NCBI RefSeq assembly: GCF_004353825.1
Contig: NZ_SMNA01000009.1
Span: forward strand, 556 to 64,555
Direction: 5' to 3'
Source: Occultella glacieicola
Lineage (GTDB): Bacteria > Actinomycetota > Actinomycetes > Actinomycetales > Beutenbergiaceae
Length of the DNA stretch: 64,000 nucleotides
Every line of letters starts with the position of its first letter. Position 1 is the first letter of the stretch. Below, piece after piece: positions 1 to 64,000 of this stretch. The position numbers and the translations under genes were made by a program. The notes under the pieces were generated by a model, which did no database searches, was not told the origin of the DNA, and was given only the letters and a program-made list of their open reading frames with translations.

Positions 1-1
1 G

Positions 2-409
2 GGTGAGCGGGGCTCTGCCGCGTCTCGGCCGCCTCGGGACGGTGAGCGTCGGTACGACTCGCGTCCGCCTCGTGAGGGTGAGCGTCGGTACGACTCGCGT
101 CCGCCTCGTGAGGGTGAGCGGGGCTCTGCCGCGTCTCGGCCGCCTCGGGACGGTGAGCGTCGGTACGACTCGCGTCCGCCTCGTGAGGGTGAGCGTCGGT
201 ACGACTCGCGTCCGCCTCGTGAGGGTGAGCGTCGGTACGACTCGCGTCCGCCTCGTGAGGGTGAGCGGGGCTCTGCCGCGTCTCGTCCGCCTCGGGACGG
301 TGAGCGTCGGTACGACTCGCGTCCGCCTCGGGACGGTGAGCGTCGGTACGACTCGCGTCCACCCCGAGACGGTGAGCGGGGCTCTGCCGCGTCGCGGCCG
401 CCCCGCGAC
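2..409 (+). repeat. In-frame tandem repeat array, 36-bp and 39-bp units
   Basis: Eleven head-to-tail units start at 2, 41, 77, 113, 152, 188, 224, 260, 299, 335 and 371. There are two unit types: A (39 bp, begins ggtgagcggggctctgccgc, encodes GERGSAASRPPRD) and B (36 bp, begins ggtgagcgtcggtacgactc, encodes GERRYDSRPPRE/D). The order is A-B-B-A-B-B-B-A-B-B-A. Copies are nearly identical at DNA level, including third codon positions, which points to recent expansion. Both unit lengths are multiples of three, so copy number can change without breaking the frame. The array probably continues left of the window. Confidence 0.95.
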
Positions 410-1576
410 GGCGAGCGTCGGGAGGGGAGGCCGCGTGACGGTCAGGGCTCCGGCCGGCCGCGTTCGGACCGTCCGGACGGCTCCGATCGTTCCGGCTCGG
501 ATGCTCAGCGTCGGCCTTTGCGGAGCGCCGATCGGCGCCTGGACAGCCGTCCGCCGCAGCGCGAGCGGATCCCGGCGCCGGAGATCGACGAGGACGTGGT
601 GCCCAAGGACCTCGACCCCGCCGCGCGTCAGCGTCTGCGCACGCTCTCCAAGGAGAACTCCGACGAGGTCGCTCGACATCTGGTGATGGCCGGACGTCTC
701 GTGGACGACCAGCCCGAGGCCGCGTACGAGCACGCGCAGGCGGCGTTGCGACGGGCCGGGCGGGTGGACATCGTCCGGGAGGCCGTGGCGCTGACGGCCT
801 ACGCCACCGGACGGTACGCGGAGGCACTGCGTGAGTTGCGCACCGTCCGCCGACTCAGCGGGCTCGACGCCCACCGGGCGATCGAGGCCGACTGTGAACG
901 TGGATTGGGACGGCCGGAGCGCGCTCTCGCTCTCGCCGCGGCCGAACCGAGTCCGGAGATGACGATCTCCGACCGCGTCGAGCTCGCGATCGTGGCCAGC
1001 GGCGCCCGTCTCGATCTCGGCGAGTCCGAGGCAGCACTGCTTGCCCTCGACAGCCCGGTGACCGCCGTCGTCACCGATGGCGAACTGAAGCAGCGGCTCG
1101 ACGAGGCGCGGGTCGGGGTGCTTCGGGCACTCGGTCGCGACGAGGAGGCGGACACGCTGGCCGCGACACTGCCGACTCCGGACGAGGCCGAACCTGAGGA
1201 CGACGGCGTGGAGTTCGCGGAAGTGCCGTACTCGACTGCCGAACTCGAAGCGATGGCCGTCCAGGTCGCCGAGCAGGAGGAGGCGGCCGAGCGCGCGCGG
1301 GCAGCACGCGCCCAGGAACGCCTGGACGAGGCGGACGCCCGCGACGGTGCCGGCGACGCGGACGTGGATGCCGATCGTGACGGCGAACCTGAGCCGGACG
1401 CCGACCCTGAGCCGGTGCCGACGGACGGCTCCGGTCTCGAGATGGACGGGGAGCCCGACCCGGAACCTGTGGACGGCGCCGAGGTCGGGATGGACGCCGA
1501 ACCCGACCCCGAGCCGGTCGAGGATCCCGCAGCCCCGGCTGAGGGATCCAACGGTGGCCCGGAGGACGAGAAGTGA
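2..1576 (+). CDS. TPR-like protein with Arg-rich repeat N-terminus (5' end outside window)
   Basis: The frame is open from base 2, so the start lies upstream; 524 codons are visible. Three parts can be seen. Codons 1-136 are basic low-complexity sequence made of 12- and 13-residue units (GERRYDSRPPRE, GERGSAASRPPRD). Codons about 200-390 are Ala/Leu/Arg-rich helices with tetratricopeptide-like spacing (e.g. AAYEHAQAALRRAG, GRYAEALRELRTVRRL). The tail from about codon 393 is very acidic, with short Asp/Glu/Pro repeats such as EPDPEPVDG. No signal peptide or membrane segment is visible. A protein of this type sits directly upstream of the HAD phosphatase/tlyA block in many actinobacteria (Rv1691 in mycobacteria, from memory); its function is not established. 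The stop overlaps the next start (GTGA), so the two are probably co-translated. A basic head and an acidic tail on one helical core suggest a scaffold, but that is inference. Confidence 0.85.
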   Translation, partial: GERGSAASRPPRDGERRYDSRPPREGERRYDSRPPREGERGSAASRPPRDGERRYDSRPPREGERRYDSRPPREGERRYDSRPPREGERGSAASRPPRDGERRYDSRPPRDGERRYDSRPPRDGERGSAASRPPRDGERREGRPRDGQGSGRPRSDRPDGSDRSGSDAQRRPLRSADRRLDSRPPQRERIPAPEIDEDVVPKDLDPAARQRLRTLSKENSDEVARHLVMAGRLVDDQPEAAYEHAQAALRRAGRVDIVREAVALTAYATGRYAEALRELRTVRRLSGLDAHRAIEADCERGLGRPERALALAAAEPSPEMTISDRVELAIVASGARLDLGESEAALLALDSPVTAVVTDGELKQRLDEARVGVLRALGRDEEADTLAATLPTPDEAEPEDDGVEFAEVPYSTAELEAMAVQVAEQEEAAERARAARAQERLDEADARDGAGDADVDADRDGEPEPDADPEPVPTDGSGLEMDGEPDPEPVDGAEVGMDAEPDPEPVEDPAAPAEGSNGGPEDEK

Positions 1577-2667
1577 CCACCGGCGCCACCCTGCTCGGCT
1601 CCGACGAACCGCTCCAGACCGCCTACGATGTCGCCCTTCTCGACCTCGACGGCGTCGTGTACCGGGGCGCGTTCGGCGTCGCGGGTGCCCCCGAGGCGGT
1701 GACGGCCGCGCGGGCCGCCGGGATGCGTGTGATGTACGTGACGAACAACGCCGCCCGGGCACCCCAGACGGTCGCCGATCACCTCACCGAGCTCGAGATT
1801 CCGACCAGCGCCCAGGAGGTCACCACCGCCGCACAGGCCGCCGCGGCACTGGTCGCCTCCGAGGCGCACCCGGGCACCCGGGTGCTGACGATCGGTGGCG
1901 AAGGCCTCCGGCTGGCGATGGCCGCCGAGGGCCTCACCGTCGTCGACTCCGCCGATGACGCCCCGACGATCGTGGTCCAGGGCTTCGCGCCGACACTCGG
2001 CTGGCGGGACCTCGCCGAAGCCGTCTACGCGATCCGGGCCGGTGCCGACTACATCGCCTCCAACCTGGATGCGACCCTGCCGACCGACCGCGGCATGGCG
2101 CCCGGGAACGGTGCGCTGGTGGCCGCGGTCGTCCACGCGACCGGCGTCACCCCGCGATCGACCGGTAAGCCGCAGGCCTCGATCTTCCACCAGGCCGCGC
2201 GCCGGTCCGAGGCCCGGAACCCGCTCGTCGTCGGCGACCGGCTGAATACGGACATCGCCGGCGCCCGGGCCGCCGGCTACCCGAGCCTGCACGTCCTGAC
2301 CGGTGTGGACCAGATCACCGACGTCCTGCGGGCCGTCCCGGGGGAGCGGCCCACGTTCCTCGCCGCTGACCTCGCCGGCCTCGCCCGGACCCACCCGCTG
2401 CCCGAGTGGCACGGAGGTGCCTGGACCTGTGGGACGGCCGCGGCTCGGGTCGAGGGGACGACGCTGGTGCTGACCAGGACCGACGGGGAGGTCGCCCTCG
2501 GCGGCGGATCCGACCCGACCGAGGTGTCCCTGGACGAGTTCCGGGCGGCCACAGCCGCCGCGTGGACGGCGACCGACGCCGTCGGGCCCGACCACCCGAG
2601 GAGTGGCGACGCGGGGGGCTCCGTGCTGCCCGCCGACTTTCCACCACTGCGCCTCGCCTCCGAGTGA
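1573..2667 (+). CDS. HAD-superfamily (IIA) phosphatase
   Basis: 364 aa, GTG start overlapping the previous stop. HAD motifs are in order: DLDGVVYRG with nucleophile Asp24 and acid/base Asp26, VTNNAAR (motif II, about residue 56), the GKPQASIF lysine motif and VVGDRLNTDIAGA (motif IV metal-binding Asp). This is the p-nitrophenylphosphatase/NagD-like class with a C2 cap between motifs II and III; the physiological substrate in actinobacteria is unknown. The C-terminal 90 residues after the HAD core are less conserved-looking and may form a small extra domain. The protein is soluble, with no signal peptide. It is the second gene of the tlyA-nadK-recN block, an order conserved across actinobacteria, but no functional link to the ribosome methyltransferase is proven. 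Confidence 0.9.
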   Translation: MTTGATLLGSDEPLQTAYDVALLDLDGVVYRGAFGVAGAPEAVTAARAAGMRVMYVTNNAARAPQTVADHLTELEIPTSAQEVTTAAQAAAALVASEAHPGTRVLTIGGEGLRLAMAAEGLTVVDSADDAPTIVVQGFAPTLGWRDLAEAVYAIRAGADYIASNLDATLPTDRGMAPGNGALVAAVVHATGVTPRSTGKPQASIFHQAARRSEARNPLVVGDRLNTDIAGARAAGYPSLHVLTGVDQITDVLRAVPGERPTFLAADLAGLARTHPLPEWHGGAWTCGTAAARVEGTTLVLTRTDGEVALGGGSDPTEVSLDEFRAATAAAWTATDAVGPDHPRSGDAGGSVLPADFPPLRLASE

Positions 2668-2712
2668 GGGTGCCGCCGGGCCGGTAGCGTGGCCCCCGAA
2701 GGGAGAACGCCC

Positions 2713-2889
2713 GTGCCCACCAGCGACGACACCACCTACGACGAGCCGATCGAGTTCGACGACCCCGAGATCGAGGCCGCGCTCACGGCTCTCGGCGGGC
2801 TGTCCGAGGTGCCGCTCAGCCAGCACGTCGACGCCTTCGAGAACGTCTACCGGGTGCTCCAGGACCGGCTCACCCAGGCCGAGGGCTGA
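2713..2889 (+). CDS. Small conserved acidic protein between HAD phosphatase and tlyA
   Basis: 58 aa with GTG start; an AGGGAGAA-type ribosome site lies 6-10 bases upstream, which favours this start over a GTG 24 bases earlier. The N-terminal half is acidic and unstructured-looking (EPIEFDDPEIEAAL); the C-terminal half is predicted helix (HVDAFENVYRVLQDRL). No known catalytic motif is seen. A small ORF of this kind and place is conserved in the mycobacterial tlyA locus (Rv1693 position, from memory), which supports it as real. It ends one base before tlyA and is very probably co-translated with it. Function unknown; a partner or regulator of its neighbours is only a guess. Confidence 0.7.
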   Translation: MPTSDDTTYDEPIEFDDPEIEAALTALGGLSEVPLSQHVDAFENVYRVLQDRLTQAEG

Positions 2890-2890
2890 C

Positions 2891-3730
2891 GTGGCGCGTC
2901 GGGCGCGCCTGGATGCCGAGCTGGTCCGTCGGGGGCTGGCCCGGTCCCGCCAGCATGCCGCCGAGCTGATCGACGCCTCGCGGGTCCTGCTCGACGGCAG
3001 CGTCGCGACCAAGGCCGCCACCCAGCTCGACCCGGCCCGGGCGGTCCGGCTCCTGCCCCCGCCCGACGGTGCCGAACCGGAGTACGCCTCCCGCGGCGGG
3101 CACAAGCTCGCTGGGGCCCTCGACGCCCTCGGTGACGCGGCCCCCCGGGTGGCCGGGCGCCGGGCTCTGGACGCCGGTGCCTCCACCGGGGGATTCACCG
3201 ACGTGCTGTTGCGCCGCGGCGCCGCCCACGTGGTGGCCGTGGATGTCGGGTACGGCCAGCTCGTCTGGGAGCTCCAGAACGACGAACGGGTCACGGTCCG
3301 GGACCGCACCAACGTCCGCTCGCTCACCCCGGAGGACGTGGCACCGGCACCCGAACTCGTGGTCGGAGACCTGTCCTTCATCTCGCTGACCCTCGTGCTG
3401 CCCGCTCTGGTCGGCGCGGTGGCACCGGACGCGGACCTGCTGCTCATGGTCAAGCCGCAGTTCGAGGTGGGCCGCGAGCGACTCGGATCCGGGGGAGTGG
3501 TCCGGGACGCGGCCCTGCACGCCGACGCCGTTCGCACCGTCGCCCGCGCCGCGGCCGAACTCGGCCTGGCGCTGCGCGCCGTCGTGGCCAGCCCGCTGCC
3601 CGGGCCGAGCGGTAACGTCGAGTACTTCGTCCACCTGAACGCCGGCGACGGCGTGTTCCCCACTTCGGAGGAGATCGACGCGATGATCGCGGTCGCCATC
3701 GAGAACGGTCCAGCGGGGGTGACCCCATGA
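2891..3730 (+). CDS. tlyA: TlyA family 16S/23S rRNA 2'-O-methyltransferase
   Basis: 279 aa, GTG start chosen because the protein then begins MARRARLDAELVRRGLARSR, the usual TlyA N-terminus; upstream frame-open sequence belongs to other genes. Residues about 4-60 form an S4-type RNA-binding domain (RLDAELVRRGLARSRQHAAE). The Rossmann methyltransferase fold follows, with the SAM motif LDAGASTGGFTD near residue 93, and DVGYGQL and VGDLSFISL further on. TlyA proteins methylate 2'-hydroxyls of 16S rRNA (C1409) and 23S rRNA (C1920), and in mycobacteria their loss gives capreomycin resistance. The stop overlaps the nadK start by 4 bases (ATGA), so expression is coupled. Length fits the family. Confidence 0.93.
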   Translation: MARRARLDAELVRRGLARSRQHAAELIDASRVLLDGSVATKAATQLDPARAVRLLPPPDGAEPEYASRGGHKLAGALDALGDAAPRVAGRRALDAGASTGGFTDVLLRRGAAHVVAVDVGYGQLVWELQNDERVTVRDRTNVRSLTPEDVAPAPELVVGDLSFISLTLVLPALVGAVAPDADLLLMVKPQFEVGRERLGSGGVVRDAALHADAVRTVARAAAELGLALRAVVASPLPGPSGNVEYFVHLNAGDGVFPTSEEIDAMIAVAIENGPAGVTP

Positions 3731-4575
3731 GTCGCCGGGTCCTGGTCCTGACCCACCCCACCCGGCCGGCCGCGGTGCACACCGCGGACTCCGTCGCCGC
3801 CGGGCTGCGTGATCGCGGCATGACGCCCATCGACGAGTCGGAGGTCGACGGCGGCGAGATCGAACTCGCGATCGTGCTGGGCGGCGACGGCACGATCCTG
3901 CGTGCCGCCGAGCTCATCCGCGGCCGCGAGACCCCCCTGGTCGGGATCAACCTCGGTCACGTGGGCTTCCTCGCGGAGTCCGAGGTGGACCGGGTCGCGG
4001 ACGTCGTGCGCCGGGCCGCCGAGCGCGACTACGTCGTCGAGGAACGGATGACGCTGGACGTGGCCGTCCAGCGCCCGGACTCCGACGACGTCACCCGGGG
4101 GTGGGCGATCAACGAAGCCAGCGTGGAGAAGAGCGAGCGCGAGCGGATGATCGAGGTCGCGATCGGCATCGACGAACGTGGCCTGTCCACGTTCGGGTGC
4201 GACGGCGTCGTGCTCGCGACCCCCACCGGGTCCACCGCCTACGCGTTCTCCGCCGGCGGCCCGGTGGTGTGGCCGGACGTGGAGGCCATGTTGCTCACCC
4301 CGATCAGCGCCCACGCCCTGTTCGCCCGGCCGCTCGTGGTCGGCCCGGATTCGCGCATGTCCGTCGAGATCCTCGCCCGCAGCTATTCGGCGGCCGTGGT
4401 GTGGTGCGATGGCCGGCGGCGGATCGAGGCCCCGCCGGGATCCCACATCGACGTGGTTCGTGGGGCCGAACCGGTCCGGCTGGCGCGGCTGAACCTGGCC
4501 CCGTTCACCGACCGCCTGGTCGGCAAGTTCAATCTGCCCGTGGCCGGCTGGCGGGGCGGCCGGGAGGCGCCGTGA
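3727..4575 (+). CDS. nadK: NAD kinase
   Basis: 282 aa, ATG inside the tlyA stop. It phosphorylates NAD to NADP, using ATP or polyphosphate in actinobacteria. The diagnostic GGDGT motif is at residues 52-56, followed by INLGHVGFLAE and the glycine-rich TPTGSTAYAFSAGGP loop; NEASVEK (NE/D motif) lies between them. The N-terminal sheet is short compared with many bacterial NadK proteins, but both conserved domains are complete. The end overlaps the recN GTG start by 4 bases, so tlyA-nadK-recN are read as one translationally coupled unit, as in mycobacteria. Confidence 0.95.
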   Translation: MSRRVLVLTHPTRPAAVHTADSVAAGLRDRGMTPIDESEVDGGEIELAIVLGGDGTILRAAELIRGRETPLVGINLGHVGFLAESEVDRVADVVRRAAERDYVVEERMTLDVAVQRPDSDDVTRGWAINEASVEKSERERMIEVAIGIDERGLSTFGCDGVVLATPTGSTAYAFSAGGPVVWPDVEAMLLTPISAHALFARPLVVGPDSRMSVEILARSYSAAVVWCDGRRRIEAPPGSHIDVVRGAEPVRLARLNLAPFTDRLVGKFNLPVAGWRGGREAP

Positions 4576-6326
4576 TCGAGGAGATCCGCATCGAGAACCT
4601 GGGCGTGATCGTGTCCGCCCGGATCGAGCTGTCCCCGGGCCTGACGGTCATCACCGGTGAGACCGGCGCCGGCAAGACGATGGTGCTGACCGGACTCGAC
4701 CTGCTCCTCGGCGGCAAGGCCGATGCCGGTGCCGTACGGCCCGGCGCCGACGCCGCCTCCGTCGAGGGTCGCCTCGTGCCACCGGCCGGCCACCCGGCGC
4801 TGGCCCTGGCCACCGACGCCGGCGCCCTGCTCGACGACGACGCCCTGATCGTCGTCCGGACGGTGGCCGCTGCCGGGCGTTCGCGCGCTCACCTCGGCGG
4901 CCGCACCGTGCCCCAGGGACTGCTCGCGGACGTCGGCGCGGAACTGGTCACCGTGCACGGGCAGAGCGACCAGCTCCGGCTACGGTCGAGCGCACACCAG
5001 CGCCAGGCCCTGGACGCCTTCGCCGGACCCGAGCACCTCGACACCCTGGAGAACTACGCCCGGGCCCACACCCGTCGTCGGGCCCTGGAGCGTGAGCTGG
5101 CCGACTGGGACGCCGAGGTCACCGACCGGCGCGATGAACTCGCCCGGCTGGAACGCGACCTGGAACGCATCGACGCCCTCGAACCGGTCCCGGGGGAGCT
5201 GACCACCCTGCGTGAGGAGGCCGAACGCCTCGGCAATGTCGAGGAACTACGGCTCGCGTCGGACCAGGCGCACGACGCGCTCGCCGGCAGCAACGACTCC
5301 GCGGAGGCCATCGACGCCCCGAACGCCGTCGAGCTGATCGAGGCGGCCCGGCGGGCCCTCGCGGCCGCGGAGAGTTACGACGGCCGACTGGCGGACTGGT
5401 CGACCCGGCTGGCCCAGCTGTCCTACCAGGCCAGCGACCTGGTCACGGAGATCAGCAGCTACGCCAGTGCCCTCGAGGCGGATCCGGAACGGCTCGAACA
5501 GGTGCACGAGCGCCGGTCCGCGCTCGGGGAGCTGACCCGCGCCTTCGCCGACCCCGGGGACCCCGCCGATACTGACCCGCTCACCGCGGTGCTGGCGTAC
5601 GCCACGTCCGCCCGGGCTCGAGTGGGTGAACTCACCGCACCCGGCGCCGGCCGGGACGCCCTCGAGACCCGCCTCGCCGAGGCCACGGAGACCGAGACCA
5701 CGGCGGCGGCGGCCCTGACCGCCGGCCGGCGGGCCGCCGCGGAGGCCATGGCGCGGGCCGTCGATGCCGAACTCGCCGGACTGGCCATGGGCGGCGCGAG
5801 CATCGAGGTGGCCCTGAGCCCCCGCGAGGAACTCGCCGGCTGGGGCGCCGAGGATGTCGAGCTGCTCCTGGTCGCCCATCGGGGCGCCCCGGCGCGCCCG
5901 CTCGCCAAGGGGGCCTCCGGCGGCGAGATGTCCCGGGTGATGCTGGCGATCGAGGTCGCCCTCGCCCGGGAGCAGGCGACCACCACCGACAGTGCGCTGC
6001 CCACGTTCGTCTTCGACGAGGTGGACGCCGGGGTCGGCGGGCGCGCCGCCGTCGAGGTGGGTCGCCGCCTGGCCGAGCTGGCCAGGCACACCCAGGTGAT
6101 CATCGTCACCCACCTCGCTCAGGTCGCCGCCTACGCGGACCGGCACGTCGTGGTCACCAAGACCACCCACGACGGCGCGGATGCGGTGACGAACAGCGAC
6201 CTGCGCGAGGTGACCGGCGCCGACCGCGAGGCCGAACTGGCCCGCATGCTCAGCGGCGATGCGGACTCCGACACCGCCATGCGGCATGCCGCGGAACTCC
6301 TCGAACGGACGGGCGTGGGACCATAG
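4572..6326 (+). CDS. recN: DNA repair protein RecN
   Basis: 584 aa. The GTG start overlaps the nadK stop and gives the canonical N-terminus VIEEIRIENLGVI. This SMC-like ATPase acts early in double-strand break repair. Walker A GETGAGKT is at residues 29-36, with TVHGQSDQLRL (Q-loop area) near 130. A long coiled-coil pair rich in Glu/Arg/Ala spans about 165-440. The ABC signature GASGGEMSRVMLA and Walker B PTFVFDEVDAGVGG lie near the C-terminus, followed by HLAQVAAYAD. Length matches typical RecN (550-590 aa). No LexA box is obvious, because the gene has no intergenic space of its own; SOS control, if any, would act from upstream. Confidence 0.95.
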   Translation: MIEEIRIENLGVIVSARIELSPGLTVITGETGAGKTMVLTGLDLLLGGKADAGAVRPGADAASVEGRLVPPAGHPALALATDAGALLDDDALIVVRTVAAAGRSRAHLGGRTVPQGLLADVGAELVTVHGQSDQLRLRSSAHQRQALDAFAGPEHLDTLENYARAHTRRRALERELADWDAEVTDRRDELARLERDLERIDALEPVPGELTTLREEAERLGNVEELRLASDQAHDALAGSNDSAEAIDAPNAVELIEAARRALAAAESYDGRLADWSTRLAQLSYQASDLVTEISSYASALEADPERLEQVHERRSALGELTRAFADPGDPADTDPLTAVLAYATSARARVGELTAPGAGRDALETRLAEATETETTAAAALTAGRRAAAEAMARAVDAELAGLAMGGASIEVALSPREELAGWGAEDVELLLVAHRGAPARPLAKGASGGEMSRVMLAIEVALAREQATTTDSALPTFVFDEVDAGVGGRAAVEVGRRLAELARHTQVIIVTHLAQVAAYADRHVVVTKTTHDGADAVTNSDLREVTGADREAELARMLSGDADSDTAMRHAAELLERTGVGP

Positions 6327-6331
6327 GGTCG

Positions 6332-7519
6332 ATGAGATCCCTGCTCCGACGCCGATCGAGTGACGCCAGCGCGCCCTCCGATGCGCTCCACCATGTCCGG
6401 GTGGACCCGCGTACCAAGTCGTTGACGAAGCGCCTCCGGGCCGGCGAGATCGCCGTCATCGACCATGAGGACATCGACCGCGTCTCCGCCGAGGCCCTGG
6501 TCGCGGCCAGGCCGAGCGCCGTGCTGAACGCCGCGAAGTCCACCTCCGGGCGCTACCCGAACCTGGGCCCGCAGATCCTCGTCGACTCCGGCGTCCCCTT
6601 GATCGACGACCTCGGTCCCGATGTGATGACCCTCAAGGAGGGCAGCACCGTCCGGTTCGACGGGGCGACCGTCTTCGACGCCTCCGGCTCGGTCGTCGCC
6701 GAGGGCACCCGCCAGGACGACGCGAGCGTGGCGGCCGCGATGGAGGATGCTCGCGCCGGCCTGTCCGTCCAGCTCGAGGCCTTCGCAGCGAACACGATGG
6801 ACTACATGAAGCGGGAGCGTGAACTCCTGCTCGACGGCGTTGGCGTGCCGCGGATCAGCACCAAGATCGAGGGGCGGCACGTGCTGATCGTCGTCCGCGG
6901 GTACTCCTACAAGGAGGACCTGGCGATGCTGCGCTCCTATGTGCGTGAGTACCGGCCGATCCTGATCGGCGTGGACGGCGGCGCGGACGCGATCATCGAG
7001 GACGGGCTCAAGCCCGACCTGATCGTCGGGGACATGGACTCCGTCTCGGACAAGACCCTGCGCAGTGGGGCCGAGGTGGTGGTACACGCCTACCGCGACG
7101 GCCGCGCGCCGGGGCTGGAACGCGTGGAGCAGCTCGGCGTCCCGCACGTCGTGTTCCCGGCCACCGGGACGAGCGAGGACATCGCGATGCTCCTGGCCGA
7201 CGACAAGGGCGCCACGCTGATCGTGGCCGTCGGCACCCACGAGACCCTGGTGGAGTTCCTGGACAAGGGCCGGTCGGGGATGGCATCGACGTTCCTGACC
7301 CGGCTGCGGGTCGGCGGCAAGCTGATCGACGCCAAGGGTGTGTCCCGGCTGTATCGGCACCGCATCTCCAACTGGCAGGTCACCGGCCTGATCCTGGCCG
7401 GTCTCGCGGCCCTCATCGCCGCCATGGCCGCGACCCCGGCCGGGCAGGCGTTCTTCGGGCTCGTCCTGGCCCGCTTCGATGACATCTGGTCCTGGGTCCG
7501 GGGGTTGTTCGGCGGCTAG
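6332..7519 (+). CDS. steA: SteA-like cytokinetic protein (thiamin pyrophosphokinase-like domain, C-terminal membrane anchor)
   Basis: 395 aa, ATG 5 bases after recN. The N-terminal half has the conserved stretch AVLNAAKSTSGRYPNLGP. The central part carries the thiamin-pyrophosphokinase-like signature VDGGADAIIEDGLKPDLIVG with GDMDSVSD. The C-terminus has one hydrophobic segment (VTGLILAGLAALIAAMAA) as a membrane anchor, ending in a short basic/aromatic tail. In Corynebacterium the SteA-SteB pair sits at the septum and promotes activity of cell-wall hydrolases during daughter-cell separation (established for that genus). Here steA is followed by steB after 53 bases, the same recN-steA-steB order as in Corynebacteriales. 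Real pyrophosphokinase activity is not expected, and the assignment rests on domain layout and synteny. Confidence 0.88.
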   Translation: MRSLLRRRSSDASAPSDALHHVRVDPRTKSLTKRLRAGEIAVIDHEDIDRVSAEALVAARPSAVLNAAKSTSGRYPNLGPQILVDSGVPLIDDLGPDVMTLKEGSTVRFDGATVFDASGSVVAEGTRQDDASVAAAMEDARAGLSVQLEAFAANTMDYMKRERELLLDGVGVPRISTKIEGRHVLIVVRGYSYKEDLAMLRSYVREYRPILIGVDGGADAIIEDGLKPDLIVGDMDSVSDKTLRSGAEVVVHAYRDGRAPGLERVEQLGVPHVVFPATGTSEDIAMLLADDKGATLIVAVGTHETLVEFLDKGRSGMASTFLTRLRVGGKLIDAKGVSRLYRHRISNWQVTGLILAGLAALIAAMAATPAGQAFFGLVLARFDDIWSWVRGLFGG

Positions 7520-7572
7520 CACCACCCCGCCCCGACCAGGCCCGGCCACAGACCGAGAAGGAAAGCCCACAC

Positions 7573-8643
7573 GTGATCGACTTCCGCTACCACATCGTCT
7601 CCCTGATCTCGGTGTTCCTCGCGCTCGCCGTCGGCATCGTGCTCGGCGCCGGACCACTGCGCGACTACATCGCGGACGAGCTCACCGGTCAGGTGGAGCA
7701 ACTGCGTGAGGAGAAGGAGACCCTGCGCGCTGAGCTCGACGTTGCCCAGCTCAGCCTGCAGCGACGCTCGGAGTTCATCTCGGCGTCCGCGCCGGCCCTG
7801 CTCGGGGGCACCCTCGAGGACCGGTCCGTGGCCGTCGTGGAACTGCCCGGGGCGAACACCGACGTGACCGACGCCGTCATGACCCGGCTGGAACAGGCCG
7901 GCGCCACCGTGACCGCCCGGGTCGTGGTCAGCGAGCGGTGGGTGGACCCCGCCGAGCGAGCGTTCCGTTCCGGGATCGCCCAGAGCCTCGTGCCCTACCT
8001 CAACCCCGCGCCGGCGGATGACGCGAGCACCGAGACCATCCTCGGCCAGGCCCTCGGGCAGGCCCTGACGCTGCGGGACCCCGCCAACCTGGACGCCAGG
8101 TCCGCCGAGGCCGAGAACCTCTACGAACTGCTCGTCAGCAGCGAGCTGATCACCGAGGTGAGCGCGCCCACCGGACCGGCGTACGCGACCGCGGTGATCG
8201 CGCCGGAGCTGATCGAGGAGATCACCCAGGAGGACGCTCTGACCCGACTGGCGGAGAGCAACGCTGTCTACACCGGGCTCGCGGTGGACCTCGCCGGAGC
8301 CGGCGAAGCGTCGGTGCTCGCCGGCGCGGACGCCTTCGACGGCGACCTCGTCCGAGCCGTGCGCGCGGACGAGGCGGCCGCGCGGGCCGTGACCACCGTG
8401 GACAGTGTCGGGACCATCACCGGACAGGTGACCGTGCCGCTGGCCGTCGTGGCGACCACCGGCGGCGGGCCCGCCAGCTACGGCTTCGCCGAGGGCGTCG
8501 ACGCCGTCGTCCCCGAGCCGGTGACCCTGACCCCGCCGGACCCGGCGGCGTTCGCTCCCGGCCCCGTGGCGACGTCCGACAGTGCCGACAGTGCCGATGG
8601 GGCCGATGGGGCCGATGGGGCCGACGCGGGGGCCGAGGGATGA
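7573..8643 (+). CDS. steB: SteB/MctB family membrane protein ('copper transporter' family)
   Basis: 356 aa. GTG start preceded by GAAGGAAAG ribosome site. It begins MIDFRYHIVSLISVFLALAV, the hallmark of the MctB/SteB family: one N-terminal membrane helix (residues about 8-29) followed by a coiled coil (about 38-62, LREEKETLRAEL) and an exported globular domain. Mycobacterial MctB was linked to copper tolerance, and corynebacterial SteB binds SteA and acts in cell separation; gene order here favours the latter. The last 25 residues are an Ala-Asp-Ser/Gly microrepeat encoded by 9-bp units. The stop overlaps the next gene (ATGA). Confidence 0.88.
   Translation: MIDFRYHIVSLISVFLALAVGIVLGAGPLRDYIADELTGQVEQLREEKETLRAELDVAQLSLQRRSEFISASAPALLGGTLEDRSVAVVELPGANTDVTDAVMTRLEQAGATVTARVVVSERWVDPAERAFRSGIAQSLVPYLNPAPADDASTETILGQALGQALTLRDPANLDARSAEAENLYELLVSSELITEVSAPTGPAYATAVIAPELIEEITQEDALTRLAESNAVYTGLAVDLAGAGEASVLAGADAFDGDLVRAVRADEAAARAVTTVDSVGTITGQVTVPLAVVATTGGGPASYGFAEGVDAVVPEPVTLTPPDPAAFAPGPVATSDSADSADGADGADGADAGAEG
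8575..8628 (+). repeat. 9-bp microrepeat at 3' end of steB
   Basis: Six consecutive 9-bp units follow the pattern (t/g)ccgacagt, gccgacagt, three identical gccgatggg, then gccgacgcg. They encode Ser/Ala-Asp-Ser/Gly tripeptides at the tail of the protein. The three identical copies suggest recent slippage. Confidence 0.9.
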
Positions 8644-9497
8644 GCCGGCTGGCCGCGGCCCTCCTCGGCGGCGGCCTGACCGTGGCCGCGTCCGTGTTGT
8701 TGCGCGACACCACCCCTGGTGGCGCCACGCGCTGGCAGCGCAGCAACTACCGCGGCACCACGGTGAGCCTGCTCGGTGGCGTCGCCACCGCTCAGGGATC
8801 GGTCTGGGCCGGGCTCGGCGCCGGAGGTCGCGCCGGCGCCGGCGCCGCCCTCGCCTCTGCCGTCGGCGGGACGCTGGGGGCGGTCGACGACCTCGATCCC
8901 GACGCGACCGCGTCCAAGGGACTGCGTGGCCACCTCGGCGCACTCGCCCGCGGTGAGGTGACCACCGGAGCCGTCAAGCTGCTCGGGATCGGCGCGTCCG
9001 CCGTCGTCGCGGCCGCCATCGGTACCCGCCTGGGTGCACGTAGCGCGGGCACGGGCACCACGACCCCTGGCCTCTCCGCGGCCGCCCGCGGGTTGGACGT
9101 GCTCACCTCGGGTGCGCTCGTGGCCGGCACGGCGAACCTCATCAACCTCTTCGACCTTCGGCCCGGGCGCGGGCTCAAGGCCGCGGGCGCCATCGCCGCG
9201 CCCCTCGCCGTCGCCGGCGGGCCGGGCGCCCCCCTCGCCACCGGCGCCCTCGCCGTGATCGCCGCCTCCTGGACCGACGATCTCAACGAACGGACCATGC
9301 TCGGCGACACCGGGGCGAACTCCCTCGGCGCCCTGGTCGGTACCGCGTTCGCGCTGCACCCCAGTGCCCGGGTCCGGGGGATCGGCCTCACCGCCGTGGT
9401 GGCACTGACGCTGCTGAGCGAGAAGGTCAGCTTCTCGAAGGTCATCGAGGCGACCCCGGTCCTGCGCCGGGTGGACGGCTGGGGCCGGACCGCGTGA
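8640..9497 (+). CDS. MraY/WecA-like membrane phosphotransferase homologue
   Basis: 285 aa, ATG overlapping the steB stop, very hydrophobic with about 8 predicted membrane helices. Features resembling the MraY/WecA (polyprenyl-phosphate sugar-1-phosphate transferase) family are NYRGTTVSLLGG near residue 36, the acidic pair AVDDLDPD near 80, KLLGI near 112, NLINLFDLRPGRG near 163 and GDTGANSLGALVG near 223. These match the DD, N-x-x-N-x-x-D and GD motifs of the family, but the His-rich loop of true MraY is absent and the protein is shorter than usual (320-360 aa). It lies between steB and a MurJ-like flippase, so a role with lipid-linked cell-wall precursors is likely. Whether it is catalytic is unknown. 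Confidence 0.65.
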   Translation: MSRLAAALLGGGLTVAASVLLRDTTPGGATRWQRSNYRGTTVSLLGGVATAQGSVWAGLGAGGRAGAGAALASAVGGTLGAVDDLDPDATASKGLRGHLGALARGEVTTGAVKLLGIGASAVVAAAIGTRLGARSAGTGTTTPGLSAAARGLDVLTSGALVAGTANLINLFDLRPGRGLKAAGAIAAPLAVAGGPGAPLATGALAVIAASWTDDLNERTMLGDTGANSLGALVGTAFALHPSARVRGIGLTAVVALTLLSEKVSFSKVIEATPVLRRVDGWGRTA

Positions 9498-11104
9498 GCC
9501 CGCGCCGCCTGCTCGGTGGCGTCGCCGGGGCGGCGACGATGATCGCCGTCCTCACCGTGGCATCGCGCCTGCTCGGCTTCGGCCGATGGTGGGTGCAGGC
9601 CAAGACCGTCGGAGCGACCGCCGTCGGGAACGCCTACGCCACCGCGAACACGGTGCCGAACGTGCTCTACGAGGTGGTCGCCGGCGGGGCGCTCGCGGGT
9701 GCCGTGATCCCGCTGCTCGCGGCCCCGTTGGCCCGCAGGATCCAGGCCGACGTGGACCGGATCTCGTCCGCGCTGCTCACCTGGGCCGTGCTCGTGCTGA
9801 CCCCGCTCGCGGTCGCGCTCACCCTGCTGGCCCGCCCCATCGCGGAGGCGCTGCCGCAGTCGGTCGGCGGAAACGCGGCCGCGCAGGAGGACCTGACCAC
9901 CTACTTCCTGGTCGTCTTCGCCCCCCAGATGGTCCTCTACGGGATCGGGGTGGTCCTGACCGGCATCCTGCAGGCCCACAAGCGCTTCCTCGCGCCGGCC
10001 CTGGCCCCGCTCGCGTCCTCGACGGTGGTCATCGTCAGCTACCTCGCGTTCGGCGCGCTCGCGAACGGCATGCAGGACCAGCCGGACCAGCTCTCCGACG
10101 CCGCCCTCGCGTGGCTGGCGTGGGGCACCACGGCCGGCGTTGCGGTGCTCTCCCTGCCGTTGCTGATCCCGGTCCGGCGTTGCGGGGTCCGGCTGCGCCC
10201 GGCGCTGCGGTTCCCGCCCGGGGTCGCCCGACGGGCGGGTTCGCTCGCCCTCGCCGGGATCGGTTCCCTCGTGGCCCAGCAGATCAGCGTCGTGGTGGTC
10301 GTGCTGCTCGCCCGGAGCGGTGGCGCCGAGGGCACGATCAACGTCTTCCAGTGGACCCAGGCGGTCTACCTGCTCCCGTACGCGGTGCTCGCGATCCCGC
10401 TCGCCACGGCCGTGTTCCCGCGTCTGGCCGAACTCGCCGCGGGCGGGAACCACAGCCAGTTCGCGCGCACCGCGGATTCCTCCACCCGGGCCGTGCTGGC
10501 CGTCTCCCTGCTCGGGGTGGGGGCACTGATCGCGGCCGCCCCTGCCGCCCAGGCGGTGTTCGCGATCGACAGCGAGACCACCGGCATGACGCTCGCCCTG
10601 ACGCTGATGGCCCCGGGCATCGTCGGCCTGGCCATGATCTTCCACGTCAGCCGGGCACTGTTCGCGATCGACCGGCAACGGGTGGCCGTGGCCGCGACCG
10701 CGGCCGGCTGGCTGGTCGTGACGCTCGCGTGCGTGGTCGGTGTGCGCGTGGTGGCACCCGACGGCGGAGCGCCCGTGGCCACGCTGGCCGCCCTTGGTCT
10801 GGGGCACAGCATTGGGATGACCGTGGCCGGGGTGGCCCTGCTCGTCGCGTTCGCGAGGGCGTTGCCCGGCGCGGTCACGCGCGCGTGCACGCGGACGGTC
10901 GCGGTCGCCGGTGGTGGGGCGGTGGTGGGCGCGCTGGTGGGCCGGTGGGCCACGGACGCGGTCCTCGACCTCGCCGGGCGTTCCGTGCTCGCCGCCGTGA
11001 TGGCCGCGCTGCTCGGCGGGATCCTCGCCGCGGCGGCCGTCTGCGGTGCGGTGTTCGCCGCGGACCGTGGCATCCTGAGCATCTTGAGGAGGGCGCGTGC
11101 CTGA
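9494..11104 (+). CDS. murJ: MurJ/MviN-like lipid flippase
   Basis: 536 aa, GTG start overlapping the previous stop by 4 bases. An integral membrane protein with about 13-14 hydrophobic helices spread along its whole length, a MOP-superfamily (MviN) profile. Early helices carry SRLLGFGRWWVQAKTVGATA and NTVPNVLYEVVAGGALAGAV, typical of MurJ helices 1-2, with Arg residues in the cavity region. MurJ moves lipid II across the cytoplasmic membrane. Large actinobacterial MurJ proteins usually carry an extra pseudokinase domain; this one does not and ends shortly after the last helix. It may therefore be a second, dedicated flippase serving the neighbouring MraY-like enzyme and glycosyltransferase (inference). 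Confidence 0.85.
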   Translation: MSPRRLLGGVAGAATMIAVLTVASRLLGFGRWWVQAKTVGATAVGNAYATANTVPNVLYEVVAGGALAGAVIPLLAAPLARRIQADVDRISSALLTWAVLVLTPLAVALTLLARPIAEALPQSVGGNAAAQEDLTTYFLVVFAPQMVLYGIGVVLTGILQAHKRFLAPALAPLASSTVVIVSYLAFGALANGMQDQPDQLSDAALAWLAWGTTAGVAVLSLPLLIPVRRCGVRLRPALRFPPGVARRAGSLALAGIGSLVAQQISVVVVVLLARSGGAEGTINVFQWTQAVYLLPYAVLAIPLATAVFPRLAELAAGGNHSQFARTADSSTRAVLAVSLLGVGALIAAAPAAQAVFAIDSETTGMTLALTLMAPGIVGLAMIFHVSRALFAIDRQRVAVAATAAGWLVVTLACVVGVRVVAPDGGAPVATLAALGLGHSIGMTVAGVALLVAFARALPGAVTRACTRTVAVAGGGAVVGALVGRWATDAVLDLAGRSVLAAVMAALLGGILAAAAVCGAVFAADRGILSILRRARA

Positions 11105-12194
11105 ACTGCGGATCGTGCAACTCACCGGCTCCAGCGACGGTGGGGTCGGCCGGCACGCCCGGGAACTGGCCGAACACCTGGCCGCCGAGCACCGGGTGAT
11201 CCTCGCCGGCCCGCCCGGGGTGGTCAGCGGCGTCGCCGACGGCGTGCACACCCAGCAGGTGACGATCGCCGACCGGCCCCGGGTGGCGGACGCGAACGCG
11301 GTCGCCCGGATCCGCACCATCGCCCGCCGCGCGGACGTGGTGCACGCCCACGGGCTACGGGCCGGAGCGCTCGCCGCACTGGCGATGACACCACCCGGCA
11401 CCGGTCCCGACCGCACCGCGCTCGTGGTCACGCTGCACAACGCCCCGGTCGGCGGGGTCGGCATGCGGACCGTGGCAGCCGGACTGGAGCGGCTCATCTT
11501 CGCCCGTGCGGATGCCGTGCTCGGCGTCAGCGGGGACCTGGTGGAACACGCCCGCGCGCACGGGGCCAAGCTCGCGCAGCGTGCCCTGGTGCCTGCGCCG
11601 CCACGGCGCGGCGGGCCACCGACCCCCCTGGACGCCGAGGATCGCCGCAAGCTCGGGATCTCACCCGAGCACCCGATGGTGCTCACAGCCGCCCGGTTGG
11701 CCCCGCAGAAGGGCCTCGGCCTGCTCGCCGACGCCGCGGCCCTGCTCGCGGACCGGGCACCGACCGCACGCTGGCTGGTGGCCGGCTCCGGCCCGCTGCT
11801 CGACGAGCTCGCCGACCAGGTGCTGGGGGAGGACCTCCCGGTGATCCTGCTCGGGTGGCGCGACGACCTGGCTGCCCTGATGGCCACGGCCGACGTCGTG
11901 GTCAGCACCAGCGCCTGGGAGGGACAGCCACTGAACCTGCAGGAGGCCCTCGCGGCCGGTGCGCCGATCGTCGCGACGGACGTGGGTGGCACCGCCGAGG
12001 TCACCGGCGGCGCGGCCGAGCTGGTGCCCTACCCGGACGCGGACGCCCTGGCGGCCCGCATCACCGCCGTCCTGTCCGATCCACAGCGGCGTCGGGACAT
12101 GCGCGCGGCCTCGCTGACCCGGGCCGCGGAGCTGCCGACGGCGTCCGACGCGCTCGCTCAGGTGCTCGGGATCTACACAACGGTGATAGCGTAA
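11097..12194 (+). CDS. Glycosyltransferase family 4 protein
   Basis: 365 aa, GTG start with an 8-base overlap into the flippase gene and GAGGAGG just upstream. A GT-B fold is indicated: the N-terminal acceptor domain has TGSSDGGVGRHARELAEHL and DVVHAHGLRAGAL, and the C-terminal nucleotide-sugar domain has AARLAPQKGLGLLADA and the EX7E motif EGQPLNLQEALAAGAPIVA. It is cytoplasmic, with no membrane segment. The tight coupling to a MurJ-like flippase and a MraY-like enzyme suggests that the three build and export a lipid-linked glycan or modify lipid II. The sugar donor and acceptor cannot be told from sequence. Confidence 0.85.
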   Translation: MPELRIVQLTGSSDGGVGRHARELAEHLAAEHRVILAGPPGVVSGVADGVHTQQVTIADRPRVADANAVARIRTIARRADVVHAHGLRAGALAALAMTPPGTGPDRTALVVTLHNAPVGGVGMRTVAAGLERLIFARADAVLGVSGDLVEHARAHGAKLAQRALVPAPPRRGGPPTPLDAEDRRKLGISPEHPMVLTAARLAPQKGLGLLADAAALLADRAPTARWLVAGSGPLLDELADQVLGEDLPVILLGWRDDLAALMATADVVVSTSAWEGQPLNLQEALAAGAPIVATDVGGTAEVTGGAAELVPYPDADALAARITAVLSDPQRRRDMRAASLTRAAELPTASDALAQVLGIYTTVIA

Positions 12195-12200
12195 AAGTCC
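12187..12200 (+). promoter_or_regulatory. Candidate -10 region for pyrG
   Basis: TAGCGT at 12187-12192 lies 8 bases before the pyrG GTG and no purine-rich ribosome site is present, compatible with a leaderless or very short-leader transcript. No convincing -35 is seen. Confidence 0.35.
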
Positions 12201-13916
12201 GTGGTGAACTCTTCGGACCGGTACGCCGGCAACCTGGCCAACATCCCGCGTCATATCTTCGTGACGGGCGGTGTGGCCTCCTCGCTCGGCAAGGGTCTGA
12301 CCGCCTCCAGCCTGGGGCACCTGCTCCGCGCCCGGGGGCTGCGGGTGACCATGCAGAAACTGGACCCGTACATCAACGTCGATCCCGGCACGATGAACCC
12401 GTTCCAGCACGGTGAGGTGTTCGTCACAGAGGACGGCGCCGAGACGGACCTGGACATCGGCCACTACGAGCGCTTCCTCGACGTGGACCTCAACGCCGGG
12501 GCGAACGTCACCACCGGGGTCGTGTACTCGACCGTGATCGCCAAGGAGCGGCGCGGTGAGTACCTCGGGGACACCGTTCAGGTGATCCCGCACATCACCG
12601 ACGAGATCAAGGCGCGGATGCGCGCCCAAGCCACCCCCGCGGCAGGCCAGCAGGCACCGGACGTCATCATCACCGAGATCGGTGGCACCGTCGGCGACAT
12701 CGAGTCCCAGCCGTTCATCGAGGCGGCCCGCCAGGTGCGCCAGGACATCGGCCGGGACAACGTGTTCTTCGTGCATGTGTCCCTGGTGCCCTACCTGGCG
12801 CCCAGCGGCGAACTCAAGACCAAGCCCACCCAGCACTCCGTGGCCGCCCTGCGCAGCATCGGCATCCAGCCCGACGCCATCGTCTGCCGGGCGGACCGGG
12901 ACATCCCCGAGTCCGTCAAGGGCAAGATCGCCGCGATGTGCGACGTCGACCGCGAGGCCGTCATCACGTGCGTCGACGCCCCGAGCATCTACGACATCCC
13001 GAAGGTGCTGCACAGCGAGGGCCTGGACGCCTACGTGGTGCGCCGCCTCGCGATCCCGTTCCGGGACGTCGAATGGGACACCTGGCACGGGCTGCTGGAC
13101 CGGGTGCATCACCCGGCCGACGAGGTCGAGGTGGCCCTGGTCGGCAAGTACATCGACCTGCCCGACGCCTACCTGTCGGTCACCGAGGCGCTGCGCGCCG
13201 GCGGCTTCCACGAGAACAGCCGGGTCAACATCCGGTGGGTGGCCTCCGACGACTGCGACACCGAGGCCGGTGCCCGCAAGGCCCTGCACGCCGTTGACGC
13301 CGTGCTCATCCCGGGAGGATTCGGGGTCCGCGGCATCGAGGGCAAGCTCGGTGCGTTGCGGTGGGCCCGTGAGCAGCAGGTTCCCACGCTCGGCATCTGT
13401 CTGGGTCTTCAGTGCATGGTGATCGAGTACGCCCGCAACGTGCTCGGTCTCGCCCGTGCCTCCTCAACGGAGTTCGACCCGGACACCCCCGACCCGGTGG
13501 TCGCGACCATGGAGGAGCAGCTCGAGATCGTCGGCGGCGAGGGAGACCTCGGCGGCACGATGCGCCTCGGCAGCTACCAGGCGGTCCTCACGCCCGGTTC
13601 CGTGGTCGCGCAGACCTACGGGTCGGAACAGGTGTCCGAGCGGCACCGGCACCGCTACGAGGTGAACAACTCCTACCGCGACGTCCTGGCCGCGGCCGGC
13701 CTGCAGATCAGCGGACGGTCCCCGGACTCCTCGCTCGTGGAGTTCGTCGAGCTGGACCGTGAGCAGCACCCGTACTACGTCGCCACGCAGGCCCACCCGG
13801 AGTTCAAGTCCCGGCCCACCCGGGCGCACCCGCTGTTCATCGGTCTGATCGCGGCCGCACTCGGCCGGCAGCGGGAGACCCGGCTGCTCGAGGTCGAGCC
13901 GGCGCGCAATGCCTGA
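12201..13916 (+). CDS. pyrG: CTP synthase
   Basis: 571 aa. It converts UTP to CTP with glutamine-derived ammonia. The N-terminal synthetase domain shows [15 protein letters not shown], the P-loop-like start, then [20 protein letters not shown] and [20 protein letters not shown]. The C-terminal class I glutamine amidotransferase domain has the nucleophile in [18 protein letters not shown] and the catalytic His-Glu near [12 protein letters not shown]. Length fits the family with a short actinobacterial N-terminal extension (about 10 residues); a second GTG one codon downstream is also possible. It overlaps the NUDIX gene by 8 bases, the pyrG-NUDIX order of mycobacteria. Confidence 0.96.
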
Positions 13917-14568
13917 CGGCGGAACCCGGCCGGATCCGGTGCCGGTCCTTCTGCCGGGGCCGGTCGCGGACGAGCCCGCGGCGCTGCCGGTCACGGACTC
14001 CCGCACGATCCACTCCGGCCGGGTGTTCGACATCGTCGCCGAGACGGTCGACCTCGGCGATGCCGGCGCAGTGCACCGGGAGTTCATGAAGCACCCGGGT
14101 GCCGTGGCCGTGGTGGCCCTGGACACCGAGGACCGGGTGCTGTTGCTGCGCCAGTACCGCCACCCGGTCCGGTCCTATCTGTGGGAGGTGCCGGCGGGCC
14201 TGCTGGACGTCGCCGACGAACCGCTCGTGGATGCCGCCGCCCGCGAACTCGCCGAGGAGGCGGACCTGCAGGCGGCCCGCTGGGACACGCTCGTGGACTA
14301 CTACACGAGCCCCGGTGGCTCCGACGAGGCGCTGCGGATCTTCCTCGCCCGGGACCTCAGCGACGTCCCCGAGGGTGGCACGTTCACCCGCGAGGGCGAG
14401 GAGGCCGGAATGGAGCTGCGCTGGGTGCCGCTCGCCGACGCCGTCGCCCTCGTCCTGGTCGGTGCGCTGCACAACCCGAGCGCGGTCGCCGGGCTACTGG
14501 CCCTGCAGGCGGCTCGCGCCACCGGCCTGAGCGGGCTCCGGCCCGCCGACGCTCCCTGGGTGCGCTGA
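13909..14568 (+). CDS. NUDIX hydrolase (ADP-ribose pyrophosphatase-like)
   Basis: 219 aa, ATG inside the end of pyrG. The Nudix box is near residue 100-125, ending [12 protein letters not shown] (REUxEE core intact); the first part, GLLDVADEP, is the slightly relaxed version common in actinobacterial ADP-ribose pyrophosphatases. The preceding [12 protein letters not shown] is the typical lead-in. It probably cleaves ADP-ribose or a related nucleoside diphosphate sugar to AMP plus sugar phosphate, acting in the cytoplasm. The same gene follows pyrG in mycobacteria (Rv1700, an ADP-ribose pyrophosphatase, from memory). It is the last gene of the block and converges on ctaA with only 15 bases between. 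Confidence 0.88.
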
Positions 14569-14583
14569 CGAGACGGACCGACC

Positions 14584-15570
14584 TCAGGCCGCGCCGGCGT
14601 CGACCGACGTGACCGACCCGGCCGCGGCCGGGGTGACCGGGCGGATCCGCAGGCCGAACACCGCGACGGTCGTCGCGACGATCAGCAGCGCCGAGCCCAC
14701 CAGGTGCATGCCCACCACGAGCTCGGGCAAGCCGTTGAAGTACTGGTAGTAGCCGATGGCCCCCTGCAGGGCCGTCACCGCGACCAGCACCCACCCGCGC
14801 CGACGCGCCGTGACCAGCGCCGCTGCGCCGTCGGGCACGTCGGCCTGCGGCCGAGCCCGGTACAGAGCCACCAGCAGCAGCCCCAGCACGCCCACGAACA
14901 CCCAGACGGTGCCGGAGTGGAACCTGGTGACCAGCAACGGGTCGACGGCGAACCGGTAGCCGACCTCATCGTCGCCGGAGTGCGGGCCGGCTCCGGTGAC
15001 GACGACCCCGAGGACCACCACGAGGCCAGCCAGCGCGGCGAGCACCCGGCCCAGCACCCGCACCGCGGGTGCCACCACCGATACGGGCGCCCCGTCGCCC
15101 TCGCGCCACCGCAGCAACAACACGGTGGACACCCAGACCAGGGCCGCCGAGAGCAGGAAGTGTGAGCCCACGATCACCGGGTGCAGCTCGATCAGCACCG
15201 TGATGCCACCGACCACGGCCTGGACGAGCACCCCGATCAGCGGGACCAGTGCGAGCCGGCGGAAGCCCCGGTCCCGCACCGGCGTGACGCCCGCGCGCTC
15301 CTGGGTGAACACGAGCAGCACCACGGCTGCGGAGATGGCCACCAGCACTCCGGACATGGTCCGGTTCCCGAACTCCACGAACGGGTGGTAGGTGGCAGCC
15401 TCGTGGAACGTCGGCGCGAACTGGCCCGGCTCGCACTGCGGCCACGTGGAGCAGCCCAGGCCGGAGCCGGTCAGGCGCACCGCACCCCCGGTGCCGATGA
15501 TGAGGATCTGGCCGATCAGGTTCGCGACGATGGCGGCGCCGGTGAGTTTGGTGTGGGTTGCGGGGGACAC
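14584..15570 (-). CDS. ctaA: Heme A synthase (COX15/CtaA family)
   Basis: 328 aa, GTG start (MSPATHTKLTGAAIVANLIG). About eight membrane helices with heme-ligand histidines in ELHPVIVGSHFLL, RFHSGTVWVFVGV and GMHLVGSALLI, and the N-terminal GGAVRLTGSGLGCSTWPQC motif (a cysteine pair is typical of this class). It oxidises the C8 methyl of heme O to give heme A for cytochrome aa3 oxidase. It sits next to an ABC exporter and the suf operon, a common actinobacterial neighbourhood, and another oxidase assembly gene (SURF1) is at 32.2 kb. It is transcribed away from suf, last in a three-gene minus-strand cluster. Confidence 0.93.
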   Translation of the reverse strand: MSPATHTKLTGAAIVANLIGQILIIGTGGAVRLTGSGLGCSTWPQCEPGQFAPTFHEAATYHPFVEFGNRTMSGVLVAISAAVVLLVFTQERAGVTPVRDRGFRRLALVPLIGVLVQAVVGGITVLIELHPVIVGSHFLLSAALVWVSTVLLLRWREGDGAPVSVVAPAVRVLGRVLAALAGLVVVLGVVVTGAGPHSGDDEVGYRFAVDPLLVTRFHSGTVWVFVGVLGLLLVALYRARPQADVPDGAAALVTARRRGWVLVAVTALQGAIGYYQYFNGLPELVVGMHLVGSALLIVATTVAVFGLRIRPVTPAAAGSVTSVDAGAA

Positions 15571-15591
15571 ATGCCTACGGTAATGCGAGAG

Positions 15592-16347
15592 TCAGTCCCA
15601 CTTGAACCAGCGCACGGTCGCGGCGCTGAACGCGGCAGTCCAGGCGGCGAGTACGGCCAGCGCGACCCATGTGGTGGCCGAGGGGCCCGGGCCCAGTGCC
15701 GTGCGCATCGCCTCCCCGAGGGCGCCCGAGGGCAGGAACCGGGTCACATCGCCCGCGGGGAGCAGGATGCCTCCGCCGACCACGAGCAGCAGCCAGAGCA
15801 GGTTCGCTCCGGCAAGGACCGCTTCGGCGCGCAGGGTCCCGGCGAGCAGCAGGGCCAGGGCCGTGAAGGCACCGGTACCGAGCACCACCGCCAGCAGCGC
15901 GGCTCCGACCCCGGCCGGGTTCGGCTGCCAGCCGAGGGCGAGCGCGAGGCCGCCGAGGATCACGACCTGCACGGCCTCCATCGCGAACACCCCGAGCACC
16001 TTGCCGCCGAGCAGGCCGCCACGTCCGAGCGGGGTCGTGGCCAGCAGGCGCAGTGCGCCGGCGCGCCGGTCGAAGCCGGTGGAGATCGCCTGGGAGGTGA
16101 ACGCGGTGGACATCACCGCCAGGGCCAGCACCCCCGGCGCGGCGACGTCGATGACCGGGGTGTCGCCGGTGTCCAGGCGGATCAGGTCGGTCCGCACGAG
16201 CACCACGAGCATCAGCGCCGGCAGGATCAGGGTGAGCAGGAGCTGCTCGCCGTTGCGGAGCAGGTTGCGCAGTTCGAACCCGCCGTGCGCCACCACCCGG
16301 CGGGGCCACGGCGCGCCACCCGCGTGCGGGCGCGTGGTGAGCGTCAT
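15592..16347 (-). CDS. ABC-2 type transporter permease
   Basis: 251 aa, ATG start overlapping the stop of the upstream ATPase gene by 4 bases. It has six predicted membrane helices; the N-terminal cytoplasmic stretch (WPRRVVAHGGFELRNLLRNG) and the first helix TLILPALMLVVLVRTDL are typical of ABC-2 permeases. It forms the membrane half of an exporter with the ATPase next door. The substrate is unknown; members at this locus in mycobacteria were annotated as antibiotic-transport proteins only by similarity. Its position beside ctaA hints at heme or respiratory-chain biogenesis, but that is inference. Confidence 0.88.
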   Translation of the reverse strand: MTLTTRPHAGGAPWPRRVVAHGGFELRNLLRNGEQLLLTLILPALMLVVLVRTDLIRLDTGDTPVIDVAAPGVLALAVMSTAFTSQAISTGFDRRAGALRLLATTPLGRGGLLGGKVLGVFAMEAVQVVILGGLALALGWQPNPAGVGAALLAVVLGTGAFTALALLLAGTLRAEAVLAGANLLWLLLVVGGGILLPAGDVTRFLPSGALGEAMRTALGPGPSATTWVALAVLAAWTAAFSAATVRWFKWD

Positions 16348-17204
16348 CGCAGGCTCCGTCCGGTCAGGTCGAGGAAGACGTCCTCGAGGGTGCGGACCCC
16401 ATCCTCGAGCTCAAGGGTCAGTCCGTGCGTGTCCGCGAGCTCGGCGAGGTCGGCCCGGGCGGCCGGCGTCAGCGGGCCACGGAGCCGAGCGGCGTCCGGC
16501 GTGCGCGTCGCTCGGGCGCCGGCCACGGGTCCGGTCAGCTCGGCCACCGTGCCCTGGGCCAGGACGGCGCCGTGGTCGATGATCGCGACGTGGTCGGCGA
16601 GCCGGGCCGCCTCGTCCATCAGGTGGGTGCTCAGGATGACGCTGACCCCGTCGGCCCGGAGTGTCTCGACCAGGTCCCAGACCACCAGCCGCGCCTGCGG
16701 GTCCAGGCCGGCGCTGGGCTCGTCCAGGAACACCAGATCCGGTCGGCCGACGAGGGCGATCGCCAGAGCAAGACGTTGGCGCTGGCCACCGGACAGGCGC
16801 CGCACCGACGTCCGCGCGAACGCGTCGAGGCCGAGCAGGTCGACGAGCTCCTCGACGTCCCGGGGGGCGGCGTACATCCTGGCCACGTGGCGCAGCAGTT
16901 CCAGGGGCCGGGCCATGATCGGCAGGCCACCGTCCTGGACCATGACGCCGACCCGTGGCCGCAGCCGGGCCGCATCCCGACGGGGGTCGAGCCCGAGCAC
17001 CCGTACGGTCCCGCCGTCGGCGGCCTGCAGACCCTCGCAGATCTCCATCAGTGTGGTCTTGCCGGCGCCGTTCGGTCCGAGGATCGCGGTCACGGCCCCC
17101 TGACTGGCCTTCAGCGACAGGGATCTGAGGGCACGGGTGTCACCGAAGGACTTCGTGACACCCTCGAGTTCGAGGCACCAGTGATCGGTGCCGGCTGCGA
17201 GCAT
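16344..17204 (-). CDS. ABC transporter ATP-binding protein
   Basis: 286 aa from ATG 17204, chosen because the ABC domain starts 9 residues later (WCLELEGVTKSFGD) and because TACGCT lies 6 bases upstream (leaderless pattern). An alternative GTG at 17276 would add 24 residues. Motifs: Walker [11 protein letters not shown], signature RLSGGQRQRLALAIAL, Walker B DLVFLDEPSAGLDPQ and switch His in ILSTHLMDEA. The C-terminal 80 residues form the extension common in CcmA/DrrA-like exporters. It pairs with the ABC-2 permease downstream. It is divergent from sufR, with about 316 bases between the two starts. Confidence 0.88.
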   Translation of the reverse strand: MLAAGTDHWCLELEGVTKSFGDTRALRSLSLKASQGAVTAILGPNGAGKTTLMEICEGLQAADGGTVRVLGLDPRRDAARLRPRVGVMVQDGGLPIMARPLELLRHVARMYAAPRDVEELVDLLGLDAFARTSVRRLSGGQRQRLALAIALVGRPDLVFLDEPSAGLDPQARLVVWDLVETLRADGVSVILSTHLMDEAARLADHVAIIDHGAVLAQGTVAELTGPVAGARATRTPDAARLRGPLTPAARADLAELADTHGLTLELEDGVRTLEDVFLDLTGRSLR

Positions 17205-17380
17205 CCCGTCAGCGTAGTGCGGATCGGGAGTGGCCCGGATCTGTGGCGTGTCTCTCATTTCTCGGATGGTGGACACGCCGGTTCCGGCCCGCGATCACGG
17301 CAAGGGGCGACCTCCCGCGGGGCGGTGGCGCCGATCGGAGCGGTTCGCCGCGCGAGGGCGAGGCCGTCGGAGAGCCGAAT

Positions 17381-17392
17381 AAGGCTAGCCTT
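17381..17392. promoter_or_regulatory. Palindromic operator candidate upstream of the suf operon
   Basis: AAGGCTAGCCTT is a perfect 12-bp palindrome in the AT-richer part of the divergent spacer. With the preceding TA it resembles one half of a DtxR/IdeR iron box (TWAGGTTAGSCTAACCTWA) but matches the other half poorly. It could also be the operator of SufR itself. Both iron-dependent and Fe-S-dependent control would make sense for this operon. Confidence 0.4.
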
Positions 17393-17507
17393 GCTTGCCG
17401 GGAAGCATTTGGGCAACGAAAATGTTGGATAAATCGAGGGCATGCCCATGCCCATCGAGCAGGGGCCATCGAGTGTGGGCACCACGACAGCAGGCCCATC
17501 GACACCA

Positions 17508-17515
17508 GGAGGTGA
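17508..17515 (+). promoter_or_regulatory. Strong ribosome binding site deciding the sufR start
   Basis: AGGAGGTG, a near-perfect Shine-Dalgarno sequence, ends 5 bases before the GTG at 17521. It excludes the in-frame ATG at 17395, which would add 42 residues unlike the family. Confidence 0.85.
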
Positions 17516-17520
17516 GGCGC

Positions 17521-18219
17521 GTGACGACCGAACCGGTCGAGGACTCCGAGTCCAGCACTCGTGAACGCGTCCTCGCGCTGATCGTCGAACTCGGGCCGGT
17601 CACGGCCGCGGTGCTCGCGCAGCGACTCGACCTGACGTCCGCCGCGATCCGACGGCACCTGTCCGCGCTCGACTCCGGCGGCCAGATCGCCGAGCGGGAG
17701 GATGCCACGCACGCCCCACGCCGGCGCGGGCGACCCGCCAAGCAGTACATCGCGACGGCGGCGGCCCACAGCCACCTCGGTCAGGCCTCCGCGGACCTGG
17801 CGGTGCATGCACTCGAGCACCTCGCCAAGGTGCTCGGGCCGGGCGCCGTCGAAGGCTTCGCCGAGGAACGCTCGGCGGAACTGCGCCGCCGGTACGCCGC
17901 CGCCGTGGGCGGCGCCGGACCGGACCTGCCCGCTCGCACCGCGGCCCTCGCGGAGGCGCTCAGCAAGGACGGCTACGCCGCCACCTCCCGCCCCTTCGGG
18001 AACGGCGTGGCCGTGCAACTGTGCCAGGGCCACTGCCCGGTGCAGGAGATCGCGACCCAGTTCCCCCAGCTGTGTGAGGCGGAGACCCGCGCGTTCTCCG
18101 ACCTCCTCGGCGTCCATGTCCAACGGCTCGCCACCCTCGCCGGTGGAGAGCACGTGTGCACGACCCATATCCCGGTGACGATCCCGACCCGTGCGGAAGG
18201 AAAGAGAACACGCCCATGA
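17521..18219 (+). CDS. sufR: SufR-type Fe-S cluster-sensing transcriptional repressor
   Basis: 232 aa. The N-terminal winged helix-turn-helix is at residues about 13-62 ([20 protein letters not shown]-like; the visible core is [16 protein letters not shown]), followed by [10 protein letters not shown]. Cysteines are at 168, 172, 185 and 213; the 172/185/213 spacing (13 and 28 residues) is that of the cluster-binding cysteines described for SufR. The protein thus probably holds a [4Fe-4S] or [2Fe-2S] cluster and represses suf when clusters are plentiful. It is the first gene of the operon and overlaps sufB by 4 bases, so it should control its own synthesis. Confidence 0.92.
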
Positions 18220-19661
18220 CGACACCGACCGAGACCACCCCCACGACAGAACCGATGACGCAGGACGAGACCATCGCGTCCATCGGCAACTACAACTACG
18301 GCTGGCACGACGCCGACGACGCCGGTGCGAACGCCACCCGGGGACTCTCGGAGGACGTGGTCCGCAACATCTCGCACCTCAAGGGCGAGTCGGAGTGGAT
18401 GCTGAAGACCCGGCTGAAGGCGCTGCGGCTGTTCGACAAGAAGCCGATGCCGAACTGGGGCGCCGACCTCACCGGGATCGACTTCGACAACATCAAGTAC
18501 TTCGTGCGGTCGACCGAGAAGCAGGCGCAGAGCTGGGAGGACCTCCCCGAGGAGATCAAGACCACCTACGACAAGCTCGGCATCCCGGAGGCGGAGAAGC
18601 AGCGCCTCGTGGCCGGCGTCGCGGCCCAGTACGAGTCCGAGGTGGTCTACCACCAGATCAACGAGGAGCTCGAGCGCCAGGGTGTGCTGTTCCTCGACAC
18701 CGACACGGCGCTGCGCGAGCACCCGGAGATCTTCGAGGAGTACTTCGGCTCGGTGATCCCCTCCGGTGACAACAAGTTCGCCGCCCTGAACACCGCGGTC
18801 TGGTCCGGTGGGTCGTTCGTGTACGTGCCGCCGGGCGTGCACGTGGAGATCCCGCTGCAGGCCTACTTCCGGATCAACACCGAGAACATGGGTCAGTTCG
18901 AGCGGACCCTGATCATCGCCGACGAGGGCTCCTACGTGCACTACGTGGAGGGCTGCACGGCGCCGATCTACTCCTCCGACTCGCTGCACTCGGCGGTCGT
19001 GGAGATCATCGTCAAGAAGAACGCGCGGGTCCGGTACACGACGATCCAGAACTGGTCGAACAACGTGTACAACCTCGTCACCAAGCGGGCCACCGCCGCC
19101 GAGGGCGCCACCATGGAGTGGATCGACGGGAACATCGGTTCCAAGGTCACCATGAAGTACCCGGCCGTCTACCTGACCGGGGAGCACGCCCGGGGTGAGA
19201 CCCTCTCGATCGCGTTCGCCGGCGAGGGGCAGCACCAGGACACCGGTTCGAAGATGGTGCACATGGCGCCGCACACGTCCTCCTCCATCGTCTCGAAGTC
19301 CGTGGCGAGGGGCGGTGGCCGGGCGTCCTATCGGGGCCTGGTCCAGGTGCTCGACGGCGCCGAGGCATCCAAGTCGAACGTGCTCTGTGACGCGCTCCTG
19401 GTGGACACGATCTCCCGGTCGGACACCTACCCCTATGTGGACGTGCGCGAGGACGACGTCGAGATGGGCCACGAGGCCACGGTGTCGAAGGTGAGCGAGG
19501 ACCAGCTCTTCTACCTGATGTCCCGCGGACTGCCGGAGACCGAGGCGATGGCCATGATCGTCCGGGGCTTCGTGGAACCGATCGCCCGCGAGCTCCCGAT
19601 GGAGTACGCGCTCGAACTGAACCGACTGATCGAACTGCAGATGGAAGGGGCCGTCGGCTGA
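18216..19661 (+). CDS. sufB: Fe-S cluster assembly scaffold protein SufB
   Basis: 481 aa. ATG start chosen: GGAAGGAAAGAG lies upstream and the codon overlaps the sufR stop. It is a component of the SufBC2D scaffold on which clusters are built. Seen: [13 protein letters not shown] near the N-terminus, [20 protein letters not shown] (start of the beta-helix), [20 protein letters not shown] with the conserved Cys, and the C-terminal helical part [18 protein letters not shown] that binds SufC. Length is typical (470-480 aa). It shares a one-base stop/start overlap with sufD. Confidence 0.96.
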
Positions 19662-20944
19662 TGTCGACCACCACAACTGAGACCACCGACCACACCGGCC
19701 TGAGCACCGACCACTCGCGGGCCGTCGCCGACGGCGCGCACACGCACGGGCAGGGCCGGGTGCCGGAGAGCTCCCGGGCCGACCGCGCGACGTCCTTCGC
19801 GCTCGCCGACTTCCCGCTGCCCACCGGCCGCGAGGAGGACTGGCGGTTCTCCCCGGTCGGTCGCCTCCAGGGCCTGTTCGGCGGCGTCCTGACCGGAGCC
19901 GCGCCGCAGGTCGAGATCACCGGCGACCCGAAGGTCACCGTCGAGCGCGTCGGTCACGACGACCCACGGCTGGGCGCCGTCGGGGCCCCAGGGGACCGGC
20001 TCGCCGCGACCGCCTGGGAGTCCTTCGACCAGGCCCTGGTCATCACCGTGCCCGCCAACCACGTCACGGCCGGGGAGACCCTCGTGACGATCACCGGGAC
20101 GGACACCACGCCCGCCGCCCAGCACATCCTGATCGTCGCCGAGTCCCTCAGCGAGGGCGTCGTGGTGCTCGACCACCGCGGCAGCGCCGAGCTCGCCCAG
20201 ACCGTCGAGATCCAGGTCAAGGACGGCGCCTCGCTGCGGGTCGTCTCCGTTCAGGACTGGGACACCGGCGCCGTGCACGCCTCGAGCCACCGCGCCATGC
20301 TCGGCCGGGACGCGACCCTGCGGCACGTGGTCATCACCCTCGGTGGGGACGTCGTCCGGATCACCCCGGAGGCCGCGTTCACCGGGACCGGCGGTGAGGT
20401 CGAGATGAACGGCCTGTACTTCGCCGACGCCGGCCAGCACCAGGAGCACCGCCTGTTCGTGGACCACGCCGTGCCGAACTGCACGTCCCGGGTCACCTAC
20501 AAGGGCGCGCTGCAGGGCGACGGTGCGCACGCCGTGTGGATCGGGGACGTCCTGATCCGCAAGGAGGCCGAGGGCACCGACACCTACGAGCTGAACCGCA
20601 ACCTGGTGCTCACCGACGGCGCCCGCGCCGACTCGGTGCCGAACCTGGAGATCGAGACCGGCGAGATCGAGGGAGCCGGGCACGCGTCCGCCACCGGGCG
20701 CTTCGACGACGAGCAGCTGTTCTACCTGCGCTCGCGCGGCATCCCCGAGGCGGCCGCCCGCCGGCTCGTGGTGCGCGGCTTCTTCGCCGAGATGATCGCG
20801 AAGATCGGCGTGCAGTCCGTGCAGGACCGACTGCTCGCTGCGATCGACGCCGAACTCGACGTCGTCATGGGCCACCTCATCGGCACCGACGACCTCGACG
20901 AGGCGGATGTGATCGCCGCCGTGGAGAGCGGCGTCGTCAAGTGA
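19661..20944 (+). CDS. sufD: Fe-S cluster assembly protein SufD
   Basis: 427 aa, ATG in TGATG overlap with sufB. It is a SufB paralogue and the partner in the SufBC2D complex, linked to iron acquisition. Seen: an N-terminal helical part with FPLPTGREEDWRFSPVGRL, a central beta-helix (EIQVKDGASLRVVSVQDWD, MNGLYFADAGQHQEHRLFVD), and the conserved C-terminal DDEQLFYLRSRGIPEAAARR stretch that docks SufC. The histidine-containing HRLFVDHAVP segment is the region implicated in the SufB-SufD interface. Its end overlaps the Rieske gene by 4 bases. Confidence 0.95.
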   Translation: MSTTTTETTDHTGLSTDHSRAVADGAHTHGQGRVPESSRADRATSFALADFPLPTGREEDWRFSPVGRLQGLFGGVLTGAAPQVEITGDPKVTVERVGHDDPRLGAVGAPGDRLAATAWESFDQALVITVPANHVTAGETLVTITGTDTTPAAQHILIVAESLSEGVVVLDHRGSAELAQTVEIQVKDGASLRVVSVQDWDTGAVHASSHRAMLGRDATLRHVVITLGGDVVRITPEAAFTGTGGEVEMNGLYFADAGQHQEHRLFVDHAVPNCTSRVTYKGALQGDGAHAVWIGDVLIRKEAEGTDTYELNRNLVLTDGARADSVPNLEIETGEIEGAGHASATGRFDDEQLFYLRSRGIPEAAARRLVVRGFFAEMIAKIGVQSVQDRLLAAIDAELDVVMGHLIGTDDLDEADVIAAVESGVVK

Positions 20945-21294
20945 GCGCGCAGGTGGTGGCCGCCCGTGACGATCTCGAGGTGGGGGAGACCCTCAAGCTC
21001 GAGCTCGACGGCGCGGACGGCTCGCTCGTCGAGGTGGCCCTGGTCCGGGCCGAGGACGGCGAGTACTACGCCGTCAACGACGTCTGCTCGCACGGGCAGG
21101 TCTCGCTCTCCGAGGGCGAGGTGGACGGCACCACGATCGAGTGCTGGCTGCACGGCTCCACCTTCGACCTGCACACCGGCAAGCCCCTGTCCCTCCCGGC
21201 CACCCGGCCGGTCCCCGTCTACCCGGTGAGTTACGACGGCGACAACGTCCTGGTGGACGTGGACGCCCCGCTCGCCGCCCATCAGAACGTCTGA
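20941..21294 (+). CDS. Rieske [2Fe-2S] ferredoxin-like protein within the suf operon
   Basis: 117 aa, GTG start overlapping sufD. A single Rieske domain with ligands Cys49, His51, Cys68 and His71 (DVCSHGQVSLSEG and IECWLHGSTFDLHTG), of the small soluble type annotated as non-heme iron oxygenase ferredoxin subunit. No oxygenase gene is nearby. A gene of this kind between sufD and sufC is recurrent in actinobacterial suf operons (as I recall) but absent from enterobacterial ones. A role as electron donor to the SufBC2D step or as a dedicated cluster recipient is inference. It is followed by a 21-base gap with GAAGAAGAGAG before sufC. Confidence 0.92.
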   Translation: MSAQVVAARDDLEVGETLKLELDGADGSLVEVALVRAEDGEYYAVNDVCSHGQVSLSEGEVDGTTIECWLHGSTFDLHTGKPLSLPATRPVPVYPVSYDGDNVLVDVDAPLAAHQNV

Positions 21295-21315
21295 GAAGAA
21301 GAGAGAACACCGCAC

Positions 21316-23879
<2,564 letters not shown>

Positions 23880-23898
23880 CCTTGGATCAGGAGCAGCC

Positions 23899-24231
23899 AT
23901 GAGCACCGAAGCAACCAGCGCCGTCCCGAACGCCGCCGACGTCGAGGAGGCCCTCCGCGACGTCATCGACCCCGAGCTGGGCATCAACGTCGTCGACCTG
24001 GGTCTCGTCTACGGGATCACCCTCGACCAGAACAACGTGGCCATGATCGACATGACACTCACCTCGGCGGCCTGCCCGCTGACCGACGTCATCGAGGATC
24101 AGGCCGCCCAGGCCCTCGAGGGCATCACCGCCGGGCAGCGCATCAACTGGGTGTGGATGCCGCCGTGGGGCCCGGACAAGATCACCGAGGACGGCCGCCA
24201 GCAGCTGCGGGCGCTGGGGTTCAACGTCTGA
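23899..24231 (+). CDS. sufT: SufT/MIP18-like metal-sulfur cluster assembly factor (DUF59)
   Basis: 110 aa, ATG with GATCAGGAGCAG upstream. A complete DUF59 domain: VIDPELGINVVDLGLVYGI, the conserved Cys in TSAACPLTDVIEDQ, and WMPPWGPDKITEDGRQQLRA. It assists maturation or delivery of Fe-S clusters under high demand. It is the last gene of the operon, the same ending as in mycobacteria. No clear hairpin terminator follows; downstream sequence is non-conserved and decayed. Confidence 0.93.
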   Translation: MSTEATSAVPNAADVEEALRDVIDPELGINVVDLGLVYGITLDQNNVAMIDMTLTSAACPLTDVIEDQAAQALEGITAGQRINWVWMPPWGPDKITEDGRQQLRALGFNV

Positions 24232-24672
24232 GTTCGGCCGGCTGGTCGCCGAGACCACGGGCGTTCGATGGGCGCCGGAGTTCGTCTCGGCGTTCTTCGA
24301 CTCGGACACGAGGATGTAGACCGGATGCGTTCCTCGCGCGACGGTCGACCCGAGGTTCGCAGTAGGCCTGAGCGGTCCTGGAACCCATCGGAGCCCCGTG
24401 GGATCCGATCGAGCATCTCATCACGGCTGTCAGCGCCGCGGAGACGCGGATGGTCGACGAGCGCCTCACGGAGCTTGCCTCGCCCCGGGTGGCTGCCGTC
24501 CCGCTGAGCCTGTTCTGACCGGATTGCGACGCCGACACCCGTGACGGCTGGGGTCCTGGTTCAGGACGGCCGAGTGGCGAGATCTGGCGCACCCGACCGG
24601 CACCTGGCCGCGGCTCCTGAACACGCGGACCGATTCGTGGCGAGGTCGATCGAGCCTTCCAGTGCGGTGTCG
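24232..24672. other. Gene-free stretch with decayed coding fragments
   Basis: No intact gene is supported over these 441 bases. Two short plus-strand pieces look like remains of coding sequence: bases 24233-24316 read FGRLVAETTGVRWAPEFVSA and then stop in frame 2, and bases 24372-24518 read VLEPIGAPWDPIEHLITAVS and on to PLSLF-stop in frame 3. They are in different frames with stops between, so if they come from one gene it is broken. I do not recognise the family. No tRNA, repeat or terminator is seen. Base composition is slightly less GC-rich than the flanks. Confidence 0.4.
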
Positions 24673-25187
24673 TTAGTTGGCGGCTTCGGAGGTGCCATTG
24701 GAGTCTTGCCGGTGTCGAGCCCGTTCAGCGATCCCGCCGAAGAACTTGCCGGTTGCCTCGCTTGCCCGCGCGAAACCGTCAGCTCCCGAGTCGATTGCCT
24801 TGGCCCGGGTGGTCTGCGCCCGATCGAGCGTCTGCGTGCCGAACCGGCGGGCGACTCCCACGCCCTCGGCGCCAGCATCGACCACCTTATCCTTGAGCTC
24901 GGTGGCTGCGTCGCGCCACCGCTTCGCTTCGGCGGATTGCCGGTCGGACTCGATGCCGAGCCTTTCGTGGAAGTCGACGACGACGGTCGCGACGTGGTCG
25001 CTCGCCCGCACCACCGCCGGGGACTCGAGGGGGTTGAGAAGCACCTTCTTGTTGGCCAGCCCGGCCGCGCGGTCCACGCGGACGATGAGGTGCTCCGTCG
25101 TGTGGGAGAACCGAGGACCGCAAGCCCGTCGCCATCGCTGACCAACTTGACGTGGACCTCGACATCCGCTGAACACCGGATTAGCAT
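24673..25187 (-). pseudogene. Frameshifted small gene of unknown function
   Basis: From ATG 25187 the minus strand reads MLIRCSADVEVHVKLVSDGD and on to LAVLGS in one frame; the sequence then continues sensibly only in another frame (SHTTEHLIVRVDRAAGLANK and on) to a TAA at 24675-24673. The switch is near 25105-25120 and equals a 1-base deletion. Joined, the product would be about 171 residues: a short beta-rich start, then a long Ala/Glu/Lys/Arg-rich helical tail (KRWRDAATELKDKVVDAG). I do not recognise it. Its start codon overlaps that of the divergent TetR gene. A sequencing error cannot be excluded, but the neighbouring decayed stretch supports real decay. Confidence 0.6.
25147..25175 (+). 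promoter_or_regulatory. Possible promoter of the TetR gene
   Basis: TTGACG at 25147-25152 with a 17-base gap to TGAACA at 25170-25175 would place transcription start near the first ATG at 25186. The -10 is a weak match. Confidence 0.3.
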
Positions 25188-25188
25188 G

Positions 25189-25878
25189 ATGAACGTGCGT
25201 TCAGGCCAGCGTGTTCGTCCGGTGCCGGCATCGGACCTGACGGCGCGCGCACGGATTCGCGACGCCGCGATCGAGCGCTTTGCCAGGGACGGCTTCGGCG
25301 CGGGAGTGCGCACGGTCGCCGCTGATGCGGGCGTCAGCGCCGCGCTGGTTCTGCATCACTTCGGATCGAAGGATCGACTGCGCGAGCACTGCGACGAGCA
25401 CGTCCTCGGGGAGATCCGATCGGCCAAGGCCGAGAGCATCGCGAAGGCGGAGTCCGGCTCGTTCCTCGAGCGCTTCGCAACCGCGGAGCAGTACGCGACG
25501 ATCCTCGGTTACGTTCTGCGTTCCCTGCTCGACGGTGGGCCGCTGGCTCAAGCGTTCGTACGGCACATGGTCGACGACGCGAACGAATACGTGGCGGCGG
25601 CGGTCGCGTCGGGAATCGCCGTGCCGAGTCGGGACGAGCGCGCTCGCGCCCGCTACCTCACCCTGTCGGCACTGGGCGCGATGATGCTGTCGATCACCCT
25701 CGACCCTCCCGAGGATCTGAGCGATCTCAGTTCCTTCATGCGCGGGTTCTTCGACGAGTTCACCCTGCCGACCCTTGAGTTGTACACGGAGGGCTTCCTC
25801 ACGACCCGACGCATGCTCGACGACTACCTCCTCTATGTGGGCGATCCACCAGGTGAGCGCACGGCTCCGATGAATTGA
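25189..25878 (+). CDS. TetR family transcriptional regulator
   Basis: 229 aa from ATG 25189; ATG 25186, GTG 25195 or GTG 25222 are also possible and no Shine-Dalgarno sequence decides. The N-terminal TetR helix-turn-helix is RIRDAAIERFARDGFGAG through VAADAGVSAALVLHHFGSKD. The C-terminal ligand domain (about 95-225) has the form seen in regulators of ABC exporters (FLERFATAEQYATILGYVLR). It is directly followed by an ABC ATPase and permease on the same strand, 45 bases downstream, so it most likely represses that exporter and itself. A 14-bp palindrome covers its start codons. Confidence 0.85.
   Translation: MNVRSGQRVRPVPASDLTARARIRDAAIERFARDGFGAGVRTVAADAGVSAALVLHHFGSKDRLREHCDEHVLGEIRSAKAESIAKAESGSFLERFATAEQYATILGYVLRSLLDGGPLAQAFVRHMVDDANEYVAAAVASGIAVPSRDERARARYLTLSALGAMMLSITLDPPEDLSDLSSFMRGFFDEFTLPTLELYTEGFLTTRRMLDDYLLYVGDPPGERTAPMN
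25190..25203. promoter_or_regulatory. TetR-type operator palindrome
   Basis: TGAACGTGCGTTCA: six-base arms TGAACG and CGTTCA are perfectly inverted around TG, the geometry of many TetR-family operators. It lies on top of the candidate start codons of the TetR gene, so binding would block the promoter or the first bases of the transcript. Confidence 0.55.
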
Positions 25879-25923
25879 GCCCACGCGCACCAGGTAGATC
25901 CCTCGACGATGAGAAGGAAGACC

Positions 25924-26925
25924 ATGACCAGCACGACTCGGCGTGCCCCCGGCACGCCCGCCATCGAGATCCACGACCTGCACAAATCGTTCGGCACCGT
26001 CAAGGCGCTGGATGGACTCGACCTGACCGTCGCCGACGGACAGGTGGCCGGGTTCCTCGGCCCGAACGGGGCCGGCAAGTCCACCACCATCCGGGTCCTG
26101 CTGGGCCTGCTCCGTTCGGATGCCGGCTCGGCACGGATCCTCGGCGGGCACCCCTGGCGTGACGCCGTGGCTCTGCACCGACGGCTCGCCTACGTCCCGG
26201 GCGATGTGTCGCTGTGGCCGAACCTCACCGGTGGGGAGGCCATCGACTACCTGACCCGGCTGCGCGGCCGGACGGACGCCAAGCGCAAGGCGGAGCTCCT
26301 GGAGCGCTTCGAGCTCGACCCCACGAAGAAGGCCGCCACGTACTCGAAGGGGAACCGCCAGAAGGTGGCCCTGGTGGCGGCCCTCGCCTCGCGCGTCGAC
26401 CTCCTCGTGCTCGACGAACCGACGTCCGGCCTGGATCCGTTGATGGAGGCCGTTTTCACCGACTATGTGCGGGAGGCCAAGGACCAGGGCACCTCGGTGC
26501 TGCTGAGCAGCCACATCCTGTCCGAGGTCGAGAAGGTCTGCGACACCGTCACCATCATCCGTAGTGGACGGGCCGTGGAGGCCGGGACACTTGACGAGCT
26601 TCGGCATCTGACCCGCACCAGCGTGACCGCCGTCGTCGACGGCGACCCCAGCGCGATCGAATCGCTGCCTGGCGTGCACGGCCTGGTTGCCACGCCGAAC
26701 GGCGCGGGCACCCGGGTCACGTTCGACGTCGACAACGCCAGCATGGGCGAACTTCTGCCCGCGATCGGGGCGCTCGGGGTGCGCTCGCTCACCGCGGCGC
26801 CGCCGTCGCTGGAGGAGTTGTTCATGCGGCACTACGGCGTTGACATCGCGTCGGATGAGCCCGGGGAACCGGCGGGCCGACACTCGGCAGTGGCGACCCC
26901 CGAGCACTCGGCGGGTGCGCGATGA
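25924..26925 (+). CDS. ABC transporter ATP-binding protein (drug exporter type)
   Basis: 333 aa. ATG 25924 preferred because AGAAGGAAG precedes it; an ATG at 25909 would add five residues. Walker [16 protein letters not shown], signature [16 protein letters not shown] (SKGNR instead of SGGQ, a variant common in this antibiotic-exporter subfamily), Walker [20 protein letters not shown] and switch [13 protein letters not shown]-terminal extension of about 90 residues ([20 protein letters not shown]) is typical of the subfamily. It overlaps the permease gene by 4 bases. Confidence 0.9.
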
Positions 26926-28589
26926 GCGCTGCCGTCGCAGCGAACGCGGTCACCGAGCAGGGACGCGCCGGTTCAAGCACCCTCACCGGGACGTGGCGGT
27001 TGGTGCGCTTCATCGTTCGTCGCGACCGGGTGCGGATCGTGGTCTGGGCCGCCTCGGTCGTCGCCTTCTACGCCTATTTCACGTTCGCCCTCGACACCGT
27101 CTTCGCCGACCCGGTCGCCCGGCAGGGGCGTGCCGCGGTCATGGAGACACCGGCCGGCATCGTCATGGGCGGTCCCGGCTACGGCCTCGATGACTACACC
27201 ACCGGCGTGGCCATCGCGAACGAAGGCATCGTCTGGATGGTGCTCGCCCTCGCAGTGATGAGCATCCTGCACGTGGTCAGGCACACCCGGGCCGAGGAGG
27301 AGTCCGGCCGCTCCGAGTTGGTCCGGGCCGCCGGGGTGGGTCGCCATGCCCCGGCCACGGCCGCAGTCATCACCCTGGTCGCGATGCAGGCGCTGATCGC
27401 GGTCGTCGGCGCGCTCGCGATGGTCGGGGTGGGCTCGGAACTGGACGTGGTCGACTCCTTCGGTGTGACGATCGGGTCCGGTCTCAGTGCGTTGGTGTTC
27501 GGCGCCGTGGCCGTCGTGTTCTGCCAGGTGATGGAGCACGGGCGCGGCGCGATGGGAGCGAGCCTGGCCGTGCTCGGTCTCGCGTTCGTGGTCCGCGCCG
27601 TCGGCGACATGCGCGAGCTCGGCGGCAGCACCCTGTCCTGGTTCTCGCCGTTCGCGTGGGCCCAGCAGATGCGCTCGTTCGTCGACCTGCGATGGTGGCC
27701 GGCGCTCCTGTCCGTGGCGGCCACGGCGATGCTGCTCTGGCTGGGGTCGGTGCTCGCCTCCAGGCGCGACTTCGGCGGCGGCATGGTGGCTTCCCGGCCC
27801 GGTCGCGCGGGCGCGAGGTCGTCCCTGCGGCACCCGTTCGTCCTGGCTTGGCAGCAACAGCGTGGCGCGCTGATGTGGAGCAGCCTCGGGCTCGGGCTGA
27901 TGTGGTTCGCGACCGGCACACTGATGCCCGAGATCGGCACCATGATCGGCGACATCGTCGCCGACAATCCCGCGGCCGAGCAGATCTTCGGCCCGGGCTC
28001 CTCCGCGCTCAGCGTCACCTTCCTGGGCGTCATGATCCTGTTCTCCGCGCTCTGCTGCGCGGCGTATGCCATCGTGATGGGCGGCCGCCCGAACGGGGAG
28101 GAGCGGGCGGGCCGGGCGGAACTCGCCCTGTCGCTGCCCGTGTCCCGGCCCCGCTGGCTCGGCTCCCAACTGCTCGCGGCAGGTCTCGGCACCGTGGTCC
28201 TGTTGGGTGTGAGCACCTATGGAATGTGGCTCGGCGCCGTCACCGTGGGCTGGACGGACCAGACCTTCGCCGACTACACGGTGGTAATCGTGAACTACCT
28301 GCCGGCCGTGCTCGTGTACCTCGGGCTGACGTCAGCGCTCTTCGCCTGGTTCCCGAGGTTCACCGGGGTCACCTGGGCGCTCCTCGCGTACACCTTCGTG
28401 GTCGGGATGTTCGGCGGCCTTTTCGAGTTGCCCGACTGGGCACTGCGCCTCTCGCCGTTCGACTGGGTACCCGGGCCGTTCCTCGACGACGTCGCCGTCG
28501 GTGACCTGATCGTTCTGTGGGCGGTGGCGGTGGCGCTGCCCGTCCTCGCGTTCGTCGGCTTCCGGCGCCGCGACGTGGTGACCACCTGA
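26922..28589 (+). CDS. ABC-2 family exporter permease (polyketide antibiotic exporter-like)
   Basis: 555 aa, ATG overlapping the ATPase gene. It is a double-length ABC-2 permease with about 12 membrane helices arranged as two six-helix halves, as in the TetR-associated tetronasin/polyketide exporters of actinobacteria. The ends of each half show the repeated [20 protein letters not shown]-like and [19 protein letters not shown] motifs, the 'EERxGRxEL' feature of this family. It exports an unknown hydrophobic compound together with the ATPase. TetR control is implied by gene order. It is followed closely by a convergent peptidase gene. Confidence 0.88.
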
Positions 28590-28599
28590 CCATCGGCGC

Positions 28600-29481
28600 T
28601 CAGAGCGAGGCGCCGTCCACCGCGAACGTGTCACACCCCTCGGGCCCGTCGTTGTACCCGGTGGTGAACCAGCGCTGCCGCTGCTCGGACGACCCGTGCG
28701 TCCACGACTCGGGGTGGGCCTGACCACCCTGCTGGGTCTGGATGTGGTCGTCGCCGACGGACGCGGCCGCGTCCAGCGCGGACGCCAACTGGGCGTCGGT
28801 GAACGGCTCCAGCAGGCGGTTGCCCTCGGCGTCGGTGGTGTTCACGGCGTTCGCCGCCCAGGCCCCGGCCAGGCAGTCCGCCTGCAGTTCCAGCCGGACC
28901 GCGTCCGAGGTGGGCCCGGTGTCGGTGTTGTCCACCTGGCCCATGATCCCGGAGAGGTTCTGGATGTGGTGGCCCCACTCGTGGGCGACCACGTACAGCT
29001 CCGCGAGCGGTCCGCCCTGCGCGCCCAGCTGCGTGGTCATCAGCTCGAAGAACGTCGGGTCCAGGTAGATGCCCTGGTCCGGCGGGCAGTAGAACGGCCC
29101 GACGGCGGCACTCGCCTGACCGCAGCCGGTGGACGTCCCGTCGGTGAACAGTTCCATGCCGGGGGAGGCGTAGGCGCCGCCGCTGATCTGTGGGTAGGCC
29201 TGCGCCCAGTAGTCGTCGAGTGAGGTGTACGCGCCGACCATCCGGCACTCGACGTCCTCGTTCGCGGCCGCCCCCGTGGTGCAGTGCTCGAGGCCGGTGT
29301 CGGACTCGCCGCCGGTGGCGCCGTCGTCGCCGGTCGCCAGGCCGGTCAGGTCGACGCCGAGCAACTGGGACAGCAGGAAGAGCACCAGGACGGTGCCGCC
29401 ACCGACCGCGACGCCGGCGCCGGTGCGGCGACGCCTGCGGACCCGGGACGGGTCCAGCTTCGCGTCCTCGTTGAACGTCAT
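28600..29481 (-). CDS. Neutral zinc metallopeptidase (YpfJ/KPN_02809 family)
   Basis: 293 aa, ATG start. A short cytoplasmic N-terminus (DPSRVRRRRRTGAG), one membrane helix (GGGTVLVLFLLSQLLGVDL, residues about 27-46) and a Gly/Asp/Thr-rich linker precede the peptidase domain. Zinc site VVAHEWGHHIQNLSG (HEXXH) with a downstream ELQADCLAGAWA, giving the third ligand Glu. It probably acts on the outside of the membrane. The family is widespread but its substrate is unknown. Transcription converges on the ABC exporter, 10 bases apart, and it is not part of that cassette. Confidence 0.92.
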   Translation of the reverse strand: MTFNEDAKLDPSRVRRRRRTGAGVAVGGGTVLVLFLLSQLLGVDLTGLATGDDGATGGESDTGLEHCTTGAAANEDVECRMVGAYTSLDDYWAQAYPQISGGAYASPGMELFTDGTSTGCGQASAAVGPFYCPPDQGIYLDPTFFELMTTQLGAQGGPLAELYVVAHEWGHHIQNLSGIMGQVDNTDTGPTSDAVRLELQADCLAGAWAANAVNTTDAEGNRLLEPFTDAQLASALDAAASVGDDHIQTQQGGQAHPESWTHGSSEQRQRWFTTGYNDGPEGCDTFAVDGASL

Positions 29482-29533
29482 GAACCAACGCTAGCCGCGA
29501 ACCGGCGGAACTACCCGTCAGGGGCCGCGTGGG

Positions 29534-30493
29534 TCAGGCCGGGGTCGCGGCGATCTCGGTCTCCGCCTCGACCCGGGCCGCACCGGAGGCCAGCAGCCCG
29601 GTGATGACCGCCGCGAGCGGCTCCATGGCGTCGTCGACCTCCACCTGGACCGGGAGCCGGGCCACCAGCATCGCGAGCAGGTTCCGCACGGCACCGCGGG
29701 CCCGCGACGGGTCGAGTTCCGCGTCGTAGCCGAGCAGCACCTCGGTGGGGGCGTCCTCCGGTGCCTCGGTGTCCGTGGCGGGCGGGTCGTAGCTCACCGC
29801 GAACGCCAGGATCCGGCCGCCGGCGTCCTTGGGCCGGTCCCGCAGCACGACCGCACCGCGCGCCCCGGTAGCCGGCGCGAGCAGGTGGTCCTGCGCGCGC
29901 CCGAGCGTCATCTGCGCGCGGTCCCAGGGTGCGTGCACCGCGTCGTAGAACGCGGCGACCGTTTTCGTCAGCTCCACGGAGCCGGTGGCGAGGTCCTCCA
30001 GGGCCGGCCCGGTCGGGCCGAACGGTGGGACGGTCAACGACCCCGGGGCCACCACCACCAGCCGGGACCGCTGGATCGGCACGAGCCCGACCGACGCCGC
30101 GAAGGGTGCGGCGGCGGCGTCCGTCTCGGTTCCGCCGTCGAGGTCCGCCACCGGGTAGCGGGACCGCAGGCCCGTGGTGCCCGACGGCGGTGCCTCCTCC
30201 CGTAGGGCGCTCACCAGGGCGGTGCCGACACCGTGGCGGCGCTGGCCGGGGACGACCTCCACGTACAGCCAGAGCCGGTCGGGGTGCAAGCCGCTCTCCG
30301 AGACGGCACCCGCGCCGACGACGGCGCCGCCGGCCTCGGCGACGACGGTGCGCCGCCACGGCTGGTGCGTTCCCGGCCCTAGCAGCGCCCGACCGAGCGC
30401 CGCCTGGGGTGTGGCGGCCGGGCCGAGCGCGTCGGCGACCGCCACCTCATCGCCGTCGCGCCAGTCACGCAGCGCCAGTGTCGGCTCGCTCAC
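29534..30493 (-). CDS. GNAT family N-acetyltransferase
   Basis: 319 aa, GTG start with GAGGAGG a few bases upstream. A GNAT fold is visible in the first half: TLALRDWRDGDEVAVADAL, then VEVVPGQRRHGVGTALVSAL, the acetyl-CoA loop Q/RxxGxG/A. The second half (about 165-319) is a second, degenerate GNAT-like module with an LGYDAELDPSRARGAVRNLL stretch, so this looks like a tandem-GNAT protein as is common in actinobacteria. Substrate unknown. It is divergent from the ABC-F gene, with 108 bases between their start codons. Confidence 0.8.
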   Translation of the reverse strand: MSEPTLALRDWRDGDEVAVADALGPAATPQAALGRALLGPGTHQPWRRTVVAEAGGAVVGAGAVSESGLHPDRLWLYVEVVPGQRRHGVGTALVSALREEAPPSGTTGLRSRYPVADLDGGTETDAAAAPFAASVGLVPIQRSRLVVVAPGSLTVPPFGPTGPALEDLATGSVELTKTVAAFYDAVHAPWDRAQMTLGRAQDHLLAPATGARGAVVLRDRPKDAGGRILAFAVSYDPPATDTEAPEDAPTEVLLGYDAELDPSRARGAVRNLLAMLVARLPVQVEVDDAMEPLAAVITGLLASGAARVEAETEIAATPA

Positions 30494-30565
30494 ACATACC
30501 TCCTCGCGGTGGGGCCGGAGAACGCCGGACCGGTGTCCGCCGGGGCCTTCCCACGTTGTCGCCAG

Positions 30566-30601
30566 TTATCGACACGGTAGCGCGTCGGTAGACTGGTGCC
30601 A
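30566..30601 (+). promoter_or_regulatory. Promoter of the ABC-F gene, leaderless type
   Basis: TTATCG (30566-30571), a 17-base spacer, TAGACT (30589-30594), then 7 bases to GTG 30602. This places the transcription start at or next to the start codon and rules out the GTG at 30596. Confidence 0.65.
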
Positions 30602-32200
30602 GTGATCATCGCGCAGGACGTCGAACTCCGCATCGGGGTTCGCCAGCTACTCGGCGGAGCCACCTTCCGCATCGACTCCGGGGACCGGATCGGCCTGGTC
30701 GGCCGCAACGGGGCCGGGAAGACGACCCTCACCAAGACCCTCGCGGGCGAGGGCCAGGCCAGCGGCGGCACCATCACGACCACCGGCCAGGTTGGCTACC
30801 TCCCGCAGGACCCGCGGACCGGCGACCTGGACATGCTCGCCCGGGACCGGGTGCTCTCGGCCCGCGACCTGGACGCCGTGATGCGCCGGATCCGGCGCGC
30901 CGAGGCGGACATGGCCAGCGAGGACGAGGCCGTGCGCGAGAAGGCGATGGCCCGGTACGCGCGCCTCGACGAGGAGTTCGCCGCCCAGGGAGGCTGGGCC
31001 GCCGAGAGCGAGGCGGCCCGGATCACGTCCAACCTCGGGCTGCCGACCCGGGTCCTGGGCCAGCCGTTGCGCACCCTCTCCGGCGGGCAGCGGCGCCGGG
31101 TGGAGCTCGCCCGGATCCTGTTCTCCGACTCCGAGACGCTCCTGCTCGACGAGCCCACGAACCACCTGGACGCAGACTCGATCGCCTGGCTGCGGGAGTT
31201 CCTGGCGTCCTACTCCGGCGGGTTCATCGTGATCAGCCACGACACCGGACTGCTCCGGGCGACTGTGAACAAGGTGTTCCACCTGGACGCCAACCGCGGC
31301 GAGCTCGACGTCTACAACCTCGGCTGGGACGCCTACCTCGAACAGCGGGAGACCGACGAGCGCCGGCGTAAGCGGGAGCGCGCGAACGCGGAGAAGAAGG
31401 CGAGCACCCTGCTCGCCCAGGCGGACAAGATGCGAGCCAAGGCGACGAAGGCGGTGGCGGCGCAGAACATGGCCCGCCGGGCCGAGCGGATGCTCTCCGG
31501 TCTGGACGACGTGCGTGCCAAGGACCGTGTCGCCAAGCTCCGGTTCCCCGATCCGGCGCCGTGCGGACGCACCCCGCTGCGGGCGGCCGGCCTGTCGAAG
31601 AGCTACGGCTCCCAGGAGGTCTTCACCGACGTCGACCTGGCCATCGACCGCGGCAGCAAGGTCGTCGTGCTCGGCCTCAACGGCGCCGGCAAGACCACCC
31701 TGTTGCGGATCCTGGCCGGGGTGGAGGCCTCCGACACCGGAGAGGTGCAGCCCGGTCACGGCCTGAAGGTCGGCTACTACGCCCAGGAGCACGAGACCCT
31801 CGACACCGACCGGACGGTCGTGGAGAACCTCCGCTCGGCCGCGCCCGACCTCACCGACACCCAGGTGCGGAGCGTGCTCGGGTCGTTCCTGTTCTCCGGG
31901 GACGACGCGGACAAGCCGGCCCGGGTGCTCTCCGGTGGCGAGAAGACCCGGCTCGCGCTCGCGGTCCTCGTGGTCTCCTCGGCCAACGTGCTGCTCCTGG
32001 ACGAGCCCACGAACAACCTCGACCCGGCCAGCCGCGAGGAGATCCTCGGCGCCCTGCGCACGTTCACGGGCGCCGTCGTGCTGGTCACCCACGACGAGGG
32101 TGCCGTGACGGCCCTGGAGCCGGAGCGGGTGCTGCTGCTGCCCGACGGCGACGAGGATCTCTGGAACGACGGCTACGTCGAACTGGTCTCGCTGGCCTGA
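30602..32200 (+). CDS. ABC-F family ATP-binding protein
   Basis: 532 aa. GTG 30602 chosen over 30596 from promoter spacing and because the family starts M/VIIAQDVEL. Two ABC domains without membrane segments: first Walker A GRNGAGKTTL, signature LSGGQRRRVELARIL, Walker B LLLDEPTNHLDADS; then a charged interdomain linker (about 245-300, RRKRERANAEKKASTLLAQA); second Walker A GLNGAGKTTLLRIL, signature LSGGEKTRLALAVL, Walker B LLLDEPTNNLDPAS. ABC-F proteins act on the ribosome, as translation factors or as antibiotic-protection proteins. The short linker and chromosomal context favour a housekeeping translation factor. Confidence 0.9.
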   Translation: MIIAQDVELRIGVRQLLGGATFRIDSGDRIGLVGRNGAGKTTLTKTLAGEGQASGGTITTTGQVGYLPQDPRTGDLDMLARDRVLSARDLDAVMRRIRRAEADMASEDEAVREKAMARYARLDEEFAAQGGWAAESEAARITSNLGLPTRVLGQPLRTLSGGQRRRVELARILFSDSETLLLDEPTNHLDADSIAWLREFLASYSGGFIVISHDTGLLRATVNKVFHLDANRGELDVYNLGWDAYLEQRETDERRRKRERANAEKKASTLLAQADKMRAKATKAVAAQNMARRAERMLSGLDDVRAKDRVAKLRFPDPAPCGRTPLRAAGLSKSYGSQEVFTDVDLAIDRGSKVVVLGLNGAGKTTLLRILAGVEASDTGEVQPGHGLKVGYYAQEHETLDTDRTVVENLRSAAPDLTDTQVRSVLGSFLFSGDDADKPARVLSGGEKTRLALAVLVVSSANVLLLDEPTNNLDPASREEILGALRTFTGAVVLVTHDEGAVTALEPERVLLLPDGDEDLWNDGYVELVSLA

Positions 32201-32223
32201 CCGGGACGGGGCCGGCGTGGTCC

Positions 32224-33162
32224 TCAGGTCCGCTCGCGCAGCTGGGCGTCGATGAGCGCGTCCTCCTCCTCCTCGGCGCTCCGGCGGCGGGTCCGGGCGG
32301 GCGGTTCGATGCGTGGGGCCGGCCGGGCGGCTGGGCTGTTCGGGCTGTGCGGGCCGAAGTCATGGGTCTCGAACGCTTCACGGCGGGCGAGGATCGCCGC
32401 GCCCGCCAGGGCGCCGATGCCGAAGATCCACCACTGGAACGCGTAGGAGAGGTGGTTGCCGAGGTCCGCGGCGGGCCTGGGCAGCGGGTTCGGGGGCGAG
32501 GCGGTCGTCGGCGACTCGTCCGCGAGCACGCCGTAGGCGCCCGTGACCAACCGGCCGTCACCGCCCGCCGCTGCTCCGCCGTCGCCCGTCGTGGCCGTCA
32601 GCACCTGCGCCGGGGCGAGGCCGTAGACCTGACCCTCCGGGGCGTCCCGGTCGGTGAGCGGCTCCGCCGGGCGCAACCGGACGGTGAGCGTGACCTCGCC
32701 GCCGGGAACCTCCTGCTGCGGGCCGTGGTCGGTGAAGGTGTCCGTGGCGTACCAGCCCCGGTCCACCGTGAGCAACCAGGTCTCACCCGCAGCACCGTCG
32801 ACGGCGAAGATCGCGGCCACATGATCGGCGGCGCTGCCCCCGATCGGGCGCTGCGGCAACACCACGGACGGGTGTGCGGCGTCGGTGAGGTAGTGGCCGG
32901 TCACGGTCACCGGGGTCCAGGTCCGCGAGTCCTCGAGCACGCTGTCCGAGGTCGGCAGGACCGCCTCGATCGCGACCGGGTCGGCGTCGTAGTTCGCGTC
33001 CACGAGCGCGATCGCCTCGGCCTTGCCCTGGTAGCGGGTCAACTGCCAGTAGCCCAGGCCGCCGCACGCCAGGGAGACCACGACGGCGACGGCGACGATG
33101 CCGGCCCACCGGCCGCTCAGCAGGAACCGGTACCGGCCCGGCGAGCGCCCGCCCGTGCTCAT
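32224..33162 (-). CDS. SURF1 family cytochrome oxidase assembly protein
   Basis: 312 aa from ATG 33162; an ATG at 33195 would overlap the upstream gene. Two membrane helices frame an extracytoplasmic domain: N-terminal GIVAVAVVVSLACGGLGYWQ (residues about 19-40, with the SURF1 signature LGYWQLTRYQGK) and C-terminal FQWWIFGIGALAGAAILARR. In between come WTPVTVTGHYL and WLLTVDRGWYA, typical of SURF1. The cytoplasmic tail is rich in Pro and Arg. It helps build the heme a3/CuB centre of cytochrome aa3 oxidase, in line with ctaA at 14.6 kb. Its operon partners on the minus strand are two small genes upstream. Confidence 0.9.
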   Translation of the reverse strand: MSTGGRSPGRYRFLLSGRWAGIVAVAVVVSLACGGLGYWQLTRYQGKAEAIALVDANYDADPVAIEAVLPTSDSVLEDSRTWTPVTVTGHYLTDAAHPSVVLPQRPIGGSAADHVAAIFAVDGAAGETWLLTVDRGWYATDTFTDHGPQQEVPGGEVTLTVRLRPAEPLTDRDAPEGQVYGLAPAQVLTATTGDGGAAAGGDGRLVTGAYGVLADESPTTASPPNPLPRPAADLGNHLSYAFQWWIFGIGALAGAAILARREAFETHDFGPHSPNSPAARPAPRIEPPARTRRRSAEEEEDALIDAQLRERT

Positions 33163-33181
33163 GCCGGACCCATCGCGCGCC

Positions 33182-33409
33182 TCACTCGACCGCACGAGCG
33201 TCCGGCTCCGGGGGCAGGTCCGCCACCGGGACGGTCTCGCGCAGGAACGAGCGGGCCCCGAGGAAGTTCTCCAGGTGGACCCGGTGGTCCGGGCAGGCGA
33301 GCCAGGTCTTGCGCCGGTCGGGGGTGTGCAGCTTCGGGTTGTTCCATCGAAGCGCCCAGGCCGCTTCCTGACGGCAGCCCTTCGCGCTGCAGACGAGCTC
33401 CTCAGCCAT
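33182..33409 (-). CDS. Small conserved Cys-containing protein
   Basis: 75 aa, ATG start overlapping the end of the DUF3099 gene by 8 bases. It begins MAEELVCSAKGCRQEAAWAL and continues with NNPKLHTPDRRKTWLACPDH. Two Cys near the start and a Cys-x2-His (ACPDHR) further on suggest a small zinc-binding module. Proteins like this are common next to SURF1 in actinobacteria and are often auto-annotated as acetone carboxylase, for which there is no support here. It is co-transcribed with surf1 (19 bases apart). Function unknown. Confidence 0.8.
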   Translation of the reverse strand: MAEELVCSAKGCRQEAAWALRWNNPKLHTPDRRKTWLACPDHRVHLENFLGARSFLRETVPVADLPPEPDARAVE

Positions 33410-33725
33410 GGTTGCCGCCAGCGGGGCGGTCGGGGCGGTCGGCGGGGTCCTCGGGCGGCGGTCCCGCGGTCAGCGACGGGTTCTCGATCTGGGTGCCCGG
33501 CGCGGCGCGACGGTCCCCGCCGGCGTTCGCGGCCACCACGGCCAGGTACGGCAGCACGATCGCCAGCGCCGCGAACGTCCAGCGCAGCCAGGTGATCGTC
33601 ACCACGATCGCGAGGGCGAAGCAGAGCGTGCGGATGCCCATGGTGATGAGGTAGCGCTTGGTGCGATCGTGGAGCTGCTCGGTACGGCCGCGCTCGACCG
33701 ACGTGATCGCGTGGACTTCTGGCAC
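33402..33725 (-). CDS. DUF3099 domain membrane protein
   Basis: 107 aa, GTG start. The N-terminal DUF3099 core is HAITSVERGRTEQLHDRTKR then YLITMGIRTLCF, and two hydrophobic helices (CFALAIVVTITWLRW and FAALAIVLPYLAVVAAN) follow; the C-terminal 35 residues are Pro/Asp-rich and probably disordered. Function unknown, with a restricted actinobacterial distribution as far as I know. TAACCT lies 6 bases upstream of the start, so the transcript may be leaderless. It is first of a three-gene minus-strand unit with the small Cys protein and SURF1. Confidence 0.85.
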   Translation of the reverse strand: MPEVHAITSVERGRTEQLHDRTKRYLITMGIRTLCFALAIVVTITWLRWTFAALAIVLPYLAVVAANAGGDRRAAPGTQIENPSLTAGPPPEDPADRPDRPAGGNHG

Positions 33726-33731
33726 CCTCCC

Positions 33732-33810
33732 AGGTTACGCCGGGTCCGTCGCCGCGACGCCGCCGACGGACGATTGTGACGCCGACGCACGATCTGGACT
33801 AGTTTCGGGC
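33732..33810. promoter_or_regulatory. Divergent promoter region DUF3099 / fabG
   Basis: The minus-strand -10 TAACCT is at 33737-33732 (6 bases to GTG 33725). The plus-strand -10 TAGTTT is at 33800-33805 (5 bases to GTG 33811), with TTGTGA at 33774-33779 as a possible but over-spaced -35. The spacer also contains an imperfect direct repeat around gacg(cc)gacggacgatt and gacgccgacgcacgat. Confidence 0.45.
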
Positions 33811-34584
33811 GTGAGGCTCCCAGGGGCACCAGGGCCGGACGAACGACTGGACGAACGACTGGATGGCGCATTGAGCGAGAACGAGCGGACCGTGGTGGTG
33901 ACCGGGGCGAACCGGGGGATCGGACGGGCGATCGCCGAACGGTTCGTCGCCGACGGCTACCGGGTGGCCACGATCTACCGCAGCGGCGACCTACCCGACG
34001 GTGTCTTCGGTGCGGTCGGTGACCTCCGGGACACCGACTCCATCGACGCCGCCTTCACCGCGATCGAGGCGCACCAGGGACCGACCGACGTCCTCGTGGC
34101 CAACGCGGGCATCAACAAGGACACCTTGCTGATGCGGATGACGGACGAGGAGTTCACCGACGTCGTCGACGTGAACCTCACCGGCACGTTCCGGTGCGTG
34201 CGCCGGGTCACCAAGGGGATGATCCGCAAGCGATCCGGGCGGATCATCCTGATCTCCTCGGTGGTGGGCCTGTACGGCTCGCCAGGGCAGGTCAACTACG
34301 CCGCCACGAAGGCCGCGCTGGTGGGCATCGCCCGGTCGGTGACCCGCGAGCTCGGTGCCCGGGGCATCACCGCGAACGTGGTGGCGCCCGGGTTCATCGA
34401 CACCGCGATGACCGCCGAACTGCCCGAGGCGACCCAGCAGAAGTACCTCGCGTCGATCCCCGCCGCCCGCTTCGCCGAGCCGGCCGAGGTGGCCGCCGCG
34501 GTGAGCTTCCTGGCCGGGCCCGACGCCGGCTACATCAGCGGCGCCGTGATCCCGGTCGACGGCGGCCTCGGCATGGGGCATTGA
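33811..34584 (+). CDS. fabG: 3-oxoacyl-ACP reductase FabG
   Basis: 257 aa from GTG 33811; TTG 33871 (MSENERTVVVTGANRG) is the other option and gives the more usual length of 237. Short-chain dehydrogenase: cofactor motif VTGANRGIGRAIAERF, NAGINKDTLL, catalytic Ser in LISSVVGLYGSPGQ, YAATK (Tyr-x3-Lys), and the end GAVIPVDGGLGMGH. It reduces 3-ketoacyl-ACP in the elongation cycle. It is followed by the enoyl reductase gene after 52 bases, the same pair as mabA-inhA in mycobacteria. The 20 residues unique to the long form contain a repeated DERL, encoded by a 12-bp duplication. Confidence 0.93.
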   Translation: MRLPGAPGPDERLDERLDGALSENERTVVVTGANRGIGRAIAERFVADGYRVATIYRSGDLPDGVFGAVGDLRDTDSIDAAFTAIEAHQGPTDVLVANAGINKDTLLMRMTDEEFTDVVDVNLTGTFRCVRRVTKGMIRKRSGRIILISSVVGLYGSPGQVNYAATKAALVGIARSVTRELGARGITANVVAPGFIDTAMTAELPEATQQKYLASIPAARFAEPAEVAAAVSFLAGPDAGYISGAVIPVDGGLGMGH

Positions 34585-34636
34585 TCGGGCACGGACCTCC
34601 CACATGAACACCGACACACGCACAGGAGACGCTGGC

Positions 34637-35404
34637 ATGGGACTGCTCGAGGGTAAGAAGCTACTGATCACCGGCGTGCTCATGGAGAGCTCGATCGCAT
34701 TCACGGTCGCCAGGATCGCGCAGGAGCAGGGCGCCGAGGTCGTGCTGAGCTCGTTCGGACGCCAGTTCAAGCTGACCCAGGCGATCGCGCGCCGGCTGCC
34801 GAAGCCCGCCCCGGTGGTGCAACTGGACGTCACCGACGACGACGACCTGGCAGCGCTCGCCGACCGGGTCGGCGAACACGTCGACTCCCTCGACGGCGTC
34901 CTGCACTCGATCGGCTTCGCGCCACAGAGCGTGATGGGGGGCAACTTCCTCGCCGGCACCTGGCCGGACGTCGCCACCGCGCTCGAGGTGTCCGCGTTCT
35001 CCCTGAAGTCGCTCGCCGTGGCGGCCAGGCCGCTGCTGGCCCCGGGATCCTCGATCGTCGGGCTCACCTTCGACGCGCAGTTCGCCTGGCCCGTCTACGA
35101 CTGGATGGGCGTGGCCAAGGCCGCGTTCGAGTCGACCGCCCGCTACCTGGCTCGAGACCTCGGACCCGATGGCATCCGGGTCAATCTCGTCTCGGCCGGG
35201 CCGCTGCGCACCACCGCCGCGAAGTCGATCCCGGGGTTCGAGAGCATGGAGGGCGGCTGGCCCGACCGGGCCCCGCTCGGGTGGGACGTGAACGACGCCG
35301 AGCCGACCGCCCGCACGGTCGCGGCGCTGCTCTCGGACTGGCTGCCGGCCACCACCGGAGAGATCGTTCACGTCGACGGTGGCGTGCACGCCATGGGACT
35401 CTAG
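34637..35404 (+). CDS. fabI: Enoyl-ACP reductase FabI (InhA-like)
   Basis: 255 aa. ATG 34637 chosen because CAGGAGA lies just upstream and the protein then begins MGLLEGKKLLITGVLMESSI. NADH-dependent enoyl reductase: the atypical SDR cofactor loop TGVLMESSIAFTVA, LHSIGFAP, and catalytic Tyr-x6-Lys in FAWPVYDWMGVAKAAFESTA; the end is TTGEIVHVDGGVHAMGL. It catalyses the last reduction in fatty acid elongation and belongs to the target class of isoniazid/triclosan. The gene forms a unit with fabG, and the phosphatase gene starts 4 bases after its stop. Confidence 0.95.
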   Translation: MGLLEGKKLLITGVLMESSIAFTVARIAQEQGAEVVLSSFGRQFKLTQAIARRLPKPAPVVQLDVTDDDDLAALADRVGEHVDSLDGVLHSIGFAPQSVMGGNFLAGTWPDVATALEVSAFSLKSLAVAARPLLAPGSSIVGLTFDAQFAWPVYDWMGVAKAAFESTARYLARDLGPDGIRVNLVSAGPLRTTAAKSIPGFESMEGGWPDRAPLGWDVNDAEPTARTVAALLSDWLPATTGEIVHVDGGVHAMGL

Positions 35405-35408
35405 GACC

Positions 35409-35945
35409 ATGAGCTCCTCACCTTCGCAGCGGCACCTGATCCTGCTCCGGCACGCCCAGGCGGAGCAGTCGGCCACGACCGACTACGACCGGGTCCTGAC
35501 GGTCACCGGCCGGGCCCAGGCGACGGTGGTCGGGCAGCGGATCCTCGAGCGCGACGTGGTGCCGGACCTCGTGCTGTGCTCGGCCGCGGTACGCGCCAAG
35601 CAGACCTGGCAGCTGGCCGCGACCGCGCTCGGCGACGCGGCGGACGCCGTCACGGTGACCTACTCCGAGGACCTCTACAGCGCCGACGTCGATGAGGTCC
35701 TGGACCTGCTCCGGGCGGTCTCGCCCGAGGTGGGCCGGGTGCTCGTGGTGGGCCACGAGCCGGTGCTCTCGGGCACGGCACACCGCTTGGCGGGACCGAA
35801 GTCGCAGGAGTCCGCCGCGCTGCGGGTCCGGACCGGGATCTCGACGGCGACCGCCGCGTTCCTGGAGTTCCGGGCACCCTGGTCGACGCTCACCGATCGG
35901 GCCGCGGTGCTCACCGGGCTCTCGACGGCGCCCACCGGCGAGTAG
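35409..35945 (+). CDS. SixA-like histidine phosphatase family protein
   Basis: 178 aa, ATG 4 bases after fabI. Histidine phosphatase (branch 1) fold: catalytic LILLRHAQAEQ near the N-terminus (RH motif), Arg and Glu in DLVLCSAAVRAKQT, and second His in VLVVGHEPVLSGTAHRL. It is short, as in SixA phosphohistidine phosphatases. The substrate is unknown; dephosphorylation of a phospho-protein or small phosphate ester is possible. It is the last gene of the fabG-fabI unit and is followed by a strong palindromic hairpin at 35961-36003 that could end the transcript. Confidence 0.85.
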   Translation: MSSSPSQRHLILLRHAQAEQSATTDYDRVLTVTGRAQATVVGQRILERDVVPDLVLCSAAVRAKQTWQLAATALGDAADAVTVTYSEDLYSADVDEVLDLLRAVSPEVGRVLVVGHEPVLSGTAHRLAGPKSQESAALRVRTGISTATAAFLEFRAPWSTLTDRAAVLTGLSTAPTGE

Positions 35946-35960
35946 GTCGCCGGGGCAACA

Positions 35961-36003
35961 ACGGTTCGCTCCCGACGCGCCTGGCACGTCGGCAGCGAAC
36001 CGT
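35961..36003. repeat. Palindromic intergenic element, copy 1 (most complete)
   Basis: Nested inverted repeat: outer arms ACGGTTCGCT (35961-35970) and AGCGAACCGT (35994-36003), inner arms CCGACG (35972-35977) and CGTCGG (35987-35992), 9-base loop CGCCTGGCA. It lies 15 bases after the SixA-like gene and could serve as a terminator without a T tract. Two related copies are at 36.8 and 37.95 kb. Confidence 0.85.
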
Positions 36004-36099
36004 CAGTGGTGGGTCGGGTTGAGGGCGGGCCCGAGGTCAGCCGGTCTGAGCGGGTGGACAGCCGTGCGCGCGGCCGGGAGGCTGCGGCATGATTCGCTC

Positions 36100-36759
36100 A
36101 TGCCCTCACCGCACCCGCGGCCCCGCCGTCGCCGGCTCGTCGTCATGGACGTGGACTCCACGTTCATCAGCGCCGAACAGATCGACCTGATCGCGGCGCA
36201 CGCCGGCATCGGTGATCTGGTCGCCGGGATCACCGAGCGGGCGATGCGCGGTGAGCTGGACTTCGTGCAGTCGCTCACCGAGCGGGTCGCGACCCTCGCC
36301 GGGCTGCCGGTGTCCGTGCTCGCCGAGGTCCGGGCCCAGGTGCGCACCACTCCCGGTGCGACCGGCCTGGTCCGGGAACTGCGGGGGCGCGGCTGGCCGG
36401 TCGCGCTGGTCTCCGGGGGCTTCCACGAGATCATCGATCCCCTCGCCGCCGAGCACGGCATCACCCTGGTCCGGGCGAACCGGCTCGAGGTCGACGGCGG
36501 CCGGCTCACCGGGCGTGTCTCGGGCCCGATCGTGGACCGCGCCGCCAAGGCCCGGCACCTGCGCGAGTTTGCCGCCGCGGAAGGCGTCAACCTCGCCGAC
36601 ACCGTCGCGGTGGGCGACGGCGCCAACGACCTCGACATGATCGCTGTCGCCGGCCTTGGGGTCGCGTTCGCGGCCAAGCCGCTGGTCGCCGCGCAGGCCG
36701 ACGTCGCCCTGCCCGGGCCGCGCCTGGACGCGCTGCTCAGCCTGCTCGACGAGCACTGA
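36100..36759 (+). CDS. serB: Phosphoserine phosphatase SerB
   Basis: 219 aa, ATG start; CATGAT lies 6 bases upstream and no ribosome site is seen, so it may be leaderless. HAD phosphatase with nucleophile motif VVMDVDSTFISAEQIDLIA, motif II LVSGGFHEI, and motifs III/IV in KARHLREFAA and AVGDGANDLDMIAVAGLGVA. The C1 cap has GELDFVQSLTERVATLAGL, which is specific for SerB. It makes serine from phosphoserine. It lacks the N-terminal ACT domains of mycobacterial SerB2, so allosteric control by serine through ACT is not expected. Confidence 0.92.
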   Translation: MPSPHPRPRRRRLVVMDVDSTFISAEQIDLIAAHAGIGDLVAGITERAMRGELDFVQSLTERVATLAGLPVSVLAEVRAQVRTTPGATGLVRELRGRGWPVALVSGGFHEIIDPLAAEHGITLVRANRLEVDGGRLTGRVSGPIVDRAAKARHLREFAAAEGVNLADTVAVGDGANDLDMIAVAGLGVAFAAKPLVAAQADVALPGPRLDALLSLLDEH

Positions 36760-36802
36760 CCCAACGCGGCGAGCGCCGGCCGGTCCGGTGAGCCCCCGGC
36801 TC

Positions 36803-36850
36803 AACGGTTCGATGACGACGCGTGTGGCACGTCGTCACAACATCGCTAAC
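36803..36850. repeat. Palindromic intergenic element, copy 2
   Basis: Inner stem TGACGACG (36813-36820) and CGTCGTCA (36830-36837) is perfect around the 9-base loop CGTGTGGCA. The left flank keeps AACGGTTCG as in copy 1; the right flank (CATCGCTAAC) has diverged. It lies between serB and the broken AbiEi-like gene, where it could end both transcripts. Confidence 0.8.
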
Positions 36851-37809
36851 GACCAGGGGTCGGTGCGCAGCTCGGACCTGGCCTGAAGCCCCCGGTCCAG
36901 CCGCGCTGCTGCAGGATCTTGGCGATCCAGCGGGCGGTCCGGCACGGCGTGGTGAAGACTAGCCCGTACGTGACGCGCGCGGTCGGCGATCCGGTGGCCG
37001 CCAGCTCGGCCAGGTCCCGGTTGGCGTCCTCGTCACGCGAGGCCGCGTCACCGTGGAAGGCCAGGCCGTCCAGCTCCACCACGAGCCCGTACTCCCGATA
37101 CCGGACGTCCTGGTGCGTACGAGTCCCGAGCGAGGAGCTCCGGTGCTGGCGCTTGGCCCGCGGCAGGGCGTGGGGCCGCTCGATGTGGTCGCGGTACCCG
37201 CGCTCGAGGACCGAGCAGACGCCTCACGCAGGTCGGTGAGCATCGCGGCGATCATCGCGCGCCCCGCGACCCGTCGCCGCTCGGCGAGCGTGGAGAGGGC
37301 CGGTCCACCGTGGTCTGGCGCGACTGCATGACCTTGGCGAGGGTGGCGAAGGCGCCGGCGACGTCGCCGGCGCGGACGTGTTCGGACATCTCGTCGATGG
37401 TCGCGTGTTCCACGCGCACCCTCGGCGGCGCGCGGTGCCACAGCACCCGATGCCGCAAGTTGCTGTGGTGGCGCACCTGCACCCCCTCCGGCGGCTGGAC
37501 CGTGCGGCCGCGCGCAATCGCGATCTGAACCCGCGCTGGCGGCGGACCCGGCAGCGCGGAGGCACCCGCGAGCGCAGCCGGCCACGCGATCAGCACCGCG
37601 GCCCACTCGCGCTGCCGGTGGGTCAGCGGGCCGGTGTGGGTCACGTAGACGCCGGGGTGGATGCGCCGCAGCTCGCGCCGCCGGATCATCCGCTCGAGGT
37701 CATGCATCCGTGCACCCGCCTCAAGCAGCTGAGGGCGTGAGACCACGCCGTCCTGCACCGAGAGCAGATCCCGCAGAGCCGACCCGTGGAGCTCGAACCG
37801 TTGCGCCAT
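36846..37809 (-). pseudogene. AbiEi-antitoxin-like / DUF559 protein, broken by two frameshifts
   Basis: The minus strand begins at ATG 37809 with MAQRFELHGSALRDLLSVQD, a winged-helix antitoxin-like N-terminus (VVSRPQLLEAGARMHDLERM, RRIHPGVYVTHTGPLTHRQR), and runs intact to about residue 175 (VMQSRQTTVDR). The sequence then continues in a second frame ([20 protein letters not shown]) from about 37285, and in a third frame from about 37225 (VLERGYRDHIERPHALPRAK, then YGLVVELDGLAFHGDAASRD, the DUF559 nuclease-like core) to the stop at 36846. Each switch equals one lost base. The intact form is a common actinobacterial orphan family whose function is unknown. Confidence 0.8.
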
Positions 37810-38063
37810 CGCGGCACCATGCCACGGCTGCGGACGCCCTTCCACGGACTGCACGTGACCGTGTGGATCGCGACGCATCCGCGCCTCACTGTGGGCACGG
37901 GACGGAGCGACGGGGAGCCCGGGGACACCCGGGGTCCCGTTCACGGTTCCCTGGCGACGTGCGTGGCGCGTCGCAGCGGCACCGCTAGCAGGCCCCACCA
38001 CGTGCCCACGGCTGACGGGTTTCTGGCGGGGTACTCGATGCATCGCCATCGAACCACTAGCGA
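37810..38063. other. Spacer between pseudogene and glgC
   Basis: 254 bases with no supported gene. It holds copy 3 of the palindromic element (37943-37985). The rest is GC-rich without recognised signals; the pseudogene promoter should lie just right of 37809, but I cannot place it. Confidence 0.5.
37943..37985. repeat. Palindromic intergenic element, copy 3
   Basis: Inner stem GCGACG (37954-37959) and CGTCGC (37969-37974) around the 9-base loop TGCGTGGCG. The left flank starts ACGGTTCCC as in the other copies; the outer stem is degraded. It lies between the pseudogene promoter side and the glgC 3' end. Confidence 0.75.
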
Positions 38064-39308
38064 TCAGTCCGCGGTGATCCGGGTGCCCTTCGGGACGACG
38101 GTGACCCCCGACGGGGTCACTGCGAAGCCGCGGCTGGCGTCGAGTTCGCGGTCGACGCCCACCGTGGCTCCGGGCTCGACCTCCACGAACTTGTCCAGGA
38201 TCGCCTTGCGGACCTCCGCGCGCCGGTGCACCTGCACGCCGTCCATGAGAACGGAGTCGGCCACCGAGGACCACGAGTTGACCCGGGTCCCCGGGGACAG
38301 GATCGAGCCGGACACGTCGCCGCCCGAGACCACGACGCCGGGGGAGATGATCGAGTCGTGGGCCTGGCCGACCCGGTCGGCAGAGGCGTGCACGAACTTC
38401 GCCGGCGGCAGCCCCACGTAGCCGGTGTGCAGCGGCCAGTCGTCGTTGTAGAGGTTGAACACCGGCTCGACGGTGATCAGGTCCTGGTTCGCCTCGTAGT
38501 ACGCGTCGAGCGTCCCGACGTCGCGCCAGTAGTCCCGGTCCCGGTCGGTCGAGCCGGCGACGTCGTTGTGGATGAAGTCGTACAGGCCGCACTGCCCGCG
38601 GTCGACGAAGTAGGGCACGATGTCGCCGCCCATGTCATGGCGGGAGGAGGTCGAGGCGGCGTCCTTGGTGACGGCGTCCAGCAACGCGTCGGCGTTCATC
38701 ACATAGTTGCCCATCGAGGCCAGGACCTCCTGCGGGGAGTCGGCCAGGCCGACCGGGTCGGTCGGCTTCTCCAGGAACTCCGCGATCCGCAGCGGATCGG
38801 AGGCATCCGCGGAGATCACACCGAACTGGTCGGCGAGGGCGATCGGCTGCCGGATCCCGGCCACCGTCATCTCCGCCCCGGAGGAGATGTGGGAGGCGAC
38901 CATCTGGGAGAAGTCCATCCGGTACACGTGGTCGGCCCCCACCACGACGACGATGTCGGGGCGCTCGTCGTCCATGATGTTCAGCGACTGGTAGATCGCG
39001 TCGGCGCTGCCGAGGAACCAGTTCTTGCCGACCCGCTGCTGCGCCGGCACCGGGGCCACGTAGTTGCCCAGCAGGTGTGACATCCGCCAGGTCTTGGCGA
39101 TGTGTCGGTCCAGGGAGTGCGACTTGTACTGCGTCAGCACCACGACCTTGAGGTAACCGGAGTTGACGACGTTGGAGAGGGCGAAGTCGATCAGGCGGTA
39201 GATGCCGCCGAACGGGACGGCCGGCTTCGCGCGATCAGCCGTCAGCGGCATCAATCGCTTTCCTTCTCCGCCGGCGAGGACGATCGCGAGAACTCGTGGT
39301 GCTGCCAT
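38064..39308 (-). CDS. glgC: Glucose-1-phosphate adenylyltransferase
   Basis: 414 aa from ATG 39308, preferred over ATG 39320 because TATGGT lies 7 bases upstream (leaderless pattern) and the family begins near [20 protein letters not shown]. It makes ADP-glucose for glycogen and alpha-glucan. Motifs: [13 protein letters not shown] nucleotide loop, [51 protein letters not shown], and a C-terminal left-handed beta-helix ([20 protein letters not shown]). It is divergent from the glycogen synthase gene, as in mycobacteria. Confidence 0.95.
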
Positions 39309-39315
39309 GATCTGA

Positions 39316-39321
39316 ACCATA
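39316..39321 (-). promoter_or_regulatory. glgC -10 hexamer (leaderless type)
   Basis: On the minus strand TATGGT is followed by TCAGATC and the ATG at 39308. No strong -35 is visible. Confidence 0.5.
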
Positions 39322-39427
39322 GGGTGAGGCGAGGGTTCCCACCATCGCTTGCCACGGATTGTTTCAACGCCGGTCCGCGCGCGGCCAACGGGGGTCCCGC
39401 GGCACGGGAAACGGAAGGAGTTCGCCG

Positions 39428-40630
39428 ATGCGTGTCGATCTGCTGACCAGGGAGTTTCCGCCGAAGGTCTATGGGGGAGCGGGGGTGCACGTCACCGAGC
39501 TCGCGGCGGTCCTCGCCGAGCAGATCGAGGTGCAGGTCCGGTGCTTCGACGGACCCCGGCCGGACGCCGTCGGGGTGACCGGGTACGACGTGCCGCCGGG
39601 CCTGGACGGTGCCAACCCGGCGCTGGCCACCCTGGGCGTGGACCTGGAGATGGCCGCGGACGTGGGCGGTGCGGACCTGGTGCACTCGCACACCTGGTAC
39701 GCCAACCTCGCCGGCCACCTGGGCGGCCTGCTCCACGACATCCCCCACGTGCTCTCCGCGCACAGCCTCGAGCCGCTGCGACCCTGGAAGGCCGAGCAGC
39801 TCGGCGGCGGGTACGCCATCTCGAGCTGGGCCGAGCGGACCGCCTACGAGGGTGCGGCCCGGGTCATCGCGGTGAGCGCCGGGATGCGCTCGGACATCCT
39901 GCGCAGCTACCCGCAGCTGGACCCCGAGAAGGTGGTCGTGGTGCACAACGGGATCGACCTCGACTCGTGGCGGCGCCCCGAGCCCGCCGAGGTGGACGCC
40001 GTCGCCGCGAAGTACGGGGTCGACCGTGGCCGCCCCACCGTGATCTTCGTCGGCCGGATCACCCGCCAGAAGGGCCTGCCCTACCTGCTCCGGGCGGTGC
40101 GCGACCTGCCGTCCGAGGTGCAGATCATCATGTGTGCCGGGGCGCCGGACACCCCGGAGATCGCGGCCGAGGTCAAGAACGCGTTCGCGCAGCTCACCAC
40201 CGAACGCACCGGGGTGATCTGGATCGACGAGATGCTGCCCCGCGCCGAGGTGGTCGCCCTGCTCGCCGCGTCCACCGTCTTCGTCTGCCCGTCGGTCTAC
40301 GAGCCGCTCGGCATCGTGAACCTGGAGGCGATGGCCGTCGGGCTGCCCGTGGTGGCCTCGGCCACCGGCGGCATCCCCGAGGTGGTCGACGACGGCGAGA
40401 CCGGGCTGTTGGTGCCGATCGAGCAGGTGACCGACGGCACCGGGACGCCGGTGCACCCGGACGTCTTCGTCCGCGACCTGGCCGCGGCCCTGACCGAGCT
40501 CACCTCGGATCCCGAGCGCGCGGCGCGGATGGGGGTGGCCGGACGGGCCCGCGCGGAGGAGCACTTCTCCTGGCAGGCCATCGGGGAGCGCACCCTCGAG
40601 GTGTATCGGGACGTGCTCGCGCAGCGGTGA
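39428..40630 (+). CDS. glgA: GT4-type glycogen synthase (GlgA/GlgM)
   Basis: 400 aa. ATG 39428 chosen because GGAAGGAG lies 9 bases upstream. GT-B glycosyltransferase of the actinobacterial GT4 kind, not the larger GT5 enzyme of E. coli: [20 protein letters not shown] at the N-terminus, [35 protein letters not shown], and the EX7E motif [20 protein letters not shown]. The mycobacterial homologue uses ADP-glucose to elongate glucan or to make maltose-1-phosphate (GlgM). Which reaction dominates here is not visible. It is divergent from glgC, with 119 bases between starts. Confidence 0.93.
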
Positions 40631-40708
40631 CCATCGGGTGGGCGAGTGGGCCCGCGTGGGCTGAGTGGGCCGAGCGGCACGGCGTGCGGCTCGCGCTCGC
40701 GGACCGGG

Positions 40709-41518
40709 TCAGGCCCGACGGGGTGCGCTCGCGCTCGCGGCGGTGAGCGCCCGTCGAGCCGCGGCGGCCACGTGCCGGAGCGCGGCCGAACGCTGATCGG
40801 CCTGCCAGGCGTTCACGGCGGCGCCGTCGTCCGTGCGGGCGAGTTCCACGATCGCGGTGAGGCGGACGGCGCGCACGAGCAGATCCGTGCGGCGCGCGTC
40901 CTGGCCGGGGGGCAGCCGGACCTCCAGCGCCGGGGGCACCACGGAGGAGGCCAGCATCGAGATCTCCTCGGCGGCCTCCTCGCGCCAGCGCGCCACGTCC
41001 ATCCGGCTGAGCGCCTCGATGGCGACGTTCAGGGCCTCGGCGAGCCCTGCCCTGGCCTCACCGAGGGAGTCCACCGCGGGCGGCCGGGACGCCCCGCCGA
41101 ACACCCGCCACGCCACCATCGCCCCCGGCTCCAGGGCCGATCCGAACTCGGTGACGAACGGTACGGCCACGAAGGAGCCCGTGGCCGCCGCCCCGTCGGA
41201 ACCGACGCCGACCGGCAGGCCCGCCGGGGGACCGGACACCACGAGTGCCTCGCCCACCTCCATGGCTGCCTCCCCGGCGGTCCCCCCGAGCGCGAACGGC
41301 TCACCCGGGGCCGGTAGCACCGCGGCGACCTGGCCACCACCCGCCCGCAGCAGCAGTTCCGCGAGCGAGCCGGCGCCGTCGACCGTGTTGACGGTGTGTG
41401 GTTCGTCCTCGCCGACGATCGCCGCGAGCGCGTCCGAGACGGACGGCTCGGCCTCGGGATCGCGAAGGGCGTCGACCCAGAGTGCGGCCAGCACGCTGCG
41501 CGGCACGTCGATGGTCAC
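40709..41518 (-). CDS. Conserved actinobacterial protein of unknown function
   Basis: 269 aa, GTG start; TAGGTT lies 6 bases upstream (leaderless pattern). The protein is Ala/Val/Glu-rich without membrane segments or known catalytic motifs. The first half has a Gly-rich beta-type region (VNTVDGAGSLAELLLRAGGG), the second half is helical (ALNVAIEALSRMDVARWREE) and ends in an Ala-rich basic tail. It reminds me of actinobacterial proteins annotated only as hypothetical. Its start is 33 bases from that of the divergent ABC ATPase, so the two are probably controlled together. Confidence 0.75.
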   Translation of the reverse strand: MTIDVPRSVLAALWVDALRDPEAEPSVSDALAAIVGEDEPHTVNTVDGAGSLAELLLRAGGGQVAAVLPAPGEPFALGGTAGEAAMEVGEALVVSGPPAGLPVGVGSDGAAATGSFVAVPFVTEFGSALEPGAMVAWRVFGGASRPPAVDSLGEARAGLAEALNVAIEALSRMDVARWREEAAEEISMLASSVVPPALEVRLPPGQDARRTDLLVRAVRLTAIVELARTDDGAAVNAWQADQRSAALRHVAAAARRALTAASASAPRRA

Positions 41519-41551
41519 ATGCCGAACCTAGGTCAATTAGGGTCTTCAGTC
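41519..41551. promoter_or_regulatory. Shared 33-bp divergent leaderless promoter
   Basis: Minus strand: TAGGTT at 41530-41525 with 6 bases to GTG 41518. Plus strand: TAGGGT at 41538-41543 with 8 bases to ATG 41552. There is no room for ribosome sites, and the -35 boxes of each must lie inside the other gene's coding start. AATTAG/CTAATT symmetry is around 41535. Confidence 0.6.
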
Positions 41552-42373
41552 ATGGGTGACGTGCTGCAGTTCGACGAGGTGAGCGTCCGTCGCGGGGCCA
41601 AGACCATTCTCGACGGCGTGAACTGGTCGGTCGAGGAGGGGGAGCGGTGGGTGGTGCTCGGCCCGAACGGGGCCGGCAAGACCACGATCGTGCAACTGGC
41701 CTCGGCACGCATGCACCCGAGTTCGGGTCAGGTGGAGATCCTCGGCGAGCGGATGGGTGCCGTGGACGTGTTCGAACTGCGCCCGCGCATCGGCCTCGCC
41801 AGCGCCGCGCTCGCCGATCGGATCCCCGGCGGGGAGACCGTCCTGGACGTGGTCCTGACCGCGTCGTACGGGGTCACCGGGCGCTGGCGGGAGAGTTACG
41901 AGTCGCTCGACGTCGGCCGCGCCCGGGACCTGCTCGGTGCGTTCGACGTGGCCGACCTGAGCGGCCGGTTCTTCGGGACGCTCTCGGAGGGCGAGCGCAA
42001 GCGGGTCCAGATCGCCCGAGCGCTGATGACCGACCCGGAGGTGCTGATCCTCGACGAGCCGGGCGCCGGACTCGACCTGGGCGGCCGGGAGGAACTGGTG
42101 GCCGCCCTCGGGGAGCTGGCCGCGGACGTCTACTCACCCGTGCTCATCCTGATCACCCACCACGTCGAGGAGATCCCGCCGGGCTTCACCGACGGACTTC
42201 TGCTGCGCGAGGGACGCGTGGAGGCCGCCGGGCCGCTCGAGGACGTGATGTCCCCGCAACACCTCTCGCGTACGTTCGGGCTCGACCTGCTGGTGGAGCG
42301 GCACGCCGAGCGGTGGTCCGCCCGGGCACTGAGCGCCGGCGAGCGTGAGTCACAGCGGCGCCACGTGCTTTAA
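41552..42373 (+). CDS. Stand-alone ABC ATP-binding protein (YlmA/ModF-like)
   Basis: 273 aa, ATG start. A complete ABC domain: [18 protein letters not shown] (Walker A), FFGTLSEGERKRVQIARALM (signature TLSEGER rather than LSGGQ), EVLILDEPGAGLDLGGREEL (Walker B) and LILITHHVEEIPPGF (switch). The SEGER signature and DEPGAGLD are typical of single ABC proteins of the YlmA group, which have no permease partner; none is nearby here. Function unknown, with a non-transport role possible. An AT-rich spacer then separates it from the NfeD gene. Confidence 0.88.
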   Translation: MGDVLQFDEVSVRRGAKTILDGVNWSVEEGERWVVLGPNGAGKTTIVQLASARMHPSSGQVEILGERMGAVDVFELRPRIGLASAALADRIPGGETVLDVVLTASYGVTGRWRESYESLDVGRARDLLGAFDVADLSGRFFGTLSEGERKRVQIARALMTDPEVLILDEPGAGLDLGGREELVAALGELAADVYSPVLILITHHVEEIPPGFTDGLLLREGRVEAAGPLEDVMSPQHLSRTFGLDLLVERHAERWSARALSAGERESQRRHVL

Positions 42374-42420
42374 ACTTCCTTTACACTGCATTCAACGGCG
42401 AGGTTCGAGGGGAGGCAGCG
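42374..42420 (+). promoter_or_regulatory. Promoter and ribosome site of the NfeD-SPFH unit
   Basis: A locally AT-rich stretch (tttaaacttcctttacactg) holds TACACT at 42382-42387 as a likely -10, and GGGGAGG at 42409-42415 is the ribosome site before ATG 42421. Confidence 0.55.
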
Positions 42421-42906
42421 ATGAACTACGGCTGGTTGTGGTGGCTCGGAGCGGCGTTGCTCCTCGGGGTCGTCGAGATGCTCACAGTCGACCTGTTGTT
42501 CCTGATGTTGGCCGGTGGCGCGGTGGCCGGCGCGGTCGCGGCCGGGCTCGGTGCCCCGTTCTGGGTGTCCGCACTCGTCGCCGCCGCGACATCGATCCTG
42601 CTGATCTTCGCGGTCCGGCCGTGGGCGTTGGCGCACCTGAAGAAGACCACCCCGGACGCCGACACGAACATCTCCGCGCTCACCGGTCGCACCGCCACGG
42701 TCCTGGCGGACGTCACCCAGCAGACCGGCCGGGTCAAGCTCGCCGGGGAGGTCTGGACCGCGCGGGTGGAGCAACCGGGCGTGGTGCTGCAGGTCGGCGC
42801 GGTGGTGTCGGTGGTCCGCATCGAGGGAGCCACGGCCGTGGTCGCCCCGCAGGCGGTGCCGCAGAACCCGAGCCAGCCGTACGGCACACCCGGTCCCGGT
42901 TACTGA
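42421..42906 (+). CDS. NfeD family membrane protein
   Basis: 161 aa, ATG with a GGGGAGG ribosome site. Three hydrophobic helices in the first 75 residues (WWLGAALLLGVVEMLTVDLL, FLMLAGGAVAGAVAAGL, VSALVAAATSILLIFAV), then a soluble OB-fold domain (TGRTATVLADVTQQTGRVKL, VVVRIEGATAVV-like end). NfeD proteins pair with SPFH/stomatin proteins in membrane microdomains; the partner gene follows after 62 bases. The short Pro/Gln-rich C-terminus is probably flexible. Confidence 0.9.
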   Translation: MNYGWLWWLGAALLLGVVEMLTVDLLFLMLAGGAVAGAVAAGLGAPFWVSALVAAATSILLIFAVRPWALAHLKKTTPDADTNISALTGRTATVLADVTQQTGRVKLAGEVWTARVEQPGVVLQVGAVVSVVRIEGATAVVAPQAVPQNPSQPYGTPGPGY

Positions 42907-42968
42907 TCGACGACCTTCACACGAACGGCCCGCGGCGCGCGGGCCGGAGGAAACCAAAGGGGTAGTTC

Positions 42969-44141
42969 ATGGATTTCGGTCAGGTAGTCGGAGCAATCAT
43001 CCTGATCCTGGTGGTGATCTTCGTGATCGTGGCGGCCCGCCGCGCGATCCGGATCGTGCCTCAGGCGGTGGCGCTCATCGTCGAGCGTCTCGGGCGGTAC
43101 CAGACGACCATGTACGCCGGGCTGCACCTGCTGATCCCATTCGTGGACCGCGTCCGGGCCGGCGTCGACCTGCGTGAGCAGGTCGTGCCGTTCCCGCCCC
43201 AGCCGGTGATCACCTCCGACAACCTCGTGGTCAGCATCGACACCGTGATCTACTTCCAGGTCACCGACCCGAAGTCCGCCACCTACGAGATCGCGAACTA
43301 CATCCAGGGCATCGAGCAGCTCACGGTCACCACGCTCCGGAACATCATCGGTTCGATGGACCTCGAGCAGACGCTGACCAGCCGTGACCAGATCAACGGC
43401 CAGCTCCGTGGGGTCCTGGACGAGGCCACCGGCCGCTGGGGCATCCGCGTGAACCGCGTCGAGCTGAAGGCCATCGACCCGCCCCAGAGCGTGCAGGGTG
43501 CGATGGAGCAGCAGATGCGCGCCGAGCGTGACCGTCGTGCCGCGATCCTCACCGCCGAGGGTGTCAAGCAGTCCCAGATCCTCACCGCCGAGGGTGAGAA
43601 GCAGTCCTCGATCCTGCGCGCCGAGGGCCAGGCCCAGGCTGCGATCCTCAAGGCCCAGGGTGAGTCGCGCGCCATCCTCCAGGTGTTCGACGCGATCCAC
43701 CGCGGCGACGCCGACCCCAAGCTGCTGGCCTACCAGTACCTGCAGATGCTGCCGCAGATCGCGAACGGCTCCTCCTCCAAGCTCTGGGTGGTGCCCGCCG
43801 AGTTCACGGCGGCGCTCGGCTCGATCACCTCGGCGTTCGGCGGCGGCGAGACGCCCCCGCCCACGTCCGGTGGCGACGCGCCGTCCGGTCGCGGCCCCGA
43901 CCGTGGCGATGGCCCGGAGATGATCGAGGGCCTGGACATCTCCCTGCCGGAGACCGCGTTGCAGGACCCCGCGGAGGCACTGCGGGAGGCCCGGAGCCAG
44001 GTGGACGAGGCGACGGCCGAGGCGAGCACCGCCGGTGAGCACACCGGGGTGCCGTTCGACCGGTCGTCCGAGGTCGGGCAGGCCGCGCCGGACGAGCCGA
44101 TTCCGCCCGCAGCGAAGCCGTGGAGTCCGCACGGGGAGTGA
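42969..44141 (+). CDS. SPFH/Band 7 (stomatin/paraslipin-like) protein
   Basis: 390 aa, ATG with GGAGGAAACCAAAGGGG upstream. One N-terminal membrane helix (GAIILILVVIFVIVAARRAI) precedes a Band 7 domain (VPQAVALIVERLGRYQTTMY, VVSIDTVIYFQVTDPKSATY, NIIGSMDLEQTLTSRDQING). A coiled coil with repeated ILTAEGVKQSQILTAEG / ILRAEGQAQAAILKAQG units follows at about 185-235. The last 95 residues are Pro/Asp/Glu-rich and look disordered. It acts as an oligomeric membrane organiser with NfeD. Very similar pairs are found across actinobacteria; the client proteins are unknown. Confidence 0.93.
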   Translation: MDFGQVVGAIILILVVIFVIVAARRAIRIVPQAVALIVERLGRYQTTMYAGLHLLIPFVDRVRAGVDLREQVVPFPPQPVITSDNLVVSIDTVIYFQVTDPKSATYEIANYIQGIEQLTVTTLRNIIGSMDLEQTLTSRDQINGQLRGVLDEATGRWGIRVNRVELKAIDPPQSVQGAMEQQMRAERDRRAAILTAEGVKQSQILTAEGEKQSSILRAEGQAQAAILKAQGESRAILQVFDAIHRGDADPKLLAYQYLQMLPQIANGSSSKLWVVPAEFTAALGSITSAFGGGETPPPTSGGDAPSGRGPDRGDGPEMIEGLDISLPETALQDPAEALREARSQVDEATAEASTAGEHTGVPFDRSSEVGQAAPDEPIPPAAKPWSPHGE

Positions 44142-44148
44142 GATGCTG

Positions 44149-44170
44149 ACACGGTGTAACGTCACCGTGT
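44149..44170. promoter_or_regulatory. Operator/promoter of the heterodimeric ABC exporter
   Basis: Perfect inverted arms ACACGGTG (44149-44156) and CACCGTGT (44163-44170) flank TAACGT (44157-44162), which fits a -10 hexamer 6 bases before GTG 44169. A bound regulator would cover the -10, the transcription start and the start codon at once. No regulator gene is adjacent. Confidence 0.6.
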
Positions 44171-45899
44171 GCTGCGACTGGTCCGGACCTTCCTGAAGCC
44201 GTACACGTCGGCGATCGCCATCGTCTGCGTGCTCCAGTTCGTGCAGACGATGGCGGCCCTGTACCTGCCGACGCTGAACGCCCGCATCATCGATCAGGGC
44301 GTGGTCACGGGTGACACGGACTTCATCATGCGCACCGGCGCCCTGATGCTCGGCATCTCGCTGGTGCAGATGGCCGCGAACGTGGTCGCGATCTACTTCG
44401 GCGCCCGCACGGCGATGGCCCTCGGCCGGGACCTGCGGGAGGCGCTGTTCGGCCGGATCATGGACTTCTCGGCGCAGGAGATGTCCGCGCTCGGGACGCC
44501 GTCGCTGATCACCCGCTCCACGAACGACGTGCAGCAGGTGCAGATGTTCGTGTTCATGTCCCTGACCATGATCATCACGGCGCCGATCATGCTCGTCGGC
44601 GGCATCATCATGGCGGTCCAGGAGGACGCCGGACTCTCGCTCCTGCTCGTGGTCGTGGTGCCGGTGCTGGGCGGCACCATGGCCGTGGTGGCCAGCCGGA
44701 TGGTGCCCTACTTCCGCAGCATGCAGAAGCGGATCGACACGATCAACGGGATCCTGCGCGAGCAGATCACCGGGATCCGGGTGGTCCGGGCGTTCGTGAA
44801 GGAGCACGACGAGCAGGCCCGGTTCGCCCGCGCGAACAGCGAGCTGCGCGACGTCGCGATCCGGGTGGGCTGGGTGCTCGCGTTCGCCCTCCCGCTCGTG
44901 ATGCTGATCGTCAACGGTGCCTCGGTCGCGGTCATGTGGTTCGGCGCGCAGCGGGTCGACTCCGGGGCGATGGAGATCGGCTCCATCGTTGCGTTCCTGA
45001 GCTACCTGATGTTCATCCTGTTCGCCGTGATGATGGCGACGATGATGTTCATGTTCGCTCCCCGGGCCGTGGTCTCCGGTGAGCGGATCGACGAGGTCCT
45101 CGGCTCCGAACCGACCGTTCTGGCTCCCCTCGACCCGAAGCGACCGGACCGGGTGCGCGGCGCTGTCGAGTTCGACGCGGTCGACTTCCACTACCCGGGT
45201 GCCGAGGCGTCCGTGCTGCACGGGGTCTCGTTCCGCGCCGAGCCGGGCCGGACCACCGCGATCATCGGGTCGACCGGCTCCGGAAAGACCACGCTGCTGA
45301 ACCTGGTGCCGCGGCTCTTCGACGCCTCCGAGGGTGCCGTGCGCATCGACGGGATCGACGTGCGCGACATCGACCCGACGATCATCACCGGCGAGATCGG
45401 GCTGATCCCGCAGAAGCCCTACCTGTTCTCCGGGACGGTGGCCTCGAACCTGCGCTACGGGCGTGAGGACGCCACCGACGAGGAGATGTGGGACGCGCTG
45501 CGGGTCGCCCAGGCCGAGAACTTCGTGCGCTCCATGGACGGCGGCCTCGAGGCGGAGATCGCGCAGGGCGGCACGAACGTCTCCGGCGGTCAGCGCCAAC
45601 GCCTCGCGATCGCGCGGGCGCTGATCCGCAAGCCGTCCATCTACCTGTTCGACGACTCCTTCTCCGCACTGGACTACGCGACCGACGCGGCGCTGCGGGT
45701 CGCGCTACGGCCGCGGACCCGGGACGCGAGCGTGATCATCGTGGCTCAGCGGGTCTCCACGATCAGGGACGCGGACCAGATCCTGGTGCTCGAGCACGGC
45801 CGGGTGGTCGGCGCCGGCTCCCATGACGAACTCCTCGCCACGAACGAGACCTACCAGGAGATCGTCTCCTCGCAGCTGACCGCGGCGGAGGCGGCATGA
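44169..45899 (+). CDS. ABC exporter half-transporter, subunit with degenerate Walker B
   Basis: 576 aa, GTG start (LRLVRTFLKPYTSAIAIVCV). Six membrane helices (residues 15-300), then an ABC domain: Walker A GSTGSGKTTLLNLV, signature NVSGGQRQRLAIARALI, Walker B SIYLFDDSFSALDYATD, and switch His replaced by Gln in IIVAQRVSTI. The catalytic Glu after Walker B is Asp (FDD), as in the degenerate-site subunit of heterodimeric exporters such as TM287/288 and BmrCD. The stop overlaps the partner gene by 4 bases. A drug, peptide or lipid is the likely substrate. Confidence 0.92.
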   Translation: MLRLVRTFLKPYTSAIAIVCVLQFVQTMAALYLPTLNARIIDQGVVTGDTDFIMRTGALMLGISLVQMAANVVAIYFGARTAMALGRDLREALFGRIMDFSAQEMSALGTPSLITRSTNDVQQVQMFVFMSLTMIITAPIMLVGGIIMAVQEDAGLSLLLVVVVPVLGGTMAVVASRMVPYFRSMQKRIDTINGILREQITGIRVVRAFVKEHDEQARFARANSELRDVAIRVGWVLAFALPLVMLIVNGASVAVMWFGAQRVDSGAMEIGSIVAFLSYLMFILFAVMMATMMFMFAPRAVVSGERIDEVLGSEPTVLAPLDPKRPDRVRGAVEFDAVDFHYPGAEASVLHGVSFRAEPGRTTAIIGSTGSGKTTLLNLVPRLFDASEGAVRIDGIDVRDIDPTIITGEIGLIPQKPYLFSGTVASNLRYGREDATDEEMWDALRVAQAENFVRSMDGGLEAEIAQGGTNVSGGQRQRLAIARALIRKPSIYLFDDSFSALDYATDAALRVALRPRTRDASVIIVAQRVSTIRDADQILVLEHGRVVGAGSHDELLATNETYQEIVSSQLTAAEAA

Positions 45900-47923
45900 G
45901 CACCGACGACACCGAGGACGTCACCCGGGGCGAACGCGCCGACGACTCCGAACTGAAGGCCTCCGTCAAGCCCGCGGCCCGCCGGCCCCAGGCGCACGGC
46001 CCGGGCGGCGGGATCGGGATGCCGGCCGAGAAGGCGATGAACCTCGGCGGCACGCTGCGCCGGATGGTCTCCGAACTGCGCCCGCAACGGGTCGCCGTCA
46101 TCGTCGCGATCGCGTTCGGCGTGGTCTCCACGGCGCTCGTGGTGCTCGGGCCGAAACTGCTCGGGAACGCCACCAACGCGATCTTCGACGGGTTCGTCGG
46201 CAGCCAGTTCGAGCCCGGCCTGACCCAGCCGGAACTCGTCGAGCTGCTGCGCTCGCAGGGCATGGACGCCCAGGCCGACCTGGTCAGCGGGATGCCGAAC
46301 CTGGTCCCCGGGCAGGGCATCGACTTCACCCGGCTCGCCCAGTTGCTCGGGGTGGTCCTGGCCGTGTACGCCGCGTCCTTCCTGTTCAGCTGGCTGCAGG
46401 GCCGGATCACGACCAGGGTGGTCCAGCAGACCGTGTACGACCTGCGCGAACGCTCCGAGACGAAACTGGCGCGGCTGCCGCTGAGCTACTTCGACAAGCA
46501 GGCCCGCGGCGAGGTCCTCTCCCGGGTCACGAACGACATCGACAACATCGCCCAGACGCTGCAGCAGTCGCTGTCCCAGCTGATCACCTCGGTCCTGACC
46601 GTGATCGGCGTGCTGTTCATGATGTTCTACATCTCGTGGATCCTGGCCCTGGTGGCGCTCGTGACGATCCCGTTGTCCGCCGTGGTGGTCGCGCAGATCG
46701 CCAAGCGCTCCCAGCCCCAGTTCGTGGAGCAGTGGAAGCGCACCGGGACCGTGAACTCCCACGTCGAGGAGATGTACACCGGGCACTCCCTGGTGAAGGT
46801 GTTCGGCCACGAAAAGACCGCCCGGGCGACGTTCGAGCAGGAGAACACGCAGCTCTACGAGGCGAGCTTCAAGGCGCAGTTCATCACGGGCACCATCCAG
46901 CCGGTCATGGGCTTCGTGTCCAACCTCGGCTACGTGGTGGTGGCGGTGGTCGGTGGGCTGCGCGTCGCCTCCGGCCAGATGAGCCTCGGCGACGTGCAGG
47001 CGTTCATCCAGTACTCACGCCAGTTCTCGCAGCCGATCACCCAGATCGCCTCGATGATGAACCTGCTCCAGTCCGGCGCGGCCTCCGCCGAGCGCGTGTT
47101 CGAGATGCTCGACGCACCGGAGGAGTCCGCGGACCCGGTCGCCCCGGCGACGCTCGGGGAGGTCGAGGGACGGGTCGCATTCGAGAACGTGTCCTTCAGC
47201 TACTCGCCGGAGCGGCCCCTGATCGAGGACCTCTCGTTCGTGGCCGAGCCCGGCCAGACGATCGCGATCGTCGGCCCGACCGGCGCCGGCAAGACCACGC
47301 TGGTGAACCTGATCATGCGCTTCTACGAGGTGAACGGCGGCCGGATCACGATCGACGGCGTGGACACCCGCGACCTCACCCGGGCCGGCCTGCGTTCGAA
47401 CATCGGCATGGTGCTGCAGGACACCTGGCTGTTCGGCGGCTCCATCGCGGACAACATCGGCTACGGCACCCACCGGGAGGTCACGGAGGCGGAACTGGTC
47501 GCCGCCGCCGAAGCCACCCACGTGGACCCGTTCGTGCGGACCCTGCCCGACGGGTACGAGACCAGGCTGGACGACGAGGGCACCGAGGGCACGGCCGTCA
47601 GCGCCGGTGAGAAGCAGCTGCTGACCATCGCCCGGGCCTTCCTCGCCGACCCGGCGATCCTGATCCTCGACGAGGCCACCTCCTCGGTGGACACCCGTAC
47701 CGAGGTGCTCGTCCAGGAGGCGATGAACGCGCTCCGGCACGGCCGCACCAGCTTCGTCATCGCCCACCGGCTCTCCACGATCCGGGATGCCGACATCATC
47801 CTCGTGATGGAGGAGGGTTCGATCGTCGAGAAGGGCAGCCACGATGCGCTGATCGCGGCGGGCGGTGCCTACGCGCGCCTGTACCGGGCCCAGTTCGCGG
47901 CCGCGGCGGCCGAGGTCGACTGA
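45896..47923 (+). CDS. ABC exporter half-transporter, catalytic partner subunit
   Basis: 675 aa, ATG overlapping the first subunit. An N-terminal cytoplasmic extension of about 55 residues and an extra periplasmic or helical insert (VGSQFEPGLTQPELVELLRS) make it longer than its partner. Six membrane helices, then an ABC domain: Walker A GPTGAGKTTLVNLI, signature TAVSAGEKQLLTIARAFL (SAGEK, degenerate) and Walker B ILILDEATSSVDTRTE with intact Glu, plus switch VIAHRLSTIRDA. It thus supplies the intact Walker site while subunit 1 supplies the intact signature, the usual division of labour in heterodimers. Confidence 0.92.
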   Translation: MSTDDTEDVTRGERADDSELKASVKPAARRPQAHGPGGGIGMPAEKAMNLGGTLRRMVSELRPQRVAVIVAIAFGVVSTALVVLGPKLLGNATNAIFDGFVGSQFEPGLTQPELVELLRSQGMDAQADLVSGMPNLVPGQGIDFTRLAQLLGVVLAVYAASFLFSWLQGRITTRVVQQTVYDLRERSETKLARLPLSYFDKQARGEVLSRVTNDIDNIAQTLQQSLSQLITSVLTVIGVLFMMFYISWILALVALVTIPLSAVVVAQIAKRSQPQFVEQWKRTGTVNSHVEEMYTGHSLVKVFGHEKTARATFEQENTQLYEASFKAQFITGTIQPVMGFVSNLGYVVVAVVGGLRVASGQMSLGDVQAFIQYSRQFSQPITQIASMMNLLQSGAASAERVFEMLDAPEESADPVAPATLGEVEGRVAFENVSFSYSPERPLIEDLSFVAEPGQTIAIVGPTGAGKTTLVNLIMRFYEVNGGRITIDGVDTRDLTRAGLRSNIGMVLQDTWLFGGSIADNIGYGTHREVTEAELVAAAEATHVDPFVRTLPDGYETRLDDEGTEGTAVSAGEKQLLTIARAFLADPAILILDEATSSVDTRTEVLVQEAMNALRHGRTSFVIAHRLSTIRDADIILVMEEGSIVEKGSHDALIAAGGAYARLYRAQFAAAAAEVD

Positions 47924-48070
47924 GCGGTCCGACCGGCCCCGCGCGCGAGGCGACGGCCACCACGCACACGAACGGGACGCCGTCGTACACCGGAAGTTCG
48001 ACAACACGTCGGGCGACATCACCCGCGCGGTGGATACGCTGCGCGCCCGGCATCTGCCACCATCGGCCCT
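47924..48070. other. Spacer before the mannosyltransferase gene
   Basis: 147 GC-rich bases. TACGCT at 48035-48040 could be a -10, about 30 bases before ATG 48071. No hairpin with a T tract is visible for termination of the ABC transcript. Confidence 0.35.
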
Positions 48071-49246
48071 ATGCGCATCGCAGTGGTGGCCGAGTCGTTC
48101 CTCCCGCAGGCCAACGGGGTGACCGTCACGCTGCTGCGCCTGCTGGAGTACCTGGACGTGCGCGGCGAGGACGTGCTGGTGCTGGCGCCGGCCCCCGGCC
48201 GCGGCGAGCACGCGGTCGCCGAGTACGCCGGCGCGAGCGTGCGCCGCTACCGGGCAGTGCCGCTGCCCGGCTACGCGGAGATGCGGCTGTCGAACCCGCG
48301 GGTGCGGACCCTGGAGGAGCACCTGCGCTACTTCGGTCCCGACGTCATGCACCTCGCGGCACCGTTCGTGCTCGGCTGGCAGGCGATCGGCGCGGCCCAG
48401 TCACTCGGGCTGCCGTCGGTCGCGGTCTACCAGACCGAGGTGCCCAGTTACGCCAAGCGGTACAAGGTGCGCCAGATCGAGCCGCTGCTTTGGCGTCGGA
48501 TCGAGGACATCCACAAGAGCGCCACGCTGTCGCTGGCGCCCTCCTCGTACGCCTGCCAGCAACTGATCGACCGCGGTGTGCACCGGGTGGCGGTGTGGCC
48601 CCACGGCGTCGACCGGGACCGGTTCTCACCGGTACACCGGGACGAGGCCCTGCACGCCTCCCTGGCGCCGGGCGACGAGGTCGTGGTCGGGTATGTGGGG
48701 CGCCTGGCACGGGAGAAGCAGGTGGAGGACCTGGCCGTGCTGCAGAACCTGCCAGGGGTGCGGCTGGTGGTGGTCGGGGACGGGCCGCGCCGCGACCAGA
48801 TCCGGCGGGCACTGCCGAACGCGACATTCACCGGGCGGCTCGAGGGTGCCGATCTGACCCGGATGATGGCGAGCCTCGACGTGTTCGTCCACACCGGCGA
48901 GATGGACACGTTCGCGCAGACCATCCAGGAGGCCCAGGCCAGCGGGGTGCCGGTGGTCGCGCCGGCCCGGGGCGGTCCGATCGACCTGGTCGCCGACGGG
49001 CAGAACGGCCGCCTCTACACGCCGGGTGACCTGGGCGCGATGCGTCGCGCGGTCGAGGGCCTCGCCGCGGACCCCGTGCGCCGCACCATGATGGGGCTGG
49101 CCGCCCGGGAGTCCACCGCGCCGCGGACCTGGGACGCGGTGAACGCCGAGGTGACCCAGCACTACGCGAACGCCATCGAGTTCGCCGCGCGGGACCGGAT
49201 CGCCTCCGGCGGTCGCCCGATGCGGCGCCGGCTGATCACCCGTTAG
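48071..49246 (+). CDS. mgtA: GDP-mannose-dependent alpha-mannosyltransferase-like GT4 enzyme
   Basis: 391 aa, ATG start (MRIAVVAESFLPQANGVTVT). GT-B glycosyltransferase closely resembling actinobacterial MgtA/PimB'-type mannosyltransferases: N-terminal donor-acceptor loop FLPQANGVTVTLLRLLEYL, VYQTEVPSYAKRY and AVWPHGVDRDRFSPVHR; C-terminal GYVGRLAREKQVEDL and the EX7E region DTFAQTIQEAQASGVPVVAP. These enzymes mannosylate glycolipid or lipoglycan precursors at the inner membrane face. The exact acceptor is not certain. The next gene starts 10 bases after its stop. Confidence 0.88.
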   Translation: MRIAVVAESFLPQANGVTVTLLRLLEYLDVRGEDVLVLAPAPGRGEHAVAEYAGASVRRYRAVPLPGYAEMRLSNPRVRTLEEHLRYFGPDVMHLAAPFVLGWQAIGAAQSLGLPSVAVYQTEVPSYAKRYKVRQIEPLLWRRIEDIHKSATLSLAPSSYACQQLIDRGVHRVAVWPHGVDRDRFSPVHRDEALHASLAPGDEVVVGYVGRLAREKQVEDLAVLQNLPGVRLVVVGDGPRRDQIRRALPNATFTGRLEGADLTRMMASLDVFVHTGEMDTFAQTIQEAQASGVPVVAPARGGPIDLVADGQNGRLYTPGDLGAMRRAVEGLAADPVRRTMMGLAARESTAPRTWDAVNAEVTQHYANAIEFAARDRIASGGRPMRRRLITR

Positions 49247-49256
49247 TCTCGCGGGC
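49244..49256 (+). promoter_or_regulatory. -10 hexamer of the TrmH-type gene, overlapping the previous stop
   Basis: TAGTCT (49244-49249) contains the TAG stop of the mannosyltransferase gene and lies 7 bases before GTG 49257; there is no ribosome site, which fits a leaderless transcript. Confidence 0.5.
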
Positions 49257-50081
49257 GTGCCGACCGTCCCGCTCACCGATCTCGGATCCGCCGAACTCGC
49301 CGACTACACCCGTCTCACCGATGTGGCGCTGCGCTCGCGCAGCGAGCCCGAGCGTGGCATGTACCTCGCCGAGAGCTCCACGGTGATCCGCCGGGCGGTG
49401 GCCGCGGGGCATCGGCCGCGCTCCTTCCTGCTCGAGCCGAAGTGGCTCCCGGACCTGGAGCCGCTGCTGGCACGGGTCGGTGCCGGCGAGCACGGGGACA
49501 TCCCGGTCTACCTGGCCGAGCAGGACCTGCTCGAGCAGATCACCGGCTTCCACCTGCACCGGGGCGCGCTCGCGGCCATGCACCGCCCGCCGCTGGCTCC
49601 GGTGGCGCAGGTCGTCGCCGGGGCGCGGCGGGTCGCGATCCTCGAGGACATCGTCGACCATACGAACGTGGGTGCGGCGTTCCGCAGCGCCGCCGGGCTG
49701 GGCGTGGACGCCGTGCTGGTCACGCCGCGGTGCGCGGACCCCTTCTACCGGCGCTCCGTCCGGGTCTCCATGGGCACCGTGTTCCAGGTCCCGTGGACCC
49801 GGATCGACCCCTGGCCGGCCGGGATCGCCACGCTGCGCGACGCCGGGTTCGTCACGGCCGCACTCGCCCTCGACGAGCACTCGATCCGTTTGGACGACCT
49901 CGCCGACGACCCGCCCGAGCGGCTCGCCGTGGTGCTGGGCGCCGAGGGCCACGGGCTCAAGGCCCGCACCGTCGCGGAGTGCGACCGGGTGGTGCGCATC
50001 CCGATGGCTGGCGGGGTGGACTCGCTGAACGTCGCCGCCGCCGCGGCGGTCGCGTTCTGGGCGACCCGGACCCGGTCGTGA
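49257..50081 (+). CDS. TrmH/SpoU family RNA 2'-O-methyltransferase
   Basis: 274 aa, GTG start. An N-terminal substrate-binding domain (LTDVALRSRSEPERGMYLAE) precedes the SPOUT knot: motif 1 EDIVDHTNVGAAFRSAAGLG, motif 2 LAVVLGAEGHGL, motif 3 IPMAGGVDSLNVAAAAAVAF. It methylates the 2'-hydroxyl of a ribose in rRNA or tRNA; the target nucleotide cannot be told (RlmB-like 23S G2251 and thiostrepton-resistance-type sites are both in the family). It overlaps the kinase-like gene by 4 bases. Confidence 0.92.
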   Translation: MPTVPLTDLGSAELADYTRLTDVALRSRSEPERGMYLAESSTVIRRAVAAGHRPRSFLLEPKWLPDLEPLLARVGAGEHGDIPVYLAEQDLLEQITGFHLHRGALAAMHRPPLAPVAQVVAGARRVAILEDIVDHTNVGAAFRSAAGLGVDAVLVTPRCADPFYRRSVRVSMGTVFQVPWTRIDPWPAGIATLRDAGFVTAALALDEHSIRLDDLADDPPERLAVVLGAEGHGLKARTVAECDRVVRIPMAGGVDSLNVAAAAAVAFWATRTRS

Positions 50082-51166
50082 GCACCGGGCCGGCGTCGCT
50101 CGCGGTCCGTCTGCAGCGTGCGGACACGGTGGCGGACTCGGTCGCGGATCTGACCGAGGCCGACCTGAAGGAACTCATCCGGGACGCGACGCCGCTGGGG
50201 TCCGGAATCGGCGGGCGCACCCTGCTGACCGTCGTCGGCGGGGTTGAGGTCTTCGTGAAGCAGGTCCGGCTGACCGACCTGGAGCGCCGGCCCGAGCACC
50301 GGGGCTCGACCGCGAACCTGTTCGGTCTGCCCCCGTACTACCAGTACGGGGCCGGTTCGGCGGGCTTCGGGGTGTGGCGCGAACTCGCGGCGCACGAACG
50401 CACCACCGCCTGGGTGCGCACCGGGTCGACGCCGAGCTTCCCGTTGCTCTACGGCCACCGCGTGCTCGAGGCCGCACCCCCTCCGGCCACGGCCACGGAC
50501 TCCGGGCAGGACTGGACGGAGCCGGCCGCGGCGGCCCGGTTCTGGGGCTCGACGGCGGTGCGCGAGCGGGTGGAGGCGCTCGCCGGGGCGTCGGCGAGCG
50601 TACTGCTGTTCCTGGAGTACCTGCCCGGGCACGTGTCCGGCTGGTTCGGCGCCCGGATGGCCGAGGGCGGCCCCGGGCTCGATGCGGCGTGCGCGATGCT
50701 CGAGTCCGACCCGGTCCGGACGGCCCGGCTCATGAACGAGGACGGACTGCACCATTTCGACGCGCATCCGCTCAACCTCCTCACCGACGGTCACCGGGTG
50801 TACATCGCGGACCTCGGGCTCGCCACCGACACCGGGTACGACCTCGGCGACGACGAACGCGCCTTCCTGGCCAGGCACACCACCTACGACGGCGCGTACG
50901 TCGTCACCCAGCTGGTGAACGCCCTGGTGCGGGGACTGACCGACCGGCCCACGCCGTCGGACCGGTTGGACCTGCTGCGCCGGTGCGCGGGCGGCGAGCG
51001 GCTCGACGGCATCCGGCCGGCCGCGGCGGACCTGATCACCCGCTACGCACCCCTCGCCGTCCTCACGAACGAGTTCTGGCACGACCTCACCCGGGTGAGC
51101 CGCCGCACCCGCTACCCGGACGAGGCGGTCCGGGCCGCGGGGGAGGCCGCCGGGCTCACGCTCTGA
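50078..51166 (+). CDS. Atypical protein-kinase-like fold protein
   Basis: 362 aa, GTG start in the TrmH stop. The kinase features are clear but unusual: Lys61 in VEVFVKQVRLTD after a short glycine stretch (PLGSGIGG), catalytic-loop-like HHFDAHPLN (Asp228, Asn233) and metal-loop ADLGLAT (Asp245, DLG instead of DFG). The region between Lys61 and Asp228 carries LPPYYQYGAGSAGFGVWREL, which is not of Hanks-type kinases. It looks closest to the aminoglycoside phosphotransferase/Kdo-kinase-like group. Substrate unknown. Its last 11 bases overlap the convergent peptide-transporter gene. Confidence 0.7.
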   Translation: MSTGPASLAVRLQRADTVADSVADLTEADLKELIRDATPLGSGIGGRTLLTVVGGVEVFVKQVRLTDLERRPEHRGSTANLFGLPPYYQYGAGSAGFGVWRELAAHERTTAWVRTGSTPSFPLLYGHRVLEAAPPPATATDSGQDWTEPAAAARFWGSTAVRERVEALAGASASVLLFLEYLPGHVSGWFGARMAEGGPGLDAACAMLESDPVRTARLMNEDGLHHFDAHPLNLLTDGHRVYIADLGLATDTGYDLGDDERAFLARHTTYDGAYVVTQLVNALVRGLTDRPTPSDRLDLLRRCAGGERLDGIRPAAADLITRYAPLAVLTNEFWHDLTRVSRRTRYPDEAVRAAGEAAGLTL

Positions 51167-52823
51167 GCGCGGCCAGGGCGAGGCGTCGCTCCCGCTGCGC
51201 GACCGGGTCCGGAACCGGCACCGACGCCAGCAGACGCTGGGTATAGGGGTGCGTCGGGGCGCCCAGGACCTGCGCAGCAGTGCCCAGTTCGACCAGTTCG
51301 CCCCGGTGCAGCACGCCCACCCGGTCCGCCACCATCGCCACGACGGCGAGGTCATGGCTGATGAACAGGGTCGCGAAGCCGAGGCGCTGCTGCAGCTCCG
51401 CGAACACCTCGAGCACCTTCGCCTGGACCGAGACGTCCAGCGCCGAGGTCGGCTCGTCCGCGATCAGGAGCTCGGGATCCAGGGCGAGGGCCCGGGCCAG
51501 GCTGGCCCGCTGCCGCTGACCGCCGGAGAGCTCGTGCGGGTAGCGGGCGGCGTACGCGGTGGGCAGGTGCACGGCATCGAGCAGTTCGTGGACCCGGACC
51601 CGGGCCGCGTGCACGTCCGGGAACCGGCCGTGCACCACGAGCGGCTCGGCCACGCAGTCCCCGATCGTCAGCAACGGGTTGAAGCTGGTGGCCGGGTCCT
51701 GGAACACGAACCCGATCCGGGCCCGCAGGGGCCGGAACGCGCGCTCCCGGAACCCGACCATCTCGTGCCCGAGCACCTGCAGCGAACCGCCCGTGGCCGG
51801 GGTCAGACCGGCGATCGTCCGCCCGATGGTGGTCTTCCCGGACCCGGACTCACCCACCAGCCCGACCACCTCGCCCGGTCCGATCCGCAGGCTGACCCCG
51901 TTGACGGCGCGGAACCCGCTCCGGCCGAACCGCCCGGGGTAGACCACCTCCAGGTCCTCGGCGGTGACCACCGCAGCCACCTCCGGACCGTCGGCCGACG
52001 ACGAGACCGCAGCGCCGCCGTCGGGCTCGCTCGAGTGCGCCTGCAACCGCGGCACCGCGGCGAGCAGGGCCTGCGTGTAGGGGTGCTGGGGCCGGGCGAA
52101 GAGCTCCGACGCGCTCGCCTGCTCGACGAGCTTGCCCCGGTACATCACGGCGACCCGGTCCGCGAGATCCGCGACCACACCCATGTTGTGGGTGATCAGC
52201 ACGATCGAGGAACCGAACTCGTCCCGGACCAGACGCAGCAGGTCCAGGATCTCGGCCTGCACGGTCACGTCCAGTGCCGTCGTCGGTTCGTCGGCGACGA
52301 TCACCTTGGGGCCCAGCACGAGTGCCATCGCGATCACGATGCGTTGCTTCTGGCCGCCGGAGAACTGGTGCGGGTAGTGGTCCACCCGGATCTCCGGGTC
52401 CGGGATGCCCACCCGGCCGAGCACCTCGATCGCGCGGCGACGGGCCTCCTGCTTGGAGACGGTGCCGTGGGCCCGGAGCCCCTCGGCGATCTGCCAGCCG
52501 ATCGGGAACACCGGGTTCAGGGCGGCCGAGGGTTCCTGGAACACCATGGCCACGTCCCGTCCGCGGACCCGCCGCATCTGCGTGGGACCGAGGGTGACCA
52601 CGTCGTTGCCGGCGAGGAGCACGGCGCCGTCCACCGTGGCCGTCTCCGGCAGCAGCCGCAGGATCGTCTTCGCCGTGACGGTCTTGCCCGACCCGGACTC
52701 CCCGACGATGGCGAGTACCTCACCGGGCTGCACCTGCAGGCTCACGCCGTCGACGGCGGTGACCGGGTCCGCATCGGTGGCGAAGGTGACGTGCAGATCC
52801 TTGATCTCGACGACGGCGCTCAT
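51156..52823 (-). CDS. Oligopeptide ABC importer, fused DppD-DppF ATPase
   Basis: 555 aa, ATG start. Two complete ABC domains in one chain: first Walker A GESGSGKTVTAKTIL, signature QFSGGQKQRIVIAMAL, Walker B KVIVADEPTTALDVTVQ; second Walker A GESGSGKTTIGRTI, signature ELSGGQRQRASLARAL, Walker B ELLIADEPTSALDVSVQ. Each is followed by the oligopeptide/nickel-type C-terminal motif (ARPQHPYTQALLAAVP, GAPTHPYTQRLLASVP). It powers uptake of di- or oligopeptides with the permeases and binding protein encoded upstream. It has a 4-base overlap with dppC. Confidence 0.94.
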   Translation of the reverse strand: MSAVVEIKDLHVTFATDADPVTAVDGVSLQVQPGEVLAIVGESGSGKTVTAKTILRLLPETATVDGAVLLAGNDVVTLGPTQMRRVRGRDVAMVFQEPSAALNPVFPIGWQIAEGLRAHGTVSKQEARRRAIEVLGRVGIPDPEIRVDHYPHQFSGGQKQRIVIAMALVLGPKVIVADEPTTALDVTVQAEILDLLRLVRDEFGSSIVLITHNMGVVADLADRVAVMYRGKLVEQASASELFARPQHPYTQALLAAVPRLQAHSSEPDGGAAVSSSADGPEVAAVVTAEDLEVVYPGRFGRSGFRAVNGVSLRIGPGEVVGLVGESGSGKTTIGRTIAGLTPATGGSLQVLGHEMVGFRERAFRPLRARIGFVFQDPATSFNPLLTIGDCVAEPLVVHGRFPDVHAARVRVHELLDAVHLPTAYAARYPHELSGGQRQRASLARALALDPELLIADEPTSALDVSVQAKVLEVFAELQQRLGFATLFISHDLAVVAMVADRVGVLHRGELVELGTAAQVLGAPTHPYTQRLLASVPVPDPVAQRERRLALAALRA

Positions 52824-53854
52824 CGGGGTGCTCCTTCGGCGACCGGTTCGGCCGGGGTAGGCGGGGGTGCGGTCCGGGCCCGTCGACGGATCCGCAGGCG
52901 CGGGTCGGAGAGGTCGTTCAGGCTCTCACCCACGAGCGTCACCCCCATCACCAGCAGCACGATCGCCGCGCCCGGGAACACCCCCGTCCACCAGATGCCA
53001 CTGGCGACGTCCGCGATCGCCCGGTTCAGGTCGTAGCCCCACTCGGCGGCCGCGGTCGGGTTGATGCCGAACCCGAGGAACCCGAGGCCGGCCAGGGTGA
53101 GGATGGCCTCGGACGCGTTCAGGGTGAGGATCAGGGGCAGCGACCGGGTGGCGTTGCGCAGCACGTGTCGGCCGAGGATGCGCGGTGTGGACGTGCCGAT
53201 CACCCGGGCCGACTCCACGAACGGCTCGGCCTTGAGGCGCACCGTCTCGGCCCGGACCACCCGGAAGTACTGCGGCACGAACACCACGGTGATGGACAGG
53301 CCGGCAGCCAGGATGCCGCCGAGGAAGCTGGACTGTCCGCCGGAGATCATGATGGACAGCACGATGGCGAGCAGCAGGGACGGGAACGCATAGATCGCGT
53401 CCGCGATCGTGACCAGCACCCGGTCCAGCCAGCCGCCCAGATAACCGGACACCAGGCCGAGCAGCACGCCGAGGAACAGGGAGGCGACGATCGCCACCAC
53501 CACGACCAACAGGGCCGTCCGCGCGCCCCAGATCACCCGGGAGAACACGTCGTAACCGCCCACCGTGGTGCCCCAGATGTGCTCGGCGGACGGCGGCGCC
53601 TGGCGCGGGAAGTTCCCGTCCGGTCCGGAGAGCTCGTTGTAGGAGTAGGGCGTGATCAGTGGTGCGAACACAGCCAGCAGCAGGAACAGCACGCACAGCA
53701 CCAGGCCGGCCACGAGCATGCCGCGTTGCAGGCCGACGCTGCGCCGCAGCTGCCAGACCAGCGGGAGCTTCTTCCACCGTGGTTCGGTCGAGGTGCCGTG
53801 CACCACCACGGTCTCCTCGACGAGGTCGGACGGTGCAGGTGTCTCCTCACTCAT
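52820..53854 (-). CDS. Oligopeptide ABC importer permease (DppC-like)
   Basis: 344 aa, ATG start. An N-terminal cytoplasmic part (about 1-40), then six membrane helices; HIWGTTVGGYDVFSRVIWGA is the DppC hallmark before the second helix, and the ABC-coupling EAA-type loop is near RAETVRLKAEPFVESARVIG. It pairs with DppB to form the channel. One-base overlap with dppB (TGATG) and 4-base overlap with the ATPase indicate co-translation. Confidence 0.93.
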   Translation of the reverse strand: MSEETPAPSDLVEETVVVHGTSTEPRWKKLPLVWQLRRSVGLQRGMLVAGLVLCVLFLLLAVFAPLITPYSYNELSGPDGNFPRQAPPSAEHIWGTTVGGYDVFSRVIWGARTALLVVVVAIVASLFLGVLLGLVSGYLGGWLDRVLVTIADAIYAFPSLLLAIVLSIMISGGQSSFLGGILAAGLSITVVFVPQYFRVVRAETVRLKAEPFVESARVIGTSTPRILGRHVLRNATRSLPLILTLNASEAILTLAGLGFLGFGINPTAAAEWGYDLNRAIADVASGIWWTGVFPGAAIVLLVMGVTLVGESLNDLSDPRLRIRRRARTAPPPTPAEPVAEGAPR

Positions 53855-54930
53855 CAGTACCTCACCCTCGGGTCGATCAGCGCCGCCGCCACGTCCACGA
53901 TGAAGTTCGTGACCGCGACGATCACGGCGAGCATGGCGACGATCCCCTGAACCGCCACGAAGTCACGGGCGCCCAGGTACTGCGCCAGCTGGAAGCCGAG
54001 CCCACGCCACTCGAACGTGGTCTCGGTGAGGATCGCCCCGCCGAGCAGCAGGGCGATCTGCATGCCCATCACGGTGATGATCGGGATCAGCGCCGGCCGG
54101 TAGGCATGCTTGCGGACCAGGCGGGACTCGCTCACCCCGCGCGAGCGGGCCGCGTCGACGTAGTCCCGGCCCAGGGTGCCGATCAGGTTCGTGCGCACCA
54201 GGCGCAGGAACACGCCGGCCGTGAGCAGTCCGAGGGTCAGTGCCGGCAGCACCGCGTGGATGGCCACGTCCCCGATCAGGTCGGGGCGCCCGGTCCGCAA
54301 CGCGTCCAGCATGTTGATGCCGGACGACCCGCTGATCGCGCTCAGGGTCAGCTGGGTGTCGGAGGTCGCGCGTCCGCTGAGGGGGAACCAACCGAGCCAG
54401 ACCGAGAAGACGAGCTTCAGGAGCAGCCCGGCGAAGAACACCGGGGTGGCGTAGAACAGGATCGCGGTGACCCGAAGCACCGCGTCGGGCCAGCGGTCCC
54501 GCAGCCGGGCGGCGATCATCCCGAACGGGATCCCGACCGCGAGCGCCACGATCAGCGCGTAGATGGCCAGTTCGAGGGTGGCCGTGCCATACGTGATCAG
54601 GATCTCGGAGATGAGCCGGTTGTCGGTGATCGTGCGCCCGAAGTCGCCGGAGAAGATCTGTCCGAGGTACTCGACGTACTGCACGAGCAGGGGCCGGTCG
54701 TAGCCGGCCTCGGCGAGCCGTTCGGCGAGCTGGTCCGCGCTGAGCCGGTCGCCCACCGAGGCCGTGATCGGGTCACCGACGACCCGCATCAGGAAGAAGA
54801 CGAGCGTGACGAGGATGAACACGGTGGGGATGATGAGCAGGAAGCGGGTGAGGAGGTAGCCACCGAGTCCGGAGCCCTTGCTCCGGACGGCGGCCGTCGT
54901 CCCCACCGTGCGATCGTCGACGATCGTCAC
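53854..54930 (-). CDS. Oligopeptide ABC importer permease (DppB-like)
   Basis: 358 aa from GTG 54930, which has AGAGGT 8 bases upstream; the longer open frame to 55089 overlaps the binding-protein gene and is not used. After a 25-residue cytoplasmic start comes LLTRFLLIIPTVFILVTLVF, then five further helices. Between helices 1 and 2 lies the usual extracytoplasmic loop (GDRLSADQLAERLAEAGYDR), and the coupling loop is RDYVDAARSRGVSESRLVRK. It forms the membrane channel with DppC for uptake of short peptides. Confidence 0.93.
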   Translation of the reverse strand: MTIVDDRTVGTTAAVRSKGSGLGGYLLTRFLLIIPTVFILVTLVFFLMRVVGDPITASVGDRLSADQLAERLAEAGYDRPLLVQYVEYLGQIFSGDFGRTITDNRLISEILITYGTATLELAIYALIVALAVGIPFGMIAARLRDRWPDAVLRVTAILFYATPVFFAGLLLKLVFSVWLGWFPLSGRATSDTQLTLSAISGSSGINMLDALRTGRPDLIGDVAIHAVLPALTLGLLTAGVFLRLVRTNLIGTLGRDYVDAARSRGVSESRLVRKHAYRPALIPIITVMGMQIALLLGGAILTETTFEWRGLGFQLAQYLGARDFVAVQGIVAMLAVIVAVTNFIVDVAAALIDPRVRY

Positions 54931-54994
54931 AGGTGGACCTCTTTCGCAGGCGTTCCGGTGACCGCCACGTGCGCCGGCGCACGTGGCGGCGGTG

Positions 54995-56638
54995 TCAGCG
55001 GCCCAGTGCCCCGTACCGGAACTTGAACGACGCGTCCAGCGTGTCCGAGACCCCGGTGATGTCGGTCGCCGCGACGGCCACCTGGGCACCCTGCAGGTAG
55101 GGGACCGTGGACAGGTCGGCCGCGACCAGGTCCTGCACCTGCTCGATCAGCGCGGTGCGCTCGGTCTCGTCGACGGTGGTCGCCTGCGCCAGGATGAGGT
55201 CGTTGACCTCCTGGTTCTCGTAGTGGTTGCCGAGGAAGTTCTCGGTGAGGAAGAACGGCGACAGATAGGTGTCCGCGTCCGAGTAGTCCGGGAACCAGCC
55301 GAGCTGGTACGCCGGGTAGAGGTCCTGAGTGCGCTCGGCCGAGTAGGCGTCCCACAAGGTCGAGTTGAGCTGCACGTCGAACAGGCCGGTCGCCTCCAGT
55401 TGCGCCTCGATCATGGCGTACTCCTCGTCCGAGGAGGCGCCGTAGTGGTCGGGGCTGTACTGCAGGTTCAGCGGCACCGGCGTGGTCACGCCGGCGTCCG
55501 CGAGCGCGGCGGTGGCGGCATCGACGTCCGGGCCACCGGAGCCGTCACCGTAGAGGCCCTGCAGCGCCGTGTTCGCACCGGTCAGGCCCTCCGGCACGTA
55601 GGAGTACAACGGGGTGTAAGTGCCCTGGTAGATCTCCTCGGACAGGGCGTTCCGATCGATCACATGCGCGACGGCCTGCCGGACCGCGAGGGCCTTGGCC
55701 GGGTCCGGTTCCGCGGTGGTGGCACCGTACGGCTGGGTGTTGAAGTTGAACACGATGTAGCGGATCTCCCCACCGGGGCCGTCGTGGACCGTCACGGAGT
55801 CGTCCGAGCGCAGGTCGCCGATGTCGGTCGGGCTCATCGACCGGAACGCCACGTCGACGTCGCCCTCCTGCACGGCGAGCTTCAGCGAGGTCTCCTCGGC
55901 GAAGTACTGCACCGTGATCTCGTCGGTGACGGCCGGTGGCAGCACGCCGGCGTAGCCATCGAACGCCGTGTACCGGATCACCTCGTTCTCCACGTAGTCG
56001 CTGATCGTGTACTGCCCGGCGAAGGCCTCGGCCTCGGCGATATCGGCCGACGGCGTCACCTCGGTCGCGGAGAAGACCTCCTCGTCCACGATCGGGGCCA
56101 CCGCGGAGGCCAGGATCTGCGGGAAGACCTGGTCGTTCTCGCTGAGCAGGTGGAAGACCACCGTGGTCTCATCGACGACCTCGGTGCTCTCCAGGTTGTA
56201 GAGCAGGGCGGCCGGGCCCTGCGGGTCGTTGATGGCGACCTGGCGGTCGAACGTGAACTTGACGTCGGAGGCGGTCAGCGCGTGGCCGTTCGCGAAGGTC
56301 AGGTCCGGCTTGAGCACCACCGTGTACTCGGTCGGAGCGGTGAACTCCGCGGACACGGCGATGTCCGGTTCCACGTCCGGTGACCCGTAAGGGTTGTTCA
56401 TCAGGAATGGGTACACCTGGAGCATGACGGTCAAGGACCCGTTGTCGTAGGACCCGGCGGGATCCAGCGAGATGATCACGTCGGTGGTGCCCACCGTGAT
56501 GCCACCGCCGGCGTCCCCACCGGTGCCGTCATCGGCGTTCGGGTCCTCGGTCTCCGCGCAGGCGGCGAGCACGAGGGCGAGGGCGGCGGCGGTGCCGACC
56601 ACGCTCAGGCCGCGGCGCCGGAAGCTGGCTGTAGCCAT
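54995..56638 (-). CDS. Oligopeptide ABC importer substrate-binding lipoprotein
   Basis: 547 aa. ATG 56638 preferred over ATG 56647 because AAGGA lies 8 bases before it. Lipoprotein signal peptide FRRRGLSVVGTAAALALVLA with lipobox LAAC, Cys about residue 28, then a low-complexity Asp/Gly linker (PNADDGTGGDAGGG). The mature domain is an SBP type 2 (DppA/OppA) fold: VTLKPDLTFANGHALTASDV-like start (visible VLKPDLTFANGHALTASDVK), VEYAEETSLKLAVQEGDVDV-like middle, QAVAHVIDRNALSEEIYQGT. It delivers peptides to the DppBC channel. It is first gene of the four-gene unit. Confidence 0.92.
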   Translation of the reverse strand: MATASFRRRGLSVVGTAAALALVLAACAETEDPNADDGTGGDAGGGITVGTTDVIISLDPAGSYDNGSLTVMLQVYPFLMNNPYGSPDVEPDIAVSAEFTAPTEYTVVLKPDLTFANGHALTASDVKFTFDRQVAINDPQGPAALLYNLESTEVVDETTVVFHLLSENDQVFPQILASAVAPIVDEEVFSATEVTPSADIAEAEAFAGQYTISDYVENEVIRYTAFDGYAGVLPPAVTDEITVQYFAEETSLKLAVQEGDVDVAFRSMSPTDIGDLRSDDSVTVHDGPGGEIRYIVFNFNTQPYGATTAEPDPAKALAVRQAVAHVIDRNALSEEIYQGTYTPLYSYVPEGLTGANTALQGLYGDGSGGPDVDAATAALADAGVTTPVPLNLQYSPDHYGASSDEEYAMIEAQLEATGLFDVQLNSTLWDAYSAERTQDLYPAYQLGWFPDYSDADTYLSPFFLTENFLGNHYENQEVNDLILAQATTVDETERTALIEQVQDLVAADLSTVPYLQGAQVAVAATDITGVSDTLDASFKFRYGALGR

Positions 56639-56830
56639 GTTCCACATCCTTAGTGCGATCTCCGGGTCCGCGGGTACACGGACTCCTCAGGCGATGCCTG
56701 TCCACATCTTCGTGGAGTGATGTCTAGCACACGGAGGTCGCGTTTTGATTACGGGCCCCGCTCACCGAAGACCTTTTGCTTGCCGCGTTGGAGTGTAATC
56801 ATGTAAGCAAGTAACGATGGGAGACGCCTC
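56639..56830. other. Divergent spacer between peptide importer and unknown gene
   Basis: 192 bases holding both promoters. Around 56776-56810 the sequence is AT-richer with a loose inverted pair TTGCTT and AAGCAA, and TTGGAG (56788-56793) with TAACGA (56812-56817) at 18 bases is a possible plus-strand promoter. GGGAGACG before ATG 56831 is the ribosome site. The importer promoter is not obvious. Confidence 0.4.
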
Positions 56831-57454
56831 ATGACCAGGAACGAGTACGACGAGGCCGGCGACGACGCCATGTCCGGCGAGCGGTTCGGCGGCCGTGGTC
56901 GCGGTGACCGACGCGGGGGCGCGCGCGGCAGGGGTCGCGGCGGCTGGCAGGTCGCCGACCTTCCGGCCGCCGACGACGCCGCGGACTGGTTCCTCGGCAG
57001 GTTGCCGCAGGCCTGGTTCACCGAGGTCGAGGTGACCGTCGACCGTGAGGAGATCCTCGTCGTCGGGACCCTGGCCGTGCAGACCGTCGGGGCGGCCGAA
57101 GGGGCCGAGGCCGAGGGCCGGATCGGCCGGTTCCGCGCCGAGACCAGGGCCGAGCGGATCGAGATCGCCGAGGAGGCACAGGCCCGATACCGGCGCACGG
57201 TCTCCTGGGGCGCCCGGCTGGGCGGTACCTCCGCCCTGTTCACCCATGTCGCGGCGCCGGTGATGACCCGGCTGCGTCAGCCCGAGCGTCGGGTGCTCGA
57301 CACGCTGGTCGACGCCGGGGTGGCCCGCTCCCGATCCGACGCGCTCGCCTGGTCGGTGCGGCTGGTCGGCGAGCACGCCGACGAGTGGCTCGGCCGCCTC
57401 CGTGAGGCGATGGCGGAGGTCGACGAACTCCGGTCCCAGGGGCCGGCGCTCTGA
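56831..57454 (+). CDS. Conserved protein of unknown function with Arg/Gly-rich N-terminus
   Basis: 207 aa, ATG with GGGAGAC upstream. The first 40 residues are RGG-like (FGGRGRGDRRGGARGRGRGG), often seen in RNA-binding tails. A mixed alpha/beta part follows (DWFLGRLPQAWFTEVEVTVD, EILVVGTLAV), then a helical C-terminus (MTRLRQPERRVLDTLVDAGV, SRSDALAWSVRLVGEHADEW) resembling ribbon-helix or transcription-factor-like helices. I do not recognise a named family, though similar actinobacterial proteins exist. It precedes the barstar-like module by 22 bases. Confidence 0.75.
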   Translation: MTRNEYDEAGDDAMSGERFGGRGRGDRRGGARGRGRGGWQVADLPAADDAADWFLGRLPQAWFTEVEVTVDREEILVVGTLAVQTVGAAEGAEAEGRIGRFRAETRAERIEIAEEAQARYRRTVSWGARLGGTSALFTHVAAPVMTRLRQPERRVLDTLVDAGVARSRSDALAWSVRLVGEHADEWLGRLREAMAEVDELRSQGPAL

Positions 57455-57463
57455 GGAGGCCAC

Positions 57464-57476
57464 TAGCCTGGGGAGT
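57464..57476 (+). promoter_or_regulatory. -10 hexamer before the barstar-like frame
   Basis: TAGCCT (57464-57469) lies 7 bases before GTG 57477; the GGGGAG between them is too close to the start for a ribosome site. It fits the leaderless pattern. Confidence 0.45.
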
Positions 57477-58883
57477 GTGCCCTGGATCGATGCCCTCACC
57501 GAGGCGCCGACGGCCGCCGGGCCGTACGACGTGTGGCACCGGATCGACGGCACCCGTGCCCGCACCAAGTCGGACCTGCTCGGTGAGCTCGCGCGGGTGC
57601 TGGAGTTCCCGGACTGGTTCGGGAGGAACTGGGACGCGCTCTTCGACTGCCTCCTCGGGCTCGAGCGGCTGGGCCCGGAGCGGCGCGGCGTAGCCCGGGC
57701 CGGCCTACCCCGCTCCGGACGGCGGGTGGGTACCGGCAAGCACGTGCTCGCCCTCACCGATCCCGAGGACCTGCTGATCGACGCCGAGGACGAACTCGGC
57801 ACGTTCCTCCAGGTGCTGACCGACGCCCGCCTGTACGGCGTCGGCGCCGCGGTGGTCACGGACGCTCCCGAGCGGTGGCGCGCGCGAGCCCGCCGGGCCG
57901 TGTCGGCCCGCCGTGACAGACTCGCGCCCATGGACCGACTGATGCTCCTGGACACTGCGAGCCTGTACTTCCGCGCCTTCTTCGGTGTGCCCGACTCGAT
58001 CAGGGCGCCCGACGGCACCCAGGTCAACGCCGTGCGTGGCCTGCTGGACTTCATCACCCGGCTCGTCGAGCAGTACCGGCCCACCCACCTGGTCTGCTGC
58101 TGGGACAACGACTGGCGACCGCAGTGGCGGGTGGACCTGATCCCCTCCTACAAGGCGCACCGGGTCGAGGAGGTGGTTCCCGGCGGCTCCGACGTGGAGG
58201 AGGTGCCGGACCCGCTCCAGGTCCAGATCCCGATCATCGTGGCGACGCTGGAGGCGCTCGGGATCACGATCGCCGGGGCGGACGGCTACGAGGCCGACGA
58301 CGTGATCGGCACCCTGGCCACCGACGCGGGCATGCCCGTCGACGTGGTCACCGGGGACCGGGACCTGTTCCAACTCGTCGACGACAACGCCGTCGGTGGT
58401 CCGGTGCGGGTGCTCTACACCGCGCGCGGTGTGGGCCGGCACGAGGTTCTCACCGACGCCGTCGTCATGGAGAAGTACGGGGTGCGGCCGGACCAGTACG
58501 CCGACTTCGCGACCATGCGGGGGGACACCTCGGACGGCCTGCCCGGGGTGTCCGGGGTGGGGGAGAAGACCGCCGCGTCGTTGCTCGCGAGTTTCGGGGA
58601 CCTCGCCGGGATCCGGGCTGCCGCCGCCGACCCGGCGACCCCGCTCGCCGCCGGCGTGCGCGCGAAGCTCAAGGCCGCCTCGGACTACCTGGACGTGGCC
58701 CCGCAGGTGGTCGCGGTCGCCCGTCGGATCAACCTCGGTGAGCTGGACGCCGCGCTGCCGGGGAGCGGCCCCGGCCACCCGGTGCCCCGCGACCCCGCGG
58801 CGCTCGCCGACCTGGTCGAGCGGTGGGGCCTGGGCGGGTCGGTCAGCCGCCTGCTGGAGGCGCTCACACCGGCCACATCGTGA
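57477..58883 (+). CDS. Barstar-like module with no stop of its own, in frame with the exonuclease
   Basis: From GTG 57477 the frame reads PWIDALTEAPTAAGPYDVWH, then the barstar hallmark FPDWFGRNWDALFDCLLGL (residues 44-62) and a complete-looking second half (TGKHVLALTDPEDLLIDAED, FLQVLTDARLYGVG). The usual barstar gene would end near residue 135-145, but no stop occurs and the frame continues through ARRAVSARRDRLAP into the exonuclease, giving 468 residues if not separately initiated. Barstar-family proteins inhibit barnase-like RNases; no RNase gene is adjacent. Either a true fusion, a barstar gene that lost its stop, or two products from one frame. Confidence 0.55.
   Translation: MPWIDALTEAPTAAGPYDVWHRIDGTRARTKSDLLGELARVLEFPDWFGRNWDALFDCLLGLERLGPERRGVARAGLPRSGRRVGTGKHVLALTDPEDLLIDAEDELGTFLQVLTDARLYGVGAAVVTDAPERWRARARRAVSARRDRLAPMDRLMLLDTASLYFRAFFGVPDSIRAPDGTQVNAVRGLLDFITRLVEQYRPTHLVCCWDNDWRPQWRVDLIPSYKAHRVEEVVPGGSDVEEVPDPLQVQIPIIVATLEALGITIAGADGYEADDVIGTLATDAGMPVDVVTGDRDLFQLVDDNAVGGPVRVLYTARGVGRHEVLTDAVVMEKYGVRPDQYADFATMRGDTSDGLPGVSGVGEKTAASLLASFGDLAGIRAAAADPATPLAAGVRAKLKAASDYLDVAPQVVAVARRINLGELDAALPGSGPGHPVPRDPAALADLVERWGLGGSVSRLLEALTPATS
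57930..58883 (+). CDS. 5'-3' exonuclease (PolA N-terminal-like)
   Basis: 317 aa from ATG 57930 (MDRLMLLDTASLYFRAFFGV), the canonical start of this family; CAGACT lies 7 bases upstream. PIN-like/FEN fold with LLDTASLYFRAFF, VCCWDNDWRPQWRVDLIPSY and KAHR, acidic metal site GADGYEADDVIGTLAT and VVTGDRDLFQLV, and the helix-hairpin-helix GLPGVSGVGEKTAASLLASF. It corresponds to the 5' nuclease domain of DNA polymerase I as a stand-alone protein, acting on flaps or primers. It lies in the same open frame as the barstar-like module. Confidence 0.92.
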   Translation: MDRLMLLDTASLYFRAFFGVPDSIRAPDGTQVNAVRGLLDFITRLVEQYRPTHLVCCWDNDWRPQWRVDLIPSYKAHRVEEVVPGGSDVEEVPDPLQVQIPIIVATLEALGITIAGADGYEADDVIGTLATDAGMPVDVVTGDRDLFQLVDDNAVGGPVRVLYTARGVGRHEVLTDAVVMEKYGVRPDQYADFATMRGDTSDGLPGVSGVGEKTAASLLASFGDLAGIRAAAADPATPLAAGVRAKLKAASDYLDVAPQVVAVARRINLGELDAALPGSGPGHPVPRDPAALADLVERWGLGGSVSRLLEALTPATS

Positions 58884-58912
58884 ATGCGCCGACACGCGCC
58901 CGCTCGGCTTCC

Positions 58913-58924
58913 TACACTCGGGGG
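58913..58924 (+). promoter_or_regulatory. metH -10 hexamer, leaderless type
   Basis: TACACT (58913-58918) is 6 bases before ATG 58925. The 41-base spacer after the exonuclease gene leaves no space for a cobalamin riboswitch. Confidence 0.5.
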
Positions 58925-61900
58925 ATGCTCCCCGAACGCTCCGCCGCACTGAAGCACGCCATCAGCACCCGGGTGGTCGTCGCCGACGGTGCCATGGGCA
59001 CCATGCTCCAGGACGCCAACCTGACCCTCGACGACTTCCAGGGACTCGAGGGCTGCAACGAGATCCTGAACGTGACCCGCCCCGATGTGATCGAGTCCGT
59101 GCACGACGCGTACTACGCCGTCGGTGTGGACTGTGTCGAGACGAACACGTTCGGCGCGAACTGGTCGAACCTGTCCGACTACGACATCGACGACCGGATC
59201 TTCGAGCTCGCCGAGGCCGGGGCCAGGATCGCGCGACGCAGCGCCGACAAGAACAGCACCGAGGACCACCCGCGCTGGGTGCTCGGGTCCATGGGACCGG
59301 GCACGAAGCTGCCGAGCCTGGGGCACACGACCTACGCCCACCTGAAGGACACGTTCGCCCAGCAGGCCGCCGGCCTGATCGCCGGCGGCGCCGACGCGAT
59401 CCTCGTCGAGACCAGCCAGGACCTGCTGCAGACGAAGGCTGCGATCAACGGGGCCAAGGCCGCGATGACGCAGACCGGCACCGAGTTGCCGATCTTCGCC
59501 CAGGTCACGGTGGAGACCACCGGCACGATGCTGATGGGGTCGGAGATCGGCGCCGCACTGACCACCCTGCGCGCGCTCGGCATCGACTCCATCGGGCTGA
59601 ACTGCGCCACCGGCCCCGCCGAGATGAGCGAGCACCTGCGCCATCTGGCCCGGCACGCCGACCTGCCGATCACTTGCATGCCGAACGCCGGGCTGCCGGT
59701 GCTGGGGGCGAACGGCGCCTCCTACCCGTTGACCCCTCAGGAGCTGGGCATCGCCCACGAGCAGTTCGTGACCGAGTTCGGCCTCGGTCTCGTCGGCGGG
59801 TGCTGCGGCACCACCCCCGAGCACCTGGCGCAGGTGGTGCAGCGGGTCGGCGGCCGGGCCGTCGTCACCCGGTCCCCGGAGCCCGAGCAGGGTGTGGCGA
59901 GCCTGTACTCCCACGTCGACTTCGACCAGGATGCCTCGTTCCTGGCCATCGGCGAACGCACCAACGCGAACGGCTCCAAGGCGTTCCGGGAGGCGATGCT
60001 CGCGGAGAACTGGGACGAGTGCGTCCAGATCGCCCGGGCCCAGACCCGCGACGGCGCGCACCTGCTGGACGTCTGCGTCGACTACGTCGGCCGGGACGGC
60101 GTCGCCGACGCCCGCGCGGTCATCTCGAGGCTGGCCAGCGCGTCCACGCTGCCCCTGGTGATCGACTCCACCGAGCCGGACGTGGTCCGCGCCGGCCTGG
60201 AGCTGGTGGGTGGCCGGGCCGTGGTCAACTCGGTGAACTTCGAGGACGGCGACGGCCCCGAGTCCCGCTACGCCAAGGTCATGCCGATCGTGAAGGAGCA
60301 CGGCGCCGCCGTCATCGCCCTGACCATCGACGAGGAGGGCCAGGCCCGCACCGCCGAGACGAAGGTGGCGATCGCGTCCCGGCTCATCGAGGAGCTCACC
60401 GGCACCTGGGGGATGGCGATCGAGGACATCATCGTCGACGCCCTCACGTTCCCGATCGGCACCGGCCAGGAGGAGACCCGGCGGGACGCCATCGAGACGA
60501 TCGAGGCGATCCGGGCGCTGAAGGCGAAGTACCCCGGCGTGCACACCACGCTGGGGGTCTCGAACGTGTCCTTCGGGCTGAACCCGGCCGCCCGCGTGGT
60601 CCTCAACTCGGTGTTCCTGCACGAGGCGGTGCAGGCCGGACTCGACTCGGCGATCGTGCACGCCGCGAAGATCCTGCCGCTCGCGAAGATCCCCGACGAG
60701 CAGCGCCAGGCCGCACTCGACCTGGTCTGGGACCGCCGTGAGTTCGACGAGACCGGTGCGATGACGCACGACCCTCTCGCGCACCTGCTCGACCTCTTCT
60801 CCGGGGTGGACTCGGCGGCCCTGAAGGACCAGCGAGCCGCGGAGCTGGCGGCGCTGCCGCTGGGTGAGCGGCTGCAGCGGCGCATCGTCGACGGCGAGAT
60901 GAAGGGTCTCGACGACGATCTCGCGGCCGCCCTCGGCGAGGGCTGGAGCGCTCTGGCGATCATCAACGACCACCTGCTCGAGGGCATGAAGGTGGTCGGC
61001 GAACTGTTCGGGCGCGGCGAGATGCAGCTGCCGTTCGTGCTGCAGTCCGCCGAGACCATGAAGTCCGCGGTGGCCTACCTCGAGCCGTACATCGAGAAGA
61101 CGGACGAGGCCGGCAAGGGCACCATCGTCCTGGGCACCGTGCGCGGCGACGTGCACGACATCGGCAAGAACCTCGTGGACATCATCCTCACGAACAACGG
61201 CTACACCGTGGTCAACATCGGGATCAAGCAGCCGATCTCGGCGATGATCGAGGCCGCGGAGGAGCACAACGCGGACGTCATCGGAATGAGTGGCCTGCTG
61301 GTGAAGTCCACCGTGGTGATGAAGGAGAACCTCGAGGAGCTCGCCTCCCGCGGGCTCGCCGGGAAGTACCCGGTGCTGCTCGGCGGCGCCGCGCTGACGC
61401 GCGTGTATGTCGAGGACGACCTGGCCGGGCTGTATCCGGGCGAGGTGCGCTACGCCCGCGACGCCTTCGAAGGGCTGCGCCTGATGGAGCCGCTGGTACG
61501 GGTCGCCCGGGGAGAGGCGCGCGACGCCGTCGGGCTCCCCGCGTTGAAGAAGCGGATCCACGCGAGAGTGACGGTGGACGAGACGGCGCCCGAGGACCTG
61601 CCGGCCCGTTCGGACGTGAGCCTGACCAACGAGGTTCCCACCCCGCCGTTCTGGGGCACCCGGATCGTCAGGGGAATCAAGCTCGCCGACTACGCCGCGT
61701 TCCTCGACGAGCGGGCCACCTTCATGGGGCAGTGGGGGCTCAAGCCGTCCCGCGACGGGGAGGTCTCCTACGAACAGCTCGTCGAGACCGAGGGACGGCC
61801 ACGGCTGCGCGAGTGGCTCGACCGCATCCAGACCGAGGAGATGTTCGCACCTGCGGTGGTCTACGGGTACTTCCCGGCGGTGTCCGAGGGCGACGACCTG

Positions 61901-62452
61901 GTGATCCTGCACCACGACGGTCCGGACGGCGGATCCGGGGGTGAGCCGGGCACCGAGCGGGTCCGGTTCACGTTCCCTCGGCAGCGCCGGGACCGGCATC
62001 TGTGCCTGGCCGACTTCGTGCGCCCGCGGGAGTCCGGTGAGGTCGACGTGGTCGGCTTCCAGCTCGTCACCGTGGGCGCGGCCGTCAACGACCATACGGC
62101 CCGGCTGTTCGCCGCCAACGCGTACCGGGACTACATGGAGCTGCACGGACTGTCGGTGCAGCTGACCGAGTCGCTCGCCGAGTTCTGGCACTCCCGGATC
62201 CGCGAGGAGCTCGGCTTCTCGGCCGAGGACCCGGACGACGTCGAGGGCATGTTCAAAGTCGCCTACCGGGGGGCTCGGTACTCGCTCGGCTATCCCGCCT
62301 GCCCGGACATGGAGGACCGTCGCAAGATCGTGGACCTGCTCCGCGCCGAGCGGATCGGGGTCGAGCTCTCGGAGGAGCTGCAGCTGCACCCCGAACAGTC
62401 CACCGACGCCATCGTGTTCCACCACCCCGAGGCGAAGTACTTCTCCGTCTGA
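58925..62452 (+). CDS. metH: Cobalamin-dependent methionine synthase
   Basis: 1175 aa, ATG start (MLPERSAALKHAISTRVVVA). Four modules in order. Homocysteine domain about 1-310: VADGAMGTMLQD, zinc ligands in GLNCATGP and GGCCGTTPEHL. Pterin domain about 330-620: FLAIGERTNANGSKAFREAM, LLDVCVDYVGRDG. Cobalamin domain about 640-870: cap LLEGMKVVGELFGRGEMQLP and B12-binding DVHDIGKNLVDIIL with the base-off His. Activation domain about 930-1175: RDRHLCLADFVRP, RGARYSLGYPACPDMEDR. It methylates homocysteine from methyl-tetrahydrofolate. Length and domain order fit the family. Confidence 0.96.
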   Translation: MLPERSAALKHAISTRVVVADGAMGTMLQDANLTLDDFQGLEGCNEILNVTRPDVIESVHDAYYAVGVDCVETNTFGANWSNLSDYDIDDRIFELAEAGARIARRSADKNSTEDHPRWVLGSMGPGTKLPSLGHTTYAHLKDTFAQQAAGLIAGGADAILVETSQDLLQTKAAINGAKAAMTQTGTELPIFAQVTVETTGTMLMGSEIGAALTTLRALGIDSIGLNCATGPAEMSEHLRHLARHADLPITCMPNAGLPVLGANGASYPLTPQELGIAHEQFVTEFGLGLVGGCCGTTPEHLAQVVQRVGGRAVVTRSPEPEQGVASLYSHVDFDQDASFLAIGERTNANGSKAFREAMLAENWDECVQIARAQTRDGAHLLDVCVDYVGRDGVADARAVISRLASASTLPLVIDSTEPDVVRAGLELVGGRAVVNSVNFEDGDGPESRYAKVMPIVKEHGAAVIALTIDEEGQARTAETKVAIASRLIEELTGTWGMAIEDIIVDALTFPIGTGQEETRRDAIETIEAIRALKAKYPGVHTTLGVSNVSFGLNPAARVVLNSVFLHEAVQAGLDSAIVHAAKILPLAKIPDEQRQAALDLVWDRREFDETGAMTHDPLAHLLDLFSGVDSAALKDQRAAELAALPLGERLQRRIVDGEMKGLDDDLAAALGEGWSALAIINDHLLEGMKVVGELFGRGEMQLPFVLQSAETMKSAVAYLEPYIEKTDEAGKGTIVLGTVRGDVHDIGKNLVDIILTNNGYTVVNIGIKQPISAMIEAAEEHNADVIGMSGLLVKSTVVMKENLEELASRGLAGKYPVLLGGAALTRVYVEDDLAGLYPGEVRYARDAFEGLRLMEPLVRVARGEARDAVGLPALKKRIHARVTVDETAPEDLPARSDVSLTNEVPTPPFWGTRIVRGIKLADYAAFLDERATFMGQWGLKPSRDGEVSYEQLVETEGRPRLREWLDRIQTEEMFAPAVVYGYFPAVSEGDDLVILHHDGPDGGSGGEPGTERVRFTFPRQRRDRHLCLADFVRPRESGEVDVVGFQLVTVGAAVNDHTARLFAANAYRDYMELHGLSVQLTESLAEFWHSRIREELGFSAEDPDDVEGMFKVAYRGARYSLGYPACPDMEDRRKIVDLLRAERIGVELSEELQLHPEQSTDAIVFHHPEAKYFSV

Positions 62453-62486
62453 CGGGCACCGACCCCGACGGCACTTCGGTCGCCTC

Positions 62487-62540
62487 TTGCACTATACGTA
62501 TACATATGCGTATCCTTTGATCGGAGGATACGATGAGCCC
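62487..62540 (+). promoter_or_regulatory. AT-rich palindromic promoter/operator of the EXLDI gene
   Basis: TTGCAC (62487-62492) and TATCCT (62511-62516) form a promoter with 18-base spacing. Between them an 18-bp imperfect palindrome TACGTATACATATGCGTA (62495-62512; 14 of 18 positions symmetric) would act as operator. A second inverted pair, GTATCC (62510-62515) and GGATAC (62526-62531), covers the -10 and the ribosome site. This is the most AT-rich short stretch in the window. Confidence 0.6.
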
Positions 62541-63059
62541 ATGCCGAACAAGACGATCTATGTCTCCGACGCCGACCTGCCCCTCTACGAGCGGGCGCAG
62601 GAACTCGTCGGGGGCAACCTCTCCCAGGCGATCGTCAAAGCCCTGCGCCGGTACGTCGACGTCGAGGAGGGCAAGGACGAGGGCTTCGAGGAGATCACCG
62701 TCCGGGTCGGCCCCGGTAAGGGGAAGCGCCAACGCTTCCTCGGCGTGCTGCTCGTCGAGTGGGGCCGGTCCACGAAGGACCGGGTGTACAAGTACAACGT
62801 GTATCGCAGCCGGACCGGCAAGTACGTGGTCCACGAGGAACGCTCGCCCGAACAGATCTGGACCGCCGGCGCCGACGGTCAGGCCAAGGGATGGCGCAAG
62901 CACGTCAGCCAGGACCAGGCCTGGGGCACCACGGCTGCCACCGCCGTCCTCGAGATCTTCGATGACCTGGACGCCCTTCGCCCGAAGGTCCCGGCCCAGC
63001 TCTACGAGCTGGTCGCCGCCACCGCCGCACTGCCCGAGGTCGAGGACCTCGACATCTGA
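62541..63059 (+). CDS. EXLDI family protein
   Basis: 172 aa, ATG 62541 (MPNKTIYVSDADLPLYERAQ). An in-frame ATG at 62487 would lie inside the promoter and is rejected. The N-terminal 50 residues look like a ribbon-helix/CopG-type segment (KTIYVSDADLPLYERAQELV then NLSQAIVKALRRYVD), followed by a beta-rich part (RFLGVLLVEWGRSTKDRVYK, VYRSRTGKYVVHEER) and a helical end with the terminal EDLDI, the motif the family is named for. Such proteins are found next to ABC transporters and may regulate them; here an ABC ATPase follows. Function is not established. Confidence 0.85.
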   Translation: MPNKTIYVSDADLPLYERAQELVGGNLSQAIVKALRRYVDVEEGKDEGFEEITVRVGPGKGKRQRFLGVLLVEWGRSTKDRVYKYNVYRSRTGKYVVHEERSPEQIWTAGADGQAKGWRKHVSQDQAWGTTAATAVLEIFDDLDALRPKVPAQLYELVAATAALPEVEDLDI

Positions 63060-63091
63060 GTTCGCCGGGGGATAGGCCCCGGCGCACCACC

Positions 63092-63162
63092 CACGCCCGA
63101 CGGGCGGGCGCGAGCCTGCCCGGCAACGCGCGCACGCCCGACGGGCGGGCGCGAGCCTGCCC
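63092..63162. repeat. 30-bp perfect direct repeat between EXLDI and ABC genes
   Basis: Two identical 30-base copies begin cacgcccgacgggcgggcgc at 63092-63121 and 63133-63162, separated by 11 bases (period 41). Each copy has internal GGGC/GCCC dyads able to fold. Confidence 0.9.
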
Positions 63163-63168
63163 ACCCCA

Positions 63169-63184
63169 CCACCTCGCGAGGTGG
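63169..63184. terminator. 16-bp palindrome, possible attenuator or terminator
   Basis: CCACCTCGCGAGGTGG is perfectly self-complementary and follows the direct repeat. It has no T tract. It could reduce read-through from the EXLDI gene into the ABC gene or serve as a protein site. Confidence 0.5.
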
Positions 63185-63251
63185 GACGGCCATGCCACCA
63201 CGACATCCGCCGTCGGCCATCGACGCGCCGGACGAACCAAGGAGACCCCAG

Positions 63252-64000
63252 ATGACCACCACCGGTACGGACCGACCCCCCGCCATCCAGGTCAAGGGCC
63301 TGGAGAAGTCCTACAAGGACCTGCAGGTGCTCCGTGGCGTCGACCTCGATGTCGCGCCCGGAAGCATCTTCGCCCTGCTCGGCTCGAACGGGGCGGGCAA
63401 GACCACGATCGTGCGGATCCTCGCCACCCTGCTGCGCGGGGATGCCGGGACCGCGACGGTCAACGGCTTCGACCTCACCACGCAGGCGGCCCGGGTCCGG
63501 GAGTCGATCAGCCTGACCGGGCAGTTCGCCGCCGTGGACGAGGTCCTCACCGGGCGCGAGAACCTGGTCCTCGTGGCCCGGCTGCGGCACCTGCCGAACC
63601 CGGGCGCGGTGGCCGACGACCTGCTCGCCCGGTTCGACCTCACCGACGCCGGAGCCCGGCGTACGGCCACGTACTCCGGCGGCATGCGCCGGCGGCTGGA
63701 CATCGCGATGAGCCTGATCGGGAGCCCGTCGGTGGTCTTCCTGGACGAACCCACCACCGGACTCGACCCCCAGGCGCGCAACGACATGTGGCGGATCGTC
63801 CGGGAACTCGCCGACGACGGCACCACCGTGCTGCTCACCACCCAGTACCTCGAGGAGGCCGAGAAGCTGGCCGACCGGATCGCCATCCTGCACGGCGGCC
63901 GCATCATCGCGGACGGCACGCTCGCCGAGATCAAGGCGCTCGTGCCGCCCGCCGAGATCGAGTACGTCGAGAAACAACCCACGCTCGAGGACGTCTTCCT
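63252..64000 (+). CDS. ABC transporter ATP-binding protein, DrrA-like (3' end outside window)
   Basis: 249 codons visible, ATG with AAGGAGACCCC upstream. The ABC domain is complete: Walker A LGSNGAGKTTIVRIL, the DrrA-type SISLTGQFAAVDEVLTGREN after the Q-loop, signature TYSGGMRRRLDIAMSLIGSP, Walker B VVFLDEPTTGLDPQARNDMW and switch LLTTQYLEEAEKLA (Gln for His, as in DrrA). The C-terminal extension has begun (VEKQPTLEDVFL) when the window ends. Export of a drug-like compound is expected, with a permease gene likely next. It follows the EXLDI gene by 192 bases. Confidence 0.93.
   Translation, partial: MTTTGTDRPPAIQVKGLEKSYKDLQVLRGVDLDVAPGSIFALLGSNGAGKTTIVRILATLLRGDAGTATVNGFDLTTQAARVRESISLTGQFAAVDEVLTGRENLVLVARLRHLPNPGAVADDLLARFDLTDAGARRTATYSGGMRRRLDIAMSLIGSPSVVFLDEPTTGLDPQARNDMWRIVRELADDGTTVLLTTQYLEEAEKLADRIAILHGGRIIADGTLAEIKALVPPAEIEYVEKQPTLEDVF

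Follow-up and report, generated by a model that had tools for sequence, protein, structure and literature searches.

The genome of Occultella glacieicola, an actinobacterium, carries a gene in which a barstar domain is joined to a complete FenA-type 5'-3' exonuclease in a single open reading frame. Barstar is ordinarily a small inhibitor of a toxin that cuts RNA, and FenA is a nuclease of DNA repair. The gene was found in a stretch of 64,000 nucleotides, hereafter called the window, and the same stop-free frame is present in all four of the Occultella genomes examined. We regard it as probable that this barstar-fenA frame has two promoters and gives two proteins, of 468 and 317 amino acids; judged from the nucleotide sequence, the products are most likely a 50-kDa fusion protein and a 34-kDa free FenA.

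In the ancestor of Occultella a barstar gene would have landed directly upstream of a stand-alone fenA with no stop codon between them, and the barstar frame would now continue across the promoter of fenA and into that gene. A pair of -10 boxes, both 7 nt ahead of a start codon, would then let a single frame yield two proteins in the window species: from the upstream box the barstar-FenA protein of 468 amino acids, and from the box within the last barstar codons, by way of a leaderless mRNA, the free FenA of 317 amino acids. Ordinary flap processing would fall to the free FenA, while the barstar function, either RNase inhibition or targeting, would belong to the fused form.

The fused reading frame and its neighbours

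The fused frame lies on the forward strand at 57477..58883, from GTG 57477, the presumed start codon, to the TGA at 58881-58883, and encodes 468 amino acids with a computed mass of 50.3 kDa; the open frame also extends upstream past 57477. The barstar domain (Pfam PF01337) is encoded at 57537..57827, residues 21-117, and includes an Arg-rich insertion at 57669..57740, residues 65-88, recognized by alignment and charge count. The frame of the FenA-type 5'-3' exonuclease or flap nuclease follows on the same strand at 57930..58883 (317 amino acids, 33.5 kDa computed). The Pfam scores of Barstar, 5_3_exonuc_N and 5_3_exonuc (the C-terminal SAM-fold domain) are 60.3, 154.8 and 67.5 bits, respectively, and all exceed the curated cut-offs. 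Between the two parts lies the linker (R)RDRLAP (57909..57929), the 6-7 residues by which the fusion extends past the ends of those four free barstars whose C-terminal alignment is best. The barstar frame has no stop of its own, so free barstar cannot be produced by ordinary termination, and the maintained product should therefore be the fusion, unless translation ends in some unknown way.

Two promoter-like elements accompany the frame. The sequence TAGCCT at 57464..57469, 7 nt before GTG 57477, is a candidate -10 box that would drive the upstream transcript (that of the fusion), a role suggested by its agreement with the TANNNT leaderless rule. The extended -10 element TGACAGACT at 57914..57922, which contains the hexamer CAGACT at 57917-57922, lies within the coding sequence and is the predicted leaderless promoter of the free FenA, whose start is ATG 57930. 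An earlier note on this DNA, made from the sequence alone, had described a barstar that runs without a stop and in the same frame into a PolA-type 5' nuclease, with a second start, CAGACT followed by ATG 57930, in between; the first description is borne out by the frame and the Pfam matches, and the coordinates of the second start are correct, the extended -10 element being TGACAGACT.

Directly before the fusion there is an AbmR-type gene at 56831-57454 (NCBIfam NF058631, 249.5 bits), preceded on the opposite strand by the gene of a putative solute-binding protein, named from its sequence, at 54995-56647. The gene at 58925-62452 is presumably that of methionine synthase (MetH). The order solute-binding protein, barstar-FenA and MetH (95% identity in MetH) is common to the other three Occultella species, in which no AbmR match was found in the 10-11 kb read around the fusion.

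The FenA half

The best match of known structure is 6c33, a "5'-3' exonuclease" (282 bits), in which residues 5-314 align with residues 155-463 of the fusion, nearly end to end; we take 6c33 (PDB 6c33-6c36) to be the FenA of Mycobacterium smegmatis. The residues D159, D274, D275, D294, D296, D350 and D353, which are invariant in 31 sequences, are presumably the metal ligands of the active site. By its domains and its acidic residues, the part encoded at 57930..58883 is a FenA or PolA-type 5' nuclease with predicted flap endonuclease and 5' exonuclease activity. In addition, a second match, of PolA size, occurs in every Occultella genome, with frames of 969-972 amino acids.

The stand-alone flap endonuclease/5' exonuclease FenA is MSMEG_3883 in M. 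smegmatis, where fenA can be deleted; the deletion is reported to have had no effect in the NucS mismatch repair assay and to have lowered the frequency of recombineering (PMC11551767). A role of FenA in NucS mismatch repair was dropped in view of this published deletion. Since fenA is deletable in M. smegmatis and every Occultella genome holds a PolA-sized match, an alteration in part of the FenA pool should be tolerable.

Conservation of the fusion in Occultella

The fused frames of the Occultella relatives are 88-89% identical to the window, and from the barstar core onward the four frames align without a single indel. The earlier note had proposed to look for the same junction in relatives, and had named a stop codon after the barstar gene in relatives, or a sequencing error at the junction, as what would refute a fusion. 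The junction is present in 4/4 Occultella genomes, none of the three other genomes examined has a stop after the barstar, and a sequencing error is ruled out by the agreement of the four genomes.

Across the six species pairs dN/dS is 0.10-0.23 in the barstar core, 0-0.34 in the last 21 codons before ATG 57930 and 0.04-0.12 in the exonuclease, and a looser 0.20-0.88 in the N-terminal tail; upstream of 57477, comparison of the other three Occultella species yields 1.1-2.4. Purifying selection acts on the barstar codons, and because dN/dS is low over the barstar core, the barstar half is a maintained protein part. This constraint means that the protein part matters and says nothing of whether the fused state matters. 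Two neighbouring genes share a frame by chance in one case in three, and long open frames are common in the GC-rich DNA of the window, several of them overlapping, so an open frame alone is weak proof. The fusion is raised above chance by the four genomes without a stop, by the low dN/dS of the barstar and by the rarity of the junction motif, TGN[CT]AG[AG]NT, of which the 64-kb window, both strands counted, has only two occurrences, one of them at the junction.

The constraint on both halves also agrees with a passive history, to which we give somewhat less than an even chance: the loss of the stop would have been neutral, the barstar useful and its FenA tail tolerated, and the free FenA would come from the internal promoter. 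The activity of FenA may be backed up, as the PolA-sized matches and the deletable fenA of M. smegmatis suggest (PMC11551767). Against such neutrality, a single substitution, for example in the TGG codon of W134, would be enough to create a stop at the end of the barstar, and none of the four species has such a stop; moreover, a helix predicted at residues 131-149, with pLDDT 93-95 in its blocks, continues into the linker. A more active history is put forward tentatively, as the less likely of the two. An immunity domain freed from its toxin would have been recruited as an N-terminal module of FenA, with a linker that is a live promoter, two forms of FenA, and the insertion and the helical tail as adaptations to the new role.

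The promoter within the junction

The spacing between TGACAGACT and ATG 57930 is 7 nt, and the first base of the hexamer stands 13 nt before the ATG, at the position of a leaderless -10 box; furthermore, the 7-nt spacer has no purine-rich stretch that would indicate a Shine-Dalgarno leader. In the leaderless rule, as given in two papers, a TANNNT box lies about 12 bp before the start (PMC3160421, PMC3898074), and according to the former 19.2% of actinobacterial genes on average are predicted to be leaderless. CAGACT differs from the canonical TANNNT in its first base (C, not T). The junction box fits the rule in its spacing, not in its first base.

The motif TGN[CT]AG[AG]NT, 5-8 nt from an in-frame start, was found in 39/104 unfused fenA loci versus 6/10,400 control windows drawn from the same 104 loci. 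The box contains CAG at all 39 of these loci, which makes a C in the first place usual for fenA. With a looser hexamer, lacking the TG and with a spacing of 2-12 nt, 58/104 loci qualify; the control windows refer to the strict motif alone.

The box also puts a rare codon into the barstar frame, as its AGA is one of only two AGA among 163 Arg codons in five genes or gene parts (those of the solute-binding protein, AbmR, the barstar part, the FenA part and MetH). This codon and the extended -10 element are identical in 4/4 Occultella species. Such codon identity is not unique to the junction: over the gene, 228/376 codons identical in amino acid are also identical in DNA, and the longest runs of DNA identity lie elsewhere in the gene or start at 57929. 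The linker sequence of the window species is (R)RDRLAP; the other three species have (R)RDRLGD.

Fifteen free barstars were aligned with the fusion. L184, L189, L192 and L197, the best aligners at the C-terminus, stop 6-7 residues before the Met of FenA, L121 and L205 extend beyond this point, and the remaining ones end earlier; L182 has the highest overall identity (40% versus 33-37% for L184-L197) but an earlier end. An early end of the barstar by a frameshift to TGA 57914, in another frame, was considered as well; that TGA is part of the extended -10 element.

It is improbable that the junction box is a dead relic, with an inactive internal promoter and FenA made throughout the genus solely in fused form. 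The departure of the box from TANNNT in the first base would agree with a relic, and the strict motif is absent from 65/104 unfused fenA loci and from 13/15 in the same family, being present there only in L016 and L022; however, a box of the CAG[AG]NT type stands at a suitable distance in seven of these 15, a first-place C is the rule wherever the strict motif occurs before fenA, and the Occultella motif, which contains a rare codon, has the right spacing and does not differ among the four species. The earlier note had offered two readings, an internal-start gene pair with two products and a self-restrained nuclease. The former is well supported, by a box, a spacing and an exonuclease start that match those of many unfused orthologs and by the AGA kept in 4/4 species, whereas no positive evidence was obtained for the latter.

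As a separate observation, the other three Occultella species (loci L002, L003 and L004) have an extra TGCCAGA[CA]T box, situated some 75-90 nt ahead of the barstar ATG. A GTG 7 nt after this box starts a conserved out-of-frame reading frame of 24 codons, the TGA of which overlaps the barstar ATG (ATGA). This small frame may encode a leader peptide, itself leaderless, whose translation is coupled to that of the fusion.

The barstar half and its missing RNase

The barstar profile score of 60.3 bits compares with a cut-off of 23.4. When the barstar part alone was modelled by AlphaFold (mean pLDDT 81.7), its best Foldseek matches were barstar crystals, with E 9.8e-5 and a TM of 0.72 by target length. 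The motif DxxxD, named for Imm-Barstar in PMC3482391, is present as D53ALFD57 and is invariant in the four Occultella species; the same paper describes Imm-Barstar as specifically associated with barnase-like toxins. The Arg-rich insertion, 24 residues with a net charge of +6, is missing or much shorter in the 15 aligned free barstars.

No barnase-type RNase gene lies near the barstar, either in the window or at L174-L176. A search of the four Occultella genomes with PF00545 gave no match at E<=0.1, the best two having E 0.38 and 0.52 and 13-14 bits (best 13.7) versus a cut-off of 24. PF00545 was rejected as the sole test for an RNase partner, and a profile of 20 barstar-linked RNases was built, because PF00545 missed the RNases of two genomes (G568 and G437). 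The new profile gave no match at E<=1 in the four Occultella genomes among 150 of the 219-282 candidates per genome; its positive controls (G033, G568, G437 and G054) contributed rows to it, so they show that the search works, not how far it reaches. The RNases that escape PF00545 are the barstar-linked secreted RNases of L184 (G437) and L189 (G568), two genomes having been tried, and PF00545 may therefore under-count barnase-type partners.

A guanyl-RNase gene is present in the locus at 48/71 distinct free barstar places outside Occultella, a count that used four RNase queries taken from the barstar loci themselves and from which L036, L037, L142 and L177 were dropped as weak or false barstars, the weak L212 and L213 being kept. 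At the other 23/71 the locus, as far as it was read, contains no RNase, and an orphan barstar is therefore not unusual in itself.

In the joint AlphaFold model of the fusion the FenA part mostly exceeds pLDDT 90 and the barstar half is mostly below 50, since only four sequences cover the barstar; with this low confidence, contacts between barstar and FenA cannot be judged. An alignment that combined the fusions with exonucleases and free barstars was discarded, since it laid the latter over the exonuclease. We consider it very unlikely that the barstar part binds back onto FenA and keeps it blocked until some release. In its favour, the barstar fold is that of an inhibitor, and the core, leaving out the insertion, is acidic (net -10), as would be expected of a nucleic-acid mimic; however, the whole barstar part has a net charge of 0, the FenA half is itself acidic (net -17), the joint model places the barstar half without confidence, and barstar is specifically described as tied to barnase-like toxins (PMC3482391), FenA being a different kind of nuclease. 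Least probable of all is a mere artefact, in which a sequencing error or a chance open frame, of the sort frequent in GC-rich DNA, corresponds to no fused protein, as four genomes share the frame with no indel from the barstar core on and with low dN/dS.

Distribution and novelty

Outside Occultella no barstar was found beside FenA at any of 104 unfused FenA loci (L005-L030 and L040-L117; 101 distinct, as L040-L042 duplicate L013, L014 and L007), within flanks of 1.5 to 3 kb (less at a few loci close to the end of a contig), and a motif search agrees; none of the 104 has the Occultella neighbour genes within the flank. Barstar matches occur in 2/20 other genomes of the family (G007 and G015), on contigs other than those of their fenA, in 56/297 genomes of the order (four of them Occultella) and in 77/394 genomes of the class (one being the window's own). 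A fusion with FenA needs a frame of about 420 amino acids or more, and all barstar matches with frames of at least 420 amino acids were read: among these frames, which reach 930 amino acids, in the 297 genomes of the order and the 394 of the class, FenA is found only in Occultella. The matches with frames below 420 amino acids were partly read, and unfused FenA neighbours of those barstars lie outside this test. The nearest barstar on a record of the plasmid collection is a 36% match from Nonomuraea.

The earlier note knew of no described barstar-exonuclease fusion, and this agrees with a search of the open-access literature, in which no report was found, judged by titles and the openings of abstracts (subscription papers and web domain databases lay outside its scope). 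Among the papers listed on Occultella, none deals with this gene to judge by its title. The novelty is the architecture; the component parts are already known. An independent neighbourhood of the barstar, RNase and exonuclease families exists at L173, on a 13.7-kb contig (G033 contig 206), where a barstar gene is followed at about 2440-5431, all on the same strand, by genes of a guanyl RNase and, beyond it, of a divergent 5'-3' exonuclease (31% identity).

Significance and comparison with known systems

If the proposed account of two promoters and two proteins is true, a gene fusion has formed without loss of the downstream gene's own expression, and the four sequenced genomes present a clear case of it. 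It would also mean that a leaderless promoter needs only about 16 nt, which can be read as a few residues of a linker, and, given the 19.2% of actinobacterial genes predicted to be leaderless (PMC3160421), this route of fusion may be general. Moreover, an orphan antitoxin-type domain would gain a new partner that can be tested.

The Occultella nuclease aligns nearly end to end with M. smegmatis FenA and keeps the conserved acidic residues, but the solved FenA has no N-terminal partner, whereas in Occultella a barstar ends 6-7 residues before the FenA Met. The junction resembles leaderless actinobacterial genes in its box and in the 7-nt spacing to ATG 57930, as before many unfused fenA genes, and differs from them in that its box, which reads CAGACT rather than TANNNT, is embedded in codons of another domain that belongs to the same frame. 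With the barnase-barstar and other guanyl RNase-barstar pairs the Occultella barstar shares the Pfam family, the fold and the DxxxD motif; however, the cognate RNase is usually adjacent in such pairs and was not found in the four Occultella genomes searched, and the Occultella barstar is set apart from them by its Arg-rich insertion and by its fusion to a DNA nuclease.
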